This document shows, piece after piece, positions 1 to 41,836 of a stretch of 41,836 nucleotides of DNA; within the stretch, counting starts at the first letter, position 1, and every line of letters begins with the position of its first letter. The translations under genes were made by a program, and so were the position numbers. Source of the stretch: Gilliamella sp. Lep-s35 (GTDB lineage Bacteria > Pseudomonadota > Gammaproteobacteria > Enterobacterales > Orbaceae). Location of the stretch: assembly GCF_009795845.1 (NCBI RefSeq), contig NZ_WTEX01000021.1, positions 1 through 41,836 on the forward strand. The letters are read 5' to 3'. The notes below the pieces were generated by a model that worked only from the letters and a program-made list of their open reading frames with translations, had not been told where the DNA came from and did no database searches.

Positions 1-23
1 ATGATTTTGGCGGTTTGATTCAT
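1..23 (-). CDS. 5' end of an unidentified gene, cut by the window edge
   Basis: On the minus strand an ATG at 23-21 opens a frame reading MNQTAKI before the window ends. A good Shine-Dalgarno sequence (AAAGGAGAG, about 31-40) sits at proper spacing. It starts about 58 bases after the stop of the truncated integrase, so it is either the first gene of an integrated element or the gene joined to the integrase by a deletion. Too little is visible to name a family. Confidence 0.4.
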
Positions 24-80
24 TTCTGACTCTCCTTTTGTGTTATAAAATAACTTAAATGTCAGATTGAGTGAAGACTA

Positions 81-512
81 TTACATATAAGGGAAAACAT
101 GGTTTTCTAATGAACGCCAAGCCTTTTTGAGTGTTTGCTCTTCTAAACCTTGTTCTGTTTTGAATTTTAACCATTTCTCAGCCATAGCGTAAAAGGTATT
201 ATTACAAGCTTCTTGCTTACGTTGTTCTTGTTCCGCTTTGTGATGTTGTGGATCTATCCCTTGCTTTATTAATTCTCGCGCTTCATCTCGTTGTTTTCGC
301 GCTTGTTGTAGCGATGTTTCTGGGTATTTATCGAAAGATAGTAATGCCTCTTTATGTGATATTGGCTTTTTATATTTAAATCGCCATAATTTAACCCCTG
401 TCGATTTAACTAACAGAAAAAGACCTCCACCATCAAAATACTTTTTATCCTTACTAGTGGCTTTTAATGCTTTTATTTGTGTGTCAGTTAAGGGAGTAGT
501 TTTTACAGCCAT
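81..512 (-). pseudogene. Truncated P4-type tyrosine integrase (N-terminal part only)
   Basis: The 143 residues match the N-terminus of P4-like tyrosine recombinases (DUF4102 arm-binding domain). 'LTDTQIKALK' opens the protein, 'DGGGLFLLV' and 'KLWRFKY' follow, and the start of the SAM-like core-binding domain ('MAEKWLKFK') lies near residues 109-117. Complete relatives have about 400 residues. This frame stops after 'HVFPYM', where the family continues into the catalytic domain, so the R-H-R-Y catalytic residues are missing. The start is the ATG at 512-510, preceded by AGGTG. It lies just beyond the 3' end of tRNA-Ala on the same strand, the usual position of an integrase beside its attachment site. 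The fragment may still bind DNA but cannot recombine. It is probably the scar of a lost or rearranged genomic island. Confidence 0.85.
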
Positions 513-520
513 TTTTCACC

Positions 521-572
521 TTTGGGGGTACGCAATAATAGGGTATTTAATTATACCCCCAAATATACCCCC
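521..572. repeat. Cluster of GGGGGTA repeats in the integrase leader
   Basis: TTTGGGGGTA at 521-530 is the exact reverse complement of TACCCCCAAA at 554-563. TATACCCCC occurs twice in direct orientation (552-560 and 564-572), with a 12-base period. The cluster lies between the integrase start and the tRNA gene, where arm-type integrase or excisionase sites and the integrase promoter are expected. That role is inferred. Confidence 0.6.
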
Positions 573-696
573 ATTATTTTTGGTTGTAAATGTACCTTAC
601 TGATACTTAATGGGCAATAAAATAGACTTTAAGGCTTGTTATTACTGGGTTTGGTGTACTTTGTAGGGTTTAAAAGAATGTTACTGATTATTGAAT

Positions 697-772
697 TGGT
701 GGAGCCAAGGGGGATCGAACCCCTGACCTCAACGCTGCCAGCGTTGCGCTCTCCCAGCTGAGCTATGGCCCC
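697..772 (-). tRNA. tRNA-Ala (anticodon GGC)
   Basis: The minus strand reads from 772 as a complete cloverleaf with an encoded CCA at 699-697. The acceptor stem GGGGCCA pairs with TGGCTCC (one G-T wobble), the D arm contains AGCTCAGCTGGGAGAGC, and the T arm contains GGTTCGATCC-like sequence. The anticodon arm AACGC-TGGCA-GCGTT carries anticodon GGC, which reads GCC/GCU alanine codons. A consensus promoter lies just upstream. The 3' end faces the truncated integrase, so it probably served as the attB site of an integrated element. Confidence 0.95.
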
Positions 773-799
773 AAATAGAATGGGATAAAACTGTGATTA

Positions 800-828
800 A
801 TAATATGCAACTAAACAATAAGTGTCAA
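800..828 (-). promoter_or_regulatory. Sigma-70 promoter of tRNA-Ala
   Basis: On the minus strand there is a perfect -35 TTGACA (828-823), a 17-base spacer and -10 TATTAT (805-800). Transcription would start about 20 bases before the tRNA. It lies between the secF terminator and the tRNA, so the tRNA is its own transcription unit. Confidence 0.8.
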
Positions 829-859
829 TCAGTTCAGTACTATTTGTTTGAAAAACAGC

Positions 860-891
860 CTAATAAAACTCTGCCAATCAATGGCAGAGTT
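860..891 (-). terminator. Terminator after secF
   Basis: AACTCTGCCA (867-876) and TGGCAGAGTT (882-891) form a perfect 10-bp stem with a 5-base loop. On the minus strand it is followed by TTATTAGG. It begins 8 bases beyond the secF stop, so it ends the yajC-secD-secF transcript. Confidence 0.8.
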
Positions 892-898
892 CACATAA

Positions 899-1900
899 TT
901 AACGCAATATTGAAGGTTGATCTGCGCCTTCTGCTTCAATTTTAGGTGGCATAAAGTGTTCACGTTTTACGCCTAATTTGAGTGACATATAGGCAGCCAC
1001 ATAAATTGATGAGATTGTACCAAGCACAATACCAACGCCTAATGTTTCAGAGAAACCTTTTAACATTGAACCGCCAAAGATATACAAAATGATGACTACT
1101 GCAAGGGTTGTCCCTGACGTCATCAAAGTACGGTGCAATGTTTGTGTTAACGAGATGTTGATAACATCGTAAGGATCTGCTCGTCGAATCTTTCTAAAAT
1201 TCTCACGAATTCGGTCGAAAACTACAATGGTATCATTGAGCGAATAACCAATTATCGATAACATTGCAGCAATGATAGTTAAATCTAGTTCTCGTTCAAA
1301 TAACGATAGATAACCTGCGGTGATGATAACATCATGCGCTAAGGCAACAACCGCACCAGTACCAAATCGCCATTCAAAACGAAAGGCAATATAGATTAGA
1401 ATACACACTAATGCTGCACAGATGGCCAAAATACCATCTTGGGCAAGTTCAGAGCCTACTGTTGGGCCGACAAACTCAATACGTTTAATTTGCGCATTGG
1501 CATCAATGTCTTTATGTATTAAATTAGAAATTTTTGTGCCTAATGCATTATCAATCGTAGATGAAACACTACCATCTTCTTGCTTAGCTGAAGGTAATCT
1601 AATGATGATATCTTTACTACTACCGTAATACTGTACTATCGGTTCATGATAGCCTGCATTGCGTAGACTGTTACGAAGGTCATCAAGATTAACCGCTTTT
1701 GTTACTGTGAGTTCTACTGTCGTACCGCCAGTGAAGTCTTGTCCTAGATTAAATCCTTTAACAAAAATAACCACAAAAGAGGCTACCACTAATAACATTG
1801 AAATCACAAAAGCAATAAAGCCAAATTTTAAAAAGTCGAGGACTCTGCGGCCATGATTGAGTTCTCTAACATCATGATTTTCTTTTTTATTAATAATCAC
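899..1900 (-). CDS. secF: Protein translocase subunit SecF
   Basis: SecF is an inner-membrane partner of SecD. Together they use the proton gradient to pull exported proteins through SecYEG on the periplasmic side. The 333 residues are close to the usual ~320. A first membrane segment (about 25-50) is followed by the family signature 'GQDFTGGTTVEL' (about 53-64), a periplasmic P4-type domain, and the conserved RND block 'ALAHDVIITAGYLSLF' and 'SIIGYSLNDTIVVFDRIREN' in the second half, then two more membrane helices. It starts 9 bases after the secD stop, so the two genes are translationally linked. The gene ends at a strong hairpin terminator. Nothing is unusual apart from the relocated operon. 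Confidence 0.98.
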   Translation of the reverse strand: MIINKKENHDVRELNHGRRVLDFLKFGFIAFVISMLLVVASFVVIFVKGFNLGQDFTGGTTVELTVTKAVNLDDLRNSLRNAGYHEPIVQYYGSSKDIIIRLPSAKQEDGSVSSTIDNALGTKISNLIHKDIDANAQIKRIEFVGPTVGSELAQDGILAICAALVCILIYIAFRFEWRFGTGAVVALAHDVIITAGYLSLFERELDLTIIAAMLSIIGYSLNDTIVVFDRIRENFRKIRRADPYDVINISLTQTLHRTLMTSGTTLAVVIILYIFGGSMLKGFSETLGVGIVLGTISSIYVAAYMSLKLGVKREHFMPPKIEAEGADQPSILR

Positions 1901-1909
1901 AATAAACCT

Positions 1910-3766
1910 CTAAATTGATAACTTATTAACACGGCGTCCGCCATAAATAAGATTAGCTAATGCACGAGTACCAACAATCGATGTAAACATTGATGTTACA
2001 ATGCCGATGCCTAATGTAATGGCAAAGCCTTTAATTGAGCCTGTACCAACAGCATAAAGAATAACCGCTGTAATTAATGTGGTTAGGTTGGCGTCAAAAA
2101 TACTGCTCCACGCCCCTGCATATCCTTCATTAATTGCATATTGTACTCCACGTCCGTTGCTGAGCTCTTCTTTTATCCGTTCATTGATAAGTACATTAGC
2201 ATCAACAGCCATACCAACGGTTAATACAATACCTGCAATACCTGGCATGCTGAGCGTTGCGCCAGGAAGTAAGGACATAACACCAACAATTAAAATTAAA
2301 TTAGCAACCAGTGCAAGGCTTGCAAATAGACCAAATAGGCGATACATCACTAACATAAAGATAACTGAAACCGCTAACCCCCAAGCGCAAGATTCTAACC
2401 CTTGGGTTATGTTTTCTTGTCCCATTGATGGCCCAACAGTACGTTCTTCAATAATTTGAATTGGCGCAATTAGAGCTCCTGCTCGCAATAATAACGATAA
2501 ATTTTTAGCTTCATCAATACTGCCAATACCCGTTACCTGAAAATGGTCACTAAAAATACCTTGAATTGTTGCTACGTTGATAACACGTTCTTGCTTTTCA
2601 AGAATTGGTTTGTCGTTTTCATCACGTTTACCCGTGTCTTTATATTCAACAAATAAGGTTGCCATCGCTTTATCAATATTCTTTTGGGTAAAATTCAACA
2701 TTTTTTTACCGCCAGAACCATCAAGCGTAATAGCAACTTCAGGTTGACCATATTGGCTTGTGCGAAATGATGAATCAGTAATATGATCCCCTGTTAGTAC
2801 AATTCGTTTATAAAGTAATACTGGGTAGCCACTTTCCGTATATTGGATTTCCGAACCATACGGAACTCGCATATCACCACTTAAGATAGTAGGCAGATCA
2901 GCGGTGCGATCTTGGTTAACTTGTCTAAACTCAAGTGTCGCTGTTGCGCCCAAAATACGCTTAGCTAATGCGGTGTCTTGTATACCCGGTAATTCTACCA
3001 CTATACGATCCGCCCCTTGGCGTTGCACAATCGGCTCGGCAACACCTAGTTGGTTAACGCGGTTGCGTAAAATAGTTGTGTTTTGTTGTACAGCGTCATT
3101 TTTAGCTTGTTGTAACCGTTTGTCGCTAATGTTGATAATAATGCCGTTGTCACTTTGAGAAATAACTTTGAAATCCTGTAAATTATTGATCTTGGTGATC
3201 GCTTTATTACGATCTTCAGTATTATCAAATTGTATGATAATTTGCTCATTACGGTTTTTGTTGATTGTTTTATAATTTAATTTACTAGCTGTAAATTCAG
3301 CTTTTATGTTTTCAATGGATTGTTCAGTGAGTTTACTTAATGCAGTTGTCATATCAACTTCCATTAAGAAATGAACACCACCACGCAAATCAAGTCCTAG
3401 TTTCATCGGTTCAGCACCTAACATTGTAAGCCATGCGGGTGTTGCTGGTGCTAAATTTAATGCAACAATATACTCTTCACCTAACGCTTCGGATATAAGC
3501 TCTTTCGCTTTAAGCTGTGCATCGTTATCACTAACACGAATTAAAATCGATTTATTTTCATAAACGATTGATTTAAATTTGATATCATTATCAATCAAAA
3601 TTTTTTTAACTTTATCTTGTGTAGTAACATTGATTTCAGCACTATTTAAGCCTGAAATTTGTATAGCGGGATCTTCACCATAAATATTTGGAAGTGCATA
3701 AAGTAGGCCGAGGCAAATGACTACGACCAACATAATGTATTTCCACAAAGGATAGCGGTTTAACAC
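1910..3766 (-). CDS. secD: Protein translocase subunit SecD
   Basis: SecD is an RND-like inner-membrane protein that forms the SecDF-YajC accessory complex of the Sec translocon. At 618 residues it matches the family length. It shows an N-terminal membrane segment, the periplasmic P1 head with the D1 motif 'LGLDLRGGVHFLMEVD' (about 123-138), 'LRNRVNQLGVAEPIVQRQG' in the second half of P1, and six C-terminal membrane helices with 'GMAVDANVLINERIKEEL', which holds the conserved proton-pathway aspartate. The start is GTG at 3766, preceded by AAGAGA. No ATG is available in frame at the right place. It sits 59 bases downstream of yajC and 9 bases before secF. Confidence 0.98.
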   Translation of the reverse strand: MLNRYPLWKYIMLVVVICLGLLYALPNIYGEDPAIQISGLNSAEINVTTQDKVKKILIDNDIKFKSIVYENKSILIRVSDNDAQLKAKELISEALGEEYIVALNLAPATPAWLTMLGAEPMKLGLDLRGGVHFLMEVDMTTALSKLTEQSIENIKAEFTASKLNYKTINKNRNEQIIIQFDNTEDRNKAITKINNLQDFKVISQSDNGIIINISDKRLQQAKNDAVQQNTTILRNRVNQLGVAEPIVQRQGADRIVVELPGIQDTALAKRILGATATLEFRQVNQDRTADLPTILSGDMRVPYGSEIQYTESGYPVLLYKRIVLTGDHITDSSFRTSQYGQPEVAITLDGSGGKKMLNFTQKNIDKAMATLFVEYKDTGKRDENDKPILEKQERVINVATIQGIFSDHFQVTGIGSIDEAKNLSLLLRAGALIAPIQIIEERTVGPSMGQENITQGLESCAWGLAVSVIFMLVMYRLFGLFASLALVANLILIVGVMSLLPGATLSMPGIAGIVLTVGMAVDANVLINERIKEELSNGRGVQYAINEGYAGAWSSIFDANLTTLITAVILYAVGTGSIKGFAITLGIGIVTSMFTSIVGTRALANLIYGGRRVNKLSI

Positions 3767-3825
3767 GACATATTCTCTTGTAGGATTAGGTAATTAATAC
3801 AATGAATATAATAGATAAAACTCTA

Positions 3826-4155
3826 TTATAGTGATTTCATTGTTCCTTTTGGTAAAACTGATGTAATAAAGTCACGTTTGATTACAATTTCAGTTGTATC
3901 ATTTAATTCTAATGCGATGTAACCATTGTCGTTAACTTTTGACACACGACCAATAATCCCACCATTGGTTAATACTTCATCACCTTTTGAAATTGACGCC
4001 ATTAAATCACGATGTGCTTTGGCGCGTTTTTGTTGTGGACGCATAATCATAAAATAGAAAAATAAACCAAACACAATCAACATAATCATCGGAAAGTAAT
4101 CACCACCTAGTTGATTACCATCTGCGGCGTAAGCATTAGAAATTAAAAAGTCCAT
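3826..4155 (-). CDS. yajC: Sec translocon accessory subunit YajC
   Basis: This small single-span inner-membrane protein associates with SecDF and SecYEG. At 109 residues it is almost identical in length to the E. coli protein. The hydrophobic helix (about 22-38) runs into the hallmark 'MRPQQKRAKAH', followed by the conserved cytosolic segment 'ISKGDEVLTNGGIIGRVSKV'. It is the first gene of the yajC-secD-secF operon. In E. coli queA and tgt precede yajC, but here the upstream neighbour is nuoN, so the operon has a new promoter context. Confidence 0.97.
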   Translation of the reverse strand: MDFLISNAYAADGNQLGGDYFPMIMLIVFGLFFYFMIMRPQQKRAKAHRDLMASISKGDEVLTNGGIIGRVSKVNDNGYIALELNDTTEIVIKRDFITSVLPKGTMKSL

Positions 4156-4194
4156 ATAGGTCCTCTTGATTTAAATAAAATATTAAAGTTTGAA

Positions 4195-4203
4195 ATTATA
4201 ACA
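4195..4203 (-). promoter_or_regulatory. Extended -10 promoter candidate for yajC-secD-secF
   Basis: Minus strand TGTTATAAT (4203-4195) is a perfect extended -10 element (TGnTATAAT). No good -35 is present, which is acceptable for extended -10 promoters. It lies 40 bases before the yajC start, in the 185-base nuoN-yajC gap. That gap has no clear terminator for nuoN. It also contains two direct copies of TTTAGCAT, 20 bases apart (4261-4268 and 4281-4288). Confidence 0.5.
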
Positions 4204-4340
4204 TAATAAATAAATCTATTATTAACTATTTCTTATCAAAAAGTTTCAGAAAAAATCGTGTTTAGCATAAAGTAAAGCGTTTTAGCATTTCGATAAATAT
4301 CTATATCGTTAACAGCATAATAATAGTGAATAAATATTAA

Positions 4341-6146
4341 TTATGTGGTTAAATATTGCGCAAAACTAACTAAGTTAAATAACCATTTAGGATAAACTCC
4401 ACAAAGCATTGTTAATAAAGCACATAGCACAATAATTAATTCACTAATTCTAATATTACTCCATTTTAATTTCATTGAAGATCCGCTTGTCACTTGAGCA
4501 TCATGGCTGATTGGTCTGATATAAAGATTGATGATTAAGCGAGCATAAAAGTAAAGTCCTAATGTGCTACCAATAACAATAGCCGCAACTAGCCACCATA
4601 GTTCAGCTGTTACCCCTAATAATACCAGTAAAAATCGTCCAATGAATCCTGTAGTTAATGGGACACCAGCTAAAGATAAAAAGCCTATTCCCATTGCTAA
4701 TGCCAGAATGGGTCTTCGCCAAAAAAGTCCTGACAGGTCGATTTCAGTTTCATGATCTTGAAGTTCATCAGAATGAGAATCTAAACTGATCGTTCCTAAA
4801 ATACAGATGTTAGCTAAAATATATCCAATTAGGTAAACACCAATAGTTTCTAATGCAAGTACTTGATATTGCACAGCAATGAGAGCTGTTAATAAATAAC
4901 CAAAATGTGCTATTGATGAATAAGCAAGTAATCGCTTTAAGTTACTTTGCATTAACGCTAATAAGTTACCCCATAAAATAGAGCAAAAAGCCATAATCAC
5001 TAAAATAATACGGATGGTTTCATTATTAACAATAGGGGCCAATAAAAACAGTCTTGCTATAGCACAAAAAACGGCAACTTTTCCGACCGTTGATAATAAC
5101 AAAGCGACAACTGTTGGAGCGCCTTGATAAACATCGGGTAACCATAGTTGAAATGGAACGAGTGATAACTTAAAACCAATACCCACTAGCATTAAGCAAA
5201 CACCTATCAGTAATAATGTGCTTGGGTAAGACATCGTTGAAAGCTGATAACTTAGCCCACTGAAAGTTAGTTCCCCTGTCGTTGCATAATAAAAGGCGAT
5301 CCCCATCAATAAAAATACACCCGCAACAGCGGATAATATCATGTATTTAACGGCAGCTTCTAATGAATGTGTTTGCGTATATTGATAACCAATCAACCCC
5401 ACAAACGGGATCGATAACAGTTCAATACCAATAAAAAATGAAATTAAATGGCTTGAGTATACGAGTGTTACACCACCTAATGCCATAAAAAGTAGAATTA
5501 AATAAAATAACCCATGATGGGTTTGTTCTTGTTTAAACCAACGATAAGCAAAACATGCAACTGTAATGGATATCATTAAAATTAAACTAGTATAAAGTAA
5601 TCCGTAACCGTCACAAGTAAATAGGGCAGTGATATGTCGAGCTTTCCATTCATCCACTGAAGATGTATCTATATTTGCGTTATCACCAATATTAGAATTA
5701 AAGCTATCTGTAATACTCGTTGTACCTGTATCGATGCTTGCGTTAGTGCTTGGGTTTTCATTTGTATCTGTGCGTGTATTTGTCTTATCGATATTGTTGT
5801 TATCGTTATTAGCATCAACACTTCTGTTTTCACTCTGATTTGGTGATTCTACTGATTCAGTAGGCACAGTATCGACTGCGATTGTTGTTTCACTTGATGG
5901 GTCGGTTTTTTTGATACGATCTGAATCAGGTACCGATATTTGCATATTATCACTACTGATATCAGTAATTGCTTGAGTGCTAGACGAAATTTTATAACCA
6001 ACCACTACAGCGCAGAACAAAGCGATAGATAATCCACATACAGTTAAAATAGTGCAAGCTTTAGTATTTATTTTTAAAACAAACAGTGAAAATAATAAAA
6101 TAATGATGGCAAAGCTTAATACTAAAATAGGTGATAAAGCTATCAT
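4341..6146 (-). CDS. nuoN: NADH-quinone oxidoreductase subunit N with a long low-complexity insertion
   Basis: NuoN is one of the three antiporter-like, proton-pumping subunits of complex I. The body aligns well with E. coli NuoN. 'FIGIELLSIPFVGLIGY' holds the TM5 glutamate, 'LEAAVKYMILSA' and 'GFKLSLVPFQLWLPDVYQGAP' hold pathway lysines, and 'STVGKVAVF' and 'NLKRLLAYSSIAHFGYLL' are also conserved. Two differences: the histidine of 'VPFHLW' is Gln, and the C-terminal channel lysine ('GFIGKF' in E. coli) is Arg. The 601 residues exceed the usual ~485 because residues about 53-170 form a Ser/Thr/Asn/Asp-rich stretch between the second and third membrane helices, probably facing the periplasm. 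It is the last gene of the nuoJKLMN block, 6 bases after nuoM. The identity is secure; whether it is functional is uncertain. Confidence 0.95.
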   Translation of the reverse strand: MIALSPILVLSFAIIILLFSLFVLKINTKACTILTVCGLSIALFCAVVVGYKISSSTQAITDISSDNMQISVPDSDRIKKTDPSSETTIAVDTVPTESVESPNQSENRSVDANNDNNNIDKTNTRTDTNENPSTNASIDTGTTSITDSFNSNIGDNANIDTSSVDEWKARHITALFTCDGYGLLYTSLILMISITVACFAYRWFKQEQTHHGLFYLILLFMALGGVTLVYSSHLISFFIGIELLSIPFVGLIGYQYTQTHSLEAAVKYMILSAVAGVFLLMGIAFYYATTGELTFSGLSYQLSTMSYPSTLLLIGVCLMLVGIGFKLSLVPFQLWLPDVYQGAPTVVALLLSTVGKVAVFCAIARLFLLAPIVNNETIRIILVIMAFCSILWGNLLALMQSNLKRLLAYSSIAHFGYLLTALIAVQYQVLALETIGVYLIGYILANICILGTISLDSHSDELQDHETEIDLSGLFWRRPILALAMGIGFLSLAGVPLTTGFIGRFLLVLLGVTAELWWLVAAIVIGSTLGLYFYARLIINLYIRPISHDAQVTSGSSMKLKWSNIRISELIIVLCALLTMLCGVYPKWLFNLVSFAQYLTT

Positions 6147-6152
6147 AATTGA

Positions 6153-7697
6153 TTATTCTCCCACTCGCTCTGTGGCTATATATTGTTGAGTTTGATTTAC
6201 CACAGAATAAGACATATCTAAGATTAGTTTAGGATACATGCCAATAAAAATTAGGACAATTAAGACGCTTGATAATAATAAGAAATCTTTTTTGCTAAGT
6301 ATATGTTTTGTTGTATTGCCTTTATCAGTAGAGCCATAAAAAATTGGTTGCATACGAACAATAAATGAAATAGATACCAATAATAAGCCAATTGCTAATA
6401 AAATTGTATAAAACGAGAAAGTATTATAACTACCAAGTAACATCATATAATTACCAACAAAATTCGCCGTACCAGGAATACCTAATACAGCCAAAATAAA
6501 ATATAAAGCAAATGAAGATAAGTAAGGTACGCGCTCTTTAAGCCCGATAAATTGGTTTATGTTTCGTGTTGAGTAACATTCAACTAATAATCCACTAATT
6601 ATAAACATGCCAACTATTGCTAAATTGATAGCAATCATTTGAATAACAACGCCTTGATAAGCAATCACCGAACCACTATAAATAATTGCAGTAACAAAGC
6701 CCATCAATGCAATGTGAATATAAGCAATAAGTTTCTTAATATCGGTTTGATTGAATGCCAGTAAGGCTGCATAAACAATAGTAAGTATTGCAAAAACTAA
6801 CATAACCGGCATAATTATGATTGATGCACTAGGAAATAACGGTATCACAAAACGTAATAAACCAAATGCAGTGGTGTTAAGTAGTAATCCACTAATCATC
6901 ATTGACCCAGTTGTTGAAGATTCAATATGAGCTTGAATAAACCAACTATGAAAAGGTACAAAAGGTATGCGAACAATAAAAGCTGCTAAAAAACCTAACA
7001 TAAGTAAAAATTCAGTATTACTTGAGATAGGCGTTTTGGTTAAGATCTGATAATCAAACGTCCAATGTCCTGTTAAGTTCCAATTAATTAAGGCTAATGA
7101 CACTATTGAGATTAGCATAAGTAAACTGCTTAGTTGGGTATAAATCAAAAATTTACTAGCACCATTAAAACGCAATTGTGAGTTTGAATCTCGTCTTCCC
7201 CATAATGAGATTAAAAAATAGATGGGAATTGCCACTGCTTCCCAAAATAAGAACATTAAAAATAAATCAGTGATGACAAACAGAATTATAATAGCTGATG
7301 TCATAAATAATAAACATAGGTAAAATAAGCCAAGATTGTTTAGGCTTTCTTTACTAGAATAAACAATCGTCAATAGCACGATAAATAGGGTTGAGGTGAT
7401 AACAATCATAGATAAACCATCTAAAACAAGATGAAAATGAATGCCTAGCAAAGGAATCCATTCAAGATTCACTTCTTTTACCCAATTTTCCTGTTGATTT
7501 AACACATTTATGGCGTCTATCCAAAATGTTATCGCTATTAATAATGTAATGCAAATTGTGATAAATGCTATAATTATTGGTAATTTCGACCAACGTATTT
7601 GTACATTGGTGGAAACAACGCCTCTTTGAAAACATGCATGGCATAACCAACCAATAAATCCGCCTATTACAGGTAAAAAAACAAGCCATAATAACAT
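6153..7697 (-). CDS. nuoM: NADH-quinone oxidoreductase subunit M, lacking most proton-channel residues
   Basis: NuoM is a Mrp-antiporter-like membrane subunit of complex I. The 514 residues equal the normal length, with about 14 membrane helices. Family landmarks are present: 'VLDGLSMIVI', 'FLFWEAVAIPIYFLISLWG' (TM5 glutamate kept), 'FNQTDIKKLIAYIHIALMGF' and 'LGIPGTANFVGNYMML'. Against E. coli the channel residues are changed. The K234 equivalent is Arg ('AFIVRIPFVP'), K265 is Asn ('LLLNTTAFG'), and E407 is Asn ('NFVGNYMML'). The conserved histidines of 'SVSHMGF' and 'MIAHGLS' are Ala and Ile. The frame is intact, so loss of residues is not accompanied by disruption. It lies 17 bases downstream of nuoL and 6 bases before nuoN. 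Confidence 0.95.
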   Translation of the reverse strand: MLLWLVFLPVIGGFIGWLCHACFQRGVVSTNVQIRWSKLPIIIAFITICITLLIAITFWIDAINVLNQQENWVKEVNLEWIPLLGIHFHLVLDGLSMIVITSTLFIVLLTIVYSSKESLNNLGLFYLCLLFMTSAIIILFVITDLFLMFLFWEAVAIPIYFLISLWGRRDSNSQLRFNGASKFLIYTQLSSLLMLISIVSLALINWNLTGHWTFDYQILTKTPISSNTEFLLMLGFLAAFIVRIPFVPFHSWFIQAHIESSTTGSMMISGLLLNTTAFGLLRFVIPLFPSASIIIMPVMLVFAILTIVYAALLAFNQTDIKKLIAYIHIALMGFVTAIIYSGSVIAYQGVVIQMIAINLAIVGMFIISGLLVECYSTRNINQFIGLKERVPYLSSFALYFILAVLGIPGTANFVGNYMMLLGSYNTFSFYTILLAIGLLLVSISFIVRMQPIFYGSTDKGNTTKHILSKKDFLLLSSVLIVLIFIGMYPKLILDMSYSVVNQTQQYIATERVGE

Positions 7698-7714
7698 GAA
7701 TGATTACACCTTTA

Positions 7715-9562
7715 TTAAATAAAAATCAGTAACATTAATATGATAATACTACCTATTACCATTGAAACCAAATACCACCGAGTTTGCCCATTTTCTAGGT
7801 TAACGATGAATGAGTTTACTTTTTTAATTCCTTTCATTATCCAATCATCCCATAAAGCAAGAGGATCTTTTTTCAATAAACGGGCTAAATAGATATAAGG
7901 ATTAACAAATAGCGTATGCAATAAATAGTTATAATGCCAATCACTATTACATAAACGTAAAAAAAACTTAATTATTGGGGTATTTAGGACTTCTTGTACT
8001 TCGCTATTGGGGTGAGCGTATAAAATATAGGCAATAAGAAAACTCAATAATGTTACTGCGGCTAGTAATAAGCGAAAATATGTCCGACCGTTAGTATCAA
8101 ATTCAGCAATAGGAATAATACCTTGAATAGGTAAAGGGAAATAGATAAATACGGCCGTTGTAAAAATCACTAATATAAAAATTGGATAATAACTTATTGA
8201 TTTAGTTTTAGCAAAATCAAAAATCTTTGGTTTATGATAAAATACTATAAAGATTAAGCGCCAAATACTTAAACTAGACAGCAAAATCCCTAATAATCCT
8301 ATAGTTCCTGACATTAAACGTTCTTTTGCCATTAATCCCCAAATAATATCTCCTTTGATATAAAATGATGCTGAAATCCATGGCATAGCGCTTAACGATA
8401 ACATAATAAATAAAAATATTACATATAGTATTGGGAATGATTTTATTAAGCCACCAAGTTTATTGATATTTCTTTCACCTTGACAATTTTTAATTAATAT
8501 TGCAGATGCAAAAATTAATAAAGTACTCGTTACAGCATAATTAATTAAACAATTAAGTGATAAATTCCAATTTTGAGAGGAAAAGGCATAAAATAAATAA
8601 CTAATTTGTGCCAAATTGATATAAGTGACAATTCTTTTTATATCATTTTGTACTAAAGCTATTGAGCTAGCAAATAGTACAGTTAATGATGAAATGATAG
8701 TCATTATGGCTAACGTATCGTTAGACATCATAAATAAATTGCTTAGCCTTAATATCAAATATACGCCTGCTAAAATAACTGTAGATGATTGCATTAAAGC
8801 TACTGCTGGCATTGGTGCTAATGTTGTTTCTGCAAACCATGAATGCATAGGAAATAGTGCGGACTTACTCATTGCACCAAGAAACAGCATTAATGTTGTC
8901 CAAAATATAATATCTGAGTCAACAGCTAAATTATCATGTGCTTGTTCCAAAACATCGCGGATACTTAATGTCTCTACCGTTTGATACAGTAAAAATATAC
9001 CAATAATTAAAAAGATATCAGTTAAATGCATAATGATAAATGCCTTGACTGCTGCATAACCATTACGAGCTTGTTTGTAGTAAATACCAATAAGTAAGTA
9101 AGTGCTGATACTCACGCCTTCCCAACCAATCAACATAACAAATAGATTATCAACTAGTATGATGGTTAATATGCTAGCAATTAATAAGTTACTGTAAGCG
9201 TAAAAGGTGTAAATATCACTTCTTGACGTTAAATAACAGGCAGCAAAAAAGTAGATCAAAAAGCCAAAGAATGAGATTAAAACTAAAAATGTTAGTGATA
9301 AACCATCCAAGGTTAAAGAAATTGGCACAGTAAAATTACTCACAGAAAACCAATTCCACAATTGCCTAGTATAAACTAAGGTCATGTCTGGTACTGTGTT
9401 TGAACTAAAATCAACGCAACAAAATACTGCAATTAATGCAATGATCAGCATAGTGGTAATACCAATAATCATCACGTCAATTGATCGAATATACCTCCCA
9501 AAGCAAATCAATATTAGAAAAGAGAGCATGGGAATAATAATGGTTAAATAAAGTAAATTCAT
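7715..9562 (-). CDS. nuoL: NADH-quinone oxidoreductase subunit L, several proton-channel residues replaced
   Basis: NuoL is the distal antiporter-like subunit of complex I, carrying the long lateral helix. At 615 residues it is full length. 'LVDNLFVMLIGWEGVSISTYLLIG' keeps the TM5 glutamate, 'GAMSKSALFPMHSWFAE' keeps the K229 equivalent, 'QNDIKRIVTYINLAQISY' follows, and the C-terminal lateral-helix region ends in 'NGQTRWYLVSM'. Compared with E. coli, the conserved His of 'ALIHAAT' is Gln ('ALMQSST'). The 'HLMTHAFFK' segment (H334, H338, K342) reads 'CLINYAVTS', losing all three. 'SKDEI' reads 'IKGDI', keeping the lysine but losing the first acid. It overlaps nuoK by 4 bases (ATGA). The intact frame argues against simple decay. 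Confidence 0.95.
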   Translation of the reverse strand: MNLLYLTIIIPMLSFLILICFGRYIRSIDVMIIGITTMLIIALIAVFCCVDFSSNTVPDMTLVYTRQLWNWFSVSNFTVPISLTLDGLSLTFLVLISFFGFLIYFFAACYLTSRSDIYTFYAYSNLLIASILTIILVDNLFVMLIGWEGVSISTYLLIGIYYKQARNGYAAVKAFIIMHLTDIFLIIGIFLLYQTVETLSIRDVLEQAHDNLAVDSDIIFWTTLMLFLGAMSKSALFPMHSWFAETTLAPMPAVALMQSSTVILAGVYLILRLSNLFMMSNDTLAIMTIISSLTVLFASSIALVQNDIKRIVTYINLAQISYLFYAFSSQNWNLSLNCLINYAVTSTLLIFASAILIKNCQGERNINKLGGLIKSFPILYVIFLFIMLSLSAMPWISASFYIKGDIIWGLMAKERLMSGTIGLLGILLSSLSIWRLIFIVFYHKPKIFDFAKTKSISYYPIFILVIFTTAVFIYFPLPIQGIIPIAEFDTNGRTYFRLLLAAVTLLSFLIAYILYAHPNSEVQEVLNTPIIKFFLRLCNSDWHYNYLLHTLFVNPYIYLARLLKKDPLALWDDWIMKGIKKVNSFIVNLENGQTRWYLVSMVIGSIIILMLLIFI

Positions 9563-9861
9563 CCTTTCATTTCACTCAATGAGTCAATATTAAAGATTTT
9601 TCGACGGTAGAATAATTTCATCATTAATGCAAGGCCAACACAAATCTCAGCTAAAGCCGTTATTAGCGCTAATATAGCTAGCATTTGCCCATCAGATTGT
9701 TGCCAATAGTTACTGGCAGCAAACAATGCGACTATTGCACCATTATTCATAATAATAAGGCTAAGTAATAAAAAATAGAAATGGCGTCGGATCATTATCC
9801 CTAACAGACCAATTACAAATAAAATAGAAGACAAAATAAGACAATGCATGAGTGGAATCAT
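9559..9861 (-). CDS. nuoK: NADH-quinone oxidoreductase subunit K with the TM2 glutamate replaced
   Basis: NuoK is a three-helix membrane subunit of complex I (ND4L equivalent). Its 100 residues match E. coli NuoK in length and at both ends: 'MIPLMHCLILSSILFVIGL' at the start and 'NIDSLSEMKG' at the C-terminus. The TM3 glutamate (E72) remains in 'ITALAEICVG'. The TM2 glutamate (E36, in E. coli 'GLEIMINAS') is isoleucine here ('SLIIMNNGA', residue 36). E36 is part of the proton path linking NuoH/J/K to NuoN, so the change should be functionally severe. The gene is adjacent to nuoJ without overlap and overlaps nuoL by 4 bases. Confidence 0.95.
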   Translation of the reverse strand: MIPLMHCLILSSILFVIGLLGIMIRRHFYFLLLSLIIMNNGAIVALFAASNYWQQSDGQMLAILALITALAEICVGLALMMKLFYRRKIFNIDSLSEMKG

Positions 9862-10356
9862 TTATTTCTCCGATATAAGCCTGTGCATAAAATGATAAGC
9901 AATCACAGCTGCACCCAACAATAAAAATATGGCTAATTCTACCATCAAAATATACGCATATATGGACATTTCATGCATTAACTCATGAGACTCTTTCAGT
10001 TCTAAATAGTTAGTATTTACTACACCATAAATAAGAGCTACTAGCAAAATAAATGCTAAAATTAGTGGCCCTAACCAGATTCTAGGACTAATACCTAGTT
10101 TCTTGTTGTTTTCTACATTATCTACGCTAATTTTTAAAATTGATGCGACAAGCAAAAATAGAGTCACCGATCCACCAATAAATAATAAGACATATAAAAC
10201 AGCAGAAAAATACGTATCAAGTAGAATAAATATCAATGCTGACGCAAAAAGTGAAATAATGAGGTATAAAATTGCTTTATCAATTCGTAAACTACTAATC
10301 ACTTTTATACTGGCAAAGACAGCAATAATCGACGCGATATAAAAAACAGCGATCAT
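9862..10356 (-). CDS. nuoJ: NADH-quinone oxidoreductase subunit J, first gene of a truncated nuo operon
   Basis: NuoJ is a five-helix membrane subunit of complex I (ND6 equivalent). The fold pattern and 'FYIASIIAVFASIKVISS', 'ALIFILLDTYFSAVLY' and 'SIYAYILMVELAIFLLLGA' correspond to E. coli NuoJ segments. The TM3 block 'LEIIVYAGAIMVLF' of E. coli reads 'LYVLLFIGGSVTLF', so its Glu and Tyr are replaced. I prefer the ATG at 10356, which aligns with the E. coli start and has GGA upstream. A TTG at 10368 would add four residues and has no ribosome site. nuoI should lie immediately upstream but does not, and no clear promoter is visible. It is therefore uncertain that the block is transcribed normally. 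Confidence 0.9.
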   Translation of the reverse strand: MIAVFYIASIIAVFASIKVISSLRIDKAILYLIISLFASALIFILLDTYFSAVLYVLLFIGGSVTLFLLVASILKISVDNVENNKKLGISPRIWLGPLILAFILLVALIYGVVNTNYLELKESHELMHEMSIYAYILMVELAIFLLLGAAVIAYHFMHRLISEK

Positions 10357-10449
10357 TAAATAATCCAATATATATTCATAATGTTATTAGTATATACCCA
10401 AATGTTATCAAGATACAGCACGTAAATGTGGTGTTTGTCTAAAATTAAA

Positions 10450-10493
10450 ATTTTTTACTGTAACTCTCCCTTAAAAACAGTGCAGTAAAAAAT
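10450..10493. repeat. 11-bp perfect inverted repeat at the edge of the IS remnant
   Basis: ATTTTTTACTG (10450-10460) and CAGTAAAAAAT (10483-10493) are exact reverse complements separated by 22 bases. Between them, TGTAACTCTCCC from 10459 resembles the end of an IS3-family element. It may be the left end of the IS remnant or an unrelated hairpin. Confidence 0.45.
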
Positions 10494-10532
10494 AGAAAAT
10501 TCCCTATAATAAAAGTAAAAGAGGATTCAAGC

Positions 10533-10789
10533 ATGAAAAAAATAACTGAACACCAAATTGTATCGATATTAAAAGAAGCAGAATCCGGTATTGCCGTTAA
10601 AGAACTGTGCCGTAAATATAGCATGGGTAATTCAACTTTCTATAAATGGTGGGAAAAATACGGCTGAATGGAAAGCTTAGATATCAAACGCTCAAAAGAA
10701 CATGAGAAAGAAATCGTGAGCTTAAACAAATGGTTGATGAGTTAAGTTTAAAATCCCAGCTTTAGGAAGTAATTATAAAAAAGCTGTAA
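10533..10789 (+). pseudogene. IS3-family OrfA remnant (stop, frameshift, no OrfB)
   Basis: The first 44 codons encode a helix-turn-helix OrfA N-terminus: 'MKKITEHQIVSILKEAESG', then 'VKELCRKYSMGNSTFYKWW', typical of the IS3 family. A TGA at 10665 interrupts it. Downstream, 'MESLDIKRSKEHEKE' continues in frame. After a one-base slip near 10711, 'NRELKQMVDELSLKSQL' and (after an in-frame TAG) 'EVIIKKL' complete the usual leucine-zipper region up to TAA 10787-10789. A TATAAT at 10505 and GAGG before the ATG are relics of its promoter and ribosome site. No OrfB (DDE catalytic domain) follows. The remnant sits where nuoI would be expected, so it may mark the event that removed nuoA-I. Confidence 0.85.
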
Positions 10790-11145
10790 TGCTCATGCAA
10801 ATACCCCATAATTAGTGCAAAATTCGCATAGAAATTACACTACCTGTTTTAGTGTTTTATATTCAATGGGAGTCATATCAAATTACTAAAAACAACGAGC
10901 GTAATTCCTACACTTTAACTATCCTTTGTGGATTTTACTATATTTTACTTACAGATAGAAACTTAACTCATATGCATAAAAATAAATCAAATAATTAAAT
11001 AATTTTTACCGATTATTTTATTATCTCATTAAACATCTAAAATTTAGTACAGTATTAATAGTTCAAACTAAAATAATCAGCAAAAATAGCGTACAATGAT
11101 GCAATATTAATTGTATGTTCATTATAAATAGTTTGGGAATTTAGT
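10790..11145. other. Intergenic region before tmk, no gene seen
   Basis: This AT-rich stretch of 356 bases has stops in all frames. I see no OrfB, no piece of nuoA-I, no RNA gene and no strong hairpin. It presumably contains the tmk promoter. TATAAA near 11125 and TACAAT near 11092 are possible -10 elements, but neither has a convincing -35. Confidence 0.6.
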
Positions 11146-11787
11146 ATGATTGGCAAATTTATTGTTATTGAAGGGCTAGAAGGAGCGGGTAAAACCACGG
11201 CTATTAATACCATCGCCCAAATTTTAAATCAACACCATATTAACAATTTGCAATTTACTCGAGAGCCAGGAGGCACACCGATTGCTGAAGCGTTACGCAA
11301 TATAATTAAAAATGGTTTAGATAACGAACCATTAACGGATAAAGCCGAATTGTTAATGCTATATGCCGCTCGTATTCAACTAATTGATAATGTCATAAAA
11401 CCAGCACTTAAAGCCGGTAAATGGGTAATTGGTGATCGCCATGACTTGTCAACCCAGGCTTATCAAGGTGGTGGGCGTCAGTTAGGTCAAATTTTTATAA
11501 CAACATTAAAACAACAAGTATTGGCTGATTTTAAGCCTGATCTTACTTTATATCTAGATATTGATCCTAAAATTGGTTTAATGCGCGCAAAAGCGAGAGG
11601 GAAACTCGATCGTATTGAGCAACAATCATTGCCATTTTTTAAACGAATTCGGCAACGCTATTTGGAGCTTGCCAAGCAAGACAATACTATTATGATTATT
11701 GATGCCTCTCAATCAATTGATAATGTAACTAAACAGATTGAACACATTTTAACAACATGGTTAACAAAACAGGGGAATAATCAATGA
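11146..11787 (+). CDS. tmk: Thymidylate kinase
   Basis: This cytosolic enzyme phosphorylates dTMP to dTDP with ATP, the last specific step of dTTP synthesis. At 213 residues it has the normal length. The P-loop '[11 protein letters not shown]' covers residues 9-19, '[15 protein letters not shown]' (about 38-52) forms the dTMP site, '[18 protein letters not shown]' contains the DR(H/Y) motif, and the LID region '[12 protein letters not shown]' follows. The stop overlaps the holB start by 4 bases (ATGA), as in the common tmk-holB arrangement. mltG (yceG), which often precedes tmk, is absent here. Confidence 0.98.
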
Positions 11788-12779
11788 TCTTAAATGACTA
11801 CCCTTGGCTTTCACAACCTTATCAGCAATTAGCATCAGGAATTATAAACAAGCGTTCTCATCATGCTTTGCTAATTAACTATGTTCAAGGTAGTGGTGAA
11901 AACAAGTTTATTTCAAAGCTTGCAAATCGTTTATTATGTCAATGTTCACAGCAATTAGAACCATGCTTAAGCTGTCATAGTTGCCAATTGTTTTTGGCTC
12001 ATCATCATCCTGATTATTCTGTAATAACCAATGGACAAGATAAACAGTCAATCGGTATTGATCAAATTCGTAATATAGCTAGTAGAGTTTACGAAAAATC
12101 CCAACAAGGAGGCAATAAAGTCATTTGGATAAAACATGCAGCTTTAATGACCGAAGCTGCCGCTAATGCGTTGCTTAAAACGTTAGAAGAACCACCCCAA
12201 AATACCTATTTTATTTTAAGCGATGAACATAATAGTCAATTATTACCAACAATTCATAGCCGTTGTTTTTCTTATTTTTTGACTCTTCCTAAATTGGAAC
12301 AATCTATTGAATGGTTAAAAAAACAACACTATCAACAGTATAGTGATAATGAACTTGCCTCGGCATTATTATTGAGCGAAAATGCACCGCTCAAAGCGAC
12401 TGCATTATTAGCGCCAGAAAAGTGGCAACAACGAAAGGAATTTTGTGATCATCTATTAGAAGTTGTACCACAAAATAATTATTGGCAGCTCGCTAAAACC
12501 TTTAATTATGAAGATGTTATTGAAAGAATCATTTGGTTTTGTGCATTATTAAGTGATGCGTTAAAAGCGAAGCAAAAAGTAGGCCGCTTTATTGTTAATC
12601 GAGATCAAGTCCCATTAATTCGACTGCTCGCAACTAAAAGTAATGAAAAACTTTCTGCACTTTATGATTTATGGTTACAAGCAAGAAATCAATTATTAAC
12701 TGTTACGGGATTGAATAAAGAACTTATTGTTTATAATGTGCTAGCTCAATCCGAATTAATTAGCGAAACGAAAAATTAA
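11784..12779 (+). CDS. holB: DNA polymerase III subunit delta'
   Basis: Delta' is the rigid stator of the clamp loader that places the beta clamp on DNA. The 331 residues match the family. The N-terminal AAA+-like domain lacks a functional Walker A, as in other delta' subunits. A zinc-binding module has four cysteines in '[18 protein letters not shown]' (about 48-65). '[18 protein letters not shown]' and '[10 protein letters not shown]' are the conserved SRC-type region. It is translationally coupled to tmk. Its stop codon lies in an 18-base tandem duplication. Confidence 0.96.
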
Positions 12780-12811
12780 TAACTTTATAAAAATTAATGG
12801 CTTTATAAAAA
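12776..12811. repeat. 18-bp tandem duplication after holB
   Basis: Two adjacent 18-base units, 12776-12793 and 12794-12811, differ at two positions (TTAATAACTTTATAAAAA and TTAATGGCTTTATAAAAA). The first contains the holB stop codon. A second intergenic motif, AAAAAGTTTCAG, follows at 12819-12830 and also occurs at 4238-4249 before yajC. Confidence 0.7.
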
Positions 12812-12861
12812 TTTTGTTAAAAAGTTTCAGGAAAGTACACGTTTAAGTAAAAAGGATCACA

Positions 12862-14262
12862 ATGAGTTATTTATCGATTGAGTTTAGTTTACTCTTTATC
12901 GCTTTCTTCGCCTTATATTGGGGATGTCGCTTATCACCCAAAATACAAAATAGCCTGCTTTTAATAGCAAGTTATCTTATTGTTGGCAGTTATAGTTGGC
13001 AATTTTCGCTTATCCTTTTTATTTATACCTGTGTGATTTATCTGCTTTCAGTGATGATTGCTGCATCAGAACGTTATGCAAAGCGATGGCTAACTTTTGG
13101 ATTATGCGTATCGGTTTTAAATTTAGCACTATTTAAATATTTTGATTTTTTTCGTTACGAGTTGCAAGATCTATTTTATTTCTTTGATTTGCCTGTTTTA
13201 TTGCCAGTTATCACTGTATTAATTCCTATTGGTATTTCATTTTATACCTTTCATTCCGTAAGTTACTTAGTTTCAATAAAAAAGAAGGAGCTTGCTGTTG
13301 CTAAATTTTGGGATTTTGCGCTGTTTTTATCATTTTTTCCTAGTATTATTGCTGGTCCCATTAACCGAGCTAAAGATTTTTTACCGCAAATCAATATTAC
13401 TCAGCCTCGTGAAATTTTAGAACCGTTTCGTGCATTTACATTGCTTATTTTAGCTGTGACTAAGGTTTACTGCTTAGGCGGTTTAATTAGTGAACATTGG
13501 GTAAAACCCATATTTGCCAATCCATTAGAATTTAGTGTAATTGATTTGTTAGTTGGACTTTATGCTTACGCTATGCAAATTTACTTAAATTTTTCGGGCT
13601 ACACTGATTTAGTAACGGGTATTGCTTTATTGTTAGGGTTTCGTTTGCCAATTAATTTTAATTTGCCATATTTAGCTTTGAATTTAAGGGACTTTTGGTC
13701 ACGTTGGCATATTAGCTTATCAAGTTGGATTCGCGACTATATTTATATCCCACTTGGTGGAAATCGTCGAGGATTTATTCGAACTCAAATTAATGTTATT
13801 TTAGCCATGTTATTATCGGGATTGTGGCATGGAGCAGGCCTTAATTTTATTATTTGGGGAGCATGTCATGGTATTGGCATTGTGGTACTTAATATCGGTG
13901 ATTGTTATTTAGGTAAAAATTGGCTAACGTTACGTTCACCAATAGCCGCTCGGTTACTAACATGGCATTATGTTTGTTTTACTTGGCTGTTTTTTTATTG
14001 TGAAAGTTTGTCTGATGCATTGGATTATTTGACCGCATTACTGCATAACTTTTTTATAGAACCTCAATATGCAGGGTCTTTTTTGGTTATTGGTTTTATC
14101 TACTTTGCCTATCCAATGTGTAAAAATTTTACTGAGTGGTTTATTATACAGTTAAACAAAATACCTCATTTATATTTACCGTTGGTATTTATTTTCATTT
14201 TGTGGTTAGTTATTTATATTGCACCATCAGGTGTGCCAAACTTTATTTACGCTAATTTTTAA
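12862..14262 (+). CDS. MBOAT O-acyltransferase, probably moving acetyl groups across the inner membrane (PatA/AlgI-like)
   Basis: This polytopic membrane-bound O-acyltransferase has 466 residues and roughly 11-12 helices. The signature 'DFWSRWHISLSSWIRDYIY' spans 277-295, followed by 'PLGGNRRG' (297-304). The catalytic-type histidines lie in 'LLSGLWHGAG' (His323) and 'WGACHG' (His336). 'SFYTFHSVSY' and 'GPINRAKDF' are further MBOAT landmarks. In peptidoglycan O-acetylation (PatA), alginate (AlgI) and cellulose acetylation, such proteins pass acetyl from a cytosolic donor to a periplasmic SGNH enzyme. The two downstream genes encode SGNH proteins, so I infer envelope O-acetylation, with peptidoglycan the likeliest target. 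The ribosome site AAAGGA precedes the ATG. The substrate cannot be read from sequence. Confidence 0.88.
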   Translation: MSYLSIEFSLLFIAFFALYWGCRLSPKIQNSLLLIASYLIVGSYSWQFSLILFIYTCVIYLLSVMIAASERYAKRWLTFGLCVSVLNLALFKYFDFFRYELQDLFYFFDLPVLLPVITVLIPIGISFYTFHSVSYLVSIKKKELAVAKFWDFALFLSFFPSIIAGPINRAKDFLPQINITQPREILEPFRAFTLLILAVTKVYCLGGLISEHWVKPIFANPLEFSVIDLLVGLYAYAMQIYLNFSGYTDLVTGIALLLGFRLPINFNLPYLALNLRDFWSRWHISLSSWIRDYIYIPLGGNRRGFIRTQINVILAMLLSGLWHGAGLNFIIWGACHGIGIVVLNIGDCYLGKNWLTLRSPIAARLLTWHYVCFTWLFFYCESLSDALDYLTALLHNFFIEPQYAGSFLVIGFIYFAYPMCKNFTEWFIIQLNKIPHLYLPLVFIFILWLVIYIAPSGVPNFIYANF

Positions 14263-14274
14263 TAATACTTAATT

Positions 14275-15594
14275 ATGATGATATCTAACAAAACGTTATC
14301 AAAAAATAATAAAAAAAACAATTTGAATTTGAAACAGCAACGCTATAATGCATTGTATAAAAATACGATTAAAAAAGATGCCATAAAAAATAAGAAAACC
14401 AAAAGAGCTCATGTTATTGCTAATGCTCCTTTATCTGCTCGTTATATATTTGTAATATTTTTTGTTACTGCCATTACATTAATAGCGATATATTACAAGT
14501 CAATATTGGTTTATTGCGAGCAAGCATATCATACTGATTTGTTTAATAGTAACACACTTGCAGTAGAAGAACTTTCAATACAAGAACTTGAAGAAAACAA
14601 AAAATATGAGCAAGATACTCAAGAAGATGTAAATGTACAAATACCATCTTCATTGGCACAACCAATTGATGTTGCACTACCCGTTGCTGAAAAGATAACA
14701 TCTAACTCAGTAGTAGCTGAAACTGAAGAGATAAAACCAAATAAAAAAATAGAAGTGGTAACAGATTCAGATATAAAAATCACTCAAAGGGTAAATATAG
14801 AAAGTGGTGAAATAACCTCTGAACTAAAACCACATTCTGATCCTACTAATTATAATAAGTCCAAAACTGAATTAATATCACACGATGATCCTAAAAAAAT
14901 ACTAGAGGATATTGAGCAACCCCATGAGCTACTACCTATTATATTAACAAGTAATGATAAAGTATTATTTGCTGGTGATTCTTTAATGCAAGGTGTAGCC
15001 CCATATGTTAAAAAAATGCTTTTCAAGCAATATAAAATAGAAAGTCTTGATTTAAGTAAACAAAGTACAGGACTTGCTTATCCAAACGCTTTTAATTGGC
15101 CAAAAACAATTAACGATAATTTAATTGCTGACCCTTCAATTAAACTACTTATTATTTTTATTGGAGCTAACGATCCTTGGGATTTTCCTGTTAAAAGCTA
15201 CGCTAAATACGCTAAATTCAAATCCAAATTGTGGGAAGAACACTATCGTTTGCGTATTGCATCTATTTTAAATAGTGCTATAGAACATGATGTTCAAGTG
15301 CTTTGGCTTGCTGCTCCTTGTATGCGTAAACCAAAATTAAACGATGGAATGGTTTATCTAAATAATTTATATCGATCTGAGCTAGAAAAGTCTCAACAGC
15401 ATTTCTTATCAACAAATGAATTACTGGGTTGTACGTACGAAAAATTTAGTAATTTTACAAAAATTGATAAAGCAAAAATTAAAGTAAGAGTTGATGATGG
15501 AATTCATTTTACATTAACAGGCCAAAAAATTCTGGCAAATGCCATTATGGAACAAATAATTTATAAAGAATTAGAGGATACCCATAGTGATTAA
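14275..15594 (+). CDS. Membrane-anchored periplasmic SGNH/GDSL protein (DUF459/PatB-like)
   Basis: There is a basic cytosolic N-terminus (1-53), one membrane anchor (about 54-77), a Ser/Thr/Glu-rich low-complexity linker (about 90-220), and a C-terminal SGNH domain. Block I is 'VLFAGDSLMQG' with Ser236, block III 'IFIGANDPW' with Asn299, and block V 'VDDGIHFT' with Asp408 and His411, so the Ser-Asp-His triad is complete. The arrangement suits a periplasmic acetyltransferase that receives acetyl from the MBOAT protein, like PatB, but esterase activity is equally possible. It starts 12 bases after the MBOAT gene and overlaps the next gene by 8 bases, so the three are one operon. No strong ribosome site is visible; ATG 14275 or 14278 could be used. 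Confidence 0.8.
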   Translation: MMISNKTLSKNNKKNNLNLKQQRYNALYKNTIKKDAIKNKKTKRAHVIANAPLSARYIFVIFFVTAITLIAIYYKSILVYCEQAYHTDLFNSNTLAVEELSIQELEENKKYEQDTQEDVNVQIPSSLAQPIDVALPVAEKITSNSVVAETEEIKPNKKIEVVTDSDIKITQRVNIESGEITSELKPHSDPTNYNKSKTELISHDDPKKILEDIEQPHELLPIILTSNDKVLFAGDSLMQGVAPYVKKMLFKQYKIESLDLSKQSTGLAYPNAFNWPKTINDNLIADPSIKLLIIFIGANDPWDFPVKSYAKYAKFKSKLWEEHYRLRIASILNSAIEHDVQVLWLAAPCMRKPKLNDGMVYLNNLYRSELEKSQQHFLSTNELLGCTYEKFSNFTKIDKAKIKVRVDDGIHFTLTGQKILANAIMEQIIYKELEDTHSD

Positions 15595-16762
15595 ATTTTT
15601 AAAATATATTGCAATCATAATAGTAATAACAATTACTGTTGGATGTAATGTAGCTGAAAGTAAAACTACTACTGCATCAGCGATAGTTGATTTTGGTGAT
15701 CCTAATGCAAAACAATTTGCAACACGTTTAAAATCATTAGCGGATAAAAAACAGGCTAATCAAGTGATTAATATTACTCAATTTGGTGATTCACATTCTG
15801 CAGCTGATTTTTTTACTGGCGAATTTAGAACATTAATGCAACAAAAATACGGTAATGCAGGCATTGGTTGGGTAACACCTGTCGCTATAAAAGGACAAAA
15901 CCATGTAGCGGTTACATGGCGAACTAAAGACTGGGATGTGTTAAGTAGCCGTACTTTAAATAATTTGGATTTTCCTATGGGGGGATTCATTGCCAAACCA
16001 AATAAAGATTCGGCTACTATCCAAGTTGTGCCAAGAATATCTAATAATAAATACTGGCAAGTTAAGTTAACCTTTAAAACACTTAAAAATAACTCAAGCT
16101 CATTAACACTTTATGATGCCAGTGATAAAAAAATTAGTTTAAGTTATAAGCCAACACCAAATGTTTGGCAAACAGCTTCGGTTGTGTCTAAAATGCCTTT
16201 AGTAATAAAAGGTCAAAAAGATATAGAGCTTGGTGGAATTTGGTTAACTCGTTATAAACAATCAGGTGTTATCGTTTCATCGATTGCTACAAATGGCGCT
16301 AAACAGACAATTTGGCAAAAGTGGGGGAAAAATTGGTTTAAAGAACTGGCCTTATCACAAAGTGATCTCGTTATTCTTGAATACGGAACAAATGAAAGTT
16401 TTGATGAAACATTAGATGCCAGTCAATATAAAAAAAACTTAGTGAACAATATCAGATTGATTCGTAAAATATTACCCCATGCTACCATTTTAATAATGAG
16501 TCCTCCTGACACAATGGTAAATGGAACTGATACACCAAAGTCTTTTGCAAAAATAATGAATATTCAAAAACAAGTCGCTAAATCTGAAAAAACACTATTT
16601 TGGGATTGGCAAGTAGCAATGGGGGGCAAGTTTTCCATTAAACAGTGGCGACAGCAAGGGCTTGCTAGTCCAGATTTAATTCATCAAACTTTAAAAGGCT
16701 ATAAAGAAAGTGCTCGTATTTTTTATGCCGATTTAAATGAATTTATTAGAAAAAATAGCTAA
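15587..16762 (+). CDS. Exported SGNH hydrolase with Ape1-like architecture
   Basis: This is a 391-residue exported protein. The hydrophobic signal segment (about 4-19) ends at Cys20 ('TVGC'), a possible but non-ideal lipobox (Thr at -3). SGNH blocks are 'TQFGDSHSAADF' (Ser69), 'LEYGTNES' (Asn269) and 'SPDLIHQT' (Asp363, His366). Residues about 100-230 between blocks I and III form a beta-rich insertion. This matches the Neisseria peptidoglycan O-acetylesterase Ape1, which has a CBM35-like insert in the same place. The start is GTG 15587, preceded by GAGG and overlapping the previous gene by 8 bases. Together with the MBOAT and DUF459-like genes this looks like a patA-patB-ape1 set that adds and removes acetyl on MurNAc. 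The function is inferred from architecture and context. Confidence 0.78.
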   Translation: MIKFLKYIAIIIVITITVGCNVAESKTTTASAIVDFGDPNAKQFATRLKSLADKKQANQVINITQFGDSHSAADFFTGEFRTLMQQKYGNAGIGWVTPVAIKGQNHVAVTWRTKDWDVLSSRTLNNLDFPMGGFIAKPNKDSATIQVVPRISNNKYWQVKLTFKTLKNNSSSLTLYDASDKKISLSYKPTPNVWQTASVVSKMPLVIKGQKDIELGGIWLTRYKQSGVIVSSIATNGAKQTIWQKWGKNWFKELALSQSDLVILEYGTNESFDETLDASQYKKNLVNNIRLIRKILPHATILIMSPPDTMVNGTDTPKSFAKIMNIQKQVAKSEKTLFWDWQVAMGGKFSIKQWRQQGLASPDLIHQTLKGYKESARIFYADLNEFIRKNS

Positions 16763-16791
16763 AAATTTTGATTAAAAGGAATAAATGAGTT

Positions 16792-17496
16792 ATGGCATCA
16801 CCAATTATTGTTGCGGTTGATTTTGCGGACGTTAAGTCGGCATGGAATTTTATTGATCGAGTTGATCCTAAAGATTGTCGCCTTAAAATCGGTAAAGAGC
16901 TTTTTACGCATGCTGGTCCTGATTTTATCAAGCAGATTATGCAAAAAGGATTTGATGTGTTTTTAGATCTTAAATTTCATGATATTCCTAATACTGTCGC
17001 AAAAGCAATTGCGGCTACTGCTGATCTGGGCGTTTGGATGACCAATGTGCATGCTAGCGGCGGTTCGCGCATGATGACAGCTGCAAAAGATGCACTTTAT
17101 TCATATGGTAAAGATGCGCCGATCTTGATCGCAGTAACAGTATTAACTAGCATGGAATCGACAGACCTGCAAGAAATTGGTATTAATGTATCGCCTTTAG
17201 AGCAAGCAACTAGATTAGCAATACTTGCTAAAAATTGTGGGCTTGATGGCGTGGTCTGTTCAGCTAAAGAAGTACAAAGCTTTAAAATACGTTTAGGCTG
17301 TGATTTTAAATTAGTAACACCAGGCATTAGACCTGCTGGCACGAATCCTGATGACCAACGTCGTATTATGACACCTCAGCGAGCTCAAGCTGCAGGTTCT
17401 GATTATTTAGTAATTGGGCGCCCAATTACCCAAGCAGAAGATCCGGCTAAAGCATTACAAACAATTTTAGCAACACTTGAACCAAGTAAGAGTTAA
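16792..17496 (+). CDS. pyrF: Orotidine 5'-phosphate decarboxylase
   Basis: This enzyme converts OMP to UMP, the last step of de novo pyrimidine synthesis. At 234 residues it has a TIM-barrel of normal length. 'VAVDFADV' contains the first substrate-binding Asp, 'KIGKELF' a lysine, and the signature '[12 protein letters not shown]' (about 59-70) the catalytic Asp-Lys-Asp set. 'VHASGG', 'VTPGIRPAG' and 'YLVIGRPIT' form the phosphate site. The start is ATG 16792 with AAGGA upstream. An ATG 8 bases earlier is out of frame. yciH follows after 4 bases, as in E. coli. Confidence 0.98.
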
Positions 17497-17500
17497 AGAC

Positions 17501-17824
17501 ATGATGTCAGAAAATTTACTTGTCTATTCAACCGATAAAGGTCGCATAAAACCTAGTCAATCAGTGGTACCACGCCCTAAAGGGGACGGAATTATTCGAA
17601 TCCAACGACAAACCTCAGGTCGTAAAGGTAAAGGCGTTTGTGTTATTACGGGATTTGATATGAATGATGCTCAATTATTACAGCTAGCTACAGAATTAAA
17701 AAAACGTTGTGGTTGTGGTGGAGCGGTTAAAGATGGTGCTATTGAAATTCAGGGGGATAAACGCGAGTTATTAAAATCGTTGCTAGAAAGTAAAGGATTT
17801 AAAGTAAAACTAGCTGGCGGATAG
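17501..17824 (+). CDS. yciH: SUI1/eIF1-family protein YciH
   Basis: YciH is a small SUI1-domain protein related to eukaryotic eIF1. In E. coli it affects initiation fidelity in vitro. It is nearly identical to E. coli YciH over the core: 'RIQRQTSGRKGKGVCVITG', then 'LKKRCGCGGAVKDGAIEIQG' and 'LLESKGFKVKLAGG'. I take ATG 17501 (or 17504, giving 'MSENLLVYSTDKG'). A longer TTG start inside pyrF at 17477 has no counterpart in the family. It is translationally close to pyrF (4 bases). Confidence 0.95.
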   Translation: MMSENLLVYSTDKGRIKPSQSVVPRPKGDGIIRIQRQTSGRKGKGVCVITGFDMNDAQLLQLATELKKRCGCGGAVKDGAIEIQGDKRELLKSLLESKGFKVKLAGG

Positions 17825-17841
17825 ATAATATTGTTCCATAA

Positions 17842-17872
17842 AAATAGCGTCGCAATAAAATGGACGCTATTT
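17842..17872. terminator. Bidirectional terminator between yciH and tmaR
   Basis: AAATAGCGTC (17842-17851) and GACGCTATTT (17863-17872) form a perfect 10-bp stem with an 11-base loop. On the minus strand a TTTTTAT tract follows, so it is strong for tmaR. On the plus strand the tail (ATAAAAT) is poorer. Confidence 0.75.
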
Positions 17873-17887
17873 ATAAAATAATTGATT

Positions 17888-18208
17888 TTAACTAGATCGA
17901 TAGCTACGCATTTTTTTGCTAATTTCCCGACGTTCTTTAGAGATTTCAGCGTTTTTAATAATATAATCATCAACACGGTCATCATAATCACTTTTCATAT
18001 TAGCAATAATTGCTTGAAGCTCTTCATAAGTCATATCCGGTTTAATATATTCACTTAAGTTTTCAAGTAAAAGTACGCGTTTTTGATTATCACGAATTTT
18101 TTTCTCGTTGTCTGATATTTCACGCTTTAATTTATTTAAACGACGTGATAGACGAATATATTCTAATACATCTTGAAATGATGATGCGCTTGCTTTTTCC
18201 TTGTCCAT
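17888..18208 (-). CDS. tmaR: Pole-localiser protein TmaR (YeeX, DUF496)
   Basis: This 106-residue cytosolic coiled-coil protein is nearly colinear with E. coli YeeX/TmaR: '[20 protein letters not shown]', then '[20 protein letters not shown]' and '[18 protein letters not shown]'. In E. coli TmaR forms polar clusters that hold enzyme I of the phosphotransferase system, and its localisation depends on phosphorylation of Tyr72. The equivalent tyrosine is present in '[10 protein letters not shown]'. It is a single-gene unit with AAGGGG before the ATG, its own promoter, and a shared terminator with yciH. Confidence 0.95.
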
Positions 18209-18251
18209 CTATAACCCCTTATCTTAAAAAATGGAAAATAAACTTTTACCA

Positions 18252-18280
18252 ATTATATACTAATAATTTTTGTAGGTCAT
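18252..18280 (-). promoter_or_regulatory. Promoter candidate for tmaR
   Basis: On the minus strand ATGACC (18280-18275; 4 of 6 to TTGACA), a 17-base spacer and a perfect TATAAT (18257-18252) lie 44 bases before the tmaR ATG. It occupies the 301-base tmaR-accD divergent gap, which contains no gene. Confidence 0.55.
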
Positions 18281-18439
18281 ATTAATTATATTTTTTAAAC
18301 ATAGACGATGTTTCTTGTATCAGATATTTTGTCTGTTAATTGTTCAAAAATTTATTTTAAGGAAAGATGTTTTCGTAAAGTTTTTTATTTAAATATCATA
18401 GTTTGTTATTACAAAATAAGATAAAAATAAAAACAACTA

Positions 18440-18468
18440 TTAAGAATTGGTTCAAAGTATTGTACAAT
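18440..18468 (+). promoter_or_regulatory. Promoter candidate for accD
   Basis: TTAAGA (18440-18445), a 17-base spacer and TACAAT (18463-18468) lie 41 bases before the accD ATG. It is probably the promoter of the accD-folC-dedD-cvpA-purF cluster. Confidence 0.55.
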
Positions 18469-18509
18469 AGCGTCAAATTAGTAAAAAGTGCCAGAATGAG
18501 AGAATCATA

Positions 18510-19400
18510 ATGAGCTGGATTGAAAAAATTCTTAGTAAAAATAATATATCGTCAGATCATAAAAAGGCCAATATTCCCGGTGGAGTTTGGACAAAATGTA
18601 GTAATTGTGAGCAAGTTATCTATCAAGCTGAGCTTGATCTTAACTTAGAGGTTTGTCCAAAATGCGACCACCACATGCATATTCCTGCCCGTGTGCGTTT
18701 ATACCGTTTTTTAGATGAAGGTTCAGATGTCGAAATTGGCACAGACCTTATGCCTAAAGATATATTAAAATTTAAAGATACCAAAAAATATAAAGATCGT
18801 TTAAGCGCTGCACAAAAAGATACCCACGAAAAAGAAGCAATGGTTGTAATGAAGGGCGCATTGTTTGACATCCCTGTCGTTGTGGCTTGTTTTGAATTTG
18901 CGTTTATTGGTGGGTCAATGTCTTCTGTTGTTGGGGCATTATTCACACGAGCAGCAGAGCAAGCTATTGAGGACAAATGCCCTTTAATCTGCTTTTCAAC
19001 AAGTGGGGGCGCGCGAATGCAAGAAGCATTATTTTCGTTAATGCAAATGGCAAAAACCAGTGCAATCCTTGCTAAAATGCAAGATGAAGGTTTACCCTAT
19101 ATTTCAGTAATGACCGATCCTACCATGGGGGGCGTATCGGCAAGTTTGGCGATGCTTGGTGATATTAATATAGCTGAACCTAAAGCGCTAATAGGTTTTG
19201 CAGGTCCCCGAGTGATTCAGCAAACTGTTCGTGAAACCTTGCCAGAAGGGTTTCAACGTAGTGAGTTTTTACTTGAAAAAGGCGCAATTGATATGATCAT
19301 TCATCGCAAAGATATGCGACCTAAAATTGCGAGTTTAATCGCTAAACTAATGAAGTTACCTGATCCGCTTAATAATGTTACTCTTAACGAGACAGTTTAA
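18510..19400 (+). CDS. accD: Acetyl-CoA carboxylase carboxyltransferase subunit beta
   Basis: AccD pairs with AccA to transfer the carboxyl group from biotin to acetyl-CoA, making malonyl-CoA for fatty acid synthesis. The 296 residues match the family. A zinc ribbon has Cys30, Cys33, Cys49 and Cys52 ('WTKCSNCE', '[10 protein letters not shown]'), followed by a crotonase-fold domain with '[19 protein letters not shown]' and '[16 protein letters not shown]' forming the oxyanion and acyl-CoA site. '[20 protein letters not shown]' is conserved. The stop abuts the folC start, as in E. coli. Confidence 0.98.
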
Positions 19401-20714
19401 TTGAGTATGCAAAATAAACACCTAGATGCTGTGTCAGATTTAAATATATGGCTTTGTTATTTAGAGCAATTACACCCGACAACTATCGATTTGGGTTTAG
19501 AGCGAGTAACAGCAGTTGCTCAACGTCTTAATTTATTGCAACCAGCGCCTTATGTCTTTACTGTTGCTGGCACCAATGGCAAAGGCACTACTTGCCGAAC
19601 ACTTGAAATGATATTACTTGAGGCAGGTTTACAAGTTGGTGTTTATAGTTCGCCTCATTTATTACAATTTACTGAGCGCGTGCGTATTAATAACCAAGAG
19701 TCAAGTGAACAAGAAACCGTAAAAGCCTTTGTAGAAATAGAAAAAGCCAGATCCGATATATCTCTTACCTATTTTGAATATGCAACACTTGCTGCACTTT
19801 ATCAATTCAAACAAGCAAAATTAGATGTGGTTATATTAGAAGTTGGCCTTGGTGGGCGGCTAGATGCAACCAATATTGTTGATGCTGACGTGGCAGTTAT
19901 TACAACTATTGGTATTGATCATGTTGATTATTTAGGTGATACCCGTGAAAGTATTGGACGTGAAAAAGCAGGTATTTTTAAACCGAAAAGTATTGCTGTT
20001 GTTGGTGAGCCAGATATGCCAACATCCATTTTAAATGTGGCGAAATTAGTTAACTGCCCGATCTATTCGGTGAATGGTGATTGGCATTATCAACAAATCA
20101 ATAACGATTCATGGGCATTTCAATCACCTATAAAACAGTATAAAAATCTACCTATTGCCCATGTTCCTTTAGCTAATGCTGCAACTGCAGTTGCTGCTTT
20201 AAGCTATTCATCACTTAAAATAACAGAACACGAAATAGTTAACGGACTAAAAAAGTCTAATTTAACAGGGCGCTTTCAAATTATCAAAACATCACCACTA
20301 GTTATTCTTGATGTAGCACATAATCCTCATGCTGCGGTTTATTTAACTCAGCAATTAGAAAAGCTTAAAGAAAAATATCTGAATGTTGGTAAAATACGAT
20401 TTGTCATTGGTATGCTTAAAGACAAAGATATTAAAAGCACCTTATCTATTTTAACTGGTGATACATGGTATTGTGCTTCACTTTATGGTGAGCGAGGTTG
20501 TAGCGCAGAAGTGTTAAAACAGCACTTATTAAATAAAGGTGAACTTAATGTATCAACCTTCGATACGGTTTCTAAAGCTTACCGACAAGCAATGCATGAT
20601 GCTAAAAAGGACGATATGATCGTGATATGCGGTTCATTTCATACCGTATCTGATGTTTTAGCTGAAACTCAGCATTTTAGTGGAATTAATCATGACGGGC
20701 AATCAACAAAGTAA
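19401..20714 (+). CDS. folC: Dihydrofolate synthase / folylpolyglutamate synthase
   Basis: FolC adds glutamate to dihydropteroate and then to folates. At 437 residues it is of normal length. The P-loop 'VAGTNGKGTTCRT' spans about 55-67, 'VYSSPHLLQFTERVRI' and 'LEVGLGGRLDATN' are the omega-loop and Mur-ligase motifs, and 'GREKAGIFKP' and 'DVAHNPHAA' complete the set. A TTG at 19401 directly after the accD stop fits a GAGA ribosome site; an ATG at 19407 is the alternative. The 3' end overlaps the start of the next gene. Confidence 0.97.
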   Translation: MSMQNKHLDAVSDLNIWLCYLEQLHPTTIDLGLERVTAVAQRLNLLQPAPYVFTVAGTNGKGTTCRTLEMILLEAGLQVGVYSSPHLLQFTERVRINNQESSEQETVKAFVEIEKARSDISLTYFEYATLAALYQFKQAKLDVVILEVGLGGRLDATNIVDADVAVITTIGIDHVDYLGDTRESIGREKAGIFKPKSIAVVGEPDMPTSILNVAKLVNCPIYSVNGDWHYQQINNDSWAFQSPIKQYKNLPIAHVPLANAATAVAALSYSSLKITEHEIVNGLKKSNLTGRFQIIKTSPLVILDVAHNPHAAVYLTQQLEKLKEKYLNVGKIRFVIGMLKDKDIKSTLSILTGDTWYCASLYGERGCSAEVLKQHLLNKGELNVSTFDTVSKAYRQAMHDAKKDDMIVICGSFHTVSDVLAETQHFSGINHDGQSTK

Positions 20715-21273
20715 TTCAAATAATCAAAATAAAGTAAGAAATCGCCTCGTCGGTTTTGCTACATTATTGCTTATTATTGCAGCAATTGCTCCATGGATTA
20801 TAACCGATAAGCCTAACTTACCAATATCAACAACGCCCATCTTTCAAGCAGAAGATATTACTCATCAAGAGCAAATTGTAGCATCCTCTAATGATATTAA
20901 TGACAATTTCTCCAATAACGTATCGGAAGTTCCTTATATACCTGATTCAGATCAAAATTCAAGCACTTTAGTTTTTCCTGATATTCTTGATGATGCCGAT
21001 ACCACAACAACAATAAAGACAGTAATACCGGAACAAGAGACTAAACCTTATATGATTCAACTTACAGCATTAAAAAATAGACAAAAAATAGAAGAGTTGG
21101 TTGCTTTGTTAAAGTTAAATAATTACAGCGTTAGAACATTACCCCAAAATCCAGCGCCTAATCAGCTAATTAAGTTACAGGTTGGTCCTTATGCTAAAAA
21201 AGAACAAGCGGATCAAGTGCTTATTGACTTAAACAACCTAACTAAATTAAAAGGAATTATTGTTGCTAATTAA
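20692..21273 (+). CDS. dedD: SPOR-domain cell-division protein DedD
   Basis: DedD is a single-span inner-membrane protein that binds septal peptidoglycan. The 193 residues comprise a short basic N-terminus, one membrane helix (about 19-36, 'LVGFATLLLIIAAIAPWII'), an acidic/Thr-rich linker and a C-terminal SPOR domain (about 118-193, 'KPYMIQLTALKNRQKIEELV' to 'LKGIIVAN'). The ATG at 20692 overlaps folC; a GTG at 20680 would add four residues. Sequence identity outside the SPOR domain is low, but the folC-dedD-cvpA-purF order supports the name. Confidence 0.88.
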   Translation: MTGNQQSNSNNQNKVRNRLVGFATLLLIIAAIAPWIITDKPNLPISTTPIFQAEDITHQEQIVASSNDINDNFSNNVSEVPYIPDSDQNSSTLVFPDILDDADTTTTIKTVIPEQETKPYMIQLTALKNRQKIEELVALLKLNNYSVRTLPQNPAPNQLIKLQVGPYAKKEQADQVLIDLNNLTKLKGIIVAN

Positions 21274-21344
21274 TTACTATTTTATTTTTCGTGTCACAAA
21301 CGATAATAAAATTAAAATATTTTTATATAAAATTATGAGTTATT

Positions 21345-21833
21345 ATGATGAATTGGGTTGATTTTACAATTATTGGTGTAATTGTTTTTTCTGCATTAAT
21401 TAGTGTTATACGAGGCTTTGTACGTGAAGCATTATCGCTCATTAGTTGGATTTTAGCTTTTTTTATTTCTAGTCGATTTTATAGCTATATTACTGACTAT
21501 CTAACTTATTTTGATAGCGAAATGATACGTATTGCAGTAGCAATTGTTATCCTTTTTATTTCTACATTATTAGTATGTACTATTGTTTCTTATGTTATTA
21601 GTCAATTAGTCCAAAAAACAGGATTATCTAGCGTTGATCGTACATTAGGCTCCTGTTTCGGTGTGTTACGAGGGGTTTTAGTTGTTGCTGCAATACTGTT
21701 TTTGCTTGATACCTTTACACCGTTATCTCAATCACCGTATTGGACTCAATCTTTGCTAATTCCGCATTTTCATTTTATCATTCGTTGGTTTTTTGATTTT
21801 ATACAACAGTCTTCTTCGTTTTTAGTTCAGTAA
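21345..21833 (+). CDS. cvpA: CvpA family membrane protein
   Basis: CvpA is a four-helix inner-membrane protein, named for colicin V production and linked to envelope stress and bile tolerance in enterics. The 162 residues show 'WVDFTIIGVIVFSALISVIR' at the N-terminus, 'GFVREALSLISWILAFFIS', and the conserved 'VDRTLGSCFGVLRGVLVV' before the last helix. It lies between dedD and purF as in E. coli. The 71-base leader lacks a clear PurR-box palindrome, so control by PurR is not evident. Confidence 0.95.
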   Translation: MMNWVDFTIIGVIVFSALISVIRGFVREALSLISWILAFFISSRFYSYITDYLTYFDSEMIRIAVAIVILFISTLLVCTIVSYVISQLVQKTGLSSVDRTLGSCFGVLRGVLVVAAILFLLDTFTPLSQSPYWTQSLLIPHFHFIIRWFFDFIQQSSSFLVQ

Positions 21834-21851
21834 ATTTGAGGTAACCATAGT

Positions 21852-23369
21852 ATGTGTGGTGTTGTTGGTATTGTAGGATGTAGTACTGTTAATCAATCTA
21901 TTTATGATGCATTGACTGTTTTACAACATCGAGGGCAAGATGCAGCAGGTATTGTGACTATCGATAACCAAAATCGCTTTCGTTTACGCAAAGCGAATGG
22001 TTTAGTCAAAGATGTGTTTCAAGAACATCATATGCAACGATTGCAAGGTAATTTAGGAATAGGACATATTCGGTACCCAACTGCAGGAAGTTCTAGCCCG
22101 TCCGAAGCACAACCCTTTTATGTCAATTCACCTTATGGTATCACGCTTGCTCATAATGGAAATTTAACTAATACTGATGAACTTAGGAATAAAGTATTTC
22201 AACTGGCAAAACGTCATGTTAATACAAATTCCGACTCTGAAGTTTTACTCAATATTTTTGCCAATGAACTCGATAAGTTTGCTACTTTTCCATTGACCGC
22301 CGATAATATCTTTAACGCAATACACAATGTTCACAGCATTATTAAAGGTGCATATGCTTGTGTTGCAATGATTATTGATCATGGGCTTGTTGCTTTTCGT
22401 GACCCTTATGGCATTCGCCCTTTGGTTATAGGAAAACGAATACTTGAAAACCAGAAAGTTGAATACATGGTTGCATCTGAAAGTGTTGCCTTAGATATTC
22501 TTGATTTTGAGTTGATACGTGATCTTGAACCGGGAGAAGCAATCTATATTACTCAAGATGGACAATTATATTCTAAGCAATGCTCTAATAATCCTCAATA
22601 TTATCCATGCATTTTTGAATATGTCTATTTTGCAAGACCCGATTCGTTGATTAATGGCGTATCAGTTTATCAATCACGTATTGAAATGGGCAAAAAGCTA
22701 GGAGAAAAAATAGCTAAAGAATGGAAAGATATTGATATTGATGTAGTCATACCTATTCCCGAAACATCTTGCGATGCAGCTCTTGAAATCGCACGTATTT
22801 TAAACAAACCCTACCGGCAAGGGTTTGTTAAAAATCGCTATGTTGGTCGTACATTTATCATGCCTGGACAAATCGCTCGCAGATTATCAGTAAGAAGAAA
22901 GCTTAATGCTAATCGCATTGAATTTGAAGGTAAAAATGTACTTTTAATCGATGATTCTATTGTCAGAGGTACAACTTCAAAAGAAATTCTTGAAATGGTG
23001 CGTTCAGTTGGTGCAAAAAAAGTGTATTTAGCGTCAGCTGCGCCAGAAATTAGGCATCCAAATGTTTATGGTATTGATATGCCTGTTGCTAGTGAACTTA
23101 TTGCTTATAATCGAACTGTTGACGAAATCGCCCAGGCTATAGGCGCTGATAAGCTCATTTTTCAAGATTTATCTGATTTAATTGATTCAATCACAGAACA
23201 AAATTCAGATATTCACCATTTGGAGTGTTCTGTTTTTGATGGAATATATGTTACTGGAGGAATTGATGATAGCTATTTATTATCACTCGAACAAAAAAGA
23301 AGTGAAAGTAAAAAATTGCTAACATCTAAAGAGTCAGAAAATTTAGAAATTTATAATGAAGGTCAATAA
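21852..23369 (+). CDS. purF: Amidophosphoribosyltransferase
   Basis: PurF makes phosphoribosylamine from PRPP and glutamine, the committed step of purine synthesis. The 505 residues match the E. coli enzyme. The N-terminal glutamine amidotransferase nucleophile Cys2 follows the start Met ('MCGVVGIVG'), with '[14 protein letters not shown]'-type and '[10 protein letters not shown]' motifs. The C-terminal phosphoribosyltransferase has '[17 protein letters not shown]' (about 363-379) as the PRPP loop. It is 18 bases downstream of cvpA. A hairpin terminator follows. Confidence 0.98.
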
Positions 23370-23428
23370 CCCTCTATAAACAAAGAAAAACAAAGAAAAG
23401 TAAAGTAAAGAACAATAAAGATGCATAG

Positions 23429-23460
23429 AGGCCTAAAATACCAAATTTAGGCCTTTTTTA
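23429..23460 (+). terminator. Rho-independent terminator after purF
   Basis: AGGCCTAAA (23429-23437) and TTTAGGCCT (23446-23454) form a perfect 9-bp stem with an 8-base loop, followed by a TTTTT run. It ends the accD-purF cluster. Confidence 0.9.
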
Positions 23461-23784
23461 TTGATGTAAAGTAATTTCATATAGCTTATTATTCTATAAT
23501 ATTCCCTAATTTATTAACAAAAACAGAAATGTCATTCAATTAACTCGTTATAATAAATTAAAAATTAGACAAAAATTTAAAAAATATCAAAAAATGGGAA
23601 TAAATTATTTTGACATATTACATTTTTGTAATAAAATCACAAAAAATAAAATCTTTGTAAAGAAGGTTAAAGAAAATTAAACATTGAAAATAAATAGCCA
23701 TGTTGATATTAGATAAAAATCAATTGATATTAGCCATGAGTTTTATGTTATGCATTTTATTAGTGAAATATAAGGAATATTAAG
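23461..23784. other. Long AT-rich leader of the adhesin operon
   Basis: No gene is seen in these 324 bases. They hold a strong promoter (23610-23637) and two direct copies of TTGATATTAG 21 bases apart (23703-23712 and 23724-23733), the outer ends being flanked by CCATG. A ribosome site AAGGAA lies just before the ATG at 23785. The 5' untranslated region would be about 140 bases, long enough for post-transcriptional control. Confidence 0.6.
23610..23637 (+). promoter_or_regulatory. Adhesin promoter with a palindrome in its spacer
   Basis: A perfect -35 TTGACA (23610-23615), a 16-base spacer and -10 TAAAAT (23632-23637). The spacer contains ATTACA-TTTT-TGTAAT (23617-23632), a perfect palindrome lying between the polymerase contacts, a good place for a repressor. 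The regulator is unknown. Confidence 0.65.
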
Positions 23785-26478
23785 ATGAAAAAGGATCTTA
23801 ATTTAACAATTATCTGTACATTTGTAATCGCTACATTAGGATTGCAATCGGCCTATGCTACTGAATCTCAAGTATCGCAAATAGCAGTAGATAGTAATAA
23901 GGTAATTGATTTAAAAGATGGCGTAAAGGCTCGTGAAATGATTAACAACCAACCGCGTAGTCTTTATCAAATTGCGCTTTTAAGTGGTATTTCTATTTCT
24001 GAATTACGCACAATCAATGCAGGGCGTTTTGATGAAAAGGATTATGTTGACATTGGTGAGCATATACTCTTGCCTGAAAATTCGCCTTTATTACCTGTAA
24101 TTAAAATACAAGATAACAAAAATGATAAACATGCTAACTTGCCTCAGTTAGGGTCAGATGATAACTATGATGTAAAAAAAGACAAAGATGCGCTTGCAAG
24201 TCAAGTTGCTTTAACATTGCAAACTTTAGCTAGTCAAGATTGGAAGCAATTAACCTCGTCAGATAATGGTGGTTTATCAGGGCAATTAAAAAACAGAGGT
24301 AAAGATTATGCAGAAAATTACATACGTAATAGTGTAAAAAACCAAGTTATTGAGCCTGCGCGCAATCTTGTACAGGACTTTTTAGGGCGTTTTGGTACGG
24401 CTCAAGTACAATTTGACGTAAGTGATAAAGGCGAATTTAATAACGTTAATCTAAAGTTATTTAGTCCATTGTATGATACTGAAAACACATTAATATTTAG
24501 TCAAATATCATTTCAAGAATATGAACATAATCGCCGAATAGGTAACTTTGGTATTGGTCAGCGTTGGGATGTTGCTGATAAAAAATGGTTACTTGGTTAT
24601 AACGTATTTCTTGATCATGATTTCCAACGTTCGCATAATCGTTTAGGTATTGGTGCTGAAGCATGGACTGATTATATGAAGTTTGCAGCTAACTACTATC
24701 ACCCTTTATCTGACTGGAAAGATTCTAAAGATTTTGATGATTATTTAGAGCGAGCAGCAAGAGGATTTGATATTCGATTCCAAGGTTATTTACCACAATA
24801 CCCGCATTTAGGTGGCTCACTTATGTATGAACAATACTTTGGTGATAAAGTTGCTTTATTTGGTAAAGACAATCTGCAAAGAAATCCGAAAGCCATTACA
24901 GTAGGTATTGATTATACACCTGTCCCACTTTTCACTATTAAAGGCGAGCATAAAGTAGGTCAAAATAATAAAAAGGCAAGTAAAGCTGAATTAACGATGA
25001 ACTATCGTATAGGCATTCCATTAAAAGATCAGTTAGATCCAGATATGGTTCAAGCTGCGCGCTCTTTAAAAGGTAGCCGTTATGATTTAGTTGACCGTAA
25101 TAACTATATTGTTCTTGAATATAAAGAGAAAAAAATGTCTGTCGATTTAGGGCTTGAACAAACCCAGTTAATTGAAGGACAAGCTTACCCACTAACGATT
25201 AGTGTTCATAACGCTAAAAAATTATCAAGCTTAACATGGTCAGGTGACATGTTAGAAATTGATGCTAATGGTGGTTTTTTATGTGCAACAGCTGGAATCT
25301 GTAATGCGTCATCGTGGCTTAACCCGTCTGTTGATACAAATAATTGGAAAATTGTTGCACCTAGTTATGTAGACCAAAATGGCCAACGTCATCCAGTTAG
25401 TACAAATGGTAAATATTCTTTATCTGTGTCGATTACAGATGTGCGTGGTAAATCAGCTCAATCTAATGCAATTAGCTTTGAAGTATTGCCAGATCCTGCT
25501 ATGCGTAAAGTGGGGGTATGGGCAGTTGATGCTTCAGGTAATAAAACCACAATGGCAACACAACAAGCAGATGGTTTGAGTCGAATAACGGTATTAGCAA
25601 GCCTTGTTAAACCTAAGATTTATAATGGTGCAATCAACACCGCTCAAGATGTAGACGGCTTTAGTGATAGTGAGGTAATGAATAGTGTACCTGACACATT
25701 TGAAGGTTTTGCTGCGCTATGGACAGCAACGAGTAATGGTAGAAATATACCATTAATTGATGGTACTTCAGGCACGGTTAATCAATGCCCTGGGCAACAG
25801 CCTTGCGTTATTGTGAGATCATTCGAAAAAGTTGCTAAAGGACAAACCGTTTCCTCAAATGCTTCAACTGCTGCAGGTCTAGATATGATTGGTGACAGTT
25901 ACGTACTTGATGTTGCTTCAAATGTTTCAGGGATGATTAATTTTTCAATCTCGTTAGATAAATATGGTTTAGGAAAATCATTTAATGAAGCATCAATTGA
26001 TTTTGTTGGTGGTAGTGCAGGTAATATCGAGGTTTGGAATGCTAATGGAGTATTAGTTGCGCAAAGTTCTGGCTCTTTACTTCAATTTGTGCCTGGCGGT
26101 CCAAATGAATGGCGGGTAGATAATGAATATTATGTCAAGGCGTTTTCTGTAGACGGCACACCAATTGCTAATCCATTTGTGATTTGGTCATTAGTCGGTT
26201 CAAATACAGAGGCTTGCCATGGTGCAGTAACTTCATTACCAAATGATGCTAAAAATCATCCTAATGGGCCATGGTTTAACGTCGCTATGGGTGAGAATGC
26301 TCACTATACCATAAAAGGTAAAAAGACAGGTAACTACAGTTATGCAACATCAGGCACTAGTATTGCAGCAGTTGCAGATGCACCAAGCCATTTGGATTTA
26401 ACTCCACAGTCAGTTTCTGTTCCTGCATGTGCAGGGGATCAAGGGTTTAAATTACAAGTTGCAGTTTATAATAAATAA
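23785..26478 (+). CDS. Inverse autotransporter (intimin/invasin family) adhesin or exporter
   Basis: This is an 897-residue outer-membrane protein. A signal peptide (1-25, ending 'QSAYA') precedes a LysM-like segment (about 52-93, 'LYQIALLSGISISELRTIN'). The intimin-type beta-barrel (about 190-450) includes 'VNLKLFSPLYDTENTLIFSQ', 'IGQRWDVADKKWLLGYNVFL', 'RRIGNFGIG', 'ANYYHPLSDW' and 'RGFDIRFQGYLPQYPHLGG'. Passenger Ig-like regions follow ('GQAYPLTISVHNAKKLSS', 'SVSITDVRGKSAQSNAISF'). Cysteines come in close pairs ('FLCATAGIC', 'NQCPGQQPC', 'EACHG' with 'VPACAGDQG'), suggesting disulfide-locked passenger domains. It probably attaches cells to host or bacterial surfaces. It is followed by a secreted protein sharing its C-terminal motif, so it could also export that partner, as ZirT does for ZirS in Salmonella. 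Confidence 0.93.
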   Translation: MKKDLNLTIICTFVIATLGLQSAYATESQVSQIAVDSNKVIDLKDGVKAREMINNQPRSLYQIALLSGISISELRTINAGRFDEKDYVDIGEHILLPENSPLLPVIKIQDNKNDKHANLPQLGSDDNYDVKKDKDALASQVALTLQTLASQDWKQLTSSDNGGLSGQLKNRGKDYAENYIRNSVKNQVIEPARNLVQDFLGRFGTAQVQFDVSDKGEFNNVNLKLFSPLYDTENTLIFSQISFQEYEHNRRIGNFGIGQRWDVADKKWLLGYNVFLDHDFQRSHNRLGIGAEAWTDYMKFAANYYHPLSDWKDSKDFDDYLERAARGFDIRFQGYLPQYPHLGGSLMYEQYFGDKVALFGKDNLQRNPKAITVGIDYTPVPLFTIKGEHKVGQNNKKASKAELTMNYRIGIPLKDQLDPDMVQAARSLKGSRYDLVDRNNYIVLEYKEKKMSVDLGLEQTQLIEGQAYPLTISVHNAKKLSSLTWSGDMLEIDANGGFLCATAGICNASSWLNPSVDTNNWKIVAPSYVDQNGQRHPVSTNGKYSLSVSITDVRGKSAQSNAISFEVLPDPAMRKVGVWAVDASGNKTTMATQQADGLSRITVLASLVKPKIYNGAINTAQDVDGFSDSEVMNSVPDTFEGFAALWTATSNGRNIPLIDGTSGTVNQCPGQQPCVIVRSFEKVAKGQTVSSNASTAAGLDMIGDSYVLDVASNVSGMINFSISLDKYGLGKSFNEASIDFVGGSAGNIEVWNANGVLVAQSSGSLLQFVPGGPNEWRVDNEYYVKAFSVDGTPIANPFVIWSLVGSNTEACHGAVTSLPNDAKNHPNGPWFNVAMGENAHYTIKGKKTGNYSYATSGTSIAAVADAPSHLDLTPQSVSVPACAGDQGFKLQVAVYNK

Positions 26479-26484
26479 GGGGGT

Positions 26485-26566
26485 GATTACCGATTAGTAT
26501 CGGTAATCTAAAAGGGATACACAACTTGATGTTGTGTTTATGTAAAATACAAAACGTTAGTTTGTA
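26485..26566 (+). other. Three consecutive hairpins between the adhesin and the secreted-protein gene
   Basis: GATTACCGAT/ATCGGTAATC (26485-26508) is a 10-bp perfect stem. ACACAAC/GTTGTGT (26519-26537) is a 7-bp stem. TACAAA/TTTGTA (26548-26566) is a 6-bp stem. None has a proper U tract, so readthrough is likely. They may set the expression ratio of the two genes or protect the 3' end of the adhesin message. Confidence 0.6.
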
Positions 26567-26586
26567 AAAAAATTAGGAAGTTAAAC

Positions 26587-27570
26587 GTGAAAAATCTTAC
26601 AATTAAAAAGGTTGCATTAGGTTTGTTTTTAGCTGGTTATGCCACAAGTAGCGCAATTGCGTTAGAAGCGTTAGAAACAACTACTAATGAAGTTATCCAT
26701 GGTAATGCACCAATGATAAAAGCTATTGGAGGGTCGGCACCAGAACATGCTATGACTCTTATTGTCACAACTGATGCTGATGGTAAAACGCCTATTTCCT
26801 CAGTTAAACGTCAGAGAGTTCAAGTTGGTGATTATATTCACATAACTTATGATTTAGTGGATAAGGACGGTGATACAGATACTACTGGGGCGATGAAAGA
26901 TACTTTAAAAGTTTATAAAGTGATGCCAGATGGAAAGGTTTCTCAAGTTAAAGTTTCGGCAGAAGATCATAGTACTTCGACGCAAGGTCACCTTTCTTTT
27001 AAAATAACAGATGACTTTGCAGGTGCTAAAACAATAGGTTATACAATTCAAGAGAAAACTAGTTACGGTTTACCAGATCATGGTCAATTTTTAATGGTAA
27101 GTGATATTTTTTCTTCTACCTCCCCTGCCGGCTCTGATAGCGAACAGACACCAACGGGCGATCATGGTCCAGGAGTTACACCAGAAGATCCTATCATTGG
27201 ACCTATTATATCAAGCTCAGTACACGTTGGTATTTTCGGATATGATGATAAAGGTAAGTTAGATTTAAATAAAAACTATGCCAAAACTAACGATATCCCT
27301 AAATATGGTGAAAGCTATGAGGCTTATGTCTGGGCCGGAGATGCTGATAAACCTGCCGATGGCGTTAACTTAACCGGCGATTATTCTACCTATGAATGGA
27401 ATCTAGATGATACATATGAAGGTGTTAAAGCTCAAGATAAAGTCAAAGGTATAGCAAGTGGGCTTAAAATTACGCTTGCCGATAGTAATAGTGATACGAT
27501 GTACCAACATCCAAGTGTAATTTACAAAGCGGGTGGTCAAGGTTATAAGCTTAAGATTACTGTCCAATAA
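26587..27570 (+). CDS. Secreted protein paired with the inverse autotransporter (ZirS-like candidate)
   Basis: I do not recognise a defined family. The start is GTG 26587 after TTAGGAAG. A signal peptide (about 1-25, 'LGLFLAGYATSSAIA') is followed by a region with Ig-like features ('HITYDLVDKDGDTDTTG') and a Pro/Gly/Asp-rich linker (about 180-205). A C-terminal module begins 'HVGIFGYDDKGKLDL' and ends 'AGGQGYKLKITVQ'. The adhesin upstream ends 'AGDQGFKLQVAVYNK' and has 'VGVWAVDASGNKT', so the two proteins share a terminal domain. In Salmonella ZirT/ZirS a barrel and a separate exoprotein with invasin-like ends form a secretion pair. This arrangement fits that model, but function is inferred. 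A strong terminator follows. Confidence 0.75.
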   Translation: MKNLTIKKVALGLFLAGYATSSAIALEALETTTNEVIHGNAPMIKAIGGSAPEHAMTLIVTTDADGKTPISSVKRQRVQVGDYIHITYDLVDKDGDTDTTGAMKDTLKVYKVMPDGKVSQVKVSAEDHSTSTQGHLSFKITDDFAGAKTIGYTIQEKTSYGLPDHGQFLMVSDIFSSTSPAGSDSEQTPTGDHGPGVTPEDPIIGPIISSSVHVGIFGYDDKGKLDLNKNYAKTNDIPKYGESYEAYVWAGDADKPADGVNLTGDYSTYEWNLDDTYEGVKAQDKVKGIASGLKITLADSNSDTMYQHPSVIYKAGGQGYKLKITVQ

Positions 27571-27594
27571 TTTTAACTTTTTTCTGTGTAGTAC

Positions 27595-27622
27595 AAAACC
27601 ACTCTTCGGAGTGGTTTTTTTA
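27595..27622 (+). terminator. Terminator of the adhesin operon
   Basis: AAAACCACTC (27595-27604), loop TTCG, GAGTGGTTTT (27609-27618): a 10-bp stem with a stable UUCG tetraloop and a run of T residues. It is a textbook intrinsic terminator. Confidence 0.95.
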
Positions 27623-27709
27623 TTAAAAATAAACCATCACCTTGTTATGCTTCATATTATTTCAGCTTTACTATAAAATAACGACAATCTTTAATTTACC
27701 TTTATAAAT

Positions 27710-27916
27710 ATGATTATTCCTTGGCAAGATCTTGATCCGAAAACATTAAATAATTTAATTGAATACTTTGTATTGCGCGAAGGCACTGATTATGGTTTAC
27801 AAGAAACATCACTACAAGAAAAGGTTAACAATGTTAAACTTCAATTAGAAAATGGAACGGTAGCCATATTTTGGTCTCAATTGTATGAAACAATTGATAT
27901 AAAGCAAATAAAATGA
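27710..27916 (+). CDS. yheU: YheU family protein (UPF0270)
   Basis: A 68-residue cytosolic protein of unknown function, nearly colinear with E. coli YheU: '[20 protein letters not shown]', then '[12 protein letters not shown]' and '[17 protein letters not shown]'. In E. coli it lies close to crp; here it is directly before crp (85 bases), so the neighbourhood is partly conserved. No obvious ribosome site other than weak purines is visible. Confidence 0.93.
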
Positions 27917-28001
27917 TAGCTAAAATGATTGTTTATATATGATTTATTGCGTAACTTTGTTATAGTGTTACTGTTGTAAATAAAATGGAGAGGTAGGTGT
28001 A

Positions 28002-28631
28002 ATGATTGGTAAGCAACAATCGGATACAACATTAGAATGGTTTTTATCTCATTGCCATATTCATAAATATCCAGCTAAGAGTACCCTTATACACCAAGGC
28101 GAAAAAGCAGAAACTCTCTATTATATTTTAAAAGGTTCCGTAGCAGTATTGATTAAAGACGATGAAGGTAATGAAATGATTTTGTCATACTTAAATCGAA
28201 ATCAGTTTTTGGGTGAATTAGGTCTTTTTGAAGAAAATACCGAGCGAAGTGCTTGGGTTAAAGCAAAAACAAGTTGTGAAGTGGCCGAAATTTCATACAA
28301 AAAATTTAAACAACTTATTCAAGTCAATCCTGATATTTTAATGCATCTTGCTAGCCAAATGGCAAGTCGATTACAAGTAACATCTGAAAAGGTGAGTAAT
28401 TTGGCATTTTTAGACGTAGCAGGGCGCATTGCACAAACACTTTTAAATCTTGCTAAACAACCTGATGCAATGACACATCCCGAAGGTATGCAAATTAAAA
28501 TTACACGGCAAGAAATAGGGCAAATTGTTGGCTGTTCACGTGAAACCGTTGGCCGAATTTTGAAAATGCTTGAAGATCAACATTTGATTTCTGCACACGG
28601 TAAAACGATTGTCGTTTATGGTACACGTTAA
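28002..28631 (+). CDS. crp: cAMP receptor protein
   Basis: Crp is the global catabolite regulator, a homodimer that binds cAMP and DNA. The 209 residues are almost identical to E. coli CRP. The cAMP-binding domain includes '[20 protein letters not shown]' and '[20 protein letters not shown]' (Arg and Ser of the cAMP phosphate site). The C-terminal helix-turn-helix '[20 protein letters not shown]' (about 170-189) keeps Arg-Glu-Arg recognition residues. GGAGAGG lies upstream of the ATG. I saw no clear CRP site in its own 85-base leader. Confidence 0.99.
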
Positions 28632-28681
28632 TTGACAGAATAATAAATTGATAAAATGATTGATACAACACGAGATATTGC

Positions 28682-29413
28682 ATGACTAAAGAAAGATGTA
28701 TTCCAAGTCATGTTGCTATAATTATGGATGGCAATGGTCGTTGGGCGCAAGAGCGTAATCAATTGCGTGCTATCGGCCATCGAGCAGGCTTAAAAGCTGT
28801 GCGAAAAATTGTTGCTTATGCAGCAAGTTTAAAAATAAAAGTTCTTACTTTATATGCTTTTAGTAGCGAAAACTGGAAACGCCCAGCTAACGAGGTTTCA
28901 GCCTTAATTTCTCTGTTTATTTATGCGTTAAATCGAGAAATAAAAAACTTGCATAAAAATAATATCCGTTTAAATATTATCGGTGATATTTCTTGCTTTA
29001 GCGAACATTTACAAAACTTGATTGTTTGTGCACAAAATTTAACTAAAAATAATTCTGGTCTTGTACTTAATATAGCCGCTAATTATGGTGGTCGTTGGGA
29101 TATTTTACAATCTGCAAAAAAAATGGCTATGCAATTTAAAAACGGACAAATCACTTTAGATCAAATGACAGAAGAACGTTTTGGCTCGGCAATGAGTATG
29201 AGCAAATTGCCTGAAGTTGATTTAGTTATTCGTACTGGTGGTGAATACCGAATCAGTAATTTTTTGTTATGGCAAATTGCTTATTCTGAGCTCTATTTTA
29301 CTGATACTTTATGGCCTGATTTCGACCAAAATTTATTTGATGAAGCAATTAATATATTTAATACTAGAGAACGACGTTTTGGTGGTATTCATAATAAGGA
29401 ACTTACATGTTAA
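28682..29413 (+). CDS. uppS: Undecaprenyl diphosphate synthase
   Basis: This cis-prenyltransferase (ispU in E. coli) makes the C55 lipid carrier for peptidoglycan and O-antigen. The 243 residues are normal. 'VAIIMDGNGRWAQERN' (about 9-24) contains the Mg-binding Asp, 'LYAFSSENWKRPANEV' follows, and 'VIRTGGEYRISNFLLWQIAY' is the IPP site. 'LYFTDTLWPDF' and 'RERRFGG' end the protein. It starts 50 bases after crp. In E. coli frr-dxr precede it, but they are absent here. It overlaps cdsA by 7 bases. Confidence 0.98.
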   Translation: MTKERCIPSHVAIIMDGNGRWAQERNQLRAIGHRAGLKAVRKIVAYAASLKIKVLTLYAFSSENWKRPANEVSALISLFIYALNREIKNLHKNNIRLNIIGDISCFSEHLQNLIVCAQNLTKNNSGLVLNIAANYGGRWDILQSAKKMAMQFKNGQITLDQMTEERFGSAMSMSKLPEVDLVIRTGGEYRISNFLLWQIAYSELYFTDTLWPDFDQNLFDEAINIFNTRERRFGGIHNKELTC

Positions 29414-30249
29414 TCCATCGTATACTTGCAGCAATAGTACTAATTCCCCTCGTAATAGTGGTGCTTTTTTTTGTTCCATTATCTCTATTTTCTTTAACGG
29501 TTATTTTAGTTTGTGGATTAGCAGCGTGGGAGTGGACTCAGTTTTTGAATATTACTAACAAGTATTTAAAGCCAATATTTGCTCTTTCAATCGTTATTTT
29601 ATTAAGTTTACTTTATTTTATTCCAAATTCAATTGAATTAAAAATAAAGCTATATACCGTCATTTTATCTTTATCAATCATATGGTGGTTAATTGCTTTG
29701 TTTTTAGTGGTTAGTTACCCTGCGACGACTAAATATTGGTGTAATTCAATTGTTATTAAATTATTGTTTGCTTTTTTTACACTAGTGCCATTTTTTATTG
29801 GTATGGTTAAATTAAGATCAATTAACTATAATTCTAATTTTTATGCAGGCGCAATTTGGTTGCTTTATGTCTTTATGCTAGTATGGGCAACAGATACAGG
29901 GGCTTATTTTGTAGGGCGAGCGTTTGGTAAGTGCAAATTAGCAGCAAAAGTCTCACCCGGTAAAACGGTAGAAGGCTTTATTGGTGGCTTTATTTTTGCA
30001 ATGGGAATTAGTGTAATAATTTATATGATAAACCTATTTGATATTGCATTTAATGTGTTTTTTATTAGCTCTTTGTTAGCAATTTTAGTTTCAGTATTAG
30101 GTGACTTAACAGAAAGTATGTTTAAGCGTGAAGCCGGTATTAAAGATAGTGGTCACTTAATTCCTGGACATGGCGGTATTTTAGACCGCATTGATAGTTT
30201 AACTGCGGCAGTTCCTGTATTTGTTGCTTTATCTTTTTACTTATTATAA
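29407..30249 (+). CDS. cdsA: Phosphatidate cytidylyltransferase
   Basis: CdsA forms CDP-diacylglycerol from CTP and phosphatidic acid for all phospholipid synthesis. This 280-residue multi-span inner-membrane protein has the C-terminal signature 'LGDLTESMFKREAGIKDSGH', then 'LIPGHGGILDRIDSL' (about 235-269), and 'WATDTGAYFVGRAFGK' in the middle. Overlap with uppS and 14 bases to rseP show a single operon. Confidence 0.97.
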   Translation: MLIHRILAAIVLIPLVIVVLFFVPLSLFSLTVILVCGLAAWEWTQFLNITNKYLKPIFALSIVILLSLLYFIPNSIELKIKLYTVILSLSIIWWLIALFLVVSYPATTKYWCNSIVIKLLFAFFTLVPFFIGMVKLRSINYNSNFYAGAIWLLYVFMLVWATDTGAYFVGRAFGKCKLAAKVSPGKTVEGFIGGFIFAMGISVIIYMINLFDIAFNVFFISSLLAILVSVLGDLTESMFKREAGIKDSGHLIPGHGGILDRIDSLTAAVPVFVALSFYLL

Positions 30250-30262
30250 AAGGTGTTAGACT

Positions 30263-31582
30263 TTGTTGTGGTCGCTGTTATTATTTGTTGTTACCATGGG
30301 TATATTAGTTACCATTCATGAGCTTGGACATTTTTGTGCTGCGCGCTTATGTAAGGTTCACGTTGAATGTTTTTCAATAGGCTTTGGTAAAAAACTGTGG
30401 TCTCATAAATTTTTAAGTGGAACCGAATTGGTAATAGCTATGATTCCACTCGGCGGTTATGTTAAAATGCTTGATGGTAGGGCAACAGAATTATCAAGCA
30501 ATAATGAAAAGTTTGCATTTGATAGAAAAAAGATTTGGCAAAAAGCGGTAATTATTATTGCAGGTCCATTTGCTAATTTTGTATTAGCATTAATTGTCTA
30601 TTGGATTATTTTTTTGATAGGGGTAACAGTTTATCCAGTTAAAATAAAAGATGTAATACCTAATACACCGGCTGCTACAGTAGCAATTCCTGTCGGTGCT
30701 GAATTGAAAACTATTGATAATATCAAAATAGAAACATGGAATGATGTTAATTTAGCTTTAATTACAGCAATGGGGAAATCTAATGTAACTTTATCTTATA
30801 TTGATAATATAGATGGCCGTGTTCAAAAAGAAGTTAAAAAAAGTATCGATATTAATAATTGGTATTTTGATGTAGAAAAAAAATCAGCTATTACTGCATT
30901 CGGATTTGTTCCCAAGGAGCTAGAAATTTATCCAATTGTGAGCAAAATTGTATCGGGATCAGCAGCAGAGCAAGCCGGATTACGTGTTGGTGATAAAATT
31001 ATCGGTTATAATACTCAATCATATGTAGATTGGAACGATTTTTCCAATACCATTAAAAAAGCTCAAGCAATGACGTTACAGATTAATCGAGAAAATAAAG
31101 ATATTTATCTTAAACTTGTGCCAACTATTGGTATAGATGGAAAAGGCGTTGCTGGTTTGTATCCCACAACCGATACAAAAGTTTTGCAGTATGGTTTTTT
31201 AGAAGGTTTTAATAAAGGTATGGCGCAAACTGTGTTAACCACAAAGTTAACTGTTCATTCGCTTTATCAACTAGCAACAGGTGTTATTGGCCTGCAACAT
31301 TTATCAGGACCAATAACAATAGCAAAAAGCGCAGGGCAAACGGCAAGTTATGGTATTACTCCTTACTTATATTTTCTAGCTTTTATTAGTATAAGTTTAG
31401 GCGTTATCAATCTTGTTCCATTACCTATATTAGACGGCGGACACCTTGTTTTTTTATTATTTGAAAAGATAAAAGGCAAAGCCTTATCAAATAAAGCACA
31501 AGAGCGTTTTTTTCGTATTGGGTTTGTTTTATTAATGGTAATAATGGGAATTGCGCTATTTAATGATATTTTACGATTGTGA
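30263..31582 (+). CDS. rseP: Site-2 regulated intramembrane protease RseP
   Basis: RseP is a zinc metalloprotease in the inner membrane that cuts RseA to release sigma-E and also clears signal peptides. The 439 residues are slightly shorter than E. coli (450). 'TIHELGHFCAARL' (about 17-29) contains HExxH, and two PDZ domains lie at about 115-205 and 215-300. 'LVPLPILDGGHLVFLLFE' carries the third zinc ligand. The start is TTG 30263 with AAAGGTG upstream; TTG at 30266 is the alternative. Confidence 0.97.
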   Translation: MLWSLLLFVVTMGILVTIHELGHFCAARLCKVHVECFSIGFGKKLWSHKFLSGTELVIAMIPLGGYVKMLDGRATELSSNNEKFAFDRKKIWQKAVIIIAGPFANFVLALIVYWIIFLIGVTVYPVKIKDVIPNTPAATVAIPVGAELKTIDNIKIETWNDVNLALITAMGKSNVTLSYIDNIDGRVQKEVKKSIDINNWYFDVEKKSAITAFGFVPKELEIYPIVSKIVSGSAAEQAGLRVGDKIIGYNTQSYVDWNDFSNTIKKAQAMTLQINRENKDIYLKLVPTIGIDGKGVAGLYPTTDTKVLQYGFLEGFNKGMAQTVLTTKLTVHSLYQLATGVIGLQHLSGPITIAKSAGQTASYGITPYLYFLAFISISLGVINLVPLPILDGGHLVFLLFEKIKGKALSNKAQERFFRIGFVLLMVIMGIALFNDILRL

Positions 31583-31607
31583 TGGGATGAGGTTATAAAC
31601 ATTTACG

Positions 31608-34031
31608 ATGAAAATAAATAAATTACTAATAGCATCTTTGCTGTTCGGTACTACAGCTGTATATAGTTCCAATGCATTTTGTATTGATGATTTTGTAGTA
31701 AAAGATATTGAATTTGACGGTTTGCAGCGTGTAACTGTTGGGGCTGCATTACTTGAAATGCCAATCCAAGTTGGTGACTATGTTAATGAGGCTGATTTAG
31801 GTCGCATTGTCAAATCACTTTATTCTAGCGGTAATTTTGATAATATTACTGTTTCTCGTGATGGGGATCGGCTAATTATTCATGTTGAAGAACGCCCTAC
31901 TATTGCTAGTATAACTTTTTCTGGTAATAAATCAGTTAAAGATGACATGCTTAAAAAAAACCTAGATAGTTCTGGTATTCGTGAAGGCGAAGCGTTAGAT
32001 CGTACCATGCTTTCAGGCATAGAAAAGGGCTTAGAAGATTTTTATTACAGTGTTGGTAAATACAATGCTCAGATTAAAGCTGTTGTAACTCCGTTATCTC
32101 GTAATCGTGTCGATTTAAAATTAGTTGTTGCTGAAGGTAAATCAGCATTAATCGATCAGATTAATATTGTTGGTGCTAAAGCTTTTTCGTCAGAAGAACT
32201 TATTTCGCGTTTTACTTTGCGTGATGAGGTGCCTTGGTGGAATATGCTTGGCGATCGTAAATATCAAAAACAAAAATTAGCCTCGGATCTAGATGAATTG
32301 CAAAGTTTTTACTTAAACCGTGGTTATGCTCGTTTTAATATAGAGTCAACACAAGTCAGCTTAACACCAGATAAAAAAGGCATTTACGTTACAATCAATA
32401 TTCATGAAGGCGAGCAGTATAAGTTATCTCAACTTGAATTGATGGGTAATTTTGCAGGTCATAAAGAAGCAATTACCAAAATTGCTAATGAAAAAGTCTC
32501 AATTGGTGAACTTTATAATGGTAAAAAAATTACCGAAATTGAAGATAATGTTAAGCGTTTGTTGGCTAATTTTGGCTATGCATATCCTAGAGTGTCAATC
32601 CAGCCTGAAATGAATGATGCAGAACATACTGTTAAGTTAGTCGTGTTTGTTGATGTAGGGGAACGCTTTTATGTTCATAATATTAAAATAGTCGGTAATA
32701 CCGTAACAAGCGAAAGCGTAATCCGCCGTGAACTTCGACAAATGGAGGGCGCTTGGTTAAGTAATGGATTAGTTGAGTTAGGTAAAGAACGTTTAAATCG
32801 GCTTGGTTTTTTCGATACGGTTGAGGCAAATACCGAGCGAGTGGCAGGATTTGATGATCAAGTTGATATTATTTATAAAGTTGCTGAACGTAATACAGGT
32901 AGTATTAAATTTGGTGTTGGTATAGGTTCTGATAGTGGTGTTAGTTTTAATGCTGGTATTTCTCAAGACAACTGGTTAGGTACTGGTAATAGTGTTTCAT
33001 TTGATGTTAACACTACAGATACTGATAAAACTGCGTCTGTTTCTATCGTTAATCCTTATTTTACCGTTGATGGTGTAAGTCTAGGTGGCAGTATTTATTA
33101 TAATACCTATAAAAATGACGATAAAGATGATGAGTCAGAATATTCAAGTAAAACTTGGGGGGCATCGGCTAATTTAGGATTCCCAATTAGTGAAAATAAT
33201 TTTGTTCGTTTTGGAACTGAATATGCCAACCATAAGTTATCCGATATGCAAGCGCAATACGGCATGTGGCGTTATTTTAACTCTATGGGTGAAAACCTTA
33301 AAGATAAAAATTCTGTTTCTTTTAAGACGGATGATTTATTATTAAATGCTTATTGGACATATAACTCTTTAGACCGTGGATTTTTTCCTACTGATGGACT
33401 TAAAATGACTACGAGTGCTAAAGTTTCAGTTCCAGTGTTTGATAATCGATTCTATAAATTAGTTTCAGATCTATCTTACTATTATCCTATTGATAATGAC
33501 CATAACTGGGTTTTCTTAACTCGTGCTCGATTAGGTTATGGCGGTGGTTTCGGTGGTAAAGAATTGCCTTTTTACGAAAACTTCTATGCGGGTGGGGCAT
33601 CAGTATTACGTGGGTTTAAATCAAATACTGTTGGTCCTAAAGCAGTATACCTTAATAAAAGAGGCGTTTGTGATAGCTTAGATAACACATTAGGATGTAC
33701 AAAATCAAAAGATGCTGTAGGTGGTAATGCGATAGCCTTTGCAAGTACAGAGCTGATTGTTCCAACGCCATTTGCTAGTGAGAAATATGCTGATAATATC
33801 AGAACATCACTGTTTTTTGATGCAGGTACTGTATGGGATACTAAATGGAATTTGAAAGGTAATAATATTCCTGATTATAGTTCTCCATCAGATATCAGAA
33901 TGTCCACGGGGCTTGCTGTGCAATGGATGTCGCCATTAGGTCCTTTGGTCTTTTCTTACGCTCAACCACTTAAAAAGTATAATGGTGATTCAGCGCAACA
34001 ATTCCAATTTAATATAGGCTCTACATGGTAA
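31608..34031 (+). CDS. bamA: Outer membrane protein assembly factor BamA
   Basis: BamA is the central barrel of the BAM complex, which inserts outer-membrane proteins. The 807 residues match the family. A signal peptide (about 1-25), five POTRA domains (about 26-425) and a 16-strand barrel are visible, with the loop-6 motif '[12 protein letters not shown]' (about 666-677). The protein ends in 'FQFNIGSTW' with the C-terminal aromatic of the beta-signal. It follows rseP by 25 bases and precedes skp, as in enterics. The inverse autotransporter in this window would depend on it. Confidence 0.99.
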
Positions 34032-34067
34032 TTCCATGTTATAAATAAAAATAAATAGGTGATTAAA

Positions 34068-34556
34068 GTGAAAAAAATTATATCTGTTCTTGGCGTTAGT
34101 CTAGCATTGCTTTTTTCAAGTTTTGCAAATGCTGAAGTGAAAATTGGAGTAGTTGATGTTATGGGGGTATTACAACGTATGCCTCAACGGGAATCTGTCG
34201 CTAAAGCATTAGATAGTGAATTTGAAGAGAGAGCTAAGTCGTTACAAGCTGAAGAAAAACAAGCTAGTGAAGCGGCTGCCCATCTAAAAAAAGATGGTCT
34301 AACATTATCTTCTTCTGAAAAAAGTAAATTAAATAAAATAATTTCTGATTTTGAAAATAAAGCTAAGGCATTTTCTGTTGATTATCAAAAACGTCAAAAA
34401 GAAGAATTTGGCAAATTATTAACTAAAATCCAAGAAGCCGTAAAAGATATTGTTGAAACAGAAAAATACGATATCATTTTAAGTGCTGAAACTACATTAT
34501 CAGCTTCAGATGCGGTTAATATTTCAGATAAAGTATTGGAAAAGGTTAAAAAATAA
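34068..34556 (+). CDS. skp: Periplasmic chaperone Skp (OmpH)
   Basis: Skp is a trimeric periplasmic chaperone that carries unfolded outer-membrane proteins to BamA. The 162 residues have a signal peptide (about 1-23, '[11 protein letters not shown]') and a helical coiled-coil body rich in Lys, Glu and Ala ('[17 protein letters not shown]'). The last residues '[15 protein letters not shown]' match the C-terminal strand and helix. I choose GTG 34068, which is spaced properly from ATAGG. A GTG at 34059 is too near that site. The stop overlaps the lpxD start (TAATG). Confidence 0.94.
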
Positions 34557-35584
34557 TGTTGGCTTGTCGTTTAGAGCAACTAGCTAAGCATCTTGATGCG
34601 CAATTACATGGTGATGGTGATTTAATGATCACCGGTATAGCATCAATGAAAAGTGCAGTATCAGGGCAAGTTACTTTTTTGTCTGACAAAAAATTACAAA
34701 ATCATTTATTAGAATGCAAAGCATCTGCTGTAGTTTTAACAGAAGAGAGCCTTAAACATTGGCATGGTGCGGCACTTATTGTAAAAGATCCATATCTTGC
34801 CTACGCAAAATTAGCCCAGTTTCTTGATAGCACACCAAATCCAGCTAAAGATATAGCTCCTTCATCAGTAATTGATCTAACAGCACAATTGGGTAAAAAT
34901 ATTTCAGTAGGTGCTAATGCAGTTATCGAAAGTGGCGTCGTATTAGGCGATAATTGTATTATTGGCGCCGGTTGTTTTGTTGGTAAAAATACAACAATTG
35001 GTGCCGGTACAAAATTATGGGCTAATGTCTCTATCTACCATAATTGTGTTATTGGTGAAAATTGTTTAATCCAATCAGGAACTGTAATTGGTGCAGATGG
35101 ATTTGGTTATGCTAATGATAAAGGTAAATGGATTAAAATCCCTCAATTAGGTCGTGTTGTTATAGGTAATAATGTCGAAATTGGGGCATCAACAACAATT
35201 GATCGTGGTGCTCTTGATGATACTATTATTGGAAATGGCGTTATTATTGATAATCAATGTCAGATTGCTCATAACGATATTATTGGTGATCATACCGCTG
35301 TTGCTGGTGGCGTTATTATGGCGGGAAGCTTAACTATTGGCCGTCATTGTTTAATTGGTGGTGCTAGTGTTATAAATGGGCATATGGAAATATGTGATAA
35401 AGTTACTGTAACAGGTATGGGAATGGTGATGCGTCCAATTACACAGCCAGGCGTTTATTCATCAGGCATTCCATTGCAGGAAAATAAAGTATGGCGAAAA
35501 ACAGCGTCATTAGTTTTACATATTGATGAAATGAATAAACGTTTAAAGACACTTGAGAAGAAACAATTAAATGTCTCGACGTAG
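34556..35584 (+). CDS. lpxD: UDP-3-O-acylglucosamine N-acyltransferase
   Basis: LpxD adds the second acyl chain in lipid A synthesis, using acyl-ACP. The 342 residues comprise an N-terminal uridine-binding domain (about 1-100), a left-handed beta-helix of hexapeptide repeats (about 105-310, for example '[16 protein letters not shown]'), the catalytic His region '[20 protein letters not shown]', and a C-terminal helix. The start codon overlaps the skp stop. In enterics fabZ-lpxA-lpxB follow; here the operon ends and tig follows. Confidence 0.98.
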
Positions 35585-35604
35585 AGGATTGCGGTCGGTA
35601 TAAT
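35576..35604 (+). promoter_or_regulatory. Promoter candidate for tig
   Basis: TCGACG (35576-35581; 4 of 6), 17-base spacer, and a perfect TATAAT (35599-35604), 87 bases before tig and overlapping the lpxD stop. It is the best candidate for tig transcription after the loss of the downstream lpx genes. Confidence 0.45.
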
Positions 35605-35690
35605 GCATGCCTATTTTTTAATTTTTTAGCTCAGTTATCGTTTTTATATAATTATGGGCAGATAATATACAATAATTTCGAGGTATAAAG

Positions 35691-36992
35691 ATGCAAGTTT
35701 CGGTAGAAACAACACAAGGGTTAGGTCGACGTTTATCAATTACAATTGAATCAGAAAGCATTCAAAAAGCGGTTGATAAAGAGCTTATTAATACCGCCAA
35801 AAAAGTGCGTATTGATGGTTTTCGTAAAGGAAAAGTTCCTTTGAAAATTGTTGAGCAACGTTATGGTGCTTCTATTTTGCAAGATGCATTAAGTGACTTA
35901 ATGCAACGGAATTTTATTGAAGCAATTATTCAAGAAAAGTTAAACCCAGTGGGTGCCCCAACTTATATTCCTCAAGAGTATAAAAATGGTGAAGATTATA
36001 CTTTTACTGTTGAATTTGAAGTCTATCCAGAAATCAAAGTTGAAAATTTAGATAAAATTGAAGTTGAAAAACCTGTTGCCGAAGTTACAGATGCTGATGT
36101 TGAAACAATGATCGAGACTTTACGTAAACAACAAGGTAGTTGGAAAATCGTTGATCAAACTGCGAAAGAACAAAATCGTGTAACATTAGATTTTTTAGGA
36201 AAAGTCGATGGTGTTGAATTTGAAGGTGGTAAAGCAGACAATTTTGCACTAGTGTTAGGCCAAGGTCGAATGATTCCGGGATTTGAAGATGCAATTATTG
36301 GTCATAAAGTAGGTGATCAGTTTGATATTAATGTGACTTTCCCAGAAGATTATCATGCTGAAAATTTAAAAGGTAAACCAGCTATATTTGCAGCAACACT
36401 TAAAAAAGTCGAAGAGCTTGAATTACCTGAACTTACAAAGGATGTTATTAAGCGCTTTGGTATTGTTGATGGCACAGTCGAAAGTCTACGAGCAGAAGTT
36501 CGTAAGAATATGGCAAGAGAGCTTAATGCAACAATCCGTAATAAAATTAAAGTACAAGCAATTGATGGTTTAGTTAAAAATAATGAAATTGATATACCTA
36601 ATGCACTAATTGACCGTGAAGTTGACGTATTACGCCAACAAGCAGTATCTCGTTTTGGCGGTAATGTAAAACAAAATATAGCGTTGCCAAAAGAATTATT
36701 TGAAGCTGAGGCTAAAAAACGGGTTGCAACAGGATTACTATTTAGTCAAATCATTGAAAGTAATAAATTAGCTGCGGATGAATCGCGTGTTCAGGCATTA
36801 ATTGACGAAATTGCAACTGCATATGAAGATCCAAAAGAGGTTTTAGAATATTATCGTAAAGATAAAAAAGCAATGGATAATATTCGATCTGTAGCATTAG
36901 AAGATCAAGTTGTCGATCTATTATTAGCTAGCGCAAAAATAACAGAAAAGAATTATTCATTTTCTGAATTAATGAACCAGCAAATAGCCTAA
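35691..36992 (+). CDS. tig: Trigger factor
   Basis: Trigger factor is a ribosome-bound chaperone and peptidyl-prolyl isomerase. The 433 residues match E. coli (432). The N-terminal ribosome-binding domain includes '[18 protein letters not shown]' (about 42-59), containing the FRKGKVP signature. The FKBP-like domain (about 150-240) has '[16 protein letters not shown]', and a helical C-terminal chaperone domain follows. The ribosome site CGAGG precedes the ATG. It is followed by its own terminator and then clpP-clpX-lon, the usual neighbours. Confidence 0.99.
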
Positions 36993-37032
36993 TTTATTTG
37001 CTTTTCTATTTAATTTTAAAGAATTACTTTAA

Positions 37033-37070
37033 AGCCCAAATAAGGATTGTCTGTTTGGGCTATTTTATTT
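37033..37070 (+). terminator. Terminator between tig and clpP
   Basis: AGCCCAAA (37033-37040) and TTTGGGCT (37054-37061) form a perfect 8-bp stem with a 13-base loop, then ATTTTATTT. Its moderate T tract suggests partial termination, leaving some readthrough to clpP. Confidence 0.75.
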
Positions 37071-37085
37071 AATTAGGAGATAAAA

Positions 37086-37688
37086 ATGCCTTTAGAATCA
37101 TATATGGGTGTTATTCCAATGGTTGTTGAGCAAAGCTCTCGTGGTGAACGAGCTTATGATATTTACTCACGATTATTAAAAGAACGAGTTATATTTTTGA
37201 CTGGTCAAGTTGAAGATAATATGGCAAATCTTATTATTGCTCAAATGCTATTTCTAGAAGCGGAAAATCCTGATAAAGATATCTATTTGTATATTAATTC
37301 ACCTGGTGGTGTTGTGACAGCAGGCATGGCTATTTATGACACAATGCAATTTATAAAACCTGATGTTAGTACAATTTGTTTGGGACAAGCGTGTTCAATG
37401 GGGTCATTGCTTTTAACTGCTGGTGCTAAAGGTAAACGTTATTGCTTACCTAATGCGAGAGTAATGATTCATCAGCCATTAGGTGGTTTCCAAGGTCAGG
37501 CTTCAGATATCCAAATACATGCACAAGAAATTTTGCAGGTAAAACATCGCTTAAATAATATTTTAGCAATGCACACCGGTCAAGATATTAGTGTGATTGA
37601 AAAAGATACCGACCGTGATAATTTTATGTCAGCTGATAAAGCGGTTGAATATGGTTTAGTTGATGCCATATATAGTAAACGATCTTAA
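37086..37688 (+). CDS. clpP: ATP-dependent Clp protease proteolytic subunit
   Basis: ClpP is the serine protease chamber partnered by ClpX or ClpA. The 200 residues match the family. Ser104 is in '[14 protein letters not shown]', His129 in '[10 protein letters not shown]', and Asp178 in '[10 protein letters not shown]', giving the catalytic triad. '[17 protein letters not shown]' is the oxyanion and handle region. Its ribosome site is TTAGGAGA. It is 19 bases before the clpX start. Confidence 0.99.
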
Positions 37689-37707
37689 TTTTGGATAGGT
37701 GGTAAAA

Positions 37708-38973
37708 GTGAATAAAGAAAGTTCAGAAAAATTACTCTATTGTACTTTTTGTGGTAAAAGTGAGCATGAAGTTCGTAAACTTATTGCTGGCCCGTCATCT
37801 ATTTATATTTGTAATGAATGTATAAGACTATGTAATGATATCTTAAAAGAAGAGACAAAAAGTTTTCGCTCTCATGAAGAGTTTATTAGTAAACCGTTAC
37901 CGACCCCACACGAAATTAGAGAGCATCTTGATGAATATGTAATTGGTCAAGAACGAGCAAAAAAAGTTTTGTCTGTGGCAGTTTATAATCATTACAAACG
38001 ATTACGGAGTTATGCGAGCCACAGTGATGTTGAATTGAGCAAAAGTAATATTTTGCTTATAGGACCTACAGGTAGCGGTAAAACATTATTAGCTGAAACA
38101 TTAGCTCGTTTTTTAGATGTGCCTTTTGCAATGGCAGATGCTACAACATTAACTGAAGCTGGCTATGTCGGTGAAGATGTTGAAAATATTATTCAAAAAC
38201 TATTACAGAATTGTGATTATGATATTGAAAAAGCACAAAGAGGCATTATTTATGTTGATGAAATTGATAAAATTTCACGAAAATCAGATAATCCATCTAT
38301 CACTAGAGATGTATCAGGTGAAGGAGTGCAACAGGCTTTATTGAAAATTATTGAAGGGACTATTACTTCAGTTCCTCCAAAAGGTGGACGTAAACATCCT
38401 CAACAAGAATTTTTACAAGTTGATACATCAAAAATACTGTTTATTTGTGGCGGTGCATTTAGTGGTTTGGATAAAGTTATCGAAAATCGCGTATCAACTA
38501 ACACAGGAATAGGCTTTGGTGCTGATGTAAAAAGTACCAAAAATAAAGTTTCCGAATCTGAATTATTAGCACAAATTGAGGTCGAAGACTTAGTCAAGTT
38601 CGGTTTAATTCCTGAATTTATAGGTAGATTACCCGTTATTGGTACATTGTCTGAACTAGATAAAAATGCCTTAATTAGTATTTTAACTGAGCCTAAAAAT
38701 GCGTTGACTAAACAATTTCAAACTTTAATTAAGTTAGATAATGTTGAACTTGAGTTTACTAAAGAGGCATTGGATGCTATTGCTGTAAAAGCAATGCAAA
38801 GAAAAACAGGAGCGCGAGGGTTGCGTTCTATTGTGGAAAATATATTATTAGACACCATGTATGATTTACCATCAATGACCACTATTAAAAAAGTAATTGT
38901 AGATAAAGAAACAGTTGAACGATCTCAATCGCCTAAATTAGTATCTCTTGAAAATACTGAACTTTCTGCTTAA
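37708..38973 (+). CDS. clpX: ATP-dependent Clp protease ATPase subunit ClpX
   Basis: ClpX is a AAA+ unfoldase that feeds SsrA-tagged and other substrates to ClpP. The N-terminal zinc domain has four Cys ('[13 protein letters not shown]', '[11 protein letters not shown]'). Walker A is '[12 protein letters not shown]', Walker B '[10 protein letters not shown]', and the pore loop 'GYVGEDVE'. 'KKTGARGL'-type sensor 2 ('[17 protein letters not shown]') is near the end, and the IGF-like ClpP loop region shows '[13 protein letters not shown]'. I choose GTG 37708. The upstream GTG at 37699 overlaps the Shine-Dalgarno GGATAGGTGG. The length of 421 residues is usual. Confidence 0.98.
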
Positions 38974-38981
38974 ATACAAGC

Positions 38982-39005
38982 TTGCCATCATAAACATGAT
39001 GGCAA
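38982..39005 (+). other. Hairpin in the clpX-lon gap
   Basis: TTGCCATCAT (38982-38991), loop AAAC, ATGATGGCAA (38996-39005): a perfect 10-bp stem starting 8 bases after the clpX stop. No T tract follows (CAACGATAATCC), so it is not a standard terminator. It may protect the clpX mRNA end or terminate with Rho. Confidence 0.7.
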
Positions 39006-39098
39006 CAACGATAATCCCAACTATTATTAGAGTAAAGTTCTCATAAATATTGTCAATCTGTTCTTGAAATAATATATTTTAAAATCCAAAAAGATAGG

Positions 39099-39123
39099 CT
39101 TGAATATCTAAAAATAACCCCAA
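39099..39123 (+). promoter_or_regulatory. Sigma-32 (heat-shock) promoter candidate for lon
   Basis: CTTGAA (39099-39104), 13-base spacer, and CCCCAA (39118-39123) closely match the sigma-32 consensus (CTTGAAA, 13-15 bases, CCCCATNT). It lies about 40 bases before the lon start. The E. coli lon gene is a known sigma-32 target. A second CTTGAAA occurs at 39063-39069 without a -10. Confidence 0.75.
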
Positions 39124-39163
39124 TATTGAACAAATGGATTTATGCTACATAAGAGAGAATGAA

Positions 39164-41599
39164 ATGAAAATGACACGAACTAAACACATGACTATGCCTA
39201 TTTTACCATTGCGTGATGTTGTTGTATTTCCACATATGGTAATCCCTCTCTTTGTGGGTAGAAGTAAATCAATACGTTGCCTAGAAAAAGCAATGGAAAT
39301 GGATAAGCAGGTCCTTCTTGTAACTCAAAAAAATCCTTCTTTAGATGATCCTGATATAGATGATTTATATGAAGTTGGAACAGTGGCTAATGTTTTACAG
39401 TTACTTCAATTACCTGATGGAACAGTAAAGGTTCTAGTTGAGGGGATTGAACGGGCTAAAGTAGTTGATGCTGTTGAAAAGGAAGGCGATGAATTTTTTA
39501 TTGCCGAAGTTAAGCCATTAAGCGAAGTAAAAAAAACTGATAATATAAGTGAAGCTATGATTCGCTTAACTTTATCTAATTTTGATGAATACTCAAAGCT
39601 TAACAAAAAAGTAACTCAGGAAGTTGTTGATTCTATTCATTTATTAAAAGCGCCATCTCATATAGCTGATTCTATTGCAGCCACGCTATTTTTAAAAGTC
39701 GAACAAAAACAAGATATTTTAGTGACAGCTAATCTTGTAAAACGTTTTGAGTTGCTTATTTCCTTGATGGAATCTGAAATTGATTTACTACAAGTCGAGA
39801 AAAATATACGGCAACGTGTTAAACAGCAAATGGAAAAAGCTCAAAAAGAATATTATCTCAACGAGCAAATTAAAGCTATTCATAAAGAGTTAGGTGATAT
39901 AGATAATAAACCTGATGAATATGAAGAGTTAAAAGAAAAGATTACCAAAGCTAAAATGTCAAAAGAGGCTACAGACAAAGCATTATCTGAGCTGAATAAA
40001 CTAAAAATGATGCCAGCAATGTCTGCTGAAGCGACAGTTGTTCGAAGTTATATCGATTGGATGATTCAAGTTCCTTGGTATAAACGTAGTAAAGTTAAAA
40101 ACAATATTGAAGGCGCACAAAAAGTTTTAGATAAAGATCATTATGGTCTTGAACGTGTAAAAGATAGAATTTTAGAATATTTAGCGGTTCAAGGCCGTGT
40201 TAATAAAGTTAAAGGTCCTATTTTATGTTTAGTTGGACCTCCTGGAGTGGGTAAAACGTCGCTAGGGCAATCGATAGCTAAAGCAACAGGACGGCAGTAT
40301 ATTCGAATGGCTTTAGGTGGTGTGCGTGATGAGGCTGAGATTCGTGGACATAGACGGACTTATATTGGTTCAATGCCGGGAAAATTAATTCAACGAATGA
40401 CAAAAGTAGGTGTTAAAAACCCATTATTTTTATTAGATGAAATTGATAAGATGGCATCGGATATGCGAGGAGACCCCGCATCGGCATTATTAGAAGTCCT
40501 TGATCCAGAACAAAATAACTCTTTTAGCGACCATTATTTAGAAGTTGATTATGATTTATCGGATGTAATGTTTGTTGCAACTGCTAACTCTATGAATATT
40601 CCTGCTCCATTATTAGATAGAATGGAAGTTATTCGTCTATCTGGTTATACCGAAGATGAAAAGGTGAATATAGCTAAGCAACATTTGATTACTAAGCAGA
40701 TGGAAAATAATGGTTTAAAGTCAAAAGAAATTAGTATTGATGATTCAGCTATTATTGGTATCATTCGTTACTATACTCGAGAAGCAGGTGTACGAAGTTT
40801 AGAACGAGAGATTGCAAAAATTTGCCGCAAAGTTGTTAAAAAATTAGTGTTAGATAGCAAATTGAAAAAAGTCACTGTCACACAAGATAACTTAAAAGAT
40901 TTCTTGGGAGTGCAGCGTTTTGATTATGGAAAAACAGATAACGAAAATCGAATTGGCCAGGTTATTGGCCTTGCTTGGACAGAAGTAGGCGGAGACTTAC
41001 TTACTATTGAATCAGTAAGTGTATTAGGTAAAGGAAAATTAACCTATACAGGTTCATTAGGTGATGTTATGCAAGAATCAATTCAAACGGCATTGACAGT
41101 TGTTCGATCTCGTGCTGAAAAATTGGGTATTAATAGTGATTTTTATGAGAAGCGTGATATTCATGTGCATGTACCAGATGGTGCAACGCCGAAAGATGGG
41201 CCTAGCGCAGGTATTGCAATGTGTACTTCATTAATTTCAACATTAACCGGTAATCCTGTTCGTTCTGATGTGGCTATGACTGGAGAAATAACATTACGTG
41301 GCGAAGTCTTACCTATTGGTGGGTTAAAAGAAAAGTTACTAGCAGCACATCGCGGTGGAATTAAAACTGTATTAATTCCAATGGATAATGTTAAAGACTT
41401 GGAAGAAATTCCAGATAATGTCAAATCTGAAATTGATATACATCCAGTGAAATGGATTGATGATGTGCTTACAATTGCATTACAAAACAATCCATTTGGT
41501 ATTGAACCAATAGGTGAAAAAATGACATTAAAACAACCAACTAAAAAATCTATAAAGAAGTTAAAAAGTAGTGTTGGTAATCCTGCTAGCTTAAATTAA
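39164..41599 (+). CDS. lon: ATP-dependent protease Lon
   Basis: Lon is a AAA+ serine protease that degrades misfolded and regulatory proteins. From ATG 39164 it has 811 residues (E. coli 784). The N-domain begins with 'PILPLRDVVVFPHMVIPLFV', a coiled coil follows (about 190-240), Walker A is 'GPPGVGKTSLG', Walker B 'LFLLDEIDKM'. The proteolytic Ser is in 'KDGPSAGIAMCTSL' and the Lys in 'PIGGLKEKLLAAHRGG'. A Lys-rich tail of about 20 residues ('LKQPTKKSIKKLKSS') extends beyond the usual end. ATG 39134 has no ribosome site and adds residues absent from the family, so I reject it; AAGAGAGA precedes 39164. Confidence 0.98.
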   Translation: MKMTRTKHMTMPILPLRDVVVFPHMVIPLFVGRSKSIRCLEKAMEMDKQVLLVTQKNPSLDDPDIDDLYEVGTVANVLQLLQLPDGTVKVLVEGIERAKVVDAVEKEGDEFFIAEVKPLSEVKKTDNISEAMIRLTLSNFDEYSKLNKKVTQEVVDSIHLLKAPSHIADSIAATLFLKVEQKQDILVTANLVKRFELLISLMESEIDLLQVEKNIRQRVKQQMEKAQKEYYLNEQIKAIHKELGDIDNKPDEYEELKEKITKAKMSKEATDKALSELNKLKMMPAMSAEATVVRSYIDWMIQVPWYKRSKVKNNIEGAQKVLDKDHYGLERVKDRILEYLAVQGRVNKVKGPILCLVGPPGVGKTSLGQSIAKATGRQYIRMALGGVRDEAEIRGHRRTYIGSMPGKLIQRMTKVGVKNPLFLLDEIDKMASDMRGDPASALLEVLDPEQNNSFSDHYLEVDYDLSDVMFVATANSMNIPAPLLDRMEVIRLSGYTEDEKVNIAKQHLITKQMENNGLKSKEISIDDSAIIGIIRYYTREAGVRSLEREIAKICRKVVKKLVLDSKLKKVTVTQDNLKDFLGVQRFDYGKTDNENRIGQVIGLAWTEVGGDLLTIESVSVLGKGKLTYTGSLGDVMQESIQTALTVVRSRAEKLGINSDFYEKRDIHVHVPDGATPKDGPSAGIAMCTSLISTLTGNPVRSDVAMTGEITLRGEVLPIGGLKEKLLAAHRGGIKTVLIPMDNVKDLEEIPDNVKSEIDIHPVKWIDDVLTIALQNNPFGIEPIGEKMTLKQPTKKSIKKLKSSVGNPASLN

Positions 41600-41618
41600 T
41601 TCTTTTTAGATTAGAAAA

Positions 41619-41639
41619 AGATCAACTTTAAGTTGATCT
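41619..41639 (+). other. Hairpin after lon
   Basis: AGATCAACT (41619-41627), loop TTA, AGTTGATCT (41631-41639): a perfect 9-bp stem without a following T tract. It lies just outside the convergent transposase stop codon. Confidence 0.6.
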
Positions 41640-41836
41640 CAGATTAATGACAAACCTCGATATAATTCGGGGTTTATTTTTTTATTTAAATCATAAACAG
41701 GCTTTTTAATTAGGATTTTATTAAATACATTAAAAAACAGCCTAAAAAAACGTAACAAAAATAGCTTTATCGCTATTTTCTTGATATTTTGAGCTGTTGC
41801 GGCCAATAAACACTGCATTTGAACCTGTGCTCTTCC
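41639..41836 (-). CDS. C-terminal end of an IS transposase (IS1182-like), cut by the window edge
   Basis: The minus strand is open from the right edge to TGA at 41641-41639, about 65 residues. It reads 'GRAQVQMQCLLAATAQNIKK' and then a basic tail 'RFFRLFFNVFNKILIKKP'. The first part matches the conserved end of IS1182-family (DDE) transposases, where a Gly-Arg/Leu-x-x-Val-x-x-Gln pattern precedes a hydrophobic 'xxTAxxQNIKKxA' helix. The family assignment is from memory. The right part of the element is presumably beyond 41836. The gene runs towards lon, and in many relatives lon is followed by hupB, which is not seen here. Confidence 0.7.
   Translation of the reverse strand, partial: GRAQVQMQCLLAATAQNIKKIAIKLFLLRFFRLFFNVFNKILIKKPVYDLNKKINPELYRGLSLI
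41652..41683 (+). terminator. Terminator after lon, inside the transposase 3' end
   Basis: AAACCTCG (41652-41659) and CGGGGTTT (41668-41675) form an 8-bp stem (one G-T pair) with an 8-base loop, then ATTTTTTTATTT. It is a good intrinsic terminator for lon. The same bases encode residues near the end of the convergent transposase. Confidence 0.8.

Follow-up and report, generated by a model that had tools for sequence, protein, structure and literature searches.

Complex I of E. coli (NDH-1, nuoA-N) possesses a membrane arm whose subunits J, K, L, M and N have orthologues, encoded in the same order, at the locus described here. Homologous antiporter-like subunits are at work without a redox arm in Mrp antiporters, and a NuoL-like subunit is found outside complex I in the DabA-DabB carbon transporters (DabB2 being a weak PDB match). 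Both the proton route of complex I through NuoL, NuoM and NuoN and the use of the arm once deprived of its redox arm are debated. Isolated Nqo12 and Nqo13 modules, of NuoL and NuoM type, likewise lack a redox arm (passages of PMC11496545 and PMC13220270) but are laboratory constructs of a working enzyme, unlike the Orbaceae arm. As described in passages of PMC11496545, proton conduction by the isolated T. thermophilus NuoM homologue is blocked by exchange of either the middle lysine (K235M) or the terminal glutamate (E377Q), the NuoL homologue is blocked by K385I, and breakage of ion pairs speeds proton conduction in isolated modules. A passage of the later PMC13220270 raises the speculative idea of a capping of modules while they assemble, sparing the pmf from dissipation; part of PMC9271201 reports that intact E. 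coli complex I with E407K still pumps, at ~1.5 H+/e-.

Orphan nuoJKLMN genes have already been reported in Gilliamella and Orbaceae, as probable remnants, in passages of a 2024 study (PMC11325843) that record five of the 14 nuo genes across 95 Gilliamella genomes; channel residues, selection, a promoter and the NuoN insert do not figure in those passages. The Orbaceae arm differs from that of E. coli complex I at wire residues of NuoJ, NuoK, NuoL and NuoM, and its NuoN carries K395R and an acidic insert.

The nuoJKLMN locus and its missing partners

The window, the whole stretch of 41,836 nucleotides analysed from Gilliamella sp. Lep-s35, holds an orphan nuoJKLMN set: all five of these membrane-arm genes of complex I are present, and they are the only nuo genes there (Table 1). 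This context had been missed by the initial annotation. Against the E. coli-type NCBIfam equivalogs, only NuoK scores above its cut-off, with NuoL, NuoM, NuoN and NuoJ all falling short of theirs. For nuoJ, the ATG at 10356 was judged a likelier start than the TTG at 10368 chosen by the ORF caller. The gene order nuoJ-K-L-M-N is kept in 40/40 fetched relatives and yajC directly follows nuoN in 37 of these 40; yajC and secD were used as control genes for the nuoJKLMN comparisons.

Table 1. Features of the window and codons of altered residues (altered residues: E. coli numbering, then window numbering)
Feature	Position	Strand	Remark
nuoJ	9862..10356	-	PF00499; NF005162 score below equivalog cut-off
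nuoK, 100 aa	9559..9861	-	PF00420; NF004319 above cut-off
nuoL, 615 aa, intact	7715..9562	-	Best PDB match, near full length: E. coli NuoL
nuoM, 514 aa, intact	6153..7697	-	Best PDB match, near full length: E. coli NuoM
nuoN, 601 aa	4341..6146	-	PDB match and alignment to E. coli
NuoN acidic low-complexity insert, TM2-TM3 loop	5643..5981	-	~aa 56-168, edges approximate
Promoter-like element GTATATACTA	10388..10397	-	Contains TATACT; ~30 bases upstream of nuoJ ATG
yajC	3826..4155	-	Next gene after nuoN; identified by alignment with E. coli yajC
secD	1910-3766		After yajC; named by alignment to E. coli secD
secF	899-1900		After secD; name rests on gene context
NuoM K234, R243	6969-6971	-	
NuoM K265, N274	6876-6878	-	
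NuoM H322, L331	6705-6707	-	
NuoM E407, N416	6450-6452	-	
NuoL H254, Q258	8789-8791	-	
NuoL H334, C338	8549-8551	-	
NuoL H338, Y342	8537-8539	-	
NuoL K342, S346	8525-8527	-	
NuoJ Tyr59, Phe	10180-10182		
NuoK Glu36, Ile36	9754-9756		
NuoN K395, R504	4635-4637		

No match to NuoD (PF00346), NuoH (PF00146) or NuoA (PF00507) was found in the window's genome, which is 99.99% complete; the search for complex I partners covered these three subunits. With only nuoJKLMN present and NuoD, NuoH and NuoA absent, the locus is therefore not a complex I, and pumping driven by complex I redox chemistry is excluded; their absence also rules out, for these three subunits, a complex I encoded elsewhere in the genome. 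Across the family, PF00507 matched in 0/44 genomes, and PF00346 and PF00146 matched in the same 5/44, the window's genome not among them. In these five relatives the genes lie away from nuoJKLMN (on another contig or at least 80 kb off), and in the two loci examined the NuoCD-like protein falls far under the NuoCD cut-off and is of hydrogenase-4 type. Hydrogenase-4 was rejected as the arm's owner, since it occurs in just 5/44 genomes and apart from nuoJKLMN; the window's genome, without PF00346 and PF00146, has no HyfG- or HyfC-like partners of a Hyf or formate hydrogenlyase system. DabAB was rejected because its partner DabA (PF10070) is missing from 44/44 genomes. Outside the family, NuoM is accompanied by a strong NuoH in 71 of the 72 NuoM-bearing non-Orbaceae genomes of the order sample (compared by eye); the one genome without it is 60% complete. 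Among the 348 genomes of the phylum sample, likewise compared by eye, the window's genome alone has a NuoM match better than 1e-40 without PF00146; 11 other PF00146-less genomes have weaker NuoM matches in the paralogue range (7e-32 to 3e-39), and three (G428, G500 and G560) have NuoM at 1e-49 or better and only a weaker PF00146 match.

Substitutions along the proton wire

A MAFFT alignment was made of the proteins from 41 Orbaceae loci of five genera (the window and 40 relatives, from 41 genomes) together with those of E. coli MG1655 and of 20 further complex I operons. The outgroup operons, all 20 from genomes with strong NuoH, are presumed functional; in one row (L093) the NuoL chosen is weak (identity 29%, length 514 aa), and this row is included in the counts. 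NuoM matches occur in 42/44 family genomes, of which one (G034, 86% complete) stands outside the comparison; the two genomes lacking a match are 59% and 74% complete. In a tree used for monophyly and rough distances, the Orbaceae are monophyletic (support 1.0), with a stem of 0.61 and a crown depth of 0.61.

At each changed site of NuoM and NuoL the ancestral residue stands in 20/20 outgroup operons, except at NuoM H348 (H18, V1, I1; Ile in the window). NuoM K234R, H322L and E407N and NuoL H338Y are each found in 41/41 Orbaceae. NuoM K265 is gone from all 41 (N30, T6, S4, G1; Asn in the window), as are NuoL K342 (S39, T1, I1; Ser in the window) and NuoL H334 (C29, Y6, F6; Cys in the window), and NuoL H254Q is found in 38/41. 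Several of the replacement residues are themselves fixed (NuoM N416 and R243, NuoL Y342, NuoJ F63). The initial annotation had called nine such replacements in the window, and the alignment bears out eight (NuoM K234R, K265N, E407N and H348I; NuoL H254Q, H334C, H338Y and K342S); the ninth, a NuoM His-to-Ala change taken as H322, aligns with Leu331, which Ala330 adjoins. It had suggested examining whether the changes are fixed across the clade, and they are so, or nearly so, in the 41 loci of five genera. It had also named their occurrence in active enzymes as evidence to the contrary: no outgroup row carries K234R, K265N, H322L, E407N, H254Q, H334C, H338Y or K342S, and H348 is Val or Ile in 2/20.

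As had been stated for the window, NuoL and NuoM are full length with intact frames and keep their TM5 glutamate; in E. coli numbering, Glu144 is kept in 41/41 NuoM and 38/41 NuoL rows, the other three NuoL rows having Gln or Val. The accompanying claim that most proton-channel residues are gone needs tempering, as the loss is partial. Window NuoM still has E153 and H250, and window NuoL D182, K233 and K403; in the family, D178 of NuoL is retained, as are K229 and K399 in almost every row (K399 in 40/41), and NuoN keeps E133, K158, K217 and K247 in 41/41. The TM5/TM7 ion pairs are mostly kept while proton carriers are lost, the NuoM pair being Arg/Glu. NuoL, NuoM and NuoJ have also lost many otherwise invariant residues. 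The NuoM fold is retained as modelled by AlphaFold2 (pLDDT 85.4, pTM 0.88), with TM-scores of 0.92-0.94 against the best-matching chains of E. coli complex I.

NuoK E36 is the presumed entry point of the proton wire. It is replaced in 41/41 Orbaceae (M22/I14/V5; Ile in the window), and NuoJ Y59F is likewise found in 41/41; the NuoK E72 column reads E25/Q16, the window keeping Glu72. Window NuoN retains both the ion pair E242/K326 and the central K356, and its distal K395 is Arg in 40/41 Orbaceae. The NuoN segment matching E. coli residues 46-62, 17 residues long in E. coli and 16-19 aa in 20/20 outgroups, spans 76-224 aa in 41/41 Orbaceae, and the loop bearing this insert probably faces the periplasm. 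The predicted NuoN structure is poor (pLDDT 41, pTM 0.22), and the insert therefore carries no structural claim. Of the three large subunits, NuoN shows the highest conservation among Orbaceae, with 201/478 aligned columns nearly invariant in the family, compared with 159/499 in NuoM and 132/611 in NuoL.

Over the 223 columns invariant in at least 20/21 outgroup rows, and counting as lost those with the ancestral residue in at most 10% of Orbaceae, loss affects 11/20 proton-wire sites and 50/203 other columns (Fisher p = 0.007), and fixation for a new residue 6/20 and 9/203, respectively (p = 0.0007); the 20-site list was settled after the alignment had been seen, so both p-values are post hoc. 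With this qualification on the statistics, wire residues are lost more than by chance in the alignment. The lost wire sites are mostly in NuoL and NuoM, and those of NuoN are mostly kept. Charged residues and histidines as a class show no enrichment in NuoL and NuoM (16 kept/12 lost, against 63/70 for other invariant columns; p = 0.41). The selective loss of charge proposed initially is thus true of the wire and not of charge overall.

Selection on the nuoJKLMN genes

No stop occurs in any listed NuoM, NuoL or NuoN match from 42 genomes, and the NuoM frame is free of stops in 42/44 family genomes and in 39/39 good ones. Median dN/dS values are 0.123 (J), 0.083 (K), 0.097 (L), 0.091 (M) and 0.105 (N), with 0.108 for yajC and 0.056 for secD as controls; they derive from a simple method applied to overlapping pairs (up to 144/630 pairs, with mean dS of 0.1-1.5, and fewer for nuoK, yajC and secD). 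Seven close pairs give NuoM values of 0.04-0.14. By these measures nuoJKLMN is under purifying selection across the family, and the marks of pseudogenes looked for throughout it, broken frames and relaxed selection, were not found. Within Orbaceae the evolutionary rate of the five genes exceeds that of secD by a factor of 1.6-2.6. A burst on the stem is unsupported, the distance ratios being ~1.6 for nuoJ, L, M and N, likewise for yajC and secD, and 1.30 for nuoK. The promoter-like element GTATATACTA has a single exact copy within the window and recurs exactly at the corresponding place in 31/31 other Gilliamella-clade loci (32/32 with the window), with no exact copy in the nine loci of the other four Orbaceae genera.

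Possible functions of the retained arm

The non-pumping role or new function first proposed from NuoL and NuoM fits these data, and is strengthened by the absence of NuoD, NuoH and NuoA and by the changes in NuoK E36 and NuoJ Y59. We give about an even chance to the cluster being a repurposed, largely sealed membrane module, neither a working pump nor decaying junk. The five genes, nuoJ to nuoN, would represent the far membrane arm of an ancestral complex I; parsimony puts the loss of the redox arm and linking subunits ahead of the last common ancestor of Orbaceae, and the arm would still be selected while no longer pumping. The wire would have been cut by the loss of NuoK E36, of the central lysine in NuoM (K265) and in NuoL (K342), of the linking histidines and of the NuoM terminal glutamate E407, leaving the TM5/TM7 ion pairs that would hold each channel shut (Arg/Glu in NuoM). 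We infer that without the redox arm as a gate intact channels would leak protons, and that the changes may have been favoured for that reason. What is left would be an insulated membrane scaffold of five subunits, presumably assembled together. Within it NuoN, which alone combines an ion pair with a central lysine, could conduct ions or act as a sensor of membrane potential, and it now bears an additional acidic loop that is probably periplasmic.

The best reading of the modules is that NuoM, and probably NuoL, would be sealed, and that at most NuoN could move ions. It follows from the published module tests at matching sites: the two blocking sites of NuoM-type Nqo13 correspond to two sites altered in Orbaceae, the Thermus sites, from another species, being equated with these by description (middle lysine, terminal glutamate), and the tested NuoL-type Nqo12 site is kept (passages of PMC11496545 and PMC13220270). 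Since NuoL keeps K399, the site of the K385I block, sealing is less sure for NuoL than for NuoM; since the E407K enzyme still pumps, E407 by itself is not decisive. Also counting against the module hypothesis are the Gln or Val at NuoL E144 in 3/41 rows, a type of change that opens isolated modules, the 41/41 retention of NuoN K158, K217 and K247, and evolution faster than that of secD. A natural arm without its redox arm, with the disputed residues replaced under family-wide purifying selection, offers a ready-made natural experiment that separates retained residues (the ion pairs) from departed ones (the carriers), and suggests that supposed remnants in a major bee symbiont may be a functional module.

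It is possible, though doubtful, that the arm is a stand-alone ion transporter, in which NuoN would still offer a functional route for H+ (or Na+/K+) and the other four subunits would accompany it without transporting, so that cations would be moved, for example for pH or sodium homeostasis, in a somewhat Mrp-like fashion. The invariance of NuoN E133, K158, K217 and K247, the superior conservation of this subunit and the Mrp chains among the PDB homologues of NuoL, NuoM and NuoN point in this direction, and E. coli NuoL/M/N can reportedly replace MrpA/MrpD in Bacillus. However, the distal NuoN lysine has become Arg in 40/41, the NuoM path looks blocked, and MrpG (PF03334), the small Mrp subunit searched for, was found in 0/44 genomes, so that by composition the arm, made up of J, K, L, M and N, is not an Mrp complex and an Mrp antiporter was rejected.

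The published view, held in passages of PMC11325843, that these genes are slowly decaying leftovers of genome reduction would account for the missing redox arm, the evolution 1.6-2.6 times that of secD and the many otherwise invariant residues lost from NuoL, NuoM and NuoJ. It appears unlikely given the absence of stops among the listed matches, a gene order kept in 40/40, dN/dS of about 0.1, a promoter-like element invariant in the Gilliamella clade and new residues that have become fixed. We find it quite unlikely that the arm serves a new redox or energy-coupling partner, such as the orphaned FrdCD anchors or another protein, with the altered residues forming a new path. FrdC is present in 43/44 family genomes, and passages of PMC11325843 describe only frdCD in the Orbaceae examined, Zophobihabitans with all four frd genes excepted, so that FrdCD and the nuo arm are both membrane parts retained without catalytic parts; yet frdC lies on another contig in the window's genome, the supposed wire entry NuoK E36 is lost in 41/41, and co-retention within one family is a single observation.

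An artefact of misalignment, sequencing error or changes usual in working complex I, which the off-by-one H322 call and the variation of H348 in two outgroups might suggest, is highly improbable, given that 41 loci from 41 genomes agree and that 20/20 operons are ancestral at the 11 lost wire sites, including two from ~0.3 Mb genomes (L091 and L098) separated by 1.03 from the node they share with Orbaceae (mean 1.22). The tree sets Orbaceae beside these two rows, a placement that may reflect long-branch attraction. As to H322 itself, NuoM S319H occurs in 40/41 Orbaceae and 0/21 other rows, placing a histidine three residues before the lost one, which may thus have shifted by one helical turn.

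A nuoJKLMN arm without complex I

The minus strand of the window, contig 24 of a Gilliamella (Orbaceae) genome, reads, in transcription order, nuoJ, nuoK, nuoL, nuoM, nuoN, yajC, secD and secF. No further nuo gene lies upstream of nuoJ in the window, where 0.8 kb is taken up by a transposase fragment followed by an ORF on the opposite strand, read as tmk-like from its own sequence. The nuoJKLMN genes are not a complex I: the window's genome (2.47 Mb, completeness 99.99%) yields no match to PF00346 (NuoD), PF00146 (NuoH) or PF00507 (NuoA), the subunits searched. In a published survey of 95 Gilliamella genomes, the nuo complement comes to 5 of 14 genes (PMC11325843).

Across 44 family genomes of five genera (Gilliamella, Frischella, Orbus, Ca. 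Schmidhempelia and Zophobihabitans), NuoM orthologues occur in 42, and the order J-K-L-M-N is kept in all 40 relatives fetched. NuoD- and NuoH-type matches are confined to the same 5 of the 44. NuoCD-like proteins from the two loci examined with NCBIfam score 201 and 188 bits, against a NuoCD cut-off of 840 (E. coli NuoCD, 1215), and the gene that follows, tested in one locus, lies above the hydrogenase-4 HyfH cut-off. NuoM is found in 89 of 247 genomes sampled from the order (17 Orbaceae and 72 others), accompanied by a complex-I-type NuoH in 0 of the 17 Orbaceae versus 71 of the 72 others; two of the 17 show a weaker, hydrogenase-type NuoH match. By-eye comparison of 348 genomes of the phylum places strong NuoM without a PF00146 match only in the window's genome. 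The five NuoD/NuoH-bearing Orbaceae genomes also carry extra NuoL/M/N-like frames close by (loci L001-L010 and L081-L085), of hydrogenase-4 type in the two examined.

In the openly licensed literature searched, PMC11325843 was the only paper found on orphan nuoJKLMN in Gilliamella, and no account was found of the residue changes, selection, promoter-like element or NuoN insert described here. Its relevant passages place the orphan genes in all 95 Gilliamella genomes, conserved across Orbaceae, and view them as probable remnants. They also mention an absence of nuo genes that is shared with Ca. S. bombi Bimp; in that strain, locus L134 has nuoM, and nuoN adjoins it.

Residue changes along the proton wire

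Replacement of channel residues in NuoL and NuoM, noticed in the initial annotation, is confirmed by alignment of 41 Orbaceae loci with the outgroup operons. Eight of its nine residue claims are exact (E. coli numbering); the ninth, a NuoM histidine that we took as H322, is Leu rather than Ala. The alignment adds changes absent from that list: NuoK E36 is replaced in 41/41 Orbaceae (M22, I14, V5) and E72 is split between Glu (25) and Gln (16); NuoJ Y59F is found in 41/41 and NuoN K395R in 40/41; NuoL D400 is replaced in 41/41, by Gly in 40 (outgroups D12, E7, W1). NuoM S319 has become His in 40/41, one turn from the lost H322. NuoL H254 remains His in Schmidhempelia (two loci) and Zophobihabitans (one locus), and loss there is therefore stepwise. 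Retained in all 41 loci are NuoM E144 and H241 and NuoN E133, K158, K217 and K247; NuoL keeps D178 in 41, K399 in 40, K229 in 39 (Arg in two) and E144 in 38.

Among 223 outgroup-invariant columns, 15 are fixed for another residue in Orbaceae, and six of these are proton-wire sites (NuoM K234, H322 and E407; NuoL H338; NuoN K395; NuoJ Y59). Wire sites are thus over-represented among fixed changes (6/15 versus 20/223 of all columns, p = 0.0007, with the site list drawn up post hoc); charged residues as a class are lost no more than others. The operons of two outgroup genomes of about 0.3 Mb argue against plain fast evolution: they are nearly as distant from the node they share with Orbaceae (1.03 versus 1.22 for Orbaceae) and retain all 11 wire residues lost in that family.

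The TM2-TM3 segment of NuoN spans 76-224 residues in Orbaceae, compared with 17 in E. coli and 16-19 in the 20 outgroups. This insert is family-wide, variable in length and missing from 21/21 outgroup rows; it is rich in Asn, Thr, Ser, Asp and Glu, with a net charge of -3 to -26 in 13 Orbaceae rows. The basic TM1-TM2 loop predicts a periplasmic location for it. The rest of NuoN is better conserved than either NuoL or NuoM.

Selection and a possible sealed state

The nuoJKLMN genes are not decaying; the arm is family-wide and selected. No stop lies within any NuoM frame listed for the family genomes. NG86 dN/dS medians for the five nuo genes are 0.08-0.12 (up to 144 of 630 pairs), like that of yajC (0.108) and higher than that of secD (0.056). 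The values are similar in seven close pairs, one of which takes NuoN to 0.255. An AlphaFold2 model of NuoM adopts the fold of its E. coli counterpart (TM-score 0.92-0.94). Its helices break at 243/251 near R243 and at 405/411 near N416 (residue numbers of the window's NuoM), as expected of TM7 and TM12. The initial annotation's reading, a non-pumping structural role or a new function, is supported in part, and the setting turns out richer than that annotation could tell: an arm of complex I, under selection throughout the family and with its proton wire cut, in the absence of complex I itself. Elsewhere in the order, a reduced genome of 1.0 Mb carries a nuoM match with one in-frame TGA (G104:C1:239271-240767).

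In the account of antiporter-like subunits in PMC9271201, each combines an ion pair with a central lysine and with a distal lysine or glutamate, histidine forming the link. In the isolated NuoL- and NuoM-type modules of PMC11496545, proton conduction is blocked when the NuoM homologue loses its middle lysine or terminal glutamate, or when the NuoL homologue loses its terminal lysine, and it rises when the ion pair is broken. In Orbaceae NuoM the middle lysine and the terminal glutamate are both lost and the ion pair persists as Glu/Arg. A subunit that is closed and does not conduct would be expected to show this combination. A closed state is less certain for NuoL because its terminal lysine is retained, although the central lysine and linking histidines are gone. 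From the module tests and these residue states, we infer that the arm would have been sealed, wholly or mostly, once gating had gone. Capping of subunits during assembly, sparing the proton motive force, appears as speculation in the pertinent part of PMC13220270. In intact complex I, E407K still pumps, according to PMC9271201, and a single change there therefore need not abolish pumping. NuoN, with ion pair and central lysine kept, would be the sole candidate for residual ion movement, uncertain because its distal residue is Arg.

The nuoJ upstream region and other features

Directly upstream of nuoJ, the window and 31/31 other Gilliamella-clade loci share an identical 10-mer, GTATATACTA, of which the nine loci of the other genera have no exact match. 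Another stretch next to it is conserved in part, and the remaining sequence varies. The TATACT hexamer of the 10-mer resembles a -10 element, and GTATATACTA may be such a promoter element. GTATATAC, within the upstream element, is palindromic and could be a candidate regulator-binding site.

The transposase fragment, which we take to be IS3-like, may mark a rearrangement, because 27/31 other Gilliamella-clade loci instead carry a divergent ORF of 880-901 aa in this interval (ppc in L052, the one locus identified).

Coordinates of features in the window
Feature	Position	Strand	Context
Partial integrase-type ORF (Arm-DNA-bind_3)	81-772		adjoining tRNA-Ala
Acidic low-complexity NuoN insert, TM2-TM3	5643-5981	-	in nuoN
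10-mer GTATATACTA	10388-10397	-	directly upstream of nuoJ
Transposase fragment, PF01527	10533-10664	+	between nuoJ and tmk-like ORF
MBOAT, DUF459/GDSL and Ape1-like esterase genes	12862-16762	+	consecutive
Inverse autotransporter (IAT_beta), 897 aa	23785-26478	+	

The integrase-type ORF beside tRNA-Ala suggests that an element has integrated at the edge of the contig, and the MBOAT, DUF459/GDSL and Ape1-like row is possibly a peptidoglycan O-acetylation cluster. FrdC is present in 43/44 family genomes (G000:C11:29663-29962 in the window's genome). The frd passages of PMC11325843 describe frdCD without frdAB in most Orbaceae; on that account FrdCD joins the nuoJKLMN arm as a membrane anchor retained in the absence of its enzyme.
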